Assembly: GCA_032622095.1 (NCBI GenBank)
Contig: CP136066.1
Location: 131,533,917 to 131,597,916 of the forward strand
Source of the DNA: Siphonodentalium dalli
Taxonomy: Eukaryota > Mollusca > Scaphopoda > Gadilida > Siphonodentaliidae
DNA: 64,000 bases
Reading direction: 5' to 3'
Program-made: the position numbers and the translations under genes
Shown here: positions 1 to 64,000 of the stretch, in pieces
Position numbering within the stretch: position 1 is the stretch's first letter
How the letters are laid out: every line of letters starts with the position of its first letter
Notes under the pieces: generated by a model
The model's input: only the letters and a program-made list of their open reading frames with translations
Database searches by the model: none
What the model was told of the DNA's origin: nothing

Positions 1-275
1 CTGAACATTTCCCAAGATACATTCCCTAAGGGAACGACTCGTCCATGAGTATTTAGTATAGTATAACGTATACGAACTGAGTGTATGCAGAGCACTGGCC
101 TCGACCTAACCATAGAGTACATGCAACAATCGTAGCTTGCATGTTCATTATAGTTCAACCATACGTGTTTAGTTTTAAAAATTATTAGTACAACAAAGCA
201 GACACACATAGAAGTTTCCTGGGCAGATGCATCTTATTAACGTATAGGGTAGGGGTTATTGGCGTTTCAACATAC
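1..275. other. intronic stretch, nothing recognised
   Basis: This is the start of the intron after the TM5 exon (gene on minus strand). I searched it for the expected TM6 exon (a PESPR-type motif) and saw none. It is plain AT-rich DNA without an obvious repeat. Confidence 0.5.
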
Positions 276-446
276 CAAGCAGTATATTCCAGCCGTACTC
301 GTTTCCCAACAACTCGGGAAATCCTATTACTTGTGAAATGAATATCCCACACGTAACGCCCAGTTGATGGAGTACACCAAGGGCCCCCCTGGTGTTCGGA
401 GAGGCGATTTCAGACAGGTAAATTGGTGTCAAACCAGTGTAAACAC
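276..446 (-). CDS. SLC2A1-like: GLUT1-like exon: TM4/TM5 with sugar-porter signature
   Basis: The exon is 171 nt: GT completing a glycine codon, 56 codons, then one G. The acceptor is TTTTTCAG (CAG at 447-449) and the donor GTATGT (275 downward). It reads VYTGLTPIYLSEIASP, then NTRGALGVLHQLGVTCGIF, then ISQVIGFPELLGNEYGWNILL. The PIYLSEI...RGALG stretch is the MFS sugar-transport signature. The glutamine of HQLG aligns with human GLUT1 Q161, a sugar-contacting TM5 residue, and HQLG favours class I over class II, which has PQL at this point. The next exon (TM6) is not visible in positions 1-275. Confidence 0.95.
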
Positions 447-1050
447 CTGAAAAATAAGAGAAATGACGTTTCCCATCAAATGATAGAAAACTGACAAAAA
501 ATGTTTTCTTAACGGTAACGCACGCTGAATCTGTATACCCATGTACCTGAATTATTGTGTTATGGTATTTAGATCACGTCACCTGAAATAGTATCAGAGC
601 ACGTATGCGTTTAACGTAATTGAAAAGCGCAATAAACACGACTTCACAATTGTCTAGTATTCTTAACAATCAGATTTAACGTTGCATACACATAGTTGTT
701 GCTAAGCCTTGTAGTTCAAACACAACCACCTCGTCATTCGAGATTAATGTACTATCTAGTTATGAGAGGCCAGCACTCCCGTTCTCAGGAGTTAAAGCAT
801 GAAACTAAACCATTCTCGCTCATAATATATTTTGACTTCTGGGTTCTGAGTTGGTATTCGCCGATTGCACATTGCAGGGTGATAACCCATGACGTGGAAC
901 TTCCGGTTTAGCTCAGCCCGCAAATATGAGCTCGCGGCGGCGTTATAGGTAGTTAACAATTAAACATCTGAATTATGTTCTTCCATCGCTACGTAACAAT
1001 ACAAATCCGTTCAGATTACAGTAATATACTGGACATAAAGTCCCCAAAAC
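447..1050. other. intronic stretch, nothing recognised
   Basis: Intron DNA immediately upstream (minus sense) of the TM5 exon. The short frame at 696-911 has no recognisable product and lacks supporting context. Confidence 0.4.
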
Positions 1051-1052
1051 TA

Positions 1053-1625
1053 AGGTTTCAATCGAATGTATAGCCGGTATCAACAAGAGCGAAGCGCATG
1101 TATTATAGTGAAGGGATTTAAAAATAGACACACTCACCACAAAAAGCGGGGAATGTTTCCTCTTAATAACTCACTGATCTACAACTGTGCAGATACAAAC
1201 TCATTCTTTTTGCCAAATTAACAGAGTTTAAACCACTTTTCATAAATATTAGCGAATGAATCGTCGCCATACAGGTCGCCAATTTGTTTCTAGGCATTAT
1301 GGGAAGGAAACCGGTGTACTGAAAAATAAGTGCATGTGTTCTGATACACTTATTTTTCAGAACACCGGTTCCTTCCAAGAATGCTTAACATTCAAAATGG
1401 CGACCTATATGGCGACGAACTCGGAAGTACCTGTGAAAACTATGTTAATATGGCAAAAAAGATTGATTTTATCGCTGCATAGTTATAGATGAGTGCGTTT
1501 AGATTGATCTAAAACAGGCACCATGTGCCCGTTTTTGTGTTGAGTGTATTTAAATGATAGACTTAATCCATTCACTACATTCGCTTCGCTTTTAGTGATA
1601 CCAATTAGAAATTCGATTGAAACCT
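1053..1625. mobile_element. TA-flanked hairpin (foldback) element
   Basis: The two halves are reverse complements along almost their whole length and meet near 1338, where GGAAGGAAACCGGTGT on the left pairs with ACACCGGTTCCTTCC on the right around a loop of about 14 nt. Pairing continues outward through CGTCGCCAT/ATGGCGACG (about 1262/1410), TTTTTGCCA/TGGCAAAAA (about 1208/1452) and GCGAAGCG/CGCTTCGC, to the ends AGGTTTCAATCG and CGATTGAAACCT. A TA dinucleotide sits at both ends (1051-1052, 1626-1627), as expected for a Tc1/mariner-type target duplication. No transposase is present, so it is a non-autonomous, MITE-like palindrome inside a GLUT intron. Superfamily assignment is tentative. Confidence 0.8.
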
Positions 1626-1627
1626 TA

Positions 1628-2156
1628 TTATTATTATTTTTTTGACTTTATTTCTAGATTAATAAGAGCTGACAAAGTAATTCGTCTTGAAAGATACCAA
1701 CATGTCGCTACAATTTATGTCTCGATTTCTGCCTTGTCGCGACCTGATTTCCAGGTTGTCCTAAGTCCATTTTTTATGTTTTTGAGATAATCGATTTTTA
1801 CAGTTTGAATCTACGATGCGGGTCAATTATTAACATTATGGATATACTTCTAACACTGTCCAATTGGAAAATCATTCCTTTATTAGAATAAATAAGCATC
1901 ACAATTCATAAATTAAATGTCATCCTGTTTTTGAGGAGAATACTGCAGGTAGAATTTTTGTACTTAGGTCATAATGGAACTTAATTACACTTTGAATAGT
2001 TCAAACGACACCATTGAACTGCAATTAGTTAGAATGACCACCTAGTTCTATGTGGCAGAAATATTGGGATAATTATCACTTAGAACAAACAAGATAATCT
2101 CACAGGTTTGTATCTTAACAGGACATCTTGGAATTCAGAGAGCATATGACATATGA
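1628..2156. other. intronic stretch, nothing recognised
   Basis: AT-rich intron DNA between the 1.05-kb hairpin and the first AAGATGGC array. No coding or repeat structure was identified. Confidence 0.4.
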
Positions 2157-4127
2157 AAGTGTCAATGACACTGTAGCTCAACTTTGTAAAGAAGGTAATT
2201 TTTTTGTGATGAGCAATGAATAGAGAGATTAAAAAGGAGTGTAAAAATGAGCAGTAAAGAATTTAGTCACACACAGAGTAAAATCCAAGATGGCTGCTGG
2301 CGGCCATGTTTTTTGGCCGAATGACCCCAAAATGACTCGTTCCCATCTACATGTCAATATTAACATCAATGACAAATTTCATGATGATCAGATAAACAGT
2401 ACGACCTGTGGCCCGTGCTAATGGATTGAATTTTGAAATCAAAGATGGCCACTGGCGGCCATGTTTTTTGTCCGAATGACCCCAAAATGACTCGTTCCCA
2501 TCCAAATTCCAATTTCAACAGCCATGACAAATTTCATGATGATCAGACTAAAGGTACGACCTGTAGCCCGTGCTAAAGGATTTAGTCACACAAAGAGTAA
2601 AATCCAAGATGGCTGCCGGCGGTCATGTTTTGGGCCGAATGACCACAAAATGACTCGTTTCCCATCTACATGTCAATATTAACATCAATGACAAATTTCA
2701 TGATGATCAGATAAACAGTACGACCTGTGGCCCGTGCTAATGGATTGAATTTTGAAATCAAAGATGGCCACTGGCGGCCATGTTTTTTGTCCGAATGACC
2801 CCAAAATGACTCGTTCCCATCCAAATTCCAATTTCAACAGCCATGACAAATTTCATGATGATCAGACTAAAGGTACGACCTGTAGCCCGTGCTAAAGGAT
2901 TTAGTCATACAAAGAGTAAAATCCAAGATGGCTGCTGGCGGCCATGCTTTTTGCCCGAATGACCCAAAAATGACTCGTTCCCATCTACAAGTCATTGGTA
3001 ACATCCATGACAAATTTTATGATGATCAGACTAAAGGTACGCATGTAGCCTGTGCTAAAGGATTTAGTCATACAAAGAGTAAAATCCAAGACGGCTCCTG
3101 GCGGCCATGTTTTTTGGCCGAATGACCCCAAAATGACTCGTTCCAATCTACATGTCATTGTTAACATCCATGTCAAATTTTATGATGATCAGACTAAAGG
3201 TATGACCTGTAGTCCGTGCTAAAGGATTTAGTCATACAAAGAGTAAAATCCAAGATGGCTGCTGGCGGCCATGTTTTTGGGCCGAATGAACCCAAAATTA
3301 CTCATTCCCATCTACATGTCAATATTAACATCTATGACAAATTTCATGATGATCAGAGGAACAATGCGACCCGTGGCCCGTGCTAATGGATTGAATTTTG
3401 AAAACAAAGATGGCCACTGGCGGCCATGTTTTTTGTCCGAATGACCCCAAAATGACTTGTTCCGATCTACATTCCAATTTCAACAGCCATGACAAATTTC
3501 ATGATGATCAGACTAAAGGTACGACCTGTAGCCCGTGCTAAAGGATTTAGTCATACAAAGAGTAAAATCCAAGATGGCTGCTGGCGGCCATGTTTTTTGC
3601 CCGAATAACCCAAAAATGACTCGTTCCCATCTACATGTCATTGTTAACATCCATGACAAAGTTTATGATGATCTGACGAAAGGTACGACCTGTAGTCCGT
3701 GCTAAAGGATTTAGTCATACAAAGAGTAAAATCGAAGATGGCTGCTGGCGGCCATGTTTTTGGGCCGAATGACCCCAAAATTACTCGTTCCCATCTACAT
3801 GTCAATATTAACACCCATGACAAATATCATGACGATCAGACGAACAGTACGGCCTGTAGCCTGTGCTAATGGATTGAATTTTGAAATCTAAGATGGCCGC
3901 TGGCGGCCATGTTTTTTTTTTCTCGGAATGACCCCAAAATGAATCATTCCGGTACAAATGTTGATGTCAACAGCTATGACAAATTTCATAAAGATCCGAT
4001 CAAAGGTACGACCTGTAGCCTCTATTGTTGACACCTTACGCACACACACACACACGGACGACGGACGACAAAGTCATGGCAATAGCTCACTGCCAAACTT
4101 TACAAAGTAAAGTTGAGCTAATAATTG
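2157..4127 (+). mobile_element. TIR element filled with an 11-unit ~160-bp array (copy 1)
   Basis: The left end carries AAAGTGTCAATGACACTG followed by TAGCTCAACTTTGTAAAG. The right end is CTTTACAAAGTAAAGTTGAGCTA, its inverted counterpart, preceded by a (CA)n and a GGACGACGGAC tail. Between them lie 11 units of 154-164 bp. Their AAGATGGC cores fall near 2288, 2443, 2606, 2762, 2926, 3090, 3253, 3409, 3573, 3737 and 3891. Two unit types alternate, one opening GGATTTAGTCATACAAAGAG and the other GGATTGAATTTTGAAATC, so higher-order 2- and 3-unit repeats exist. Each unit has AAGATGGC followed by GGCGGCCATGTTTT. No protein is encoded. Other copies lie at 7.2, 11.1 and 38.1 kb. Confidence 0.85.
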
Positions 4128-4994
4128 TTCTATGTACGCTAACCCAGATGATATTCTACGACGCATTTTTTTTTCATTTCAACTAAGACATTGTCTAACT
4201 TTGGTATGTATGTCGGCAGTATACCATGTCACCCCTATATAAACCTGAAACAGACTAACTTGACACTCGCTACGAAACGGAGGCCACAATATATTCTAGT
4301 CGTTTAGACTCGTCTTTGAAGTGAACCTATAACAAATAGGTAATAAGCTGTTTTGATGTAAAAAGCGCTTTGCGGAAAATTTTATACAGCTCTTTGAAAT
4401 AGGATGCTATTTATGGGTCTTTTTGTCCATTTGTTGTTTTTGAATGTGACTATACACATACAATAACATGTCCAAAATCCCCATGAATCCCGGGACGGGC
4501 AAATCGTAATTTTTAGGTCAAAAGACAAGAATATTTTTTTTTTAAATGGTGAAATTGGAATCTTGTTAGTCAACAAATCTGCCGACAACAAATGCTGTGT
4601 CAAATCGCCTGACTGCTAAATATGACCACACAATAACATATCCTAATTTTTTTGACGCGTTTCATGGATGGAAATTCGTTATATTTAGGTAAACAAATGC
4701 AAACAAAAAAATATGTGAGAAAATTATGAAATTTGGAAGATGTCCGTGTATGTATAATATGTAACATGGAGGTCAAAATAGCCTCATTTTCCGGGAGTAT
4801 ATACCCGCTCACTTCAAAGTTATAAATGTGACAGAAAACTGCATAGTATGGTAACATGAAATATTTTCCATTTATACGAAAACTATAGTCGTAAATGGCT
4901 ATAGTTGCGCCACCATATATGATGTCCAATCTTCACATATATATCGAATACATTGATAGCCAATAAGTAGAGATATATGTCATCCTAATAGTTT
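4128..4994. other. intronic stretch, nothing recognised
   Basis: AT-rich intron sequence. Minus-strand frames at 4382-4603 and 4600-4929 have no recognisable domains and low-complexity composition, and are treated as chance. Confidence 0.4.
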
Positions 4995-5029
4995 CCAAAA
5001 CCACTAATTTGTCTCATAATACATAAATT

Positions 5030-6508
5030 GAGTGTCCCAATAATTTGACTCATAATACATCAAGTGCATGATTGTCCCAAACCACACAACGAGTGTACCA
5101 AACCGTATACAGAGATACAAATCACCCACCTAGTAAGCAAAACCAACATGTGAGTATTCAAATCCATACGACGGGACCCCCAAATCCAAATAGTGTCCCA
5201 AACTTCCAAAAGAGTGTCCCATGCAACCCACCCGAAGAGTTTTCTTAACCAGCCATGTATAGTGCCAACAACCATAGGCAAATAGTATCCATCCCGCACA
5301 TATAGTACCCCAAACCATGCATCACAGACACCCAATGATGTCTCAATCCACCCGATTAGTGGCCCAACCAATTCAAGGAATGTTCCAAACCACACTGGTA
5401 GAACCACAAACTATACAACTGGTGTTCCAAACCACACAGGTTGTGTCCCAAACCACCCAACATGAATCTCTAACTACCCAAATAGTGCCCCTAACCATCA
5501 AATGAGTGCTCAAAAACATATAACGTGCGCACAACGAGTGTGTCAAACCATTCAATGACACCCAACGCCACACAAAGAGTGTCCCAAACCATACAGTGGG
5601 TCTGTGTGTCAGAAACCACACAAAGAGTGTCAAATAGGCATCCAGTGTGTACTTCATGCCACACATCTAGTGTCCCAAGCCATCTGGGAAGTGCCCTATG
5701 TCACATAAAACAGGTGTACTCAAATCTCGTCTCAATCGATTCAACTAGGGTCCCAAATGGCCCAATCGGTGACCAAATCAGTGTCCAACCAATTGGTGGC
5801 CCAGACTATCCAACGGGTGTCATAAACCACCCAGCTGGTGACCCAAACCATAAAACTAGTATCATAAGCAATCAAATGAGTTCACAGCCCACCCAACAGG
5901 CGTCACAAAACATCTACGAACTGTCATCTCAAAACTTTCTATATAGTGTACACACCCTCCATAGTTTATTCCAGACCACAAAATGAGAGTTCCAACCATC
6001 CAATGAGTTTACCAAACCACGGGACACTCGCTGGATGGTTTGAGATATTCGGTGGGTGGTTTTCTACACGTTTGTGACATTCATTATATGATGTGGGACA
6101 TTCAGATGAATATTTTTAGACACTCATGTTGGCTTGAGACAATCGTCGTGTGGCTTGGGACACTTGTTTGATGGTTATGGATACTCACTGGTTGGTTTGG
6201 GACACCCATTGGGTGGTTTGGGGAACTCAACTGATGGCTGGTTTGAGACACTCATTGGGTGGTTTGGGACACCACGTGCATGCATGATTTGGGAACCCTC
6301 TGCGGGTGACATACATATATATATAACAATCGGATGGTTTGGAACACTCGGTTGGTGGGTTTGGAGACAATATGGGTGGTTTGAGACCGCAGTTGGTTGG
6401 ATTGGGATACTTATTAGGTGGTTTGCGATACAATTCGGCCAGTTCTATGGACTGGGACACTCGTCGGTTGGTTTGGTATACTATTAAGGTAGTTTGAGAC
6501 ACCCGTTT
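5030..6508. repeat. inverted pair of degenerate ~21-bp tandem arrays (foldback-like)
   Basis: From about 5030 to 6020 the plus strand repeats a motif close to GTGTCCCAAACCACCCAACGA about every 21 bp, with much drift. At 6020/6021 the orientation flips, and 6021-6508 repeats the reverse complement (TTGGTTTGGGACACTCG). The arms are about 990 and 490 bp and meet with almost no spacer, so the region could fold into a very long imperfect hairpin. Long open frames on both strands here (for example 5525-5986 and 6134-6487) follow from repeats whose period is divisible by three, and are not genes. The architecture parallels the 51.35-52.58 kb element. Termini and target duplication were not resolved. 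Confidence 0.75.
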
Positions 6509-6596
6509 ATAGCCTGATTAGTCGAAACTTGATCATGCTATGAATCGTTACTCTGGTTAACACCAGTAGAGATCATATTCCACCATTAAAAAACCA

Positions 6597-6982
6597 GGGA
6601 ACTTTTTGATGTTGTGACAGGGAAGTGTATAGCATGGAAAAACAGTATAGGTAATATATTATTAGTTATTACCTGTTCCTTAATAAAGTATTTCACTGTA
6701 GGTGAATGTTCTAACTCCAAATTTCACGTTTTAAGTGACTCTGGTTTTATTTGCAACGCATAAAATTACTGAATTTATCCCGGATTATTTGCAATGTTTA
6801 TAACGATATCTGCTCGCAAAAGTCACAAGAAGCATGTAATCTCGAGCTGGGACCACCACCTAATGTAAACTTGAAGTAGATTATTGAGGAACAAGTATTG
6901 ACAAAGAAATGTATTTCCCGTCATGTGTGTTCAATATTATAAAGTTCCCCATCAGAACGGGGCAGAACATCAAAAAGTTCCC
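6597..6982. mobile_element. short TIR element (MITE-like)
   Basis: GGGAACTTTTTGATGTTGTG at 6597 is matched by CATCAAAAAGTTCCC at 6968-6982, giving TIRs of about 17-24 bp around a 386-bp body with no coding capacity. No clear target duplication was found. The superfamily is unknown. Confidence 0.65.
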
Positions 6983-7195
6983 ACGTTTTGTACCAGAGGA
7001 ATATGATATCTACGGGCGTTAGTCATAGTATAGATTTATTTTGTTTAGTCCCAGGTATGTACAAAAGGCAATTTATCCCGGGTATTTTTCTGTCCCGTGT
7101 ATGCACAAAGGGCAACGATCGGCTTGTCTCGGAGACAAGTATATAACATACAATTGGGCCCTACATCTACTAAATATCAATATCAATATAATAAT

Positions 7196-8915
7196 GAAAG
7201 TGTCAATGACACTGTAGCTCAACTTGGAAAGGGAATAATTTCATGTATTACAGTCAATGGAGCGAATAGGAATGCGGAAAGTTGAAATGTCTAAGTAATA
7301 GTAGATTATCAACATGAAGATATATATAAAAAGTAAAATCAAAGCTATGTTTTCGAATGAAATTTTAAAAAAATTGAGTGGACTGTAGGGTGTGCCAATG
7401 GATTTAGTCATGCAAAGAGTAAAACCCAAGATCGCTGCAGCGGACATGTTTTATGGCCGAATGAACCCAAAATGACTCGTTCACATCTACATGTCTATAG
7501 CCATGACAAATTTCATAATGATCCAGCCAAAGGTACGACTTGTAGCCAGTGTCGAAGGATTTAGTCATGCAAAGAGTAAAATCCAAGATGACTGACAGCA
7601 GCCATGTTTTATGTCCGAATGACACAAAAATTACTCGATCCCATTTACAAGTCAATGTTAACAGCCATGACAAATTTCATGATGATCCAACCAAAGGTAT
7701 GACATGTAGCCCGTGCCAAAGGGTTTAGTCATGCAAAGAGTATAATACAAGATGGCTGCCGGTGGCCATGTTTTATGGCCGAATGAACCCAAAATGACTT
7801 ATTCCCATCTACATGTCAATATTAACATCCATGACAAATTTCATGATGATCCTACCATATATAGTCCGTGCCAAAGTATTTAGTCATGCAAAGAGTAAAA
7901 TCCAAGATGGCTGCTGGCGGCTATGTTTTTTATGGCGAATGACCCCAAAATGACCTGTTCCCATCTACATGTCAATATTAACAGAAATGACAAATTTTAT
8001 GATGATCACACAAACAGTACGGCCTGTAGCCCGTGCTAATGGATTGAATTTTGAAATCCGAGATGGCCTCTGGCAGCCATGATTTTTTGCCGAATGACCC
8101 CATAATGACTCGTTCCCAGTTACATGTCAATGTTAACATCCATGACAAATTTCATGATGATGCGACCAAAGATACGACCTGTAGCCTGTGTCAAAGGATT
8201 TAGTCATACAAAGAGTAAAATCCAAGATGACTGCTGGCGGCCATGTTTTATGGTCGAATGACCCCAAAATGATTCGTTTCCCATATACATGTCAATATTA
8301 ACTTCCACGACAAATTTCACGATGATCAGACGAACACTCAGGCCTGTACCCCGTGCTAATGGATTGAATTTTAAAATCAAAGATGGCCGCTGGCGGCCAT
8401 GTTTTTTTGCCGAATGACCACAAAATGACTCGTTCCCATCTACATGTCAATATCAATGCCCATGACAAATTTCATAACGCCCTGTAGCCCGTGCCAAAGG
8501 ATTTAGTCATGCAAAGAGTAATATCCAAGATGGCTGCCGGTGGCATTGTTTTATGGCCGATCGACCCCAAATTACTCGTTCCCATCTACATTGCAATATT
8601 AACAGCCATGACAAATGTCATGATGATCAGATGAACAGTAGGACATGTAGCCCGTACTAATAGATTTAATTTTGAAATCAAAGATGGCCGCTGGCGGCCA
8701 TTTTTTCCCCCGAATAACCCCAAAATGACTCGTTTCTATCTACATGTCAATGTCAACAGCTATGACAAATTTTATAATGATCCGACCAAAGTTACGACCT
8801 GTAGCCCGTGCTAAAGGAAATTGTTGACGAATCACACACGCACGCATACACACGGACGACGGATACCAAGCCATGGCAATAGCTCAAACTTTACAAAGTA
8901 AAGTTGAGCTAATAA
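7196..8915 (+). mobile_element. TIR element filled with a 9-unit ~155-bp array (copy 2)
   Basis: This is the same family as 2157-4127. It opens with GTGTCAATGACACTGTAGCT and CAACTTGGAAAG, and closes with ACTTTACAAAGTAAAGTTGAGC after (CA)n and GGACGACGGA. Nine units have cores near 7429, 7587, 7750, 7903, 8061, 8225, 8380, 8528 and 8682. They are more diverged from each other than in copy 1 (for example AAGATCGC, AAGATGACT, GAGATGGCC), which suggests an older or less homogenised array. The 89-aa and 68-aa frames on the minus strand are array artefacts. Confidence 0.83.
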
Positions 8916-9776
8916 TGGGGACCTGAGACGGGTACACATTGGGAAGCTATGACTGGTGGTGCAAGGAATTTCTTACGTGGGAACCCCTCCCAATTCAGGA
9001 CACCTTTGTCACAATTTTTACGTAATTTCCCGAAAATCCCAGAATTTCAAACTTGCAAAATGTCTTGGGAGGGCTATGATAATCCCAGCCCCTGGCCCAT
9101 ACGGATAATTTATAATTAAGCAGATGTCAACCATACCACATGTATATGCTGATATTATATAAGTATATACGTTATTAATAACAACCCAATTCAATTCCAT
9201 GTTTTCCTATACTAATGTAACAATGTGCCTGCCTACCCATGACATGCAATTGTGACCATTCTATTTTGTTCCAAGCATATCTTCAATTCCACAATATCCT
9301 CTGTCGCTAGTACAGTATTCATTTAATTCCAGTTCAATGTGGAAATAAGGCTATAATGCTTAAAATGAGATGTGACAACCTGGAAGTTAAATACATTGAA
9401 TTACAAACGACAGAAAAGAATGCCTGATATCTTGGCGAGAATTGAAAATACGAACTTCCTGTTTCCACCATTAGAAGCGTTATGGAATTCTGGATTCAAC
9501 GATACCAATATCTCATTTTCACCAAAAAGGTCACTTTGAACAACTTGGAAATCAGGTCGCCTTGTGTTCTCGGTATAACTACGGAATCGGTGGTTGACAT
9601 GGTATCGCTACACGTAGTGCCTATACGACTACATGTATGTTGTGGTGTACATGTTTCAAAGTATCCGTTAATTTACATTAAAGTAGCACAGTTTTAGTCT
9701 ATGATATACCTTTGCCCCATATATCCTTTAAATATATATAAAACATGGCCCACACCAGATGTATACACAAGCTTAC
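8916..9776. other. intronic stretch, nothing recognised
   Basis: Intron DNA between array copy 2 and the TM3-TM4 exon. No repeat or coding signal was recognised. The plus-strand frame 9482-9697 lies antisense to the intron and has no domain. Confidence 0.4.
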
Positions 9777-9901
9777 CGCAAGTGAAACCGATAAGTAGCC
9801 TCCCAACAATGAGCATTTCGTAGGCCTCTGCTGATTTACTGAAGAACATCAGGGCCGCTGAAGTTAGGCCGAAGAGCGTGTTGATCATCATGCCCCTCTT
9901 T
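9777..9901 (-). CDS. SLC2A1-like: GLUT1-like exon: TM3 and TM4
   Basis: The exon is 125 nt; the first base completes the FGR arginine codon and the last is the G of a glycine codon. The acceptor is TTTCAG (9902-9904) and the donor GTAAGC (9776 downward). The protein runs KRGMMINTLFGL (TM3 start), SAALMFFSKSAEAYEML, then IVGRLLIGFTC (TM4). The GR in TM4 corresponds to the conserved LGR/LSR arginine (R126 region of human GLUT1), part of the intracellular salt-bridge network of sugar porters. In human GLUT1 this exon and the next are, as I recall, one 241-nt exon; here they are split by a 9.3-kb intron. Confidence 0.95.
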
Positions 9902-10872
9902 CTGAAACGAGTTGAAACTTCTGTTCGATATAATTGATTCTGATACTCTAGTGGACGGTCTTTGATCCAAATAAGTCCACACATGATGGAAAAGTATTTG
10001 TTGGAATTCTATGACTTTGGATAGTGGGTGGGATTACTGTTGTCCATCGAGAATGTTATACAAAATGTACGGATGAATATAAAATTCGACTGAAACATTT
10101 GCAAAGTGGAAAGTGCTACTTGTGGTCGTATCTCAAATCTAACGGGTAAATGAAACAAGTTGTGATTGAGCAGAATGACGATCAGTACATGATGATATGC
10201 TAATCGCTAAGAAGAGCGATGCATCTATAATACTATTGGTGGCCAAATATAGTATTGATATAGGGAAATCACGACATTAACAAGCAAACACAATTATAAT
10301 GTGACAACGAACGTCTGAATATTGAGTAACTAGAAAAGTCGATATACATGTGCATGTAAAGTGTTTCATGTGGTCACAGGGATATGCAGAAATTTGCCAT
10401 ATTTTGGCTGCATAAATTTAATGATTTCTTTCGTTCTCATGACGAAGTGTTGGTAGTTTCCGAAATTTCAGCAGTCCAACAACCAACACCCCTTGTCTGG
10501 AGAAGTATCATCATCGTCTGAAACATGTGATACCTCGTCGTCAAAAGGATTTTCTGAAACACATCGCACTTAAATCAAACACACTCACGCTGTGGGCTCG
10601 GTCACACCGTGTATATATAACCAGAGATGACACCAGTCTATAAGCTATGACTATGATTATTTATTCATAACTCAATTTTTACACAATTAATGTATATAAA
10701 CAATGAGTTATTGGGGACGGCATAACCAGAAAGGCTGTCTCCGGCTTAGCTTATTGTCGAATTCCCTCCATACCGTAACTATATTTAACATATTATAATT
10801 ACTGTCTTATGACTTATATGGATTAAATACTGTTTACACTAAGAAAGAGCATGTAATATTGGCTCAATTTAC
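9902..10872 (-). other. SLC2A1-like: GLUT intron (971 bp)
   Basis: This is a complete intron between the TM2 and TM3 exons, running GTAAAT (10872 downward) to TTTCAG (9904-9902). It is the only short intron visible in the gene. It has AT-rich content and no mobile element was recognised. Confidence 0.85.
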
Positions 10873-11033
10873 CTGCCGAAGAAATCTGCCCACCATCCTG
10901 CCATCAGTCCGCCGACCATTCCTCCGACGGCAAAGATTGCCACCACCACAGCGAATATGCTCTTGGTCTCGTTCTCGCTCATACCCGGATTACCTCTCTT
11001 CACATTCGTCTCGTTCGTGAACAACTCAATGTA
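10873..11033 (-). CDS. SLC2A1-like: GLUT1-like exon: first extracellular loop, TM2 and FGR loop
   Basis: The exon is 161 nt: 53 codons plus two bases (AG). The acceptor is ATTGCAG (11034-11036 is CAG) and the donor GTAAAT (10872 downward). It starts with YIELFTNET, the extracellular loop between TM1 and TM2. The N-E-T sequon there aligns with the glycosylated asparagine of GLUT1 (N45 in an N-Q-T context), and a second N-E-T follows in SENETK. TM2 follows (SIFAVVVAIFAVGGMVGG). The exon ends in ADFFGR, the cytoplasmic RFGR-type motif of the major facilitator family. Its neighbours are a 21.7-kb intron upstream and a 971-bp intron downstream. Confidence 0.95.
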
Positions 11034-11128
11034 CTGCAATCGAAATGTGTAAAGGACACTTGTACCCTTCCTCTGAGATGCAGTCACGTTCTCGTGTGAC
11101 ATATATCATGACTTAAACATACACATTT

Positions 11129-11473
11129 TAGCTCGACTTGACGAAGTCATGCAAGCTTGAACAATTGCCGTCGTCCGTGTGTCCGTCAACTATTGCAGCC
11201 ACTTATACCCTTCAACCCACATATATCGAAGACATGTTTTCTAAATTTACAGGCATGATTATGATCACCTCTAGATGAGAGCACGGATCTTCGGGGTGAA
11301 CTCTAGATGGGAGCAGCCAACATTTATTGTTGATATGTTTGAGATGAAAATAATTCATTTCAAGCCTTTTACTGTAACTTGTTGACTTTCCTTCTTCTTT
11401 ATCATTCTATTCATTGCTCAACAAAAAATAACTCGTACCCAAGTAGAGCTACCATGTCATTGACACTTTAATT
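11129..11473 (-). mobile_element. array-less remnant of the AAGATGGC TIR family (copy 3)
   Basis: Read on the minus strand, 11473-11447 gives AAAGTGTCAATGACATGG then TAGCTC, the left terminus of the family. 11129-11200 holds the other end: TAGCTCGACTTG on the plus strand followed by CCGTCGTCCGTGTGTCCGTC, the reverse of the usual GGACGACGGAC tail. Almost all the ~160-bp units are missing, so the element is only about 345 bp. This shows that the TIRs and tail belong to the element independently of the array. Confidence 0.65.
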
Positions 11474-11654
11474 TATGTCAATATTTGTTACAAATATATA
11501 TTTGTTACCAATATCTTGCACTGAAACTAAGATTGATGTGTGCATGTGCATGGGAACATTTCTATCAAACTATATAGACTATGCAATATATAGCTAAGAA
11601 AGCATGTATCAAAGTACATCGCTAACCTTATTGACCTTTACACGGTACCGTATA

Positions 11655-12846
11655 TGTATTATATATTTTGAAAGATCTGTGTGTGTGTGTATCTGTCTGT
11701 GTGTGTGTGTGTAATCGATGGACTCGAAAATGGCCCAGCCAATTTCGATGAAACTTGGTATGTGGGGGTATTTTCGGGTCAGGAGTAACATAGGCCTATT
11801 GATTTTCAGATCCGATGTCAACTTTTCACGTGCCGAGGTCAAATCTGTTTTTACGCCGTTTTGCGCTAATATATTTCAGTTCGGTGCTCACAAATCGATT
11901 CGATATAGCGCGAATAATAAATTGCCAGTCATATAATTTGCACGGTTAGAATCTGTGGCGCTTCATCTTTCCAATGATGTATCACACGCCTGTGTACGTT
12001 TAAAGTTTCTACCTTAATTATCGGGAAGAACGCAGGACCATGCTTCGCTCATCGAAAATCATTGCGTAAATATATTACGCCATCAACATATCGTGACGTG
12101 ATCGCGTTAACTCTTAAACGGCCGATGTCGCGTTAACTCATCACCGGCCGAGGTATCCGCAAATGACATTGGGCTATATATCTCGGAAACGGATGGAGCT
12201 ATCGACTTGGTATGTGAATGTATCTTGCCCCGGATACGAATTTTATCGGGTCGCCGAGCCCGTGCGACGCCAGCTTCGCGCATGCGCAGACCAGATCTCG
12301 GAAACGGGTGGAGCAATCGACTTGAAATTTGGTTTTTGAATAGCCCGGACGAAGTCGGGTCACCTTCTAGCCGATTTCGATGAAACTTGGTATGTGGGGG
12401 TATTTTCGGCCGGGGACGAACATAGGCATATTAATTTGTCCGTGCGACGTCACCTTGACCTTGACATCGGGTCATTTCAAGGTCAAACGCCCGAATATCA
12501 CGGGATTTCGATGAAACTTGGTATGTGGGGGTACTTTCTTATGGCGAGTCTCATAAGCATATTCATTTGCCCGTGCGACGTGACCTTGAAATCGGGTAAC
12601 TTCAAGGTCAAATCGCCAATTTTGATGGGATTTCGACGAAATTTGATACGTGGGGTTACTTTTGTCCACTGATTGTTTTGGACGGGTCCAATCGTGACCC
12701 CGACCAGACCTTGACCTTCAAAATGATCCGTGTACTTTTGTCCGGGCAGTGTTTTTGGACTGGTCAAATCGTGACCCCGCTTGACCTTGACCTTCAAAAT
12801 GGACAATTCAAGGTCAAAGCCCGGACGAAGTCGGGTCACCTTCTAG
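11655..12846 (+). mobile_element. non-autonomous Helitron, composite of two modules
   Basis: The 5' end is a slightly mutated TGTATTATATATTTTGAAAG (family form TCTATTATATATTTTG) followed by (TG)n. The 3' end is CCCGGACGAAGTCGGG, a GC-rich palindrome, then TCACCTTCTAG. CTAG ends at 12846 with T following, as in A^T-inserting Helitrons. An internal copy of the same 3' end, also with CTAG, lies at 12370, so the element is a 716-bp module plus a 476-bp tail rich in ACCTTGACCTTGA steps. No Rep/helicase coding is present. The small frames inside (for example 12394-12672) recur at each copy and are not considered genes. Confidence 0.8.
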
Positions 12847-12877
<31 letters not shown>

Positions 12878-13053
12878 TTATAATAATATTTTATTTTTTC
12901 ATTATATTACACATTTATGTACAGAACAATATCTGATAACGACGATTGCATAGATATATAGACGGTGGGGGGGTTCGACATTCGTATACAACTCACACAC
13001 ACCTTGCACACACATTGATATATTAAAGACATAGTATGCATACATGTATACTC

Positions 13054-13098
<45 letters not shown>
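12847..13098. repeat. (TA)n microsatellites and T-tract next to Helitron 3' end
   Basis: (TA)n runs from 12847 to about 12870, followed by a T-tract. A second (TA)n lies at about 13057-13098. The tyrosine/isoleucine-rich minus-strand frames at 12902-13122 are read through this microsatellite and are not genes. Confidence 0.8.
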
Positions 13099-13099
<1 letters not shown>

Positions 13100-13120
13100 C
13101 GAGCGTCGCACAGCGACCGC

Positions 13121-13855
13121 ATTTATCCCGTCGGGTCGCTAAAACATGACAGCTAGAGTGACACGTTTGCAGTTGTTTACCAAAACTAAGAATAGAACCA
13201 AAACAAGATCACGTGCCCGATTGGGTCAGTTGATAAATAAAGATTTGATGGATCATGCGGATTGATACACAAATTCCATTGGTGGTATTAACATGCAGTA
13301 TTATATGATCATTAATAAGATTTAATAAGTCAACATCTGCCTGGTAATTTATTCGCAATGTTACCAAAAACTCTCAGCAGCATCAGGGCAATATATAACC
13401 AGGGTGCTGATCGTTCTTAGTAAATCGGAAGAGCGGAACTATATCGCCTGAGGCACGTGATCAAGTCGTGAGAGGGCCAAGGTCTTTTCGCAAGATTCGA
13501 AAATTGGGGAAAGTATGTATTTGTTTGAAATTACCTCCCCCACCCTCCCCCTTTTTTGTTTGATTGGTTGTTTTGTGATCCTGCGGCATTCGCTTGGCGC
13601 TGACCAGCAGACATCACTAACCAGGGGGTCTAGTGTCTCGTTTCAGGTCCGGGTTCCCACGGACTCCGCTTGTTTGCTTGTGGCCATGGCGCATTGGGGG
13701 CCAAAAAAGGAAGACGCGAAGCAAGAAATGGATAACTGGACAGTGAACATCCTACCAATAATTTTACGACTACCTTTTTGATTAATAATTCATTAAATAA
13801 AGGTAGTCAATCAGGCAGACCTGTCTTTGTTGTGTTACGACCCTGCGGGATAAAT
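13121..13855. mobile_element. 735-bp element with ~26-bp TIRs
   Basis: ATTTATCCCGTCGGGTCGCT at 13121 is the inverse of TTACGACCCTGCGGGATAAAT at 13835-13855. The body has no recognisable protein and contains a shorter inverted pair (ACGACTACCTTT / AAAGGTAGTC near 13768/13800). It sits between two TA tracts, directly before the Helitron concatemer. Confidence 0.6.
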
Positions 13856-13864
13856 ATATATATA

Positions 13865-16632
13865 TCTATTATATATTTTGAAAGATCTGTGTGTGTGTGT
13901 ATCTGTCTGTGTGTGTGTGTGTGTAATCGATGGACTCGAAAATGGCCCAGCCGATTTCGATGAAACTTGGTATGTGGGGGTATTTTCGGGTCAGGAGTAA
14001 CATAGGCCTATTGATTTTCAGATCCGATGTCAACTTTTCACGTGCCGAGGTCAAATCTGTTTTTACGCCGTTTTGCGCTAATATATTTCAGTTCGGTGCT
14101 CACAAATCGATTCGATATAGCGCGAATAATAAATTGCCAGTCATATAATTTGCACGGTTAGAATCTGTGGCGCTTCATCTTTCCAATGATGTATCACACG
14201 CCTGTGTACGTTTAAAGTTTCTACCTTAATTATCGGGAAGAACGCAGGACCATGCTTCGCTCATCGAAAATCATTGCGTAAATATATTACGCCATCAACA
14301 TATCGTGACGTGATCGCGTTAACTCTTAACCGGCCGATGTCGCGTTAACTCATCACCGGCCGAGGTATCCGCAAATGACATTGGGCTATATATCTCGGAA
14401 ACGGATGGAGCTATCGACTTGAAATTTGGTATGTGAATGTATCTTGCCCCGGATACGAATTTTATCGGGGCGCCGAGCCCGTGCGACGCCAGCTTCGCGC
14501 ATGCGCAGACCAGATCTCGGAAACGGGTGGAGCAATCGACTTGAAATTTGGTTTTTGAATAGCCCGGACGAAGTCGGGTCACCTTCTAGCCGATTTCGAT
14601 GAAACTTGGTATGTGGGGGTATTTTCGGCCGGGGACGAACATAGGCATATTAATTTGTCCGTGCGACGTCACCTTGACCTTGACATCGGGTCATTTCAAG
14701 GTCAAACGCCCGAATATCACGGGATTTCGATGAAACTTGGTATGTGGGGGTACTTTCTTATGGCGAGTCTCATAAGCATATTCATTTGCCCGTGCGACGT
14801 GACCTTGAAATCGGGTAACTTCAAGGTCAAATCGCCAATTTTGATGGGATTTCGACGAAATTTGATACGTGGGGTTACTTTTGTCCACTGATTGTTTTGG
14901 ACGGGTCCAATCGTGACCCCGACCAGACCTTGACCTTCAAAATTATCAATTCAAGGTCAAATCGGGTAAAACCGGATGGATTTCGACGGGCACGACGGGA
15001 AGAACGCAGGACCATGCTTCGTTCATCGAAAATCATTGCGTAAATATATTACGCCATCAACATATCGTGACGTGATCGCGTTAACTCTTAACCGGCCGAT
15101 GTCGCGTTAACTCATCACCGGCCGAGGTATCCGCAAATGACATTGGGCTATATATCTCGGAAACGGATGGAGCTATCGACTTGAAATTTGGTATGTGAAT
15201 GTATCTTGCCCCGGATACGAATTTTATCGGGTCGCCGAGCCCGTGCGACGCCAGCTTCGCGCATGCGCAGACCAGATCTCGGAAACGGGTGGAGCAATCG
15301 ACTTGAAATTTGGTTTTTGAATAGCCCGGACGAAGTCGGGTCACCTTCTAGCCGATTTCGATGAAACTTGGTATGTGGGGGTATTTTCGGCCGGGGACGA
15401 ACATAGGCATATTAATTTGTCCGTGCGACGTCACCTTGACCTTGACATCGGGTCATTTCAAGGTAAAACGCCCGAATATCACGGGATTTCGATGAAACTT
15501 GGTATGTGGGGGTACTTTCTTATGGCGAGTCTCATAAGCATATTCATTTGCCCGTGCGACGTGACCTTGAAATCGGGTAACTTCAAGGTCAAATCGCCAA
15601 TTTTGATGGGATTTCGACGAAATTTGATACGTGGGGTTACTTTTGTCCACTGATTGTTTTGGACGGGTCCAATCGTGACCCCGACCAGACCTTGACCTTC
15701 AAAATTATCAATTCAAGGTCAAATCGGGTAAAACCGGATGGATTTCGACGGGAAGAACGCAGGACCATGCTTCGCTCATCGAAAATCATTGCGTAAATAT
15801 ATTACGCCATCAACATATCGTGACGTGATCGCGTTAACTCTTAACCGGCCGATGTCGCGTTAACTCATCACCGGCCGAGGTATCCGCAAATGACATTGGG
15901 CTATATATCTCGGAAACGGATGGAGCTATCGACTTGAAATTTGGTATGTGAATGTATCTTGCCCCGGATACGAATTTTATCGGGTCGCCGAGCCCGTGCG
16001 ACGCCAGCTTCGCGCATGCGCAGACCAGATCTCGGAAACGGGTGGAGCAATCGACTTGAAATTTGGTTTTTGAATAGCCCGGACGAAGTCGGGTCACCTT
16101 CTAGCCGATTTCGATGAAACTTGGTATGTGGGGGTATTTTCGGCCGGGGACGAACATAGGCATATTAATTTGTCCGTGCGACGTCACCTTGACCTTGACA
16201 TCGGGTCATTTCAAGGTCAAACGCCCGAATATCACGGGATTTCGATGAAACTTGGTATGTGGGGTAACTTTCTTATGGCGAGTCTCATAAGCATATTCAT
16301 TTGCCCGTGCGACGTGACCTTGAAATCGGGTAACTTCAAGGTCAAATCGCCAATTTTGATGGGATTTCGACGAAATTTGATACGTGGGGTTACTTTTGTC
16401 CACTGATTGTTTTGGACGGGTCCAATCGTGACCCCGACCAGACCTTGACCTTCAAAATGATCAATTCAAGGTCAAATCGGGTAAAACCGGATGGATTTCG
16501 ACGGGCACGTTTGTCGGGTACTTTTGTCCGGGCAGTGTATTTGGACTGGTCAAATCGTGACCCCACTTGACCTTGACCTTCAAAATGGACAATACAAGGT
16601 CAAAGCCCGGACGAAGTCGGGTCACCTTCTAG
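13865..16632 (+). mobile_element. non-autonomous Helitron with a threefold internal amplification
   Basis: It starts TCTATTATATATTTTGAAAG after an A (13864) and ends CACCTTCTAG at 16632. An internal segment that opens GGGAAGAACGCAGGACC is present three times in tandem (from 14235, 14997 and 15750; periods 762 and 753 bp). Each unit carries a complete bypassed Helitron 3' end (palindrome CCCGGACGAAGTCGGG plus CTAG, ending 14589, 15351 and 16104). The units differ by only a few bases, so the amplification is recent. The single-unit version is the 11655-12846 copy. The 92-aa and 87-aa frames repeated in each unit are by-products of the amplification. Confidence 0.82.
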
Positions 16633-17370
16633 TCTATTATATATTTTGAAAGATCTGTGTGTGTGTGTGTGTGTGTGTATCTGTCTGTGTGTGTGTGTAA
16701 TCGATGAACTCAAAAACGACCGACCCGATTTCGATGAAACTTGGTACGTGGGGGTATTTTCGGCCGGGGGTTAACATAGGCCTATTGATTTTCAGATCCG
16801 ATGTCAACTTTTCACGTGCCGAGGTCAAATCTGTTTTTACGCCGTTTTGCGCTTATATATTTCAGTTCGGTGCTCACAAATCGATTCGATATAGCGCGAA
16901 TAATAAATTGCCAGTCATATAATTTGCACTGTTAGAATCTGTGGCGCTTCATCTTTCCAATGATGTATCACACGCCTGTGTACGTTTAAAGTTTCTACCT
17001 TAATTATCGGGAAGAACGCAGGACCATGCTTCGCTCATCGAAAAACATTGCGTAAATATATTACGCCGTCAACATGGATCGTGACGTGATCGCGTTTAAC
17101 TCATAACCGGCCGATGTCGCGTTAATTAACTCATCACCGGCCGAGGTATCCGCAAATGTTATTGGGTTATATATCTCGAAAACGGGTGGAGCTATCGACT
17201 TGAAATTTGGTATGTGAATGTATCTTGCCCCGGATACGAATTTTATCGGGTCGCCGAGCCCGTGCGACGCCAGTTTGGCGCATGCGCAGACCAGATCTCG
17301 GAAACGGGTGGAGCTATCGACTTGAAATTTTGTTTTTGAATAGCCCGGACGAAGTCGGGTCACCTTCTAG
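16633..17370 (+). mobile_element. non-autonomous Helitron, middle member of concatemer
   Basis: It begins TCTATTATATATTTTGAAAG directly after the CTAG of the preceding copy, with no base between, and ends GGGTCACCTTCTAG at 17370. It corresponds to the single 716-bp module of the 11.65-kb copy. Its (TG)n near 16657 is longer, and it has scattered substitutions (for example GAACTCAAAAACGACC against GGACTCGAAAATGGCC). Confidence 0.8.
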
Positions 17371-18172
17371 TCTATTATATATTTTGGAAGATCTGTGTGT
17401 GTGTGTGTGTGTGTGAGGGTGTGTGTGTGTGTTCGCGATGGACTCGAACACGGCTGGACCGATTTCGACCAAACTTGGTACGGACACGTAATTCGACCCG
17501 GGAACGAACATGGGCCTATTGATTTTCAGATCCGAGGTCAACTTTTCACGTGCCGAGGTCAAATCTGTTTTTACGCTGTGTTACGGGACTTTCATTTGAG
17601 TTCGGTGCTTACAAATCGATTCGAAACAGCGCGAATAATAAAATGTCAGTCATAATAATGACACTGTGAGAATCTTTCGTGTTTCCTCTTTCCAACGATA
17701 TATAATGCGTATGTATCCGTTTTAGTTATCTGCCTCAATTATCAAGAAGAAGTGGTACTACCTTCCATCAGGATAAAAACAATGCGTAACTTCTATGACG
17801 TCGTTAGGTGTCATAACGTTAGATCACGTTAACGCTTAACCGGCCGATGCATTTGACTGTTTCAGACGTCTTGGCGATATCTCGGGCACCGATGGTAATT
17901 TATCTTTACGTTGAAACTTGATAATTAATGAGCGTGTGTATATGAGGCGCGTTTATATACTTGAGTGGAAATCAAATCGGGTTAAATTGGCGGATTTTTA
18001 CGGACGAAATTTGATGCATAGTGTATCTCGGTATCCGCTGGGCCGATTTCCCGGTATCCGCTGGGCCGATTTCCACCATTTTTGGGGTGTTGGTGTTTGA
18101 CCCCACCTGACCTTGACCTTCAGAATGGTCAATTCAAGGCCAAAGCCCGGACGAAGTCGGGTCACCTTCTAG
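17371..18172 (+). mobile_element. non-autonomous Helitron, third and most diverged member of concatemer
   Basis: It begins TCTATTATATATTTTGGAAG immediately after CTAG at 17370 and ends CGGGTCACCTTCTAG at 18172, followed by T and a (TA)n tract. The body diverges clearly from the first two copies after about 300 bp (for example GCGCGAATAATAAAATGTC, then unrelated sequence) but returns to the family near 18100 (CTGACCTTGACCTTCAGAAT). No coding capacity. Confidence 0.78.
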
Positions 18173-18203
<31 letters not shown>

Positions 18204-18329
18204 GCCAGTTATATTCTGTCTCAAATTTGTTCATGAACTTTGGACTTTTTTTGCCGAATCTGATATTGTAAACTCGGACTATATACTATTCAAGATAACT
18301 ATGTTCTCTGCTAAGTTAGTTATGAGTGT

Positions 18330-18690
18330 GCACCATTGTTCTTGATGGCTTTCATTAGGTCCCCCAACTCGAGTTGGAAATGGTTTAGATTGTCGGAATG
18401 AATTCAGTGCAATATATCGATACGATTTGTATCGTAATTCAAATTCTCGAATGAGTAAGTTCAGAGAGAGTTCGTCGGGGTTAAATTTTGTTTTATACAG
18501 ATAATATTTCAGAATTGATAGTATAAGAAAGTTTAGTTTGTTGTTTTTATTGTAAGCACCGTATATTTTACCGTGGTTTAATAATATTGTTTTCCCATCA
18601 TCAGGTCGCAAAAAAGTGCATAGTATAAATGCTAATTCCTTGTGCATAATGATGAAGTGGATATATACATGTATATGTCTTGCCATCTCC
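18330..18690 (-). pseudogene. LINE ORF2 C-terminus remnant (L1/Tx1-like)
   Basis: A minus-strand frame of 146 codons (18279-18719) contains GKIYGAYNKNNKLNFLILS, then ILKYYLYKTKFNPDELS, then IREFELRYKSYRYIAL. This pattern is typical of the extreme C-terminus of L1/Tx1-type ORF2 proteins, after the zinc-binding domain (a 'lilliKyyiYk...i...y..ek.iA' block). No reverse-transcriptase domain precedes it on this strand, so it is a 3'-end LINE insertion truncated at its 5' side, as LINE copies usually are. The edges are uncertain. Confidence 0.6.
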
Positions 18691-18720
18691 ACGTGTGTCC
18701 ATATCTCACGTGTGTCCATA

Positions 18721-19531
18721 TCTCACATGACCCTGCATGATTTACGGACTTTATAATAAGTATGTATACCGTGCATATATATATATACGATGTCACGATT
18801 TATGCTTCTTAGATACAGTGAATATACATACATTTATCTTGTTATGCGCCTTTGTATTGCATGAGAACGATGAGAGCAAAATATTGTTGCTTAAAGTTAT
18901 GTGGGGTGATCAAATATAAATGGATGATAATCTTGCGTACAGTAGTTATTTTTACAAATATCAAATCAAAACTCACACACTGTCATTATTATATATTAAT
19001 TAAATGCAGTGACTCTCGATGGCGATATCGTGTTCGTTACTTTACCGACGATAGTGCATGGCGTCCCAAATCGAGTAGTAAATATCTACAATTGAGCGTA
19101 GTTCAGATGATGTTTTCTATGTAGTAATGGTACGGTCTTGAGATTTTCGGCGATGTAGTAGAATGCTACATTTCTTCAGTTGGCATATAGTGCCTGAATA
19201 CTAACTTATCAGTTTATCGCACCCGAACAAGTCCATAACACGTCTTTACCACATCGGTGTCGCTTGTCATTTCCTTTCCGACATGACTGCTACATACCCA
19301 TGTTTGTCCGAAAGATGTTGTGTTATAGTTATAAAGTTATGAACTATTCTAATGATAGAGAACGTTTTCACTCAAGCTTTTCGATGTTGTTTCTTTCAGG
19401 TCAAATTTCCATGAGATCCAGAGAAACATTCGTGTGTTTATCTCTGTTATATCGGCGATGAAATATAAACTGAGTCTCGATATCTTCTATTCTTATATGA
19501 TTATATATCACATGCATAATTCTTTATTAGG
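18721..19531. other. intronic stretch, nothing recognised
   Basis: AT-rich intron DNA between the LINE tail and the ACAAGACAG repeat. No domain or repeat was recognised. Confidence 0.4.
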
Positions 19532-19690
19532 ACAAGACAGTCAATGACTGGAGTCGCTCAACTGGTTGTACAGACCGATAAGACGGGGCAACTGAAGACC
19601 ACAATAAGTCAGCACTTGTCAAAATCACTTTAAACCAAGTAGTTCTAAACACGGACGTAGCTATATAGGGTTTCCGTTGAACGAAGGGTG
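19532..19690 (+). repeat. ACAAGACAG repeat, copy 1 (diverged)
   Basis: It opens ACAAGACAGTCAATGACTG and continues with GTCGCTCA..., GACCGATAAGACGGGGCAAC, and CAAAATCACTTTAAACCAAG. It is the most diverged of four copies; the others start at 57031, 59521 and 63411. All four share the same left edge. Confidence 0.65.
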
Positions 19691-20209
19691 ATGCATGTCC
19701 ACATTGATATCGCTCTTGGCTTACTTGGAATTCATTGAATAGATTCTACATAAGTAAAAAGAAAATACCACTAGTATCATCCTTGAACGCAACAATAACA
19801 AAACTGTGAAGCAAGTTTTCCTTAACAGAATGTATGAATACACGATTTTGTCTACCATTCGTTTATCTTGTTCCAACGACTATTTTTGTGACATTATGCA
19901 AATACTTGATCAATAATTTATTACTTATCGAATTACCCTTACCAATTTTCCACGGAGTCTTGTTTTCCAGACAAAAACACATGGGTGCATGGAAATCAAG
20001 AACAACTTCTGACCCAAGTTGGATATGAATCAACAGAGAAATATGTATGAACTGTGGTTCTAACACGACCGATATTTTGTATCATAAACTCGATGATTGT
20101 ACGCCCGTGTATTCATTTAGAAATGAGATGGACTATTTTAATATGGTTGCACTTGGGATTAATGCCTACATAAAATATGAATCGCTCTCAGGAGAAGCCA
20201 AATTAAATG

Positions 20210-20380
20210 AAGAAAATCATGTGTATAGAGGAGGAATATCAGTTTTGGAGTTTTGGCTTTTCAATTTATTAAATGTTATCCACCATGTTGATGTCGGTGT
20301 CTTTGGATCATTTAGAGATGCCTGAATTTTATCTAACAGATTTTGGAACTTCCTTACGAATTAATCGGCGATTCTTCATA
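20210..20380 (-). pseudogene. LINE endonuclease-RT linker fragment
   Basis: Plus-strand positions 20216-20370 are nearly identical to 29535-29680 (shared GAGGAGGAATATCAGTTTTG, TTCAATTTATTAAATG and CATTTAGAGATGCCTGAAT). At 29.5 kb the minus strand encodes the WWKTFNKLKS linker of a LINE, so this is a second fragment of the same family and orientation. Confidence 0.6.
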
Positions 20381-20399
20381 CAACTAAACGGCTAGCTTA

Positions 20400-20860
20400 T
20401 AAATGTTGCTACATAATGAACTCCCGATTCCATTCACTAGTCGTGTCCAATATGCGATCGCTTTGCCTTAATTTCAAATGTCAATGGGTATCGACCCAAT
20501 TCACCATACACCGTGTAACTTGGTGTATTGAGCTTCATGTGTAGTTCACAAACTTTATGGTGTACACCTTCATGTGTAGTTCACAAACTTTATGGTGTAC
20601 ACCTTCAATAATTGAGTTATCTCCTAGCCCACATAGTTCACACCCGTATAACAAGATAGGCACAAATATAGGGTGTCAAATAATTTGAGTTGAGTTTCTA
20701 TGGACAGCTTATACGTTCTTCCAATTTTTATCACATCATACATGGCTTTTCGAGCTTTGGTCATTATGTGTGTTCTAGTCACAGCAAACGAGTAAGTGCG
20801 GCTAAATATAACGCCTAAGCAGTTAACTGTTTTAACTATGTAGCAATCCAAATGTGTCAG
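20400..20860 (-). pseudogene. LINE RT C-terminal region, frameshifted
   Basis: The minus strand reads VNCLGVIFSRTYSF...KARKAMYDV...LSIETQLKLFDTL, then (frame changes) GDNSIIEGVHHKVCELHMK and NTPSYTVYGELGRYPLTFEI. This is the post-catalytic part of a Jockey/CR1-type reverse transcriptase (thumb plus VYGELGR block). A 35-bp direct duplication (units starting at 20533 and 20568) breaks the frame. It is dead. Confidence 0.7.
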
Positions 20861-21316
20861 AATATATGCTAAGTCGGTTACGATACGATACGATTTTATT
20901 AGCTTATGTTGTCATGAATGTTATGATGTTGAAGCTATATAATACAGAACATGGTAATACATAAAATACGTGACGCATGCGCGGGTTGGGGGAGCGGTGG
21001 GGGTAGCTGTGTACTTTCAATGGAAACTGTGGCGTGTTGTTATGGTGGTTCTAATGAGGTTTCTTTTATTAACAAAATTGGCGAAATCTAGAGTAAAGCC
21101 GCATGAGAAATATTATAGGGGTGGGGTGGGGTATCATGGGATTGGGGTGAGGTATTGTGGTTCCATGGAATGAAGTTTCATTTTTTTACATCAGGGACAA
21201 AATCTAGAGTGGTACCACATGAGAAGTAGTGTATCCACAGGGAGGGGTTGGGAATATATAGTATGTCCATATTGTAGGATATAATTATGTAGTTGTTCAG
21301 CTTAATTGGCCCATAG

Positions 21317-21799
21317 TTAAGCACCAGGGTGTTCCTGGCAAAACTTGAGGGCTTTTTGGATAAAGAGAGTGAAATGGGCCAATATTCTACCTTTCTTAGT
21401 GTTGAAAAGTGCGTTTAGTTTCATCGTGTTTGGCATAGTATAGTAGTATGGTTTGATGTGTCTCTTTTTCAGATCATTAAATTTTTGACATTTAAGGATA
21501 ATGTGAAATTCGTCTCCTATTTCCAGGTTACATAGCTTGCATTTACGGTCGGTATACTCTGTGTTTGTCCAGGACCCCGTTTCATTTGGTAAATGATGAT
21601 TTCTCGTTCTAAATTTCATTAATCGTGAGACGGTGCATTGATTCCTGGATGAGATGTACGATTCTTTGCCAAAGTCAGTTTTTACTATTCTGTAGAATGC
21701 GTATTTGCTGGACGATGATATAGAACCCCTCCATTCTTGAATAAATATGTCGTGTAGTCTTTCTGTTATTACTCTATCGTACGATCTTATCCACGTCAT
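21317..21799 (-). pseudogene. LINE ORF2 C-terminal tail with CCHC-like motif
   Basis: An intact 160-codon minus-strand frame. It has RLHDIFIQEWRGSISSSSKY, then KFRTRNHHLPNETGSWTNTE, then the zinc-like CKLCNLEIGDEFHIILKC. This is the usual C-terminal module of Jockey/CR1-like non-LTR retrotransposons in invertebrates (FR..NH.LP.E.G.W ... C..C...GDE.H.L..C). It is followed by no RT on this strand. Upstream it abuts an endonuclease fragment at 21806, which means the whole RT is missing between them. Confidence 0.75.
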
Positions 21800-21805
21800 A
21801 TGTGT

Positions 21806-22300
21806 TTACAGTGTTAGAAATTCGTGTGATTTAGTTGCTATCCAAGGTTTTGGTCTCGTAAATTCCAGTATAGTGGTTTCGGTGTTTGTTCCCAAATGTT
21901 GGTTATCTGATTGTACCCGTTGGGTATTCAGTCGAAATGATAACGCAGTATGTGCGTCTGATATTAGAGAAGAAAATTCATGTACTTCGAAATCATTGAC
22001 TAAATTCAAGCTACCATGTGAAAAAATAGTATAATCAACAACTGAAGATTGCTTACAGGGAAGTTGCCCTACTCCCTTGTCACGACCCGCCATGTCGTTT
22101 ATGATATATAATTAGCTACATCTGCAAATATCCAGGAGTAGTCTTCCAAATGTGTTTGTTGTTTTATCCTTACTCGTGCGTCGTATGTTCATATTACTTA
22201 TAGTGAGTATATTCAGGTTAGGACGGATAACTTCAGTTAATTCATCTCGATCATTGTCATCGAGTTTACAGAAATCGCCTTTCTGATCCAACAATTGCTC
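21806..22300 (-). pseudogene. LINE APE-type endonuclease fragment
   Basis: The minus strand encodes NIRRTSKDKTTNTFGRLLL (22294 downward, first frame) and GRDKGVGQLPCKQSSVVDYT plus FEVHEFSSLISDAHTALSF (22093-21806, second frame). This is the C-terminal half of an AP-endonuclease-like LINE domain: R.S.D...N.FG..L, then G...C...SVVDY, then the SD.H catalytic motif near the end. The N-terminal half and catalytic E are not visible. A frameshift separates the two pieces. Confidence 0.7.
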
Positions 22301-24070
22301 CCCTGTCCTGTCCTAGCGTGGACTCGAATTAGTGCGTCTGTGTTTATTGGCTGCACTTGGGCTAAGGTGTGACTTCGGTCTTTGAGTGTTATGTGTCTGG
22401 GAATCGCCTCGGTCCCCACTCCTGTGACAGGAGTCCTGTCGCGAGAATACTGAATGTCACTTTCTGGTACATATAGTCCGGGAGCTAATAGGGGTACCCT
22501 TGCACCCCCTGGGACTTAACATCGCCCCATTAATTTTGTTCCTTATTATGTCCTTCAACTTTTAAGCAATGTTAAAGGGGCACTTTGATTATCGCGATAT
22601 AACCAAGATGCGGGCCCCGTTGGTTCAGAGTGCCCGGATGAAGATAATTAATCGAGTGTGCTTCTCACAGTAAGAGCTAACTGCATGGCCTCCTATAGCC
22701 TGATATCGGAGTACGCTGTGTATGTCTCTTTGGAAAGCAGACGAAATTTCTAAACGATGTCGATGTACATCTGTTAGGAATTTCGTCGGCTTTTCTAAGA
22801 CAGGCTATTTGGCCATGCGTTTGTCAAAACAGACCTGTTTCTTACGTGCATGCATAATTCGCGTTTATTGATAGTAATGATGAAAAGAGTAACGGCTTGT
22901 ATTAATCGAATAATATAAATGAAGTTAGTTTGCCGCGTATCGTAATCAGGATGGACTTTATTTTACCTATATATACGGACCGTTCATTCTTGAAAGTGCA
23001 GCCTGTACTCGTATAGTAAAACTCGGAATTATGCTTTCAAGATTCATATCAAGGCGACGTCCAGTCGCGGTATGTTGGTCAGTTTCTGTGCCGATGCCAG
23101 GGGCGTACACTAGCAATGGCGGGGTGGTTGACGGGGTGTCACGCGTGAAAATATATACATGTATACAGTGACATTAGCACTAACCTTTACTATTGAAAAT
23201 AAATTGAGTTCGTGTGTCCGGATAAAGGCGACAAAACGACTTAACCCCTCTGAAAATGTGTACATAGGGTCATATCATGCACGTAACCCGGCGATTAAGG
23301 GCGCTAATAATGTTTATGACTTTGGCTATATATAGGCGATCAAACGGAGGGGCAGATCGGCAGATTAAAAAAAAAATCGATTTTTTTTTGGAATTTGGGA
23401 ATAGATTTTTACAACTTGTTTTGCTTCATCCTATTTTATGGATGTTAGTGTTGTAGACTATTATAATATTTAAGGAAGTGGCAGTCCTGTCAACAAGTTT
23501 GGTATTTTGATAAAAATTTGATTTTGAAGCCATTTTCACCAAGCTTGGTGTTATTTCTTTAAAATGGGGAATTTGACCCTAAAAATAATATAATAATAAT
23601 AAAATTTCCCGGACCCCTGTGTCTTATATATATGTACTTTTAGTATTATGACCAATTTGTGCCAGGGGCCAGTGGTTGCACTATTCATGTGTGTTTCCGA
23701 ATACGTTGTTCGAATAAATAGGATTATCATTATTTGTGGCTGAGACATGAGAAGCTGCATAATTTGATAAATAAAACGCTATTTCAGAATGCATTTTAGC
23801 TTAAGCTGCTGAACATGAAAATTCAAGTTGAGATATTGCCAATTTCCCATGGGTTGGTATCCATCGCCAGTGGTTTCCGAATATAAGTACGTCCGTCGAC
23901 AATTTCCATTGGTATAGGCTACAGGTTGTAACTTTGGTCGGATCATTATGAAATTAGGCATGACTGTTGGAATTGGTAACATATAGATCGGGAACGAGTC
24001 ATTTTTGTTATGGGCCAGTCGACAAAAAACTTGCATCATATATCTCAAATTTCAATATAGTATACGGGCT
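22301..24070. other. intronic stretch, largely unassigned
   Basis: No gene was recognised. The segment near 22478-22505 (AGTCCGGGAGCTAATAG then CACCCCCTGGGACTTAAC) resembles, in opposite orientation, 29238-29285 at the end of the L1-ORF1-like fragment. It may be another scrap of that repeat. Confidence 0.35.
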
Positions 24071-24235
24071 AGATGCCGCCACCGAAAGCGACAAAATGTG
24101 CGATATTAGCGCATGTTTCGGCGGGCCGAAAGCGACAAAAAGTGCGTCGTAACGACGCACATTTTGTCGCTTTCGGCGCGTTACTAATGGCGCACTTTTT
24201 GTCGCTTTCGGCGCGCACCGAAAGCGCCATTAGGA
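24071..24235. repeat. CGAAAGCGACAAAA palindrome cluster
   Basis: Five copies of a GCCGAAAGCGACAAAA-type word lie in alternating orientation within 165 bp. The core 24126-24177 is an almost perfect 52-bp palindrome (GTGCGTCGT/ACGACGCAC at the centre, near 24150, with one odd base). A further half-site, GTCGCTTTCGG, lies at 24418. This looks like a MITE-like inverted repeat with no coding capacity. Confidence 0.7.
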
Positions 24236-24409
24236 AGTGGCCATAATAGTATTCCATATAATTGATATTCTAATGCAATTATTATGCTGATCGCCTCATC
24301 ATTCCTTGTGTCTGGCGAATTACAATTCATGCTAATGGCAGACATTTGTATATGGCGCTATCACAACGATCATGACATTTGGAACTTATTCCCTATATAT
24401 TCCTTATTT

Positions 24410-24665
24410 TCAAAAATGTCGCTTTCGGCTGACTTGACGGCATGGGTGTGTGGCCCGCCACAAATACCACATAGAAACACCCCGACCTCCACCATCACCC
24501 CCCAGTGGTACCACCCCGAGTGGTGAAAATTGGGTATGGACCATTTTCGAGAATGGTAAGGATTTCGACCGATTTGACCGAATGTGTGGGTGGCCCGCCC
24601 TAAATACCACCTAAAAACACTCCGAGCCACCACGTATCACCCCCGGGTGGTAGGCCTACCACCCA
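24410..24665 (+). repeat. two-copy ~140-bp direct repeat
   Basis: GGTGTGTGGCCCGCCACAAA at 24448 and GTGGGTGGCCCGCCCTAAAT at 24586 are matching points of a diverged tandem duplication. Both halves continue into a CCACC...CACCCCC...GGTGGTA stretch. The overlapping small frames on the minus strand read the duplication. Confidence 0.6.
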
Positions 24666-24691
24666 ACCCAAAACATATGATAGCTTACTAT

Positions 24692-25740
24692 TTTGAGACT
24701 GGGACTCATATAATATATAATAATATATTAGTCCCAGCTACATGTAGCTAGAAATGTGAACAGCAGACATCCTGAGATACAAACAATATATATTATTGAT
24801 TGTTTGATTTTCCAACCAGTATTTAGTGGGGGAATGTGTTGTTTTTAGACCAACAGCAGTATATTCTTCTACTTTTGGTCCAAAGTTTGGTCGGAATGGC
24901 TATCGGTTGAACAATTTAGGTTTAGAGGGTGTCAGGTTTGACATTTCCGTTGGAAATGTTTGAGGTACCATTTGGAAAGTTCAACTGGGAGGGGGGTTGC
25001 AAAGTAGTATTTCGAGAACATTTGACTTTGGTCTGGTTCAAGGTACATACATTTGGAAATATCAAGGTATCTACATGTACTAGTAGCCACCTCCCCGGTT
25101 ATAAGGTATAAGAACACATTGGCTACATGGATGTGACTAGAGATCTCAATTGTGGGGGGGTCTCCAACGATAACTTACTATTATTATCACAGCTCTAAGT
25201 TAGTGGCCAAGACATAAATGCAAAAATAATGAAAAGCACCATCAACTATAGTATAAAATTGCACAAAACCTGTTATTTATCAACATTTTGTTCAACGAAA
25301 TTTTACCGGTTTGTCAAATATCTGACACAAAAAGCCACTTGATTTTAGAGTTATCCATCTTTGCCTGCAATTTGGTCAATGAAATTCTTCTCGATGACTC
25401 TATTTTGCCGGTTTGTCAAATATCTGACACAAAAAGCCACTTGATTTTAGAGTTATCCATCTTTGCCCGCAATTTGGTCAATGAAATTCTTCTCGTTGAC
25501 TGTCTATTGGGCCACTATAATTAAAATAATAGATTTATAACATCGATATCTGATCACTCTGAGCTGTGGTGGGTGGGTTCCTCGACTCGAATCAAATATT
25601 TTTTACCCCCGAAGTCAAGGAAATAGTAATTTGCGACCGTTAATTCGGATTGAGTACCTTTAAGATCTAACAGCAACCATATCTAAACCCCACTACAATC
25701 TGGGACTAATATATGTTATACATGTATTAGTCCCAGCTAC
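24692..25740. repeat. two TGGGACTAATATA hairpins bracketing repeat-rich DNA
   Basis: Short hairpins with TGGGACT stems and AGTCCCA partners occur at about 24699-24740 and 25701-25736. Between them lie a GTTGGAAATTTC-family copy (about 24820-25010) and a tandem-duplicated repeat (25185-25670). The hairpins could be termini of one element or two separate MITE scraps. Confidence 0.45.
25185..25670 (+). repeat. dispersed repeat with internal ~117-bp duplication (also at 48.9 kb)
   Basis: CCGGTTTGTCAAATATCTGA followed by CACAAAAAGCCACTTGATTT occurs twice (from about 25305 and 25409). It occurs a third time at 48982 in a second copy of the whole repeat. Flanking blocks are shared with 48.9-49.25 kb: ATAAAATTGC...AAAACCTGTTATTTAT before it, and CTCTGAGCT...TTCCTCGACTCGAATC after it. 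Confidence 0.7.
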
Positions 25741-28270
25741 AATCAGTGAACCTGATGAATAATTTTAACAGCATCTGAAAATGAAAGAAACATCCCACAC
25801 CTTGTCTACGATATAATGAAAGCCATAATTGTAAATCAATCAGCTCTTCGTGTACCGGTATACATGTATATGTACACATATTGGACCCACATGAATTGCT
25901 ATATTCTCCATATTAATTTAAAACGAGCGCACCACTTTAACAAACTCATTATTGAGTATTATATCAATAGCGATGTGTTTGTTAAAGTGGCAAGGTCATT
26001 TTAAATTTATACTCCTTTTAACATCAATAGGCCTACACAATCATTCGTTGCATAACTTTCATTAAATTTTCCTAGTACTGAATATAAACAGTACTGGTAC
26101 AATAACACTAGCAGTACTGGAACCGACCATACTGTAGGTGTCTGGCCTGTTTATTACCTTTTTAATTTGTTCTGATACATCAGGTTATTATAATAAGATG
26201 ATAGTTCATTCAGACAACATCCTCTAAGTTGCCTAATAATAGAGACAAACTAATAATAGTGATGGTGGGATTTTTTAGCTACATGTAAAATTAATAATAG
26301 TAACCACAGCAATTTCACTCTATGTCTCTTTAAAAGTGATCTGATCATGGGAAGTGTTCTCCAAATATAATAACAGTGTTGACACTATCATATTATTGAC
26401 ACTATTATTGCACATGAGAGTACCGTTACTAGTACATGTAGATGCTAATATGAGTAAGTCATTATCAAGTCTGGCTCTTCTTCAATTCAACTATCATAGT
26501 GATATTCAACTACATGTATTATATCTTAATTGTACTACCATACACAATGTATACTGGTACGGTATATACGTAAACTCCAGGTTTTCTCTATTTTTACTAA
26601 AACTTCATGGAATCATCTCACTTCGTAATGCACAACCACTTAAAATGTACATGTATATAACACTATAATTTTAACAGAGCAAATGAGAAGGCATCATATT
26701 CCAATATAAAAAGAATTCTACAGCTTATTACAGGAGACCTGTTTATTTCATAATGGCAGAAGTACATGTGCATGTACCGGTATGCCATTTGAATGACATT
26801 ATAAATAACTTCTCACCAAGATGATTTCAAAATTCTAACTACTAGTACAAGTAAATCAGTTAAATAATCAAAAATGCCAGCACCGATATATATACTGTAC
26901 TTAGTACATGTAGTAAGTAGGTACCGTACATGAGATATTTTCACCACTTCATAATAGTTGAATATATACGGTACATGTACCGGTACAATGGAATTCAAGT
27001 TGTGTCAGACCTGTTGTTTGGCATAAACAATGTACCAGTAAGTGACTTTTGTGATCACTGTTAGTCATTGATTTTGATAACATAAGTTCATGATTTTTAC
27101 AAAATAATTTTAATGAATCAAAACCATGTGCAGCCGCATGTGTAACATGTAACTGTCTTTGTCCATTAGTCATTATCCAAGTCTGGTTTAGTCTTGATCT
27201 AATGATCAAAGGCGGAATGTTACTAGTATGTACCGGTAACTTATGATCATGATCAGGGAGTCTGGTGAATTATAATCCATTTCACAGCATTGTCCATGTC
27301 TGCATGTTTCATGACATGTTTGGTAAACATCCTCACTCGATTCACTGACACTGGTGAGTGGTGCCATTGCCATTCTGATTCTCCAATCTCCATATCATGT
27401 TCTACCCTTCACAAGTTCACACACATGTAGCTACTGTACTTCTAATCAGTCTAATGTACTACTATGCAGAATGATAGAATCTGAATGAACATTCAATGAC
27501 CTTTTATGGCATCAGCGTTGACTGCATTTCAGCGTTGACTGCATTTCAGCATTGAAGGGCTGAGGAGTCCAGAATAGAACTATAATCATCATATTTTGCA
27601 ATAATCATTACATTCACATTGTTTGCATTCTTCCATTGCCTTGGGTCAATCAGTGCTATTCACTTATTCGAGTCAATGTCCATGATAATAACAGTTGAAT
27701 GCGGCATAGCCTGACCTGCCACACTCAGTGACTCACACACAGTGTCTGTGACCAGTCCAGTGTTAGTTCAGTCATGAACGTAGTGCGTACCTTCTACGCT
27801 GGAAGCAGCAATCTGCGAAAGCGGTCATGTTGACCAACTTCACCAAGTCCAGTGTGCGATATTCGGATTGGTCCCGTCACTTCACATGATATTTTCTGAT
27901 AATTAAGCGGTATTTCTAACATCCAAACGGGTTAAAACAGTCTATATATAATCCGTTGTGTACACGAAAGAATGAGATACACATTTTCTGCGAATAATGA
28001 ACGAAACAAGCAGATATGACAGATGAAAAAACTATTTATTTTTAACACATAAAAATTCCACACCGGAAGTGCAGGGTGGCGAATACGGACTGTGAAATAA
28101 CGTACTAACTCTGGGAACAATTTATCCCCAATTTCATGCACAAGAATGTTTAAACATTATCATAACATATTCGACTTGTTTTTAATTTGTTTTCATGAAA
28201 AGGAATGATAAAAGGCACAATAAACATATCTAGAACGACAAATAAATCCAACTTAGCCATTTCCCCGTAA
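25741..28270. other. intronic stretch with TACATGTA/ACCGGTA-rich sequence, no gene seen
   Basis: Palindromic words built on ACATGTA and TACCGGTA recur (near 25851, 26771, 26966 and 27229). A small hairpin (CCACTTTAACAAAC / GTTTGTTAAAGTGG) lies at about 25931-25991. No coding region was supported; small frames lack recognisable domains. Confidence 0.4.
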
Positions 28271-28479
28271 AATTTCGGTCAGGCAAGCGAGGTACAAAAA
28301 TGTATGAATCTGAGTACGAAAGTCAGAGTGTTCCTCTATCGTATTGCAATAATCGCCAACCTATTATAATATAAAAAAGCTATGCGGGGGGATAACTCGG
28401 AAAAAAAATTATTGTTGCGGAAAAAGTCTCATTGTGAGACTTTAACAAGAAAAAAAAGTGGCCTTTTAGACTCCAGACA

Positions 28480-29035
28480 AGATGGCGTCCATCATGGCCG
28501 CCGTTTTTCAGACCAGACCCTAGGTCAGTTTTATGCAAATTATAGCGGGAAAATCTTGTAAAATGTATACAAATGTATATATTTTCGTGAAGCTAAGACA
28601 TAATGACACTTTTTTGGGCCAAAATTGAAACTCACCATCCAAGATGGCCGCCAAAATGGCCGCCGGAAGTTGATAATATAACATTTTTTCACAAATATCT
28701 TCTAGATCAATTCATGCTGTTTGGAACTGGTTGAATAATATGACTTTATTTAGTGTTTTGTATATTAACTGATCATTGGAGCAATTAAATGTGCAACTAA
28801 TTGGGTCCTAGCCCCTTCTGATCCCTCAAATTCGATTTTACAGAACGCAGTACAAAATTTTACAAAAAATCACAATTGGGATTCTAGTCATATTTCAACA
28901 AGAAATGAAAAGAACATTGCAATGTAAGTGAGGCATATCATTACCTATGAATATTCCAACTCTCTGGAACCAAAAATCTTACCTTGGCTCAAAATGGCTG
29001 CGAAAATGGCCGCCAAAATATGGAAAATGGTAAAT
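28480..29035. repeat. cluster of AAGATGGC/GGCCGCC motifs
   Basis: Three separate pairs occur: CAAGATGGCGTCCATCATGG then CCGCCG (28480), CCAAGATGGCCGCCAAAATGG (28640), and AAAATGGCTGCGAAAATGG then CCGCC (28990). They lie about 160-350 bp apart and resemble the motif pairs of the arrays at 2.2-4.1 kb, although the rest of the sequence differs. Probably a diverged relative. Confidence 0.5.
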
Positions 29036-29164
29036 ATTACCCCAGGGTGTCCTGCAATCGCTTACAAGTTGTGGTTGATGTATACAATTGGCTAATCTGT
29101 ATTCTATACATTGCATACTAACATGTCTGATTCACCATGGTTAATTGTTACTATTGTCATCCCT

Positions 29165-29530
29165 GACATCGTCAAAAATATTGGACTTTTCTCTCAAAAA
29201 CTTGACATAAATATTGGCAGAAATTCACTGAAGTTAAGTCCCGGGGGGGGGGTGCAATGGTACATCTATTAGCTCCCGGACTATTGTTGATGTAGAGCCT
29301 ATTCCTCACGAGTTTTGCCTGTTTTCCGGCCTTCTTGGCAGAATGCATGATTGGTAAAAGTAGTTTTTCGCTCGTTGTTGATGCTATCTGGGAATTTCTC
29401 ACTTATGGAGAATGGACTGCCTTTCAACTTATACGATTCTCTCAAAATACGAATCTTGTCGGGGTGATACGAGAACCTTGCAATAATAGGCCTCCGTCCG
29501 TCAGATGGTTTGCCTAACCGATGAACATTC
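29165..29530 (-). pseudogene. L1-type ORF1 C-terminal fragment
   Basis: The minus strand reads NVHRLGKPSDGRRPIIARFS, then YHPDKIRILRESYKLKG, then SISEKFPDSINNERK (29530-29310). After a frameshift it continues LLLPIMHSAKKAGKQAKLVR and NRLYINNSPG (29350-29270). This is the RRM/CTD part of L1-like ORF1 (RNA-binding chaperone) proteins. It is fused in frame to the end of the LINE linker on the same strand (29883-29535), so one 194-codon frame runs through two LINE pieces of different origin. Confidence 0.65.
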
Positions 29531-30460
29531 CCGAAGAAAATCATGTGTAGAGGAGGAATATCAGTTTTGGAGTTTCGGCTTTTCAATTTATTAAATGTTT
29601 TCCACCATGTTGATGTCGGCGTATTTGGATCATTTAGAGATGCCTGAATTCTATCTAACAGATTTTGGGACTTCCTTGTTGCTGATACAATGTCGTTTCG
29701 TTTCCTTGTGTACGTGTTCCAGTTCTGTTCATTGCGAGTTAACACAACTTTATGGTATAAGCGTTTGCGCTGGTTATTCATAGTTTTTATTTTTGGGGTA
29801 AGCCATTCAGGTTCGGTTTTACCGGATCGAATAATGTTATGTGAAATGGTTTCAGGGATTGTTTTAGTCAAAGCTGAAGTCATGTCTTCGAGGTATTGTG
29901 TTCTAAGTAATGATTGTCAGTCAACAGGGTAAATTGCGCTATTTAGGCCATCGTAATCGACACGGTCATAATAATTGTTAATAATTTTTCGGGAGTTGGG
30001 CGTTTGTAGGCGGTATCAATCTCCACAAATACTGGGACGTGGAAACGGATGTAGTTCCCAAAAAAGATAATGTGTTCCACTCGATGTGACATTACACTGG
30101 TCATTGGTTAGTAAAACATCAGTTAAAGTTTCTGAGTGCTCTGTAAAATTGGTACTGTGTTTTATCATCTGTTTCATGCCAAACTTGGAGCATATTCCTT
30201 TGATATTTCCGCATGAAGGTTAATATTGATTTTCATTTAAATCGCCCGCAAAGACAGTGTTTTGGGGGCATGTGTCAGTTGCACAAATGTTTCCAGCATT
30301 CTATTCCAACAATCAATCGTCGGTGGTCGATACATAATTCCAATGATTATCTTTGTTGCTATTGTTGTGATAAACTTCAATCCAATGGGCGGGAGTTATC
30401 TTGCTTGTATGCATGTCTTCGGATTATGTCAAATGGACGCTTTGCATATATCCCAAGCAC
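29530..30460 (-). pseudogene. LINE endonuclease plus linker, 5'-truncated and frameshifted
   Basis: The minus strand has IIGIMYRPPTIDCWNRMLET, then AGDLNEN (the GDLN/GDFN endonuclease motif), then FGMKQMIKHSTNFTEHSETL and TDVLLTND. Further on come HPFPRPSICGD and YDGLN, and then the 29883 frame with PEWLTPKIKTMNNQRKRLYH and STWWKTFNKLKS. This is the order expected in a Jockey/CR1-like ORF2 between endonuclease and RT. Several frame changes and a lost 5' part make it non-functional. Its linker is duplicated at 20.2-20.4 kb. Confidence 0.72.
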
Positions 30461-30599
30461 GATGATATAAAACATGTGTATCTCATAGGTCCGTTGAATG
30501 TCAAAGCAACGATATTTATAAGTAAACTAAGCCTTGATTTTCCGAGAATTTCGATTTATCGCGCTATCAGAAAATGTATGTAAACAATAAATTAAACGA

Positions 30600-31137
30600 T
30601 CACTTCACTTGATTCTATCACGGTAAGGACATATCATTTTGAAGGAAGATTAATCGCGGACATGTCAGATGATTAGTCACATTCAGGGGTTCACGTGACT
30701 GTCCGGATTCCTTGTGTAACTGTAGTACCGGTACGACTTTTATGGTATATAAGAGAAACGGAACGGGACTCGGTCCAATACAGCAACCAATATCCCAAGT
30801 TGTTAGCTGATTTGGACCGAGAAGACTTGTGGTTTATCTGTGGTTCGTTAATTACGCTAGCGTATGGACATATATGTTAAATCAATTCACATGATTTCAC
30901 CACCATCAGTGACCATTTCAATTCAATTAAATTCAGTTTAATCTGATCGTCAAAATAAGACAATACAGGTGTATATATAGAAATACAACATAATTATGTC
31001 ATTATACAACTACACACATTATATATATGACATAAAAAATAGGAATGGGGTGGTCGATATTCGTTAGTTGTACGGTTTCAGTTCGACAGGCTGAGAGGTA
31101 ATAAGCCTCATGGGGGCCCTAAATATTTCAAGGACCT
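30600..31137. other. intronic stretch, nothing recognised
   Basis: AT-rich intron DNA between the LINE fragment and the long-TIR element. No recognisable coding or repeat content. Confidence 0.35.
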
Positions 31138-31146
31138 TCTTAATAC

Positions 31147-32515
31147 TAGTCCAAGTCTTCTCGTACTAAAACCAGCTAAGATATTGGTATGGCGAGATGC
31201 TGGATATTAGTCCGAGATCGTCCCGTATGGTCTCTTATGACACGACTTATACGCCCAAGGTTAGTGGCGGGAATTTGTTGTGTATTTTACTCGATGTACC
31301 TAACAAATCAATACGTGTTGCTATATACATCGGAAAAACGTGACATCTTATGGTCATAATGGTGTATAATAATCTAACTTTAATGTTAAATTACACATAG
31401 AATATACCGGTTGATTGCCTGCACAAACATCGCTTTTTTCTCTCTGTTTGTTTACGTTTTAACTGAAAGCCGAAGTGGTCCGAATAACTTCGGCATAATC
31501 CGGATTTTGTTCTGGGTATTCTAGTTTCCGTTTCTATATATAGCGCGGGGTTTTCCGAACAAAATGGCGAAAACCGATCGCCCCAAAGTCCAGTTTCCTA
31601 TGTGCTTTGAGAACAATTCCCGCACTAAAAACTTAATGACATAATGGAGGATCAGAACGGTAGTTTTGTTGACAATTTTCGCAAGCAACTTGTCAAAATT
31701 AGAACTCTTGTGTCCGACTTGCCATGCGTGTGATTTTCATCCATGTGCATTTTGACTTTTGTGTTGATAAAATAATCGGAGAACCGAATCACACAGTTTC
31801 GAAATATAGTTCTTCCGTTTTAGTGGGACTTTTCAAACTTAAGGTTCAAAATTTATACAAATTTTGTTTGAGTTTTTGTGTGCTTAACAAGAGCAGTATA
31901 TTGCTCTGTTCGCTTAGTATATATCTTAATTTCGCGGAAGTCCACCGAATGTGGGTGAAATGTAGCACCATATTATTTATTCTAATGCTCGTTGTGTTTA
32001 CACTGTTTTAAACTTTGAGAGGGTTGTAATTCCCGTAATTTATTTAATGTATTATACATTTATATCTTAAATTTTTAATTAATCTATTTATTTTTTATTT
32101 ATTGACACACATAATTACGATTACAATGGAGAATTCATCGTAATTTGCGTTGTTAGTCGAAAATCTACGGAATATTTTCAACGGAAAATTCCGAACAGAG
32201 TTCGCGAGGTCAACTGAGTTCGCATACTTTTAAAAATTTATAAACATTGTGGTAAATGTCTCTTTTCGCATTAAATTACCGCTTTCAATTCACAACTGAT
32301 GTGGTTTTCAGATCAAATAGCATGTCTTCTGCGAAAAATATCCGTTTATTGTCGCAATTGTGATATTTTATTTCATATAATTGTGGTTTTATTTTAGCGG
32401 GTCATTAACGCTTAACTCGTGTCATAAGAAGGCTATGCGCGCGATCTCGGACTAAAATCCAGCATCTCGCCATACCAATATCTTAGCTGGTTTTAGTACG
32501 AGAAGACTTTGACCA
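31147..32515. mobile_element. Mutator-like non-autonomous element, ~130-bp TIRs and 9-bp TSD
   Basis: The left end (TAGTCCAAGTCTTCTCGTAC, then TAAAACCAGC) and the reverse complement of the right end (TGGTCAAAGTCTTCTCGTAC) match through AGATATTGGTATGGCGAGAT and CCGAGATCG out to CTTATGACACGA, about 120-130 bp in. TCTTAATAC directly flanks both ends (31138-31146 and 32516-32524): a 9-bp duplication. Long TIRs with a 9-bp TSD fit the Mutator (MULE) superfamily. The interior lacks a transposase. It has a TATATATAGCGCG box near 31535 followed by two very small frames, starting ATGGCGAAAACC at 31564 and ATGGAGGATCAG at 31645. Confidence 0.8.
31564..31734 (+). other. two tiny consecutive open frames inside the Mutator-like element
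   Basis: ATG at 31564 opens 26 codons (MAKTDRPKVQFPM...) ending TAA at 31642-31644. ATG at 31645 opens about 29 codons (MEDQNGSFVDNFRKQ...) ending TGA. They lie about 25 bp downstream of a TATA-like TATATATAGCGCG. This could be the decayed 5' part of an autonomous parent's gene, or chance. No family was recognised. Confidence 0.25.
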
Positions 32516-32758
32516 TCTTAATACATAGTACATATTGTCACAATTTTTGACGGTCTTGTGATTTCAGGAGTTAAATAGAGCGGCTAGTTTTTAAGTTTTG
32601 GCCAACTTTTGGGTCTCTGGTAGTAGTAGGGTTTCAGATATTTTATTGTAAATTTGTTAAGTTTGATACACGATTGCTCCCCATACTCAAACGTTAATTT
32701 GATAATTGAACAGTTCGAGTATAATTAACAATCATGTTGGCACATGATAGATACTCAC

Positions 32759-32854
32759 TTTTTCTGGTGCATTTATTGCCCCTGTGTTGTATCCAAACAC
32801 AAGGGAACCCATAACAGCAGCAAACACCGACAAACATAACCTGGGAGTGATCCG
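32759..32854 (-). CDS. SLC2A1-like: GLUT1-like exon encoding TM1
   Basis: The exon has 32 codons in phase 0, from RITPRLCLS to INAPEK. Its acceptor is TTTCAG (32855-32857) and its donor GTGAGT (32758 downward). The product is TM1 of an MFS sugar porter. The run [16 protein letters not shown] matches the class I GLUT signature around FGYNTGVINAP, which lines the outer part of the sugar path. Codon 32 (K) abuts the tyrosine that starts the next exon, the same K/loop boundary seen in vertebrate class I genes. The 96-nt length also agrees with what I remember for human SLC2A1 exon 2; this should be checked. No start codon lies in the exon, so a short upstream coding exon is expected. Confidence 0.93.
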
Positions 32855-33258
32855 CTGAAACATAAAGCTAGGAGATCAGGGAATTCTTTATCAACTGCAT
32901 CTCAAAATCTGATTAAGTAAACTCTGAATTTGACTATGAATATGACTATGCATATTTATTTATATAACTCAATACATGTACTCAACAATGCAAACATAAT
33001 TTGACAATAATGAGTTATCGGGAACAGCATTAATAATTTATAACAGATGAATTCAATGTTACGATGAAAAGAGAAAAAAAGAAATTCGTTAGGAAACTAC
33101 ACTGTACATGTAAATGCATTTATTATCCATCCCTTAACTAACACCATTTCCGATTGGGCAAAAGCCGCCACGTGATAGTCCTGGAAAAAGTCATATTGGA
33201 CTCCCGAAAGTCATATTGGTCTCCCGACTGCACAATATTACTTTTTATTGGGACTCCG

Positions 33259-33266
33259 TGACGTCA
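33259..33266. promoter_or_regulatory. CRE-like TGACGTCA palindrome
   Basis: A perfect TGACGTCA (in CCGTGACGTCACG) lies about 400 bp upstream, in gene sense, of the TM1 exon. It would match a CREB/ATF site. But that exon is internal rather than the first exon, and the site sits in repeat-like DNA, so any role is speculative. Confidence 0.2.
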
Positions 33267-33399
33267 CGAATTAACTCTATTGCGAAATGAATCGGTGAAA
33301 TTGTGATGCGCGCGCAACACTGATGTATTTTAGCAGACGTTTCACTTCCGCATTGAGTTTTTTCTCCCTTCCGTGTTTACTTTTCCAAATAATGCTTTC

Positions 33400-33705
33400 T
33401 GATGATCAATATACAGGGTTTTATAGAGAATTAAGTGCCGACAAATACCAAACATAACCACAAAAGTTTTATTCCCAAAATTTGGATAAACATACAGATG
33501 GATAATAAAAATGTCATTATACAATGTTTATGTACATGCAGTATGAGTTTTTCTTGTACTCGTCCAGGTTGTGGTGAAAAGTCATATTGGACTCGACACT
33601 GGCGTGTCTCGTCCAATATGACTTTTCACCACAACCTGGACTCGTACAAGAAAAATACATACTGTACACAACATTGTATAATAACTTTATAATATGTTAC
33701 TCATC
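33400..33705. mobile_element. near-perfect hairpin element
   Basis: The strong stem pairs 33511-33592 with 33610-33690: GTGAAAAGTCATATTGGAC faces GTCCAATATGACTTTTCAC across a loop of about 18 nt, and CTTGTACTCGTCCAGG faces CCTGGACTCGTACAAG. Weaker pairing continues outward (ATTATACAATGTT / AACATTGTATAAT). The word AGTCATATTGG also appears twice at 33190-33225. Transcription through it would give a long double-stranded RNA. No coding capacity. Confidence 0.75.
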
Positions 33706-34279
33706 TAATATATATAGTTTTTGTCAAATTATATGTATTTCATTCATGTTTGCAACTGCCCATTTGGGTGTATTTTGCATTAATATCTTATCTTATCTTA
33801 TCTATAACCCAGAAGGCTGTCTTCCTGTCGACCCCTAGCGTCGTCAATGGCTTCCCGGACAACGCACATTGAATTTGAACGTGTCCTCTACTCGTGCCAG
33901 TTATAATTTCTTCCGAAAATAGTGCATGCCAAATATAGTGTGTGAAACACGAATAATCATATGCGGATTTCCCCTTACCAATATGCACGTCTCCCTTATC
34001 CAACTCACCATATCTTGGCTATATGTATGACACATTATCACCATTGAATTTTCTTTGGAATCACAGCGAATTTAACGTTCACACGCTAACGATAACAATA
34101 CATAGTATCATCGAAGGTTACAGTTCAGTGTAACTAGTTCCGGTTTGTCTTTGTTCCGGCTGCTTTACCATACCATCTACCGACCCACATTTTAATTTTG
34201 TCGGTAAGTAATTGCCACATATAATTCCATGACAGATTAATGTCTAGGCACGTACGCCCACGAAGAGAACAACATTTAG

Positions 34280-34860
34280 AGCTATGGTAACTTAAGCGTT
34301 GGCGATGGGTATTGCTGCATGTTAAAATAGTCACATCCGTTAAAACCGCCATAAACAGAAATAATATTATATTATAGACAAACATCGTTCATATATACCA
34401 AACATATATATCGCGTAAATTGCATATTATTGTCATGTTAGTACTCCGTGGTTTGTAAACAAACGCCATATTATGTAAACAAACAGTACGTATTGAGTAA
34501 TTGATAAGCAAAACACTCAACACCGGGGAGACCACACTACAAAAGCTTAAACTTCAACGTACACAATAAAGGCACGGATGGCATTCGCGGTGGGTATTGC
34601 CGTTTAAATAGTCACATCCGTTAAAATCGCGATAATTAGAAAGAATATTAAAATATAGACATATTTGTTCTTATACCAATCATAAATATCGCGTAAATAG
34701 TATATTATTGCAAGTTCGTAGGCCGAGTTATGGAAAAAAAAGGCCAAATTGTGTTACAGTACAGTACGTAAAGAGTATGCTATAAATAAAACACCCAACA
34801 CCGGGGGAGCTTCACCCCACCAGTGAACTTTGGTTAAAACTGCGACCAAGTTGTTTACAA
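34280..34860 (+). repeat. two-copy direct repeat (family also at 45.85-46.3 kb)
   Basis: GCGATGGGTATTGC at 34301 and GCGGTGGGTATTGCCG at 34587 start matching blocks. Both continue with AATAGTCACATCCGTTAAAA, a C(C)GCGATAA block, TATAGACA...TTCTTATACCA and ATATCGCGTAAAT. Both end near 'CAACACCGGGG'. A third relative at 45850-46320 shares CATATATACCATGACCATCG, CGTAAACAG and the mirrored GATACCCACCGCC. Confidence 0.6.
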
Positions 34861-35154
34861 CATGCCGTTATAGTGCTCGCTAATCCTCGCCACTCAATAT
34901 TTTTGTGTTAAATGTGTCAATGTGAATCACTCTAATAAAAATCATTCCCAGATGTTGAGTGTTTTGCTTATTGCTCACCCTTTATGTGCTATATATAAAC
35001 AAACACTCGGCTCACTCAGATTGTTATTTGTGGATAATATCGCATTCATACTATCATTATACTATTCTATTAGTATATTTTTGAGGAAATGTTCTAATTT
35101 TGTAACTGTAATTTCTGAATGATAATCTATAACAAAAGCCTTCTGTGCCTTTAA

Positions 35155-36492
35155 ACTTTAAAGGGAGACTGTACGCCAATTTCAATAAATTATCGATAAT
35201 AACAACGATCTAATATCGATAATATATATGGAAGTATATTATTTTTCTTTTTTTCTCTATTATTATTATATTTCTTATGCTTAGCAATTTTATAACGCTT
35301 ATATATATCCACGGGGAAGACCGATGTGGATGCACACTGGTGGATGCACACTGGTATGGTAACGATGCACACCATTTAGTTGTACAAATCATGCTACATC
35401 TTGTCCAGGTGACTAGGTAGTTTAGTGCCTATTTGTTGATAATCGAACACGGCAACTTTTCCTATTTATTCGGAAGAGATTTCGCTAGAAGTTGACAATG
35501 GTCAATTTGTGAAATATCCAATTGATATTACTTTTATTCCTTTATCTCCGAACGAGTTCTGTAAAGTTTGTGACATGCGAAAGAAATTACTATAACTTGA
35601 GGGTACTTGATAACACAATCTGGTATTTCATGCATAATATGTTAAAACTAATTATTTCTCAATCCATTCCTGCAATTCTGAAGTCCTTATGACCAGTCGG
35701 AAATTAACAATAACACTTTGAATGTAGGTACCCACGAAATATTTGGATAACGATGCACACTGGTTATTTGGTTTCTGCGTGAATCCGTAACAATAACCAG
35801 TGTGCATCGTTACCCAAATATTTATTGGGTAACTACGTTCAAAGTGTTATTGTGATTTCACTCTTGTTGGACATCGGTTTTGCAGGAAGAGATTTAGAAA
35901 TGATCTGTGTCTTGGCATATTATTCGGAAAATACTAGATTGAGTTATCAAGTGGCCTCTAGTTTCACTACTTTCGTGCGAATGTCGCGAAATTGAGAGAA
36001 CTCGTTCGGAAATCTAGCAATACAAATAATATCAAGGCGATATTTGACGAACATTGAACGATGTCTTCTTCTAGCGAAATCGCTTCTGAAGAAATTGGAA
36101 AAGTTGAGATGTTATATAATCAACAAATAGTGCACTAAATGACATCGCCCAATAGATGGATCTATTGAGCCTCGCCCAACATATAGATGTTAAAATCCCC
36201 CTCACGGACATAAACAGTTTAAGCTATGACACTAGCTACATATTCTATATATGTCGACACAGGGCGTGAACTCAAGCCATTGAGTGACTTAAAATAAAAC
36301 TATTTATAAAACTATTATGCATATAATGTATAACAATTATTTGATACATTTGCCTGAAAACTGCAACAAAATATCTCGACGATGACGAGCGTTCTATTGT
36401 TGCATTAATAAAATAGAAATCTGGTTACATTATTATACGAAGCAGAGCAAATAGAAACCAACAACAACATTTTAATACAGTCTCCCTTTAAT
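35155..36492. mobile_element. TIR element (TTAA-flanked) enclosing a long palindrome
   Basis: The ends are TTAAAGGGAGACTGTA (about 35157) and TACAGTCTCCCTTTAA (about 36476-36491), which fit a 12-14-bp TIR with TTAA at both edges (piggyBac-like target). The middle, 35419-36143, is a foldback of about 725 bp. Stems include TTTAGTGC/GCACTAAA at the outside, GATTTCGCTAGAAG / CTTCTAGCGAAATC, CGAACGAGTTCT/AGAACTCGTTCG, ATAACACTTTGAA/TTCAAAGTGTTAT and GATGCACACTGGTTATT / AATAACCAGTGTGCATC around a loop near 35786. A partial GGATGCACACTGGT duplication lies at 35327-35352. No protein is encoded. Confidence 0.75.
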
Positions 36493-36641
36493 TCCACTGT
36501 TAATTGAAGTTATTAGACCCTAATCATGCATCAATCGTTTCAACGCTTGAATAACTTACCAAAAACGTAATATTTTTCAGTTCATGTACAGACATGTCAG
36601 GATAACAAGAGACTACAAGCGGCTCCATGCATGTGCACGCA

Positions 36642-36659
36642 GGGGGGGGGGGGGGGGGG
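36642..36659 (+). repeat. G18 homopolymer
   Basis: Eighteen consecutive G bases. Similar tracts are G17 at 43779-43795 and C13 at 44442-44454. Assembly lengths of such tracts are unreliable. Confidence 0.9.
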
Positions 36660-36947
36660 CACTGTCCGGACATGCTGCACGGTCGTTGTTGTTTTGTTTT
36701 TGTTTTTGTGTTTTAAGTGGAGGTGTTCGTTGAATATTGTATAACCAACCAGTCTGTTGTTTTTCGATGGACATATATATACCCCGAAAACATCTCAACG
36801 ATAATTTATTCCGGAACGATTCATCCATTGTGAACCATGCTGGGAACTGAAATTATAGGAAATAATTATAGCTTCCGATGTTATTAGCCCGCGATAGTAT
36901 CTCCACAACAATCGCTGTTGAATAGGGCTCTGTATTTTATGTATTTA

Positions 36948-37667
36948 CACTCTGAGAAATATTTGAAATTAAATGGTTTTCTATCGGTTCTTCAGCTTGT
37001 CCCGTATATGGAAAAAAAATAGAGAACCTCATGATTATGATTAATTGGAAACAGCAACGAATCAAATGGTTCAGCATTATTTTGTCCCGTGTTTGGAATT
37101 ATGAAGTTCTGAACACTAAATGTTGGTTCTTGATAGAGAATCAAAATAGAATAAAATGATTCATATTCGGACCTATAATTTTAGAATCGAAAGTCAAGAA
37201 CAAGTCAGAATAGAATTTTGACCCTTATATGGAACCATTTGGTTCTGACACTTAATTTTGGTTCTTGGTAGAGAACCAACATAGCATCAAATGAACCAAT
37301 AGTACTGAAATTGCGTCTCGTATTTCGTTTAGGTTTTAGGTTTTGAACACTAAATTTAGTTCAAGATAGAACTAGCAATGGAATCAATAGTTCCTTTGGG
37401 TTCCCCATTTGATTCACCAAATGTCTTCTAGAAAATAATTATGTGTTTGATGTGTCGTTTCAGAATGCTCTATTGGTTCGTAAATACGTTATACTGTTTA
37501 AACTTGATATCACATGATGTTGGTTCACTGCATAGACCACAAAGACGTTCTGATGTCTGAGGAAATGTCAAATTATATTTATAAAATTAATATTTCATAC
37601 TTTGTTTCTCCTATTTATGAGATCAGAAATATAGTTTGGTTCTCCGGGGAACTTTTCTCTCAGAGTG
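36948..37667. mobile_element. TIR element with inverted GGTTCT/AGAACC motifs
   Basis: CACTCTGAGA at 36948 pairs with TCTCAGAGTG ending at 37667. Inside and just beyond (to about 37875), phrases such as TTTGGTTCTTGG...GAGAACCAA recur at least five times, each itself an imperfect inverted repeat. This gives a string of small hairpins. No coding capacity. Confidence 0.5.
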
Positions 37668-38057
37668 AATAGGTTCTGGACAATACAATTTGGTTCTAGG
37701 TGATGAACCAAACAGAGAAGAATCAAATGATTCTTCATTCGGAACCAATGCTCAGAACCAATGGTTCTTGACACTAAGTTTGGTTCTTGGCGGAGAACCA
37801 AGAGATATTAGACGATTTCATTTTGAATCAAATCTAAGAACCAATTCAGAATCAGTAGGGTCTAGTCTCAATGTGTTTGTTCTTCATCGAAATTTATACA
37901 GGAAACAAACGACGAAAGGTTATCAGTCACTGCTCTACCTCTTAGTTGCCCCACATAACACAGAGTCCATAGTGGGGACCGCGAATTTTCAGTACAAATT
38001 TCTTAAAAGTTGAAATAACTGAACAAGTAATTGGCAAAATTAGCAGGATATGAATTA

Positions 38058-38500
38058 AAGTGCCAATGCCACTGTAGCTCACCTTGAAGAGTGGATAATT
38101 ACTTGTGTAACAGTCAATGTGGTGATTAGGAATGCGGACAGTTAAATGTCTAAGTAATACTAGATGTGAACATGAAGATATATATATAAATTAAAATCCA
38201 AGATGGCCGTTGGCGGTCATGTTATTCAACGAAATTCGGGGGGAAAATGATGGTGTCCATCTAGAGGTCACCCCGATGATCCATATGCAGTTTGGTGATG
38301 ATCGGATGATGGATGTAGTATTTAGGGTGTGCCAAAGGATTTAGTCATGCGAAGAGTAAAATCAAAGATGGCTGCTGGCGGCCATGTTTTTCAACGAAAT
38401 TCGGAAAACAGTTTATGGCTCCCATCTAGAGGTCACCCCGAATATCAGTATGATGTTTGGTGCTGATCGGATGAAGGAAGCGGTCGGTATGGTGTGCCAA
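38058..38500 (+). mobile_element. truncated AAGATGGC TIR family (copy 4)
   Basis: The left terminus AAAGTGCCAATGCCACTG then TAGCTCACCTTGA is followed by two units carrying AAGATGGCCGTTGGCGGTC (38200) and AAGATGGCTGCTGGCGGCC (38367). The phrase GGATTTAGTCATGCGAAGAG lies between them. No right terminus was found. Confidence 0.65.
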
Positions 38501-38583
38501 TGTGACACTCCACAGTTTATGCAGGGATTGTTGCAGGAATAAGGGGAGGGGCATCAATTCATTGAATACGATAAATTGCATTT

Positions 38584-38940
38584 TTAAGGAGCCACAAAAC
38601 GACACGGTCTATTGATAATATACCAAATTACAGTTGGCGTCAAGTATGGCATCGAACAGGATTTTGCACAGGAGACGCCAATCAATTGTTCTGTTGATCT
38701 GACAAAGAAACGGAGGTATCTCGACGTGGCAAGGAAACGACGGTACCTGGAATGTGATGACACTGGTGACTGCAATGTTCGATGCAGTCGACCACAGATG
38801 ACATGCAAGCAGATTAACATTGATGATGTATCGAGTGTATTGTAATTTAATATCATGTGCCAACATAGTGAAGTAACTTTGCCACTTCGGTTAATCCCGA
38901 GTAAATGTGACGATTCCATGAACTTTTCTTCTGCATGCAT
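38584..38940. other. unidentified open frames on both strands
   Basis: The minus strand (38584-38940, 118 codons) and plus strand (38612-38845, 77 codons) are both open. The plus frame has a basic stretch (KKRRYLDVARKRRYLECDD) from a short internal duplication. No domain was recognised and neither is supported as a gene. The sequence from 38502 to 39250 otherwise holds nothing identifiable. Confidence 0.2.
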
Positions 38941-39841
38941 TAATCAAGGTGGTAGTGGTCAGCAACAAAGGTCGGTGCCAAAACAACACTAGACTTTGTG
39001 CTACTTTATAACAGCAAGGTTGCGCGAGTGATTGAACTGCGTGTGCGACTGAAGCAGTTCATTTATAACAGCTGAAATTGTGTAGTCATTGAGTGAATCA
39101 GTTGTTCCTGGTCTGATCAAATATATCCTATATTCCAGAATTTCTCCGGTCGTCCCTATGCGGACATCTTTAGTGCCATATTTGATCAATAACACACAGG
39201 TTATTGTAGCAGTGGTTTTATATCGGTGGACATACATTAGAGTGCTCATGAATTACCAGATATCCCAATGGTAAAATCAGGCGGCCGTCAGCTTAAATAT
39301 CTCGAAATGCCAATGGTTTACAGGTAGATATTGGGATTCAGGATGAAAAATTACGACATCAATATAAGTTTCATAAGTACTTCTTCTGGATGCCATACTA
39401 AAAGTCAATATGTGTAACGACGTAAGCTGGCGAACGAACCATTGAAGCAGTTCAAAGCTGAGTAAGCATGCGAGAGGACTATAAGCTAAAAACCCTAATC
39501 GAGCAGATCTGGCTATAATTCCTGGTTAATAGTGTGAATATTTCCATACATCGATCAAGTCAAGAGATGATTCTTTCGGTCTGTTATTTCCCTACAATAC
39601 ACAATTGTATATAAACAAAAAACGAAACAAACATAAAGATTTCGCAAAATTACAAATCAAGTAAACAGTTGTGAATATATATAGACTGGATCATTCAACG
39701 GACGATATGGCAAGCTTACATTATATTATCCGTTAACTGTAATCGTAATTGTTCAAAACATCTCAATTGCAGCACGCGATGTGCATGCATAAATGTCATA
39801 ATTCTCTCCCGTATACGGGCCCGGGACTCGCGGAATACATA

Positions 39842-40306
39842 CTAATGGTTAGAAGGAACCAAATGTTTTCCATAGGCCACAGTGTTAACGTTTGACCACG
39901 CCCACGCTAAATTTTCGAGTTCCGAAGTGCACGATGCATGCGTTCGTAAAGACCAACCCTTTCGTCATCTGTTCGCACATAGGAGTACCTTTCGAGCCAC
40001 GCCTTTTTCAAAAACCAGCATACGTTTTCCACACTACCCCACTTTTTGCACAGAATTTGACAGTCTGACAAAAGCCAATACACAGCCTCAATATCCCGCC
40101 ATTGTTTGGACACGAACGCATTTCAGACTAGGAAACGCCCACGTTTTTACATGCTATGGGTATTATATTTCTTGAATTTGTAAAATTATTTGACATATTA
40201 TACGCCAATCGCTAGCCAGAATTTTTTTTAACTCGTATTATACGAGATACCCTGTAAAAACGAAATGGACGTAATTCTACTTATTTAGTTCCTTCTAACC
40301 TTAATG
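39842..40306. mobile_element. ~465-bp TIR element
   Basis: CTAATGGTTAGAAGGAAC then CAAAT at the left is inverted as ATTTAGTTCCTTCTAACC then TTAATG at the right. The interior carries frames on both strands (39882-40175 +, 39907-40113 -) without recognisable homology. The minus frame (WRDIEAVYWLL...YERMHRALRNSK) is protein-like but unidentified. Confidence 0.55.
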
Positions 40307-40398
40307 GGCGTAAAGGCTTATCGCTCCCAACCCGAATGGATCCTACTTCAGCTATAGTCTATACTAGTGTATATATTATATATATAACGAATGGCTTA

Positions 40399-40515
40399 AT
40401 TGGAGTTGACTAGCCAAAATAGAGGTCCGAGAGGAGGAATATTCCACGAGCCGCATGCGAGTGGACTATTCCTCCCCGAGGACCACTATTTTGGCATAGT
40501 CAACGACAAGTAATT
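40399..40515. mobile_element. 117-bp hairpin MITE
   Basis: GAGTTGACTAGCCAAAATAG and GGAGGAATATTCCAC on the left pair with GTGGACTATTCCTCC and CTATTTTGGCATAGTCAAC on the right, around GAGCCGCATGCGA. AATT lies at both outer ends. It is a compact, nearly complete palindrome. Confidence 0.75.
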
Positions 40516-41047
40516 CCTCATTTAATATAGTATATCGAACAATGGTGTCAATTCTCTCTTTTATTTACCGTGAATTTTGGAAATCGGTCTCAGATTTTAC
40601 AATTTACGGCAATGTTTTGACGATAGCAGGGGAGCATAACTATGTTATTAGTTACATCTAACAGCATCTCTTCATGATTCGTGCATTTATTTCTATAAAT
40701 ACGTCATTAGCAAAGACAATTTGGCGAAATTTTAGAAGTTAACTTGCTTAACTTCGATTAAAACGGAAAAGGATGTTATAAATAACGTCCACTGGCATTA
40801 CAAAATTAGGACTGGCAACTTGCCAACTAAACGGACAAACTATTAAATATTGTCTAGCTATGATCGGACGTTTGTAATATCATTACAATTCACCAATAAA
40901 TCTAATGATATACCGATATTGCAACAAGTATCGTACAAGTAGGTTCAGTTTAAGATTGGCCGTATCTTCAGGCGGCAACCATATTTCAGAAATTAGTTTG
41001 TTACTATAAATAGAAAAAGAATAGCAGGAATGGTACTGGGGTACTAT

Positions 41048-41173
41048 CGTAAAATAGTATAGCTGTGTGCAGCCAATCAGAATGCGAGAATGTCACGTGA
41101 GATATAATATCGTAAAATAATACAGCAGTGTGCAGCCAATCAGAATGCGAGAAAGTCACATGAGATATAATAC
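41048..41173 (+). repeat. 63-bp tandem duplication
   Basis: Two copies of a unit starting CGTAAAATA and containing GTGTGCAGCCAATCAGAATG then CGAGAA, followed by TCAC(G/A)TGAGATATAATA. The CCAATCA word resembles a CCAAT box, but no transcript evidence exists. Confidence 0.75.
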
Positions 41174-41189
41174 TAAAAAATATGATATG

Positions 41190-41450
41190 TATGTCTGTCT
41201 GTTCGCGATTTTATTTGCTCCGAGATCCCTGGACCGATTTCAACTGAATTTGGTGTCGTGACCCGGCGTTAGTTTTTTCTATATTATGATTAATATTTTT
41301 TTTCCTCAATTGAGCAAGGAGTTCAATTTAAAAAAAACAATTTAGCAATTAAATTTTGTTTTAAAACTAATATTTGTTTTATTTATTTTTTAATCTAAAT
41401 ATTTAAAAAATCAAAATGAAAAGTGGAACAAAAGAGCTGCAGACCCCTTT
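41190..41450 (+). repeat. dispersed repeat fragment shared with 48.63-48.78 kb and 61.55 kb
   Basis: GATCCCTGGACCGATTTCAAC and CGGCGTTAG reappear near 48643 (GACCCCTGGACCAATTTCAAC and GGCGTTAGATT). Both are followed by low-complexity A/T and a near-palindromic TTGA(G/C)CAAGGAGTTCAATT word. The same word recurs in degenerate form near 57935 and 61558. Related to the Helitron body. Confidence 0.5.
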
Positions 41451-42229
41451 ATGTGGGGGGTGCTGACCCATACTCCGAATAGAGCGTCCCGAGCCTGTTT
41501 GGGCTAGTCCTCCATAACCATCATGTATTATTACACAACCCAGCCGATTCGCTGACTCTCTGTGCAAATATTTGCATCGATCTCAGTGTAGTATATATAT
41601 ATATATGCCTTTCAGTGAAATTTGCTTCTTCATTTTTTTTGGGTCGAAATAGAAACATGAATCCATACTTTCTGCAATAAAATCATTTTTAAAAGGAATA
41701 TATGTCAATAGTTTTCAATTTATCAGTTAGACGCGATGTCCAGTTCGTCTGGTGGCGAAGTGAGTTCATCTTTAAAGCAGAAAAATATCGTACACGAAGT
41801 CATAGGGACGGGTAATATTTTCCCAACATGGGCATTTCTGTGCGTTTTACGCCTTTGTTGTAAATATGGTGCATTTATCAATATATCGACTTAGTTTTTC
41901 ATTCTGGCGAGAAGTTCCATTGCATGATCAGATATATTGTCAGAAACTGACGAGTGGTGAATGTTTTACCTGTAAATACAAATATTCTGTAGTTGTTACG
42001 TCCTAGTGACAAAAGCTGGCTTTTACAGGACACATATTATTTACTAATTTGTAAGAACAAATTTGTGTCAAATAGCACATGCAGTGGTTTCACATTACAG
42101 GGAAATTAAGCCGTACACTAAATTATGAATATACAAACATATTATTAATAGCTTAATAGTTAACTATTATCGTCTCCCGACCATACCATTTCGTCCTAAT
42201 AGGGGCACGGCGACGGGAGGGGTGACAGG

Positions 42230-42720
42230 TGGGGTGTTGGATGGCTTGGTGGCTGCCCCCAACTTTGTTCAAAATAACAGTTGGAAATTTCATACCGATA
42301 TAGGCTGACACAAACATTTTACACCACGTACAAGCTCATAATTTCACAACCAATAATAAGTGAGAAATGTGTTTGGAGACCATATAGTCTGAATCTCTAG
42401 CATATTTTCCACTTTTGGTGAAAAATATGGTCTAAATGGCCACCAGATAGAACTTATCCAAACTATTGTCGGTATCAGGTTAGAAATTTTAACAGATGGA
42501 AAGCTTGAGGTACCACCTGGAACTTCAAACCCAATGGGTGAAAAATTAATTTTGCAAAACTGGGAGCTTGGTCTTGTTCTATGGGTGCAGTTGGAAAATT
42601 AAAGGTAGACAGCCCATGGACACTGTCTAGGCACGTCCCAGTGTCCGAATATGTTGTTACTTTTTCAGTTGATGGGAGGGGTGTCCACATCTAAATTTCA
42701 TTTGCACCCGATATGCTACG
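42230..42720 (+). repeat. GTTGGAAATTTC-family repeat copy
   Basis: It contains AACAGTTGGAAATTTCATAC, then a 'CACTTTTGGTGAAAAATATGG' type block, then GGAAAGCTTGAGGTACCACC. The same order occurs at about 24820-25010 and 44500-44720. The minus frame at 42475-42690 is not considered real. Confidence 0.55.
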
Positions 42721-43128
42721 AGTTTTAGGGATATAAATTATTGTTATACCTTAGACTGGTCGAGGGATAAAACCCCTAAAACGTAGACAAAATAGCCCAC
42801 CACTCTGCTCCCATTCACCCGTCCCGTTGTCTGAATACCCGATATTATGAAACGATGAGCTAACAAAATCTCGCTAATTTCACAAAGATTAACTATTGAT
42901 TATTTAAACTGCTAACAGACGACACGTCGCCTGTGAGTGATTCACAATATATTGACTCACGGCATGCCTCCGTTACACAAGGATTAACCAATCATAAGTT
43001 GAGAGGTTGGTCGCTTATCAGAGCTATCCAATCGGTACACGGATATCAAAGTTGATGACCACTTGTCTCCGCAAAGTTAACCAATAAATTGTTTGTTTGT
43101 AAATTGTGCATAAGTACAAATCTTTGTC

Positions 43129-43155
43129 ATATATATATATATATATATATATATT
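43129..43155. repeat. (TA)n microsatellite
   Basis: A run of alternating A/T of about 27 bp within unassigned AT-rich sequence. Confidence 0.85.
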
Positions 43156-43739
43156 GCGCCATCCAATGATTTCCAACCGATCCACCCCTTAACATACCAT
43201 ATCGAGGCAGGGATGTGGTTGTTTGGGGCTCAGTTTTGTGAGGGGGTGTCCACCATATAATATGGAATCAGGGACGTGGTAAGGTTCTCAGTTCTCAGAT
43301 ATAGGTTACTACAACTAAGAAAACAGGTTAAACGCAGTATATATATATACCCGGCAAATCCCACAAACTTCACTCACCGTTTTCAATTTTTCGAGATATC
43401 GTTGATTATGCTAAGTACATGTAACATGCTAATGTTGGCTATATAATCCCTCATGTTATCTGTTACACTCAGTATGGACAGTCCGTGTACTGGTATATAT
43501 CACCAACGCTTGTCAGAGACGTGGTGACATATATAGGGTTTGGTGGCGACTCATTTGATTTGCACCCACACCAGTTGGGCTTTGATTTTCCTACCCGGCC
43601 CGGGGGACTCGGGGAGAAACAGAATGGGGCCATGGGCCGACCATTTGTGGAAACAATATTGAGATCTGAACCTGCAAATTATAATACTAAAATATATTGG
43701 TCTAACTGCAGTAAAATTCACCCCTCTGATTTTGGTTTT

Positions 43740-45070
43740 CTTAAATTTTGATTTGTTTAGCAGTTTTTGACTGGCCACGGGGGGGGGGGGGGGGGTCAGG
43801 AGAACAGTTTGAAATCTGAACTTGAAACTTGCAAAATTCTAGCTTCTGGATTGGTATTATAAGCTTTCCATGGGGTGTAAATTTCCAACCTGATACCCAC
43901 AAGGTTGGAAAATTTCTAAATGATGGCCACTCCAACCCAAAGTAGGGAAATATGCAAATGTTGGTCAAAAACCAACACATTTCCCACTAATAAATTGTTG
44001 GATAATCAAACTACGAGAACAATTTCAACCTATTGTAGTTGTGAAGTATCCAACTATAATGATTTGTCATGTATGAAATTACCAACCTTTGAACATGTTG
44101 ACCAAATTCTGTTTGGGTGAGACACCCAACCGACTTATCGCGACCTCCCTGTGGGCTGCCCAGGAAATTTCCAGCTGATTAGACATTCTGACAAGGGGTG
44201 AAACGTATTTCATGCGTATTTCATAGATCGCTATATGCTCGGGTTTAAGGGTGTGAAAAAACTGAAAATTTATATTGGACACCCCATGCGAAGACATTGT
44301 AGTGACGTTCCTTAAAGGCCCACTTAATTTTCGAATGACGAGATTACATTATACACAACATATCCCATATTATATACCATTTGGAAGAGGAGCCAAAAAT
44401 ATATATATTCCACGAGAATATGGAACAGCTGTGTCTCACCACCCCCCCCCCCCCAACTTAGGTCAAATTGTTCAACAGTTGGAAATTTCATACCTGACAC
44501 AACATTAGTTGGAAATTTCACACCAACAATAGGTTGAAAATGTTCAAACAATTTAATAGGGGAATTTATTGTTTTGGACCAATATTTGCATATTTTCCTT
44601 CTTTTGGTAAACATTTTGGACTGAAATGGCCATCAGTTTAGAAATTTTCCAACCTTACTAGAGGTGTCAGGTTGGAATTTCCAACACTTGGAAAGCTTGT
44701 GTCCTGGTTCCTCCCCGTGGCCAGTCAAAAACTTCTAGTTAATTTAATAAAATAATATTTTCCTACATTTGGTCAAAATTGTCACTGAATAACTCTATGA
44801 ATGCTTGAGGCTAGTCTAGCTAGATGCTAGGATTTTGCGATTTTCTTGTTCAGATTTCAAAAATTTCGCACACCTGGTGTGTCCTGGTCCCTCCCCGTGG
44901 CCAATAAAAAAACTGCTAATTAGTTTAAGAAAATAATATTTTACTACATTTGGTTAAAATTGTTGACTGAAAATATCCAACTAAGGGAGAGTATGAGGTT
45001 TGAAATTTCCAACACTTGGAAAGCTTGAGGGCAGTCTAGATGCTAGGATTTTGCCATTTTTCTTGTTTAG
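43740..45070. repeat. inverted pair of GTTGGAAATTTC-family repeats
   Basis: 43740-44060 carries the family on the minus strand (GACTGGCCACGGGG, AAATTTCCAACCTG, AACAATTTCAACCTATTG). 44450-44750 carries it on the plus strand (GTTGGAAATTTCATACC, GGAAAGCTTG, CCCGTGGCCAGTC). A further plus copy, 44880-45070, repeats TCCCTCCCCGTGGCCA and AATTTCCAACACTTGGAAAG. The two opposed copies could form a stem of about 300 bp around a loop of about 400 bp. Confidence 0.6.
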
Positions 45071-45079
45071 TTTTCAAAA

Positions 45080-45840
45080 TTTTCTCACACCGGGCCGAAC
45101 AACAATGATCCTGGTTTATTGCCCGTAGTCGTGTGCATTTGTCTGGAGTTAGACCACTAGATGTTAGGATTTGTGCAATTTTCAGGTTAAAAAGATATGA
45201 ATATTATCATACCGGGTAGATAGAACCATGGTTTATAAATAGGCTAATAGGCCTGTGAACACTTAGGTGCAAGGAGGGAATGAACTTATGCAAAACCTTT
45301 GGTCTGATTCAAGGGCTATTCTGGTTTGATTCAAGGGGGTGCAATATTATCTGATGACTCTTAAAAAAGCAAGAATTGTATAATTTGTAGTTATACGATA
45401 TAAGTATATTCGATAAGATGATTCGGTTTCATTGTCGCGTAAGGGAATACTCGAGTGGGAACGAGTCATAAAGTCTGTAAACATAAACATGATTATAACA
45501 AATCGTTCTGCATGTGTGATCTATATAAAAACTCCAAGCATGTTAATACTAAACGAATATCCGGTTAGATGCATGCATACGAACGACAGCATTCACGTGC
45601 GTGTGGTCAAGGCATCGCGTTATCGTTCATTCACCTTTTTGAGATCGCAAATCTGAACGCTGAGATGGATGTTCAATTAATTTCAATTGAAATACATTCA
45701 TAATAGATATGTACACAACATTTCGAATATGTTATGGATTCATATTTCAGATGACATTCGCAGTCCAATTGGTCAGTCTCAGATACACATAAAAACACTC
45801 GAAAACTCATCAAAACTCCTTAAAGGCACGTGCGGCCTTT
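45080..45840. other. intergenic stretch, nothing recognised
   Basis: No repeat or coding signal was identified. The plus frame 45432-45656 has no recognisable domain. Confidence 0.35.
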
Positions 45841-46329
45841 GTTGTCGAAAATATTAATATTTGTTCCAATCACCGTAAACAGAAAAACATTAAAACGCAT
45901 ACAGTTTCGTTCATATATACCATGACCATCGCGTAAACAGCATGTTATCATCAAGCCCTACTATATTTTACCTAAGCAAGAGTATGATTGTGTTACAGAA
46001 GACAGCAGAATGCTACTGGCTAATCACACATAAATGGCATAAACGCTCTTTATTAATTCCATATCAGGAATTCACCAACAAAGAACGCTCTTTATGTTTA
46101 CCATCATAATATAAACAAACACCAGGAAAGTAACTTTTTATGCTTTTGTTTACATAACAATGGTCAAACATATGTCAATACCACACAGTTTATGCGATAT
46201 TTTTTATTTGTATACGGACAAAGTCTGTCTACATTTTGATGTTCTTTCTGTTTGTGGCGGTTTTTGACGGGTGGAAATATTTTCACAGGATACCCACCGC
46301 CAAGGCCAACCGTACCTTTAAGTGATACG

Positions 46330-47336
46330 CATATTTACTGCACAGATGATCGGCGTTTGGTGACATCTTCATCTGCGGTGTTAACATCTTTCTGGGCCGA
46401 CAGTGGTCCATCCATATCGCGCGGATATTGAGAACGACACTGATTTTTAACATTCTGTTCATCTAATGCTTCATTGACAGCTTCAACTATATACCGGCAT
46501 TTGTTTTGGCAGCGTGTAAGTCCAGAAACTATACTAGTGGTGGATGTTCTCGAAAATTTGAGTGAGCAAAAACACTATTGAAAAAAATCGCCAAAAGATA
46601 TTAAATGGTTTGATCAGGGGAAACTGATTTACAGCGGGTGGATAAATACTCCTGCTTCATGTGGACATACACATGCGTTGTTCGTTGTCTGTTTTGCGAT
46701 GAGAAACAAACATATCCCCATATCATATACGTGAAAATGACTTTCCCATTTTCTCGGTTTTGGCGATACCCTCGGGTTTGGCGATACCACGTACACGGGG
46801 GTGATATAGTCGTATTTTCTCAGACTGTCAATTCAAGTGAAACATTGACAAGTCGATAGCTTCGGATCATTTGTGGTCTATAAGTATTTACTATATTGTG
46901 AATTTCTACAAATTAACATGCTAGAAAACGTACCCAGTGTATTTTCCATTATCTTCCGGCAAACATACCAAGATAACCAGTTACCAATCTTAACAGAGAA
47001 ACGCAAAAGGTATAATCTTATAAATTGCATTCCAAAACTTCATATAATCACAATGCCTCAAATTAACAGTATAAACATGGTTCATGTACAATACTTGTAA
47101 GTACACAGCCGATAATGACAAATAATGTAAACAATATTAATTCGTCCATATCATATCAGTCTGTATAAGAGGCGCTGGCACAGTATGGTGTGCTCTTTGC
47201 TTCATATAGCATGGGGGAAATATATAATTTATATGGTTTTATTTAAACACAATAGGAATATATATAACGTAGTCACAGGGACTTGTCGTTAAAGAAACGA
47301 GTAAAATCTAAATTAAAAAATATTCTAAATTAAAAA
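46330..47336. other. intergenic stretch, nothing recognised
   Basis: AT-rich DNA with a small GGCGATACC duplication near 46762-46785. Short frames at 46638-46859 and 46873-47100 are unremarkable. No gene is supported. Confidence 0.35.
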
Positions 47337-47434
47337 CTAGCGCGCCACTTTAACTATGACATAATGTTTGACAAGGGAGATTATGTCTGTCTGTCTGTTT
47401 GCGATGGACTCGAAAACGGCCGAGCCGATTTCGA

Positions 47435-47473
<39 letters not shown>

Positions 47474-48220
47474 ATTTTTTTATTCAGATCATTTTTTAAA
47501 TTTCATCATGTGACATTAGTCTTATTCAGTATTGTATAACATTTTCAAATATTTTGAGGTATATATGAACATACATGTATATATGATTAAATGTAATTTG
47601 TAGATATAAAGTAACAAAATATAAAACAAGTAATTTTTTTTTTTGTGGATAATCAGTGTATTTGTGAAACTTGGTATGTGGGGTTACTTTAGGCCGGGGA
47701 GTATCATGGGCCTATTAATTTGCCCGTGCGACGTGACCTTGACCTTCAAATCGGGTCATTTTAAGGTCAAACGCCCGAGTAACAAGGGATTTCGATGAAA
47801 ATTAGTGTCTAATGATATTTTCGTATGGGGAGTGTCATAAGCCTATTCATTTGCCCGTGCGACGTGACATTGACCTTGAAATCGGGTCAATTCAAGGTAA
47901 AATCGCGAATTTTGATGGGATTTCGACGAAATTTCATACATAGGGTTACTTTTGTCCACTGAGTGTTTTGGACGGGTCAAATCGTGACCCCGACCTGACC
48001 TTGACCTTCAAAATGATCAATTCAAGGTCAAATCGGGTAAAGCCGTATGGATTTCGACGGGTACTTTTGTCGGATACTTTTGTCCGGGAAGTGTTTTGGA
48101 CGGGTCAAATCGTGACCCCACCTGACCTTGACCTTCAAAATGGACAATTCAAGGTCAAATCGCGCAATTCGCCGAAAAGCAGAGGGGAAACAGCCCGGAC
48201 GAAGTCGGGTCCACCAGCTA

Positions 48221-48221
<1 letters not shown>
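47337..48221 (+). mobile_element. Helitron-like copy with a retroposon inserted
   Basis: The body follows the family (GATGGACTCGAAAACGG, CCGAGCCGATTTCGATGAAA, then after an insertion TGAAACTTGGTATGTGGGG and three ACCTTGACCTTCAAA blocks). It ends with the CCCGGACGAAGTCGGG palindrome and CACCAGCTAG at 48221, followed by T. The 5' end differs from the other copies (GCGCGCCACTTTAAC near 47340), so this is a variant subfamily or a chimera. Confidence 0.7.
47435..47655 (-). mobile_element. poly(A)-tailed retroposon insertion (minus strand)
   Basis: A T-tract of more than 20 bases interrupts the Helitron exactly between ...TTTCGATGAAA and TGAAACTTGG, so TGAAA is present on both sides as a likely target duplication. 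Read on the minus strand this is a roughly 220-bp, 5'-truncated retroposon ending in poly(A). The body is too short and AT-rich to classify. Confidence 0.55.

Positions 48222-48278
<57 letters not shown>
48222..48278. repeat. (TA)n microsatellite between two Helitron 3' ends
   Basis: About 57 bp of TA repeat. The plus-strand Helitron ends CTAG at 48221, and a minus-strand Helitron ends CTAG at 48282-48279. Both therefore point their 3' ends into the same TA tract. Confidence 0.85.
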
Positions 48279-48280
<2 letters not shown>

Positions 48281-48618
48281 AGCTGATGTGCCCGACTTCG
48301 TCCGGGGTATTTAGGGATTTCTTTGTGATCGCCTCCGTCTGCGTTGAAAAGTATTAGGAGAAAGAATTTTTTTTTTTTTCGATCGGTCCAGATACTTGCC
48401 TATATGATCGTATATGGTCAAGGTCAAAGACACGGCCGCACGTGAAATTGGACCCGTCCATATTGTTCCCTGGATCAAAGTAGGCCTACATACCAAATTT
48501 GAGTAGGATCGGTCGAGCAGTTTTTGAGTCTATAACACATACACACACACGCACACACATACGCACACACATACGTACACACATACACATAGACATAAGT
48601 TCCAAAATATGTAATAGA
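48279..48618 (-). mobile_element. 340-bp non-autonomous Helitron, minus strand
   Basis: On the minus strand it begins TCTATTACATATTTTGGAAC (from 48618), then (TG)n, then GACCGATCCTACTCAAATTTG. It ends CCCGGACGAAGTCGGGCACA then TCAGCTAG at 48279. Both ends match the family while the body is much shorter. Confidence 0.75.
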
Positions 48619-48823
48619 TATCTGTTCAAGATTTTTCTCCCAGACCCCTGGACCAATTTCAACCGCGGCGGACGTTATAACGGCGTTAGATTTTCAAAAC
48701 TATTGATTTAAAAACAAATGAATTTAATTTAAAAATAAAAATATATATGTTTTGTTAAATTGACCAAGGAGTTCAATTAAATGTACTCAATCCGATTCGA
48801 TGGTCCCCATATCATCAGATTCC

Positions 48824-48848
48824 AACAACAACAACAACAACAACAACA
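48824..48848 (+). repeat. (CAA)n microsatellite
   Basis: Eight CAA units follow GATTCCAA. The glutamine-rich frame through it (48781-49017) is not considered a gene. Confidence 0.85.
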
Positions 48849-48879
48849 CTTTTTGAAATGCCGCTTCAGTTATCAGAAT

Positions 48880-49250
48880 CGATTTTGCCCAAAAATAATG
48901 CTAAACACAGTCAACTACATGTATAGTATAAAATTGCTGAAAACCTGTTATTTATTAACATTTTGTTCAACGAAATTTTGCCGGTTTGTCAAATATCTGA
49001 CACAAAAAGCCACTTGATTTTAGAGTTATCCATCTTCATCGCAATTTGGTCCGAGACCGTCTTCTCGTCGATCTTACTGGGCCACAGAAAATTACTGGTG
49101 GTGAAAAATAATATATTTCAAAAATCGACATCTGATCACTCTGAGCTTTGATGGGTGGTTCCTCGACTCGAATCAAATATCTGTTACCCCCAAAGCCAAG
49201 GAAATAGTAATTTGCGAGCGATAATTCGGATTATGCACCTTTAAATTCAA
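48880..49250 (+). repeat. second copy of the 25.2-kb dispersed repeat
   Basis: It shares CAAAAATAATG, ATAAAATTGCTGAAAACC, CCGGTTTGTCAAATATCTGA and CTCGACTCGAATCAAATAT with 25185-25670, but lacks the internal 117-bp duplication. That makes the duplication at 25.3 kb copy-specific. Confidence 0.7.
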
Positions 49251-49259
49251 AAAATTAAC

Positions 49260-50230
49260 TTAAAATTATTTTTGTTTTTTTAAATATCAAAATTTAAATC
49301 TGCCCGAATTGCACGAGGGGGCCGCCGCTGACCAAATGCTTCCTCTAAGATCAAAAAGTGTGACAAGTGCACAGAGGGACTGCGGCCCCCTGACACACAA
49401 AGGGGAAATATGCCGGGGGAACAGTGTAGGGGTAGCAGACCCATTCGACGCCGAATAAAGGCTAACAAATGGAGACTGCCTCAGCTAATTTATAAATATT
49501 TACGAAGATGTTTCGCAGTATAGACAAAATGTGCTTTTCGGACCGTTAGCCAATCAACGATGTTCAATGCCTGAGTGCGTGATTGCCAGTAAAAATGCCA
49601 AAATAATTTGAAAATTTCGCTTTAATATAATAATTGGACAGGAGTGGCGACTTCGATTCCTATATGCGATTTATTTGAACAGACTAACACTATATCTGTC
49701 GACATATATATGTAGATGTTTTGGGCAAAAGCCGTGATTTTGTCAGTTTTTGTCGGTAAATTCTGTGTTTGGAATCGACGATGTGTTTTCTCCAGTAGCA
49801 AAGTCTGTCACCCTTATATAAGGTGCTCAGGGGGGATATTTTGCTTATCGCCAATCTCTATTGTGAATTTGTGAGTTTTCGAACAGTTTATGTAGATTTA
49901 TGTACCAGATTTGTAAAATATAGATTTTACTCGAGCGATTGGCGATATAATTTTTGGAATCGGTTTATATGCGTTTGTGAATTATGGCCGTCATAAGTGA
50001 GGACGTATTCGAATTTTCAACCTCCAATGTGAAGCTGTCCATCAATTTCAATGCATTTGTTAAAGTGGCGAATTTCGTATTAATTTAGATTTTTTTTATA
50101 ATTATTTATATATTTACTCGTTTTCTTAATGACACGCCCCTGTGTGAGTATAGCGTCAATTCTTACACCAGTAGATATTGGATGCAACTTCTGTGTATAA
50201 TTCACGTCGACATCACCAACAGCGCCCTCA
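49260..50230. other. intergenic stretch, nothing recognised
   Basis: AT-rich sequence with no recognised coding or repeat structure apart from TTTGTTAAAGTGGCGAA near 50057, a word also seen at 25978. Confidence 0.35.
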
Positions 50231-50745
50231 ATGGCCGCATCGCCATCTGAACCCCGTATCGCCATAGTGCAGTCTGTGTCCTTCGCTGAGAAAGAAATAT
50301 GTGACATCAAATTTAGAAACTCGCATGGTATACGGTTGCGAGTGGATGACTACTTCGATGCGGATGATTTGGGTACGTCCTTGAATGAATTATTTTCAGT
50401 AAATTATATCAAACCTACCGACGATGTCGGACGGGACGAATTGCAGGTAAATGTGCCAATGACTTTGATGTGAGTAAAATGAATTATTTGTTTTCAGGAT
50501 ATGAAACGGGCCTCATGCACCGGCAACACCGGGCAGATGGGGTCCTTATATTATAATGATAAATCTCAACCACATATAATTATGGACGAGCGATATTTTC
50601 CCGATGTCCATAAATGTATAACTAACTCTCAGCACATTTCAGATGCCTCTATGTTGGGCACATGTGAGTTAGAACCATTCGGTATTATACAAGAATGGAT
50701 TTATACAAACACTAGTGTGTTTATCGAATTTTTTAACGATAATAT
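50231..50745 (+). other. unidentified open frames with a possible 51-bp intron
   Basis: The frame 50231-50446 (MAASPSEPRIAIVQSV...LRVDDYFDADDLGTSLNE...) ends at TTGCAG|GTAAAT, and TTGTTTTCAG|GATATG lies at 50488-50500. Removing 50447-50497 (51 bp, containing an in-frame TGA) joins it in phase with a second frame (DMKRASCTGNTGQMGSL...FPDVHKCITNSQH...GIIQEWIYTNTSVF). No family was recognised. It could be the 5' ORF of the LINE that follows, a host exon pair, or chance. Codon usage and both-frame composition look protein-like. Confidence 0.35.
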
Positions 50746-50759
50746 ACATCTGTCAACTA

Positions 50760-50955
50760 TGACGACGATGGCGATGACCACGACGAGGACAGTGATGAAA
50801 ATTATGACGACATCGGTGATGATGATGATGATTATGATGATGACGACGATTATGATGATGATGATGATGATGACAGTGGTGATGATGATGATGATGATGA
50901 TGAAGATGATAATGATGTTGATGACGGTAACGATGATGCTGGTGATGAGGATGGT
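50760..50955 (+). repeat. (GAT)n-rich tract encoding an acidic run
   Basis: GAT/GAC triplets dominate. In one frame they give an almost uninterrupted aspartate-rich stretch that leads directly, still open, into the LINE endonuclease start GLSKWKFIALNVGGTRKR. The overlapping ATG-rich methionine frame is an artefact. Confidence 0.8.
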
Positions 50956-51347
50956 TTAAGTAAGTGGAAGTTCATAGCCCTGAATGTAGGCGGCACACGG
51001 AAGCGCCTTCATTATCCTGAATTTGTGTCACTCTTGAATAGGTATGATATAGTGTGTTGACGTGATACGAAGCGAACTCATGAGTGTTTCATGGGTTAAA
51101 GTTGGTCGACCCGAACATAAGGCAGATAGTTGTCTGATTCTAGGGGCGGTATATAATCCCCCGAAAACACAAAATATGCTAATAATAATTTGCATTCGCC
51201 ATTCGGACTTACAATTAGAAATTATACGTTTACGATAACTTAGTCATGATATATATACTCCTTATGGGTGAATTTAATGCACGAACGGCTCAAGTGCGAT
51301 ACTAGGTGAATACATGTTTGATGCTAGCACGGAACGGTTACGTAGCG
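50950..51347 (+). pseudogene. LINE endonuclease, N-terminal half (segment 1 of interrupted LINE)
   Basis: It reads KWKFIALNVGGTRKRLHYPE, then FVSLLNRYDIVC, then stop/frameshift, then RPEHKADSCLILGAVYNPPK and GEFNARTAQ. This is the order of an APE-type LINE endonuclease: N-V-G-G start with the catalytic N, L...YDI, YxPP, GDFNART. Several stops make it dead. It breaks off at 51347 where the 16-bp array begins and resumes at about 52580. Confidence 0.72.
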
Positions 51348-52577
51348 TTTTTCCGAAGACCCATAACTCCGAAGGTCCGATTCTCCGAAGGTCAAATTCT
51401 CCGACGCCCCGATTCTCCGAAAGCCCATAACTCCGAAGTCCCGATTCTCCGAAATCCCATAACTCCGAAGACCCATAACTCCGAAAGCCCATAACTCCGA
51501 AGGCCTATAACTCCGAACGCCCATAACTCCGAAGGTCTATAACTCCGAAGGTCTATAACTCCGAAGGGCCGATTCTCCGAAGATCATGTTTTATCGCTTA
51601 TTAAATAGTGTACAGTCCAGTGGCGGGGTCAATGGGGCCCTAGGGAAGACCGCCCCCAAAAAAACATGTCAAATGTCATGTAAACGTCAGGAAATCCCTC
51701 CTAGGCATTCAAATATTCACAGTGTTCCTGCCCAGGGGAGCCCCCAGACCAACGATTGGGGGCGACCCCTCCCATGTATGCGCTCCCCAAATCAGGCATT
51801 CGTGATATACTTTCGGCATATCATATGCATGATATATCCCCCACATATGCTAATTAATGTGCACCCCAAAATGGGAACCCTGGCGCCGCCACTGGTGTGC
51901 GCCGGGTATATTATAACGAAACGCTGAAAGAATGTCAGAGTAGCCTAACATGCACAGGGGCGACAAGTTCTTCCCCGTTCACCCCTGTACATTTTACTCT
52001 GGCATCTCATGGGCCAACGTAACGTTATAGTATCTGGTGTATAGTCAGTGGCGGGCCAGGGTTCCCATTTAGGTGGGGGCAGTAGGAAAAGTTTGAATAT
52101 TTCCGGGCGTTTACATGACATTGGACATGTTTTGGTAGGGGCCCATATTGTCTGAAATAGCAAGTAGAGGTTTAATGGGGGCAGTGGGAATTTTGGGACC
52201 CCTTGGCTTCACCACTGGACTGTACACTATTTAGTAAACGATAATACCCCGATAAAACAAAATCTTCGGAGAATCGGACCTTCGGAGAATCGGACCTTCG
52301 GAGTTATGGGCCGTCGGAGAATCGGGCCTTCGGAGTTATAGGTCTTCGGAGAATCGGCCCTTCGGAGTTATAGGTCTTCGGAGTTATAGGTCTTCGGAGA
52401 ATCGGCCCTTCGGAGTTATGGGCTTTCGGAGAATCGGATCTTCGGAATTATGGGCCGTCGGAGAATCGGGTCTTCGGAGTTATGGGCCGTCGGAGAATCG
52501 GGTCTTCGGAGTTGTGGGCCGTCGGAGAATCGGGTCTTCGGAGTTGTGGGCCTTCGTAGTAATAGGTCTTCGGAAAA
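51348..52577. mobile_element. 1.23-kb foldback element with 16-bp tandem-array arms
   Basis: The left arm (51348-51584) is about 14 units of 16 bp, CTCCGAAG plus an eight-base half ending either CCGATT or CCATAA/CTATAA. The right arm (52262-52577) is about 20 units of the reverse complement (CTTCGGAGAATCGG.. / CTTCGGAGTTATGG..). The inner part also pairs: TGTACAGTCCAGTGG (51609) with CCACTGGACTGTACA (52212), ATGGGAACCCTGGC (51869) with CCAGGGTTCCCAT (52058), and ATAACG...GTCAGAGTA (51913) with CTCTGGCATC..AACGTTAT, down to a loop near 51970. It interrupts a LINE endonuclease. No transposase is present. Confidence 0.85.
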
Positions 52578-53507
52578 CCGGTCTGACACCCACGGAACAG
52601 ACATCCACATTCCGGTGCGATGTATACCAAAGACACCAGGAGGCCTACCACATATGCACACAGATTTATTGACGCATGTCGCTTCAACAACATGTACATA
52701 GTTAATGGTCGCGTATGCAGTGATAAAGGGATTGGTAAGCGCACACGTATAGAGACACAAGCCTTGTTGACTATATGCAATCGCTTCAAACGATGTATTT
52801 GCACGTGTATTGGAGTTTGAAGTATTGGAATTCTCATGTTTGAATTCAGATGTGCATTGTGGCATAAGTTTAGAACTTAAAATGCAGCACTGGGTGTGCG
52901 AGCCTTTACATACCAGTCAAATATACGAGCCGAATTGTCAGTCAGTGAAACCGATAATCAAACCATGGAATGATATGAAAGCGCGGGATTTTGTAGCGGG
53001 AGTTAAAGAACGTTCAGTTGAAATATAATCCACACTTAAAGCAGTTGGATACGCTCCGTCGCAGTTTGGTATTGCCAACGCGGCGAACTGTTTAGGAAAC
53101 ATTCTGTCAGAACAAGCCGTTCAAACATTTGGTACTCACAACCGAGCATGTAAATCACGACGAAAAAAAATGTAAAAAGTGGTTTACTCAGAATTTCGCC
53201 GTAAAAGAAGGTCATTTACATGTAATAAGGCTAGAAAGCAGTACTATTTATGCAAGTCTTTGGACTTTAGAACTAAATTGAGGACGTCGAGCAAGCAATA
53301 TAAGCGAACGATGAATAAAATAAACGCGCAGAGATACTTGAAAATTGTAATCGGGAACTGAGGGAAATCCCGAAAAAGTCATCGGACTGCTTTTGTAAAA
53401 CTTGGAAAACATTTACAAACGACAGTGCACGGGTAGTAGTTGAACATATTAGCCTTGATAGTTTATTCGATCATTATAATGCATTAAATGCACCTAATGC
53501 GCATAAT
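52578..53507 (+). pseudogene. LINE endonuclease C-terminus and linker (segment 2)
   Basis: It resumes with DTRRPTTYAHRFIDACRFNN, then MYIVNGRVCSDKGIGKRT, then FEVLEFSCLNSDVHCGISL (SDVH catalytic motif). Next come W..MKARDFVAGVKER and the basic linker FRRKRRSFTCNKARKQYYLC, then RTSSKQYKRTMNKINAQRY, then SLDSLFDHYNALNAPN. Frameshifts and stops are present. It ends at the TIR element at 53508. Confidence 0.72.
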
Positions 53508-53980
53508 ATTGTCCATTAATAAATTGACAATCCGTACCTAAATTTTCATGAATTAATGGTCAAATCGACCACGCGTGGCACGCGAGCTTGGGATTGTCCA
53601 CTAAATCACGACATATAGATAATCCTGCATGTTAGCTTCATATTTAATCTGAAGGGCAATAACTCTATAAAGAATGTACCTTTACTAAATAACAAAATTT
53701 GTATGAGAAATTGCAACACAACAATAGATCAACTCTGGTGAAATGTAAGTCAAATTCTTCTATTGTGTCGTTGGGCGTTGGGAGGCTTGGGTTAACGCTC
53801 TTTAAAAACACTTTCCGTTATTTCGTCAAAAACACTTCTTCAAATATCCCCGTTGTATTTCGTCAAAAAACATTTCTTCAAATATCTCCGTTATTTAGTT
53901 AATACAAATGAAATTAAATGATTGATTAGCGTTAATTAATGAAAATTTAGGTACGGATTGTCCATTTATAAATGGCCAAT
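53508..53980. mobile_element. ~473-bp TIR element inside LINE (MITE-like)
   Basis: The left end ATTGTCCATTAATAAATTG and the inverted right end ATTGGCCATTTATAAATGG are followed by GACAATCCGTACCTAAATTT then TCAT on both sides: TIRs of about 50 bp. Inside, ATTTCGTCAAAAA...TTCTTCAAATATC is duplicated in tandem (53820-53900). No coding capacity. Target duplication not resolved. Confidence 0.75.
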
Positions 53981-54608
53981 CCTTGAAGAATTGCCTCCTT
54001 GAATGAGGCAACACATGATATCGAACTGACTGCTCTCATCGATAGTATATATATCCCCAATAACCCCGATGACGAGCTCAATTCACCTATTGAAATGCAT
54101 GAGATCATTGATGTTGTTAATTCTTTTAATATAAATAAACCTCCTGGCGTTGATCAGGTAAGTACTCATTATATAAAATCTACAATTGATGTACTTTTAC
54201 CATTTTACTCAAGATTATTCAACTTGGTATGATTAGATACGGGACTATTCCCAAATGGTTGGGCTATCGGCATGATAGTGCCACTGTATAACATAAAGGA
54301 TGAAAAACCGACCCTAATTCATACAGATGGATCATCTTATTGAGCTGTATTGGTAAGATTTTCACTGGAACCTTGAATCGGCGTCTTGGAACTTATGCCG
54401 AGAGCAACAATTTGCTCAAGGATAACCAAACGGGTTTTAGAAAGGGTTGTTCAACACTAGATAATATTTTCGTTTTATACAGTCTAACTGAAATTTACCT
54501 GCGTGATGGGAAGAAACTTTTCTGTACTTTCGGTGATTTTAAAAAGGCTTTTGATACTGTTTGACGAGAGGCGTTATGTGTTAAGCTTATGAGAACCGGA
54601 ATCAACGG
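53981..54608 (+). pseudogene. LINE reverse transcriptase, N-terminal part (segment 3)
   Basis: Two frames read NEATHDIELTALIDS...LNSPIEMHEIIDVVNSFN, then INKPPGVDQVSTHYIKST, LPFYSRLFNL, then LSCIGKIFTGTLNRRLGTYA, ESNNLLKDNQTGFRKGCSTL, DNIFVLYSLTEIYL and FCTFGDFKKAFDTV. These are RT fingers and palm blocks of a Jockey/CR1-like LINE: K.PG.D, NQ.GFRKG.ST, and D.KKAFDTV with the first catalytic D position. A stop (TTTGA) and frame changes break it. It stops at 54608 where the LTR element starts, in the codon run RTGING. Confidence 0.8.
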
Positions 54609-54649
54609 TGTAGCGATGTACGCCGTGGGTGTACAATCAAAGTGAAAAT

Positions 54650-55367
54650 ACATTGAAACTGGATTTGTATGATGGGACCTCGAATTGGACAGAATTCACA
54701 CTTTGATTGGGTAGCAAGAGCCAACAGATGGAGTGATGGCACTAAGTTGTTCCAGTTGGCCACGCACTTGCGAGGATCGGCAAGAAGTGGCTGGTAGATT
54801 TTATGCCGGAACAGATGAGTTTTACGGAATTAAAAGATATTCTGTCATCCAGATTTGAACCGAGAAACCAGTGTGAGATGTTCCGCGACATCTTGGAAAC
54901 AAAGAGACGCCAAGAAAAAGAGACATTGCCTGAATTAGCGCAAGATGTAAAGCGATTAGTTAGAATGGCCTTATCCCACTGCCAATATGGAGATACGAGA
55001 TTGCTTGGCCAGTCGATGCTTTAGAGAAGCTTTATGCGATTCAGACATGGAGTGGGCAATTTGCCAAGGGAATCCAGAGAATGTAGACCAGGCCTTAGCA
55101 TTGGCTTTAAAATATGAGGCCTTTCAAATAAGCTCACATAGAAAGAATGCGATGAACAGACAAACCATCCGATTTTGTCAAACAGATCACAGTGACGATG
55201 TTGTAACCCATGGATCAAATACCGAAAACAGAGAATCCTCGCTCGAAGATAAGATAGAGAAGCTTGTTAATGAAGCAGTGAAGAAAGCCATGAATAAAAA
55301 TTGGCCTACTATGCAGCAATGTGGATATTGTAGAAAAGGCAACCACAAAGAAGAAAACTGCTGGTAA
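54650..55367 (+). pseudogene. gag remnant of Gypsy-type element with CCHC knuckle
   Basis: Pieces in changing frames: KLDLYDGTSNWTEF and RANRWSDGTKLFQLATHLRG (54650-54780), MSFTELKDILSSRF and KETLPELAQDVKRLV (54803-55024), and QALALALKYEAF (55105 on). The last frame ends in CGYCRKGNHKEENC, a C-X2-C-X4-H-X4-C zinc knuckle (55320-55361). This is the usual capsid-to-nucleocapsid order of Gypsy gag. At least two frameshifts are present (before 54803 and near 55000). No pol follows. Confidence 0.75.
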
Positions 55368-55628
55368 AAGGAAAAAGACGCGAGAATGCGAGAGCCAAAG
55401 AAGCCAGAGAATTGGAGAGAAAGGGAAGACTGATTTCTGAATCATCTAGATTCCGATAAGCTAGCTATATCGTGGAAGCAATGAAGAAGTCTACCTTTGC
55501 CAGGATGAAGCAAGATTTTCAATGATTCGCGATTGTCATTAATATTACTTATTGTTATTTGCATTTATTGATAACTATGTTCATTGTATGTTACGTTCGG
55601 GGCGAACTTTTCTCTATGCGGGATGTGG

Positions 55629-56682
55629 TGTAGCGATGTTTCAAAGTATACCTTTTATGTCATAGCGTAAAGTTTCCTACTTTCGGTTTCGCAACATCGT
55701 TTTGTAAACATGCTAATTTTCGTCACCATTTTCCCATTTATTCACCTCATTCTAGTTGTAAACATGCACTTTATCATATTATATTCATCTCATTACGTCA
55801 CATTTATTATTGTATTTAAACAGTAAGTCGTAATTATTAATAGCGGTTGCATAGTTCAATGTTTTAAGTTGGTAATTTGTTCGTATTTCGTCCCAGATTC
55901 TTAGCACTGTCGGGTTTAGCGGTGAAGTCACCAGTTGTGCGACTTCGCCCAACTGGTACACGTCACCGTGACAACAGCTGCTCGTGGTCAACCGACCACT
56001 TCCGTATGGTCAGATTTCTGACCATATTTCTTACCATATGGTCGTTTTCCAACCACATTATGTGGTTGGATTTCTGACCATATGGTCGCCTAGTATAAAA
56101 ACAAGTGACCACTTCCGGTGGTCGGCTTTGTAACGGAAATCTCAGGACAGCAAGTCAGATTTAGCACCCGTCTTGAGGGTTTGCACACAATTTGGGAATC
56201 AAAGCCCGGTATTTCCAATGTGAGCCCAATCATTTGAGTAAACAATAGAACACGCTTGATGTGTTATTAATTGGCTTTCCGAAAGTGCATTTTATTGAAG
56301 TTTGACTCTACTTTTGTGGCGTAATTTGGAATACCTGTTTCCGTGTACATGTATTTGCACACATTTAATGCTCAGATTCTATTGAGTTGTAATCTTAGAG
56401 AGCTATCAGTGCTATTGATCACATGAATATATTATAGATGATCATCATTCTTACCTGTCTGATGGGAATATTATCAGAATAAAACAATCATTTCTATAAA
56501 CAAAGTCTTGACTATCTGAATCAGAACCCGAGGGCTGTAGGTGCCAAACTAATGACCAAGAACCAAGACAAGATTCCAGAAGACAGTCAAGACAAGATAG
56601 ATAGATATAATTACAGTAACGAGATATAAAAGGGGTCAAAGAATCCACTCTACCATATAGTCTGACCCCCACCTCCGTTACA
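55629..56682 (+). repeat. 3' LTR of the Gypsy-type element
   Basis: It runs from TGTAGCGATGT to TTACA, about 1054 bp, bounded by a purine tract on the left and the ACGG target duplication on the right. It holds two TATA-like motifs and a cluster of ACCATATGG dyads that could be regulatory in the live parent. Confidence 0.65.
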
Positions 56683-57030
56683 ACGGCAAGATATTTAATT
56701 TAATCCGGAACATGTACCAGGCTACAAAGTCTTGCGTTTGTCAGATTATTTTGTAAGTAACGTAGGGGTAAAACAAGGTGATAATCTATCCCATCTTCTG
56801 TTCTCTATCTACTTGAATGATCTGGAAGATTTTCTAGAAAATTGTGTTACCGAGGGGTTAAAGTATCTTAGCGATCGTGTTGTCCATGAGTTAGAGATTT
56901 ATCTAAAACTATGGCGCATCTTATATGCAGATGATACTGTTTTGTTTGTGGACAATCCTTATGACATGCTACGAATTTTAGATGCTTTTTCTGATTATTC
57001 AGAGTCTTGGGAGCTCAAAATTAACACTAA
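56683..57030 (+). pseudogene. LINE reverse transcriptase, middle part with YADD (segment 4)
   Basis: It continues exactly where 54608 stopped: GKIFNLIRNMYQATKSC, then SDYFVSNVGVKQGDNLS, LLFSIYLNDLEDFL, LWRILYADDTVLFVDNPYDM and LRILDAFSDYSESWELKINT. YADD is the RT catalytic box. It is cut at 57030 by the ACAAGACAG repeat, so thumb and C-terminal domains are absent. Confidence 0.82.
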
Positions 57031-57233
57031 ACAAGACAGTCAAAGACTGTGGGGTCGCTCACCAGACAGCAAAGACTGATAAAACTGGGACTCTGGTGAC
57101 CACAACAGTCAGAACTTTTCATAATCACTTTAAAAGAAGTAGATCTAAACAGGGGAGGTGGCTAGAGAGATTTCATGTATGTGGATCGGTGAATATCTAC
57201 CTCGAATTTACCAACTGCACACTACTGATCTGA
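57031..57233 (+). repeat. ACAAGACAG repeat, copy 2
   Basis: It starts ACAAGACAGTCAAAGACTGT directly after the LINE RT and runs 203 bp to CACACTACTGATC. It is about as long as, and very similar to, the copy at 59521. One frame is open throughout and reads GVAHQTAKTDKTGTLVTTTV, then RTFHNHFKRSRSKQGRWLER. The same frame is preserved in copies 3 and 4, which suggests descent from coding sequence. Family unknown. Confidence 0.7.
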
Positions 57234-57421
57234 GCTAAATAGACATGGTGGTTCTTTCAAAGAACCCTTTTCAAGTTTGCCAATTATGTTCTAGTGAAGT
57301 GGTGGGTGTGTTAAATGTCCTTATGAAAGATTTGAACAATACATATGATAGATTGTTGTTGTAATTGGGAATTAATGACCTCTAACAGATCTCCAGGAAA
57401 TGTTTATAAAAATGTCAGATT

Positions 57422-57890
57422 TCACATACAATTAGAGCCAAAGTAAATGCTTCTTATTAATGATGCTCTGTCGAGAATTTTAGTAAATATTATTTTTGAA
57501 TCCAGGGTGGCAGAAGCAGTGAACTTGAGTAAAGAGCCATTTTTGACCTCATTTGAACAATCTGAACCCCAGTCATCCAAGGATCCTTCATACCAAATAT
57601 GAACCCATTTGGCCTGATGGTATTTGAGAAGATGTTTAAAAGAATTACTATAGAGGGAAAGAGTTATGACCATGGCTTTGCAACCATTTGACCCAGTGAC
57701 CTCATTTGAACAAATCTGAATATGAGTCGCATAGGGAACATATACACCAAATATGAACCCATTCGGTCCTATGGTTCCAGAGGAGAAGAAGTTTAAAGAA
57801 TTGTTGGCGGATGGACAGATGGATGGATGGACGTACAAGGAGTGATGACTATAGCTCACCGGAGACTTCGTCTCAGGTAAGCTAAAAAAA
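57422..57890 (+). repeat. GGTGAGCTAAAA-ended repeat, copy 1
   Basis: It shares with 61380-62131 the order ATGCTTCTTATTAATGAT, GGGTGGCAGAAGCAGTG, GACCTCATTTGAACAA, ACCAAATATGAACCCATT and the ending GACTATAGCTCACCGGAGAC then TTCGTCTCAGGTAAGCTAAA. A GGACAGATGGATGGATGGAC microsatellite-like tail precedes the end. The minus frame 57422-57859 is not considered coding. Confidence 0.7.
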
Positions 57891-58039
57891 ATAAAAGGTT
57901 TAAATTTGAATTGTTTTCATTCTTTTTTTTTTTAAATTGAGCAAAGATTTCAATTTAACAACTTAAAAAAAAAAAAGTTATGTCCCTGGTATTATTTCAT
58001 TTGGATTAGTGGTGGTTAAGAAAATAATATGAAACCGCC

Positions 58040-58450
58040 AAGCCTGAATTTAGTGTGTCTGACATTTGCAGAATAAGGTCCACAAAAGGTGAATTTAATG
58101 ACACTATTAGGAAAGGTGGGCCAGCATCACCAATTCATCCTCGGTCTGATAATCTGATTAGGCCTCAATGGCCAATAGAAACCTAGGATTGAAGTTGTAC
58201 AGTTGACGTTGGTGATGCATAACCATTGAACACCTCAATTATGCATTTTATCTTCTGCAAAGTAGGGGGACATTGAAACTGAACAGTGGGAAAAAGACAA
58301 AAAGTAACTAAACAAAATTTGATACTTAGGATACTTCCCAGAAGATGAGGCCTAAGCAGAATTATGTCCCTGGAGGGTGTATTTGGTGATGCTAGCCTGA
58401 TGTACCCTGCAACACTAAATTCACCTTCTGGGGACCTCATTCTGCAAATG
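58040..58450. repeat. palindrome-bearing repeat, copy 1
   Basis: It shares GTTGGTGATG, CATTGAACACCTCAATTATG, TTTTATCTTCTGCAAA and ATACTTCCCAGAAGATGAGG with 60510-60740 and 60965-61185. It ends in a diverged version (58357-58444) of the GCAGAATGAGGTC...GACCTCATTCTGC hairpin. Confidence 0.65.
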
Positions 58451-58879
58451 TCAGACACACTATGTCCAGGCTTGAGGAAATGAACAAGAGACTTTTCCTA
58501 TTTATTCTTGCAGAATAGGTGTTTAACTAAATGCCACAAACCTGTTTCAACAGGTGGATTAACTTAATATTGCACAGAGAACTGGAATACTGTGTCATCA
58601 ATCAAAGCTTGACAGATGGTAAACATATGTCTGCATGCAAGGAGTCTCTCCCCATAGTATCAAGTGTCCCTAGTGATAAATTGGCTTCCTCAATAATACA
58701 GCATTCAGTGGTGTGATGTTCTCTCTAAAATTCATAGGGCTTGGCAATTAGGGGTGTGAATTATAAAGGGTCATAACTCTGTTAAAATATATGGGATCAA
58801 ACCCATATTTGAACTTTATCTATATATAGGTGTCAACAAATCAGATGAAAAATGTTTGATTCATCCTGTCTTGGATGAA

Positions 58880-59511
58880 TCTAATATATATTTTGGGACT
58901 TCTGTCTGTTTGTTTAATGTTTGTATGTTAGCTATGGCCGGGAAAACTGCCGGACGGATTGAGCCCAAACTTCCTATCTAAGGGTAAAATCACAGATGGA
59001 GTGTCATCGCACCGCTTCTGAGAACGTCAGAGCACTCATTTTCCAATCCCCCGCCACCGCAATGGAAATTCATGGGTTAATCGCGTGATAGTTAAAGAGC
59101 GTTCGTATCCGCAGTGTCATTGATAAAGAGCGCGTATGTGTCCAGACATGAGCGTGTTGTGTCTGTGTACAGACATGAGCGTGTTGTGTGATTCTTATGT
59201 CTGTTCGTACTTAGGGGTTCCTGGGAATGGGGGATGTTTTCATCGGGTCAGTTTTTCCGCCCGAGGTGACCTTCACCTTGAAACGGGTACCCACAAATGA
59301 TATAATATATGCCGGGAAAACTGCTGGACGGATTTCGACGAAATTTGATGCCGGGAAAACTGCAGGACGGATTTCGTCGAAATTTGATACCTACGTGTGA
59401 TTTTGTCCGGGGAGTGTTTTGGACGGGTCAAATAGTGACTCCAACCTTACCTTGACCTTCAAAATTGTCAATTCAAGGTCAAAGTCCGGACGAAGTCAGG
59501 TCACCTGCTAG
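58880..59511 (+). mobile_element. non-autonomous Helitron, 632 bp
   Basis: It opens TCTAATATATATTTTGGGAC and closes GTCCGGACGAAGTCAGGTC then ACCTGCTAG (CTAG at 59511, T following). The interior repeats GCCGGGAAAACTGC...GGACGGATT three times and has the family's GGAGTGTTTTGGACGGGTC and ACCTTGACCTTCAAAATTG. No coding. It is the most diverged family member seen. Confidence 0.72.
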
Positions 59512-59520
59512 TTCTATATA

Positions 59521-59723
59521 ACAAGACAGTCAATGACTGTGGGGTCGCTCACCAGACTGCAAAGACTGATAAGACTGGGACTCTGGAGACCAAAACAGTC
59601 AGCACTTTTCATAATCACTTTAAAAGAAGTAGATTTAAACAGGATATGTGGCTAGAGAGACTTCAAGTATGTAGATTGGTGAAAATCCACCTTGAAATTG
59701 CCAACTGTACACTACTGATCACC
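59521..59723 (+). repeat. ACAAGACAG repeat, copy 3
   Basis: It starts ACAAGACAGTCAATGACTGT ten bases after a Helitron 3' end and ends CACACTACTGATC. Its open frame (GVAHQTAKTDKTGTLETKTV, STFHNHFKRSRFKQDMWLER) matches copy 2. Confidence 0.7.
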
Positions 59724-59929
59724 CCCTCCTCCAGCTCAACAAGTCCCCTCCCGACCGGGCTCCAGACTCCCAAGTCTTAGGTTGGAATTTCACAACCGAC
59801 ACCTCAAACTTCTCAATTGTTGGAAATTTCCAATCTCACAAGCGCCTTTTTCTAAAACCATTTAGATATGTTTGAAGCCCAATTATCCATGGACCCAAAA
59901 CACAATACATGTATGTCAGACCAATCAGT

Positions 59930-60500
59930 CAGGTGGTTCCAAGGTAGATGTTTTAATGAATTTGGTATTTCGATGATTTTATTAGACACAAAAGTGTTAA
60001 CTCCCCATAGCCTGCCATTTCTTGACAGGTTGACCTCATTTTAACAAATCTGAATCTCAGTCACTAAAGGATCCTCCTGATTCCTCCATACTATATGTAA
60101 GCTAAATAGTCCAAACTCTCTTGAGAAGACATTTTAAGAATTACTATAGAGACATATAGTTATGTCCCTGGTCCCACCCTATTTAACCTGGTGACCCCAT
60201 CTGAATAAATTTGAATCCCAGACACCAAAGAACCCTTCATACATATCATAAATATCAGTAAAATAGACCTGATTGTCCTTGTGAAGGAAGCATATTAAGA
60301 GGGAAACTGTCCTTCGCTTAGCCCCTATTTGACCAGGTGACCCCATTAAAAAAAATCTGAATTGCAGTCAAGGAGGAACATTCCATTCTATATAAGCCAA
60401 CTAGTTCTTGCAAACATATTATAAGAATTACTATGTAGTGAAATAGTTAAGTCTCTTGCTCTGCCCTTATTTGACTTTCTGATCCCATTTTCACAAATCT
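59930..60500 (+). repeat. degenerate relatives of the GGTGAGCTAAAA repeat body
   Basis: Three successive blocks with GTCCCTGGTCCCACCC, TGGTGACCCCAT, AATCCCAG and CCTTCATAC-type phrases about 150-170 bp apart, as in the internal period of 61.73-62.81 kb. The usual 3' end is missing. Confidence 0.5.
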
Positions 60501-60509
60501 GATAAGGAT

Positions 60510-61229
60510 AAGATTTAAGTTCCCCAGTTGAAGTTGGTGATATTCACCCATTGGGCACCTCATTTATGAATTTTATCTTCTGCAAATTAGGGGATATAGA
60601 AACTTCCTAGAAGGGAAATTTAACTAACAACAATGTAAATTTGATACTATAGATACTTCCCAGAAGATGAGGCCTAAGCAGAATGAGGTCTCCAGAGGGT
60701 GAATTTGGTGATGCTAGCCCGCTGTGCGGGATTGCATCACAAAAAGCATGTCTGTTCCTACATTGTGCATGCCTGGCCTCAAGCAACACAATGTATTATA
60801 CAATCAAGCCTTGAAATAGTGTGATAGTGTGTCTGTCATTTGCAGAATGAGGTCCCCAGAGGGTGAATTTAGTGACGCTATCCCGCACAGCGGGCTAGCA
60901 TCACTAAATTCACCATCTGGGGACCTCATTCTGATAAGGCCCTCAACTGCTATGGAAGACCTAGAATAAGATTGAAGTTCCCCAGTTGAAGTTGGTGATG
61001 TTCACCCATTGGGCACCTCAATTATGAATTTTATCTTCTGCAAATTAGGGGATATAGAAACTTCCTAGAAGGGAAATTTAACTAACAACAATGTAAATTT
61101 GATATTATAGATACTTCCCAGAAGATGAGGCCTAAGCAGAATGAGGTCTCCATATGGTGAATTTGGTGATGCTAGCCCGCTGTGCTGGGATAGTATCACT
61201 AAATTCACCATCTGGAGACCTCATTCTGC
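60510..61229. repeat. palindrome-bearing repeat, copies 2 and 3, with two complete hairpins
   Basis: 60510-60740 and 60965-61185 are close direct copies (GGGATATAGAAACTTCCTAG then AAGGGAAATTTAACTAACAA). Two full palindromes lie at 60843-60933 and 61137-61228: GCAGAATGAGGTC...GGTGAATTTAGTGA faces TCACTAAATTCACC...GACCTCATTCTG, with a CCCGC..GCGGG centre. A half palindrome is at 60679-60740. The hairpins look like an element that was carried along with the repeat. Confidence 0.7.
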
Positions 61230-61379
61230 AAATGACATTAGTCCTGATATGAACAATACATGAATGATTCAGATTGGGAATTAATGACTTCTAGCAGATC
61301 TGCAAGGAATGTTTATAAACATATGAAGATTGACATGATTGTGTCGGCATACCCAGCATATATAGTTACAGCCAAAGTA

Positions 61380-62131
61380 AATGCTTCTTATTAATGATTC
61401 TGTCAAGAATTTGAGTAAATTTTATTTTTGGGACCAGGCCAGGGTGGCAGAAGCAGTGCACTTGAGTGAAGGGCCAGGGGGCACACCTTCAGAAATGTAA
61501 TGGCATTAGTTTTTCAATTTTCAAAAAATGTTAAACAATATATATATATATATATAATTGACCATGGAGTTAAATACAATTGAATTTTTTTTTTTTTTTA
61601 ATATTTTAATAAAAAAAACAATTCCACAGTTTTTTTTAAATATTCTTTTATTTTTTAATATATCATTTCTTTTCTATTCTTTTCTTTTTTGGTTAAAGAG
61701 TTTAATCTGAATTTTTTTTTTTTTTGAGTTATGTCCCTGGCCCCACCCACATTTGACCCAGTGACCTCATTTGAACAAATCTGAACCCCAGTCAACCAAG
61801 GATCCTTCATACCAAATATGAACCCATTTGGCCTGAAGGTATTTGAGAAGAAGATGTTTAAAACAATTACTATGGAGGGAAAGAGTTATGGCCCTGGTTT
61901 CTCAACTAATCAACCCGGTGACCTCATTTGAACAAATCTGGATGTGAGTCACCTAGGGAACATCCACACCAAATATGAACCAATTCGGTCCAATGGAACT
62001 TTAGAAGAAGATGTTCAAAGAATTGTTGACGGACGGATGGACGGATGGACGGACGGATGGACGGACGACGGACGAGGAGTGATGACTATAGCTCCACCGG
62101 AGACTTCGTCTCAGGTGAGCTAAAAACAAGA
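61380..62131 (+). repeat. GGTGAGCTAAAA-ended repeat, copy 2
   Basis: It begins ATGCTTCTTATTAATGATTC and contains GTCCCTGGCCCCACCCAC, TGACCCAGTGACCTCATTTG and ACCAAATATGAACCCATTTG. It ends with a (GGACGGAT)n-like tail and GGAGACTTCGTCTCAGGTGA then GCTAAAAA. A low-complexity A/T block (61530-61720) interrupts it. Confidence 0.7.
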
Positions 62132-62269
62132 GAGGAAAGGGTTAAATAAATGATACAAAAATCCATACAGATGAAGAATGTGCTAAGAAAAATCTAGGTA
62201 AAAAATATGAGACTGTGATGTATCTAAAAAAAAAATTCAAGGTAAAAATGCAAAAATGTAATTTTTTGT

Positions 62270-62813
62270 TTTTAGAGTTATGTCCCTGGCTCTGCCCCTA
62301 TTTGACCCAGTGACCCCATTTGAACAAATCTGAACCCCAGTCACCCAATGTCCCTCCATACCAAATATAAGCTAAATCAGCCCAATATTTGTTGAGAAGA
62401 AGTCATTCTAAGAATTACTATGAGTTATGACCCTGGTTTCTCAAATAATCAACCTGGTGACCTCATTTTAACAAATCTGAATGTGAGTCACTTGGGGAAC
62501 ATCCATACCAAATATGAACCCATTGGGCCTTATAGTTCTGGAAAAGAAGTCATTCTAAGAATTACTATGAAGGAATAGAGTTGTGGCCCTGCTTTCTGAA
62601 CTAATTGACCTGATGACCTCATTTGAACACATCTGAATGTGAATCACCTAGGGAACATCCACACCAAATGTGAACCTGTTCAGTCTTACGGTTCTTGAGA
62701 AGAAGATGATTCTTGACGGACGGACAGACATACAGACGGACGGACGACGGACGACGGACGAGGAGTGATGACTATAGCTCCACCGGAGACTTCGTCTCAG
62801 GTGAGCTAAAAAA
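62270..62813 (+). repeat. GGTGAGCTAAAA-ended repeat, copy 3
   Basis: It has the same body order as copy 2: TTTGACCCAGTGACCCCATT, three CTCATTT..AACA(A/C)ATCTGAATGTGA blocks, and a tail of GACGGACGGACGACGGAC. It ends GGAGACTTCGTCTCAGGTGA then GCTAAAAA. The internal block of about 160 bp is repeated three times. Confidence 0.7.
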
Positions 62814-62904
62814 CTAAGTTAATGATCTTCACCAACAAGAAGTTGAGTTCTCCCCCAAATTTCATGCTTTGTAATGATAAATTAGATATATATAGTCGAA
62901 CATT

Positions 62905-63410
62905 TTCCTTATTTAGGCATTGAATTGTTTTACAAAGGACGATTCTGTCGGGCAATCAAGTCAATAAAAATTAAATCGACAAAAGCTATGTACGGACTCC
63001 TGTCGAAACTTTTTGATTACCTCATACAACCCATTATGTTATATGGATGTGAATTAGGGGGCTTTGAGAACACTCGCTACATCGATGCTGTCCATATCAA
63101 ATTATGTAAGCTCCTAACGAACATGAAAATACGTACTCCAAATTATATGGTTTATGGTGAGCTAGGAAGATGGCCATTGCGTTTTGAAATTGACAAAAGA
63201 ATGACCTCATTTTGGAGCCGCCTATATGACGAAACAAGTAGTCAGTCCTTCAGATTGTACAAGTTAAGTTTACAAGTTTAGCTATGAAAGGCGATGGCAA
63301 AAGAATACGATACCTTGGTCACATGGAAAAAAGTTTGTGCGTGCGGATTGTGAAGACAACTGGAAAACACAGTTACCCGTTTCGAATTCTAAACTTCAAT
63401 GTATGCACAA
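62905..63410 (+). pseudogene. LINE RT C-terminal fragment
   Basis: The frame 62925-63281 reads FCRAIKSIKIKSTKAMYGLL, LFDYLIQPIMLYGCELGGFE, IDAVHIKLCKLLTNMKI, NYMVYGELGRWPLRFEIDKR and MTSFWSRLYDE. This is the thumb/connection region of a Jockey/CR1-like RT, homologous to the minus-strand piece at 20400-20860. It has no catalytic palm, and it ends at the ACAAGACAG repeat. Nearly intact frame, but truncated at both ends. Confidence 0.75.
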
Positions 63411-63560
63411 ACAAGACAGCCAATGACCGTGGGGTCGCTCACCAGACTATAAAGACTGAGACTACTGGGACGCTGATGACTATACAACAGTCAGTACATT
63501 GACAAAATCACTTAAGACAAATCGTTCTAAACATGGACATAGCTGGAGGTTCTCAGATGA
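63411..63560 (+). repeat. ACAAGACAG repeat, copy 4
   Basis: It starts ACAAGACAGCCAATGACCGT directly after the LINE fragment. The open frame GVAHQTIKTETTGTLMT is again kept for the first half. The second half diverges (GGACATAGCTGGAGGTTCTC). Confidence 0.65.
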
Positions 63561-63689
63561 GCAGGGCTCTTCATCTTGAAATTTTTAAATGCAAAATATG
63601 ACAAATATCCAACCCCTTACCTTTTTAAACAAGACAACCAGACCACAGTACTAAGTTCACAAAATTTCTTTTGCACATCCCTCTTTTAC

Positions 63690-63960
63690 AACTGGTACTT
63701 CAAGCTCTTAAACTTTTGAATATTTCCAATCTGACATCCCCCCATAAAGTAAAAATTTGTGGCCATTTCAGTCCAACAGTTTAACCGGAAGTAGGAACAT
63801 ATGGACTGTTGGTTTAAAAACATACTGGTTGGAAAATCAAACCGAACTATGTGAACAATTCTAACGTATTGTGAAAATCTAATCTACAACTAATGTTGTA
63901 TCAGGCATGAAATTTTCAACTGTTGAAAATTTTATCAAAGTAGGGGGTCAAAACTCCACC
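63690..63960 (-). repeat. GTTGGAAATTTC-family repeat copy (minus)
   Basis: Same blocks as 43.74-44.06 kb: AATATTTCCAATCTGACA, GTGGCCATTTCAGTCCAAC, GTTGGAAAATCAAACCGAAC and GAACAATTCTAACGTATTG. A related scrap lies at 59770-59860. Confidence 0.55.
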
Positions 63961-64000
63961 CCTCTACACTCCCTCCCGACTGCCTCAATCAAACATTGCT

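Follow-up and report, generated by a model that had tools for sequence, protein, structure and literature searches.

A foldback element with arms of 16-bp tandem units, inserted in a LINE of the scaphopod Siphonodentalium dalli

Results

We analysed a 64,000-nucleotide stretch of the Siphonodentalium dalli genome (hereafter the window; C6:131533917-131597916 of a 2.2-Gb genome in 9 contigs), in which a LINE is interrupted by a foldback element of 1,255 bp (Table 1). An earlier note on this DNA, made from the letters alone, had placed the element at 51348..52577. The element itself stands, and its ends had to be moved outwards by 12-13 bp, to 51336 and 52590, because a perfect 8-bp target-site duplication brackets the element at these positions. 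The two termini are asymmetric (5'-GGTTACG.../...GACACC-3'), with both starting GG (GG...CC). When the right terminus is reverse-complemented, 17 of its 23 positions match the left terminus, as do 9 of the outermost 15, and the first unit core of the arms starts at position 17 counted from either end.

Table 1 Features of the foldback element and its host LINE, in window coordinates
Feature	Position	Strand	Remarks
Host LINE left of the insertion	51076..51335	+	Probable endonuclease part; in joined 520-bp query
Target-site duplication, left copy	51328..51335	+	CACGGAAC; identical to 52591-52598; flanks joined with one copy align to the empty site
Whole foldback element	51336..52590	.	Without transposase gene; bounded by target duplications
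Left terminus	51336..51358	+	GGTTACGTAGCGTTTTTCCGAAG
Left outer array	51352..51586	+	16-bp units of types TCCGAAGnnCCGATTC and TCCGAAGnnCCATAAC, with variants
Left inner arm	51587..51963	+	From arm alignment
Secondary inverted segment in left inner arm	51618..51894	+	CAGTGGCGG...CCGCCACTG
Loop	51964..51978	.	
Right inner arm	51979..52263	-	From arm alignment
Homologous secondary segment in right inner arm	52046..52217	+	CAGTGGCGG...CACCACTG
Right outer array	52264..52574	-	Same 16-bp units, inverted; types nearly alternating (32-bp period)
Right terminus	52568..52590	+	CTTCGGAAAACCGGTCTGACACC
Target-site duplication, right copy	52591..52598	+	CACGGAAC
Host LINE right of the insertion	52599..52858	+	In joined 520-bp query; reverse-transcriptase pieces downstream

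The whole element had also been read as one imperfect hairpin, and the pairing of the interior arms bears this out. Aligning 51584-51975 with the reverse complement of 51971-52264 gave a score of 116, against a mean of 29 (sd 5, maximum 48) for 300 single-letter shuffles. Folded as single-stranded DNA, the whole element reached -387 kcal/mol versus -175 +/- 7 for 40 dinucleotide shuffles (z -29), and the interior folded without the arrays gave z -12 by the same number of dinucleotide shuffles. The inner arms each contain a smaller inverted repeat of their own, CAGTGGCGG...C(G/A)CCACTG, which we take to be similar to hAT-type ends; inspecting these repeats by eye, we saw no target duplication.

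The state of the host LINE before insertion can be read from other copies. We joined 260 bp from each side with one copy of the duplication and scored 40 of the 54 candidates returned by a genome search. The joined flanks matched at least 19 other places without interruption, from query base 1 to 518-520 (18 places at 79-83% identity and one at 75%), and the window's own locus was returned as two pieces overlapping by the 8-bp duplication. We read one of the empty sites (L103) and aligned it over the junction. Empty LINE sites, which the earlier note had suggested looking for, were thereby found together with an 8-bp target duplication. That note had further claimed that the element splits a LINE endonuclease. 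Insertion into a LINE is upheld by the empty sites; the endonuclease identity is weak, as profile PF03372 reached 18.2 bits on the L103 empty site (E 0.0022), short of the cut-off at 24.5, and neither of the window fragments flanking the element had a Pfam match.

Farther downstream, the window contains two reverse-transcriptase pieces, one at 54304-54561 (E 6.9e-12) and the other at 56699-57076 (E 8.7e-11). They cover parts 3-82 and 113-187 of the RVT_1 profile and are separated by ~2.1 kb that holds an open reading frame ending near a zinc-knuckle-like CGYCRKGNHKEENCW. This frame had no significant Pfam match, and the LINE reverse transcriptase has itself likely been split by a second insertion. 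Elsewhere in the window, arrays of related ~164-bp units with a 319/320-bp double period occupy three places (2255-4020, 7392-8789 and 38192-38500). These arrays are satellite-like, and pairs of them are roughly 70-88% alike. Several direct duplications of about 0.7-1.5 kb fall between 11651 and 17849, many of them 92-99% identical and some 76-78%.

The element belongs to a large dispersed family. A first look at the genome returned 1,484 candidates, and the best 40, when scored, gave 216 matching pieces. Perfect matches to the 23-bp left end number 764 genome-wide and those to the right end 619, with none for the reversed-pattern controls. Statistics for contig C1 rest on the first 100 listed places for each end pattern. 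All of the first 100 listed left ends are on C1, and 73 of them are followed within 30 kb by a perfect same-strand right end. The resulting pairs mostly span 890-1307 bp (68 of 73), the others measuring 1477, 1574, 1601, 4018 and 24360 bp, while the other 27 left ends and 11 listed right ends have no perfect partner there.

We examined copies in two sets. Both ends, allowing up to 4 errors, were present in 36 of the first 40 places (39 loci and the window), which are the copies most similar to the query. These 36 carry 25 exact 8-bp, 2 exact 9-bp and 1 exact 7-bp duplication, with 7 of 8 letters matching in 4 copies and no duplication by this measure in 4; counting independent insertions, by treating L025 and L032 as segmental duplicates, exact 8-bp duplications occur in 23 of 34. 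No strong target consensus is visible among the duplications of these first-examined copies. The later 15 places, every one of which required a perfect left end, comprise the first 13 entries of the C1 list and two clustered left ends picked deliberately. Fourteen of them have both ends, with 9 exact 8-bp duplications, 2 exact 9-bp, 2 with one mismatch and 1 copy without (L079). Pooling the 50 complete copies gives 34 exact 8-bp, 4 exact 9-bp and 1 exact 7-bp duplication, 6 with one mismatch in 8 and 5 copies without, or exact 8-bp duplications in 32 of 48 independent insertions (minus L025 and L032). Divergence from the consensus is 0.5-2.3% in the 36 copies, 0.2-2.9% in the 14 copies of the C1 list and 1.0% in the window copy. 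Since the copies read lie only 0.2-2.9% from the consensus, amplification was recent. Together, the many copies with the same outer ends, their 8-bp duplications and the empty sites support the earlier note's reading of a foldback element with tandem-array inverted repeats inserted in a LINE.

Several copies depart from the common form. The centre is longer by 229 bp in L090, L097, L098 and L099 and by 316 bp in L100. We considered the longer middle domain (L090, L100) as a possible coding form and rejected it, as the copies read showed no transposase frame. When the L100 centre was used as query and the best 40 of 1,357 candidates were scored, 36 of the scored places proved 99% identical to 315 bp of it, leaving out its first 51 bp, which marks a second subfamily. 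L104 (C1:155973560-155975240), the only copy of this subfamily that we read, has GGATTACGTAGCG/GACACC as its ends; its left inner arm is shortened, and it lacks a clean duplication. The 4,018-bp pair (L095) contains a second left end, preceded by a 773-aa reading frame that resembles, by eye, a LINE reverse transcriptase. At L079 (C1:80123350-80125200), a second, inverted left end sits 250 bp outside the copy's own, together with inverted copies of the flanking sequence; this looks like rearrangement after insertion. L046 (C9:169855858-169859186) consists of two head-to-head foldback copies, each without its right end, which form a larger palindrome. Finally, a short degenerate array of CCTTCGGAATAGAGAA-like units adjoins the foldback copy in L027 (about 2325-2430) and may represent a sister family with a like unit type.

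The outer parts of the arms are tandem arrays of 16-bp units of two types, confirming an observation of the earlier note. In the consensus of 36 copies (1,274 bp), the left array contains 14 whole units and the right array 19, each with a partial unit in addition, and all 33 units are exactly 16 bp long and in register. The unit core, TCCGA, varies in one of the 33. Unit positions 1, 3, 4, 5, 10 and 16 are invariant, position 2 varies once, position 8 is loose, and positions 12-15 are mostly two-state, either ATAA-like or GATT-like. Measured in 16-bp steps, 34 of 36 left arrays and 35 of 36 right arrays come to within 1 bp of a whole step, and 28 and 33, respectively, lie exactly on one. Copies thus differ in array length mostly by whole units. 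Total element lengths on C1, taken from the pairs among the first 100 listed left ends, do not cluster at 16-bp steps, presumably owing to indels outside the arrays.

Two pairs of loci reveal how array length varies. L017 and L025 share their target duplication, and their flanks are 99.6 and 99.2% identical, which makes them copies of a single insertion that was duplicated along with the surrounding DNA; their left arrays measure 264 versus 232 bp, 32 bp apart. L011 and L032 form a second such pair of segmental duplicates, with flanks 98.6 and 97.8% identical and arrays of 249/328 versus 231/297 bp. Because these segmental duplicates differ in array length, we conclude that the arrays change in place. 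The order of unit types differs between the two arms, from which it had been proposed that the arrays were reshuffled after the palindrome formed. We found the difference in order as described, but it is broadly common to the 36 copies typed, among which mainly unit number varies, and is not peculiar to the window copy. Reshuffling since palindrome formation is possible. Units from one arm do not clearly resemble each other more than they resemble units from the other arm (p = 0.19 by permutation), and the idea that the two arms have independent array histories was dropped for want of a signal in this test.

These data also speak to the possibility that no transposon is involved, and that the structure is a local palindrome with tandem repeats or has spread by segmental duplication only. 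Segmental duplication does occur, as illustrated by the two fetched pairs (L017/L025 and L011/L032) and by a tandem duplication of left ends at C1:214.7 Mb. However, the genome contains hundreds of dispersed ends, the flanks and 8-bp duplications differ among copies, and empty sites exist. The target duplications and empty sites largely refute a local palindrome or satellite, and we regard an explanation without transposition as extremely improbable.

We then considered which transposase might move the family. None of the copies read showed a transposase gene, and our searches found no autonomous copy. Merlin transposases are present in the genome, with 62 matches to PF12762 (DDE_Tnp_IS1595; 77 of 77 candidates scored). 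We fetched 30 of these loci with about 1.5 kb on each side, and none (0/30) had foldback ends. The 16-bp array was likewise absent from the 30 fetched loci, eight of which had isolated unit-like matches with 3 mismatches. The boundary could be read in two of the Merlin groups inspected and in none of the others; both start with GG and are otherwise unlike the foldback ends. With foldback ends in none of the 30 fetched loci from the 62 matches, Merlin seems unlikely as the direct parent.

MULE domains are abundant, judging from the 150 of 813 candidates that were scored. Of 20 listed MULE matches on C1, 17 lie at least 177 kb from a listed perfect left end (left ends listed to 240 Mb), and the other three are one tandem locus. 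At this locus (C1:214712-214731 kb; L094, L101 and L102), tandem units of ~5.08 kb combine a truncated foldback left arm with an adjacent FLYWCH-MULE gene of two exons. The three left ends (C1:214.71-214.73 Mb) are each 2.08 kb from a FLYWCH-MULE gene in the same orientation, and the tandem unit that we read has exons for FLYWCH (E 1.1e-11) and MULE (E 3.9e-15). The chance expectation for such a same-strand pair of left end and MULE on C1 is about 0.008, or 0.034 in any orientation.

We nevertheless set aside the reading of this locus as an autonomous parent and kept it out of the evidence. At three other places, known from matches alone, the match to the sequence following the arm begins exactly at the junction; one of them (C1:215640668) lies about 1 kb downstream of a pair of perfect foldback ends separated by 1,205 bp. 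In addition, a sister unit lacks the ~1.76-kb stretch bearing the MULE gene, and the breaks show no target duplication. The seeming absence of the truncated arm at three other places and the sister unit without MULE decided us against this locus as the parent, and the left end beside the gene is most likely a fused neighbour. Query positions 136-609 of the junction search are a very common repeat, and only the remainder of the query is informative. In L094, a ~475-bp repeat whose inverted ends are 89% alike separates the arm fragment from the MULE gene (within 290-1349, minus strand). A query containing this repeat returned 6,252 first-look candidates, marking it as very common in the genome.

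Discussion

The element has long inverted-repeat arms composed partly of direct tandem repeats, array lengths that differ among copies mostly by whole units, and dispersed copies with target-site duplications, all features of the foldback class. We are highly confident that it is a non-autonomous foldback-class DNA transposon that moves by cut-and-paste.

A fuller account of its movement can be proposed from the structure of its ends. A transposase supplied in trans would bind both arms and pair them, and staggered cuts 8 (or 9) bp apart would lead to integration with a duplication of that length. The 16-bp units, with their near-invariant TCCGA core recurring every 1.5 helical turns, may act as a ladder of binding sites, comparable to the several transposase-binding sites in the long arms of Galileo (PMC3688188), and this putative ladder would lend the ends both affinity and identity. 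The arrays would gain and lose whole units in place via slippage or unequal exchange. The transposase would most likely be Mutator/Phantom-like, with Merlin as the second candidate. We put forward this complete statement, comprising a foldback transposon, cut-and-paste movement, a putative 16-bp binding ladder, in-place array change and a Mutator/Phantom-like transposase, tentatively and at slightly under an even chance.

The choice of transposase draws on duplications and ends. Mutator/Phantom elements of the Tm1 kind make duplications of 8-10 bp, a range that covers 34 exact 8-bp and 4 exact 9-bp duplications among our 50 copies. Muta1, which is grouped with Phantom (PMC6446971), makes duplications of 8 or 9 bp (PMC5225508).

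The same structure and movement could be powered instead by a Merlin (IS1016-like) transposase. Merlin families start 5'-GG and make 8- or 9-bp duplications, and in some of them the TIRs are very imperfect and tandem repeats occur internally (PMC8101967). Both the GG start and the duplication lengths are found here, and the GG...CC ends are no worse a fit to Merlin than to Mutator. Merlin transposases also occur in this genome (62 PF12762 matches), and the two Merlin groups whose boundary was readable start with GG. Against this, no foldback end or array was found in any of the 30 fetched loci, and beyond GG the Merlin ends that we read are unlike those of the foldback family. We know of no described Merlin foldback, and none is evident among the titles listed in the literature survey. 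We rate mobilization by Merlin as rather unlikely.

We attach the same low probability to the structure and movement being driven by yet another superfamily, whether hAT, P, KDZ/Zisupton or an undescribed one. hAT and P elements have CA...TG ends. The foldback ends are GG...CC, which led us to reject hAT or P membership on the strength of this general rule. On the other side, the source enzyme of the foldback family was not found in our searches, which covered Merlin and MULE, and duplications of 8 bp are also known from Zisupton and are usual in hAT (PMC12730594).

The regularity of the arms invites a more specific idea, in which they would form a helically phased two-face ladder of putative binding sites with each unit type on its own face. 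A 16-bp step is ~1.5 turns, so neighbouring cores would face opposite sides of the helix, and given that the two types nearly alternate along the right arm with a period of 32 bp (three turns), each type would then lie on one face. Such an arrangement would imply a two-row transposase (or two-protein) filament, with unit number setting mobility. We think this arrangement improbable.

Comparison with known systems proceeds from their descriptions. Drosophila FB (FB-NOF) elements are foldback elements with tandem-repeat arms, longer units and 9-bp duplications, and are likened here by description. Sea urchin TU elements, for which PMC4079207 cites Lieberman et al. 1983, reportedly have an outer arm domain of 15-bp repeats, an inner unique arm domain and 8-bp duplications, and resemble our family to the extent that this description holds. 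The likeness to Drosophila FB suggested by the earlier note is sound at the level of architectural class; a closer counterpart appears to be Tm1 of root-knot nematodes (Mutator/Phantom), with short-unit arrays, asymmetric outermost motifs and 8-10 bp duplications. To judge by its description (PMC3169594), Tm1 is the element most like our family in build: its units measure about 14 bp, its 7-bp end motifs are asymmetric and its transposase is a FLYWCH-MULE. The shared features are arms of short tandem units whose number varies, outermost motifs that are asymmetric and lie outside the inverted repeat, duplications of 8-10 bp that show no clear preference for a target, and non-coding copies, a coding copy being rare in Tm1 (PMC3169594). 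The two differ in the unit, which in Tm1 is 13-15 bp (CGATTCAGTATCCGC) and here is 16 bp in two types, in Tm1's duplications being mostly 9 bp, and in its known FLYWCH-MULE copy. The Tm1 unit and its end motifs CGGTTAA/CCTACCC (PMC3169594) are not matched by our units or ends.

Other systems share individual traits. Galileo (Drosophila, P superfamily) has foldback-like long arms (PMC4168063), and its long repetitive arms carry, within internal repeats, several binding sites for the THAP domain of the transposase (PMC3688188). It differs in making mostly 7-bp duplications, in its P-type transposase and in its direct repeats, which measure about 140 bp in one copy from D. willistoni (PMC4168063, PMC3688188). 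Tetris of Drosophila virilis is likewise a non-autonomous foldback with 8-10 bp duplications and no transposase found, whereas its arms reach 1,735 bp and only three copies are structurally complete (PMC4079207). The Merlin superfamily shares GG ends, 8- or 9-bp duplications and possibly imperfect TIRs, but arms of short-unit arrays are not mentioned in the portion available to us (PMC8101967), and the Merlin ends that we read differ.

The family looks new within a known structural class, as far as these comparisons reach. The titles and abstracts that we surveyed on mollusc and bivalve foldbacks are mainly of satellite-DNA papers, and an existing entry is possible. By itself, the element is an ordinary non-autonomous transposon; the interest lies in the family's youth, its copy number and its regular two-type ladder. 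Whether arm tandem repeats serve as binding sites had, according to a paper of 2013, still to be tested in Foldback and Phantom elements (PMC3688188). A young family with 764 perfect left ends, length differences that are mostly whole units, fixed ends and empty sites amounts to a natural experiment on arm repeats. It could show whether unit number predicts the success of a copy, and how arrays grow and shrink in place.
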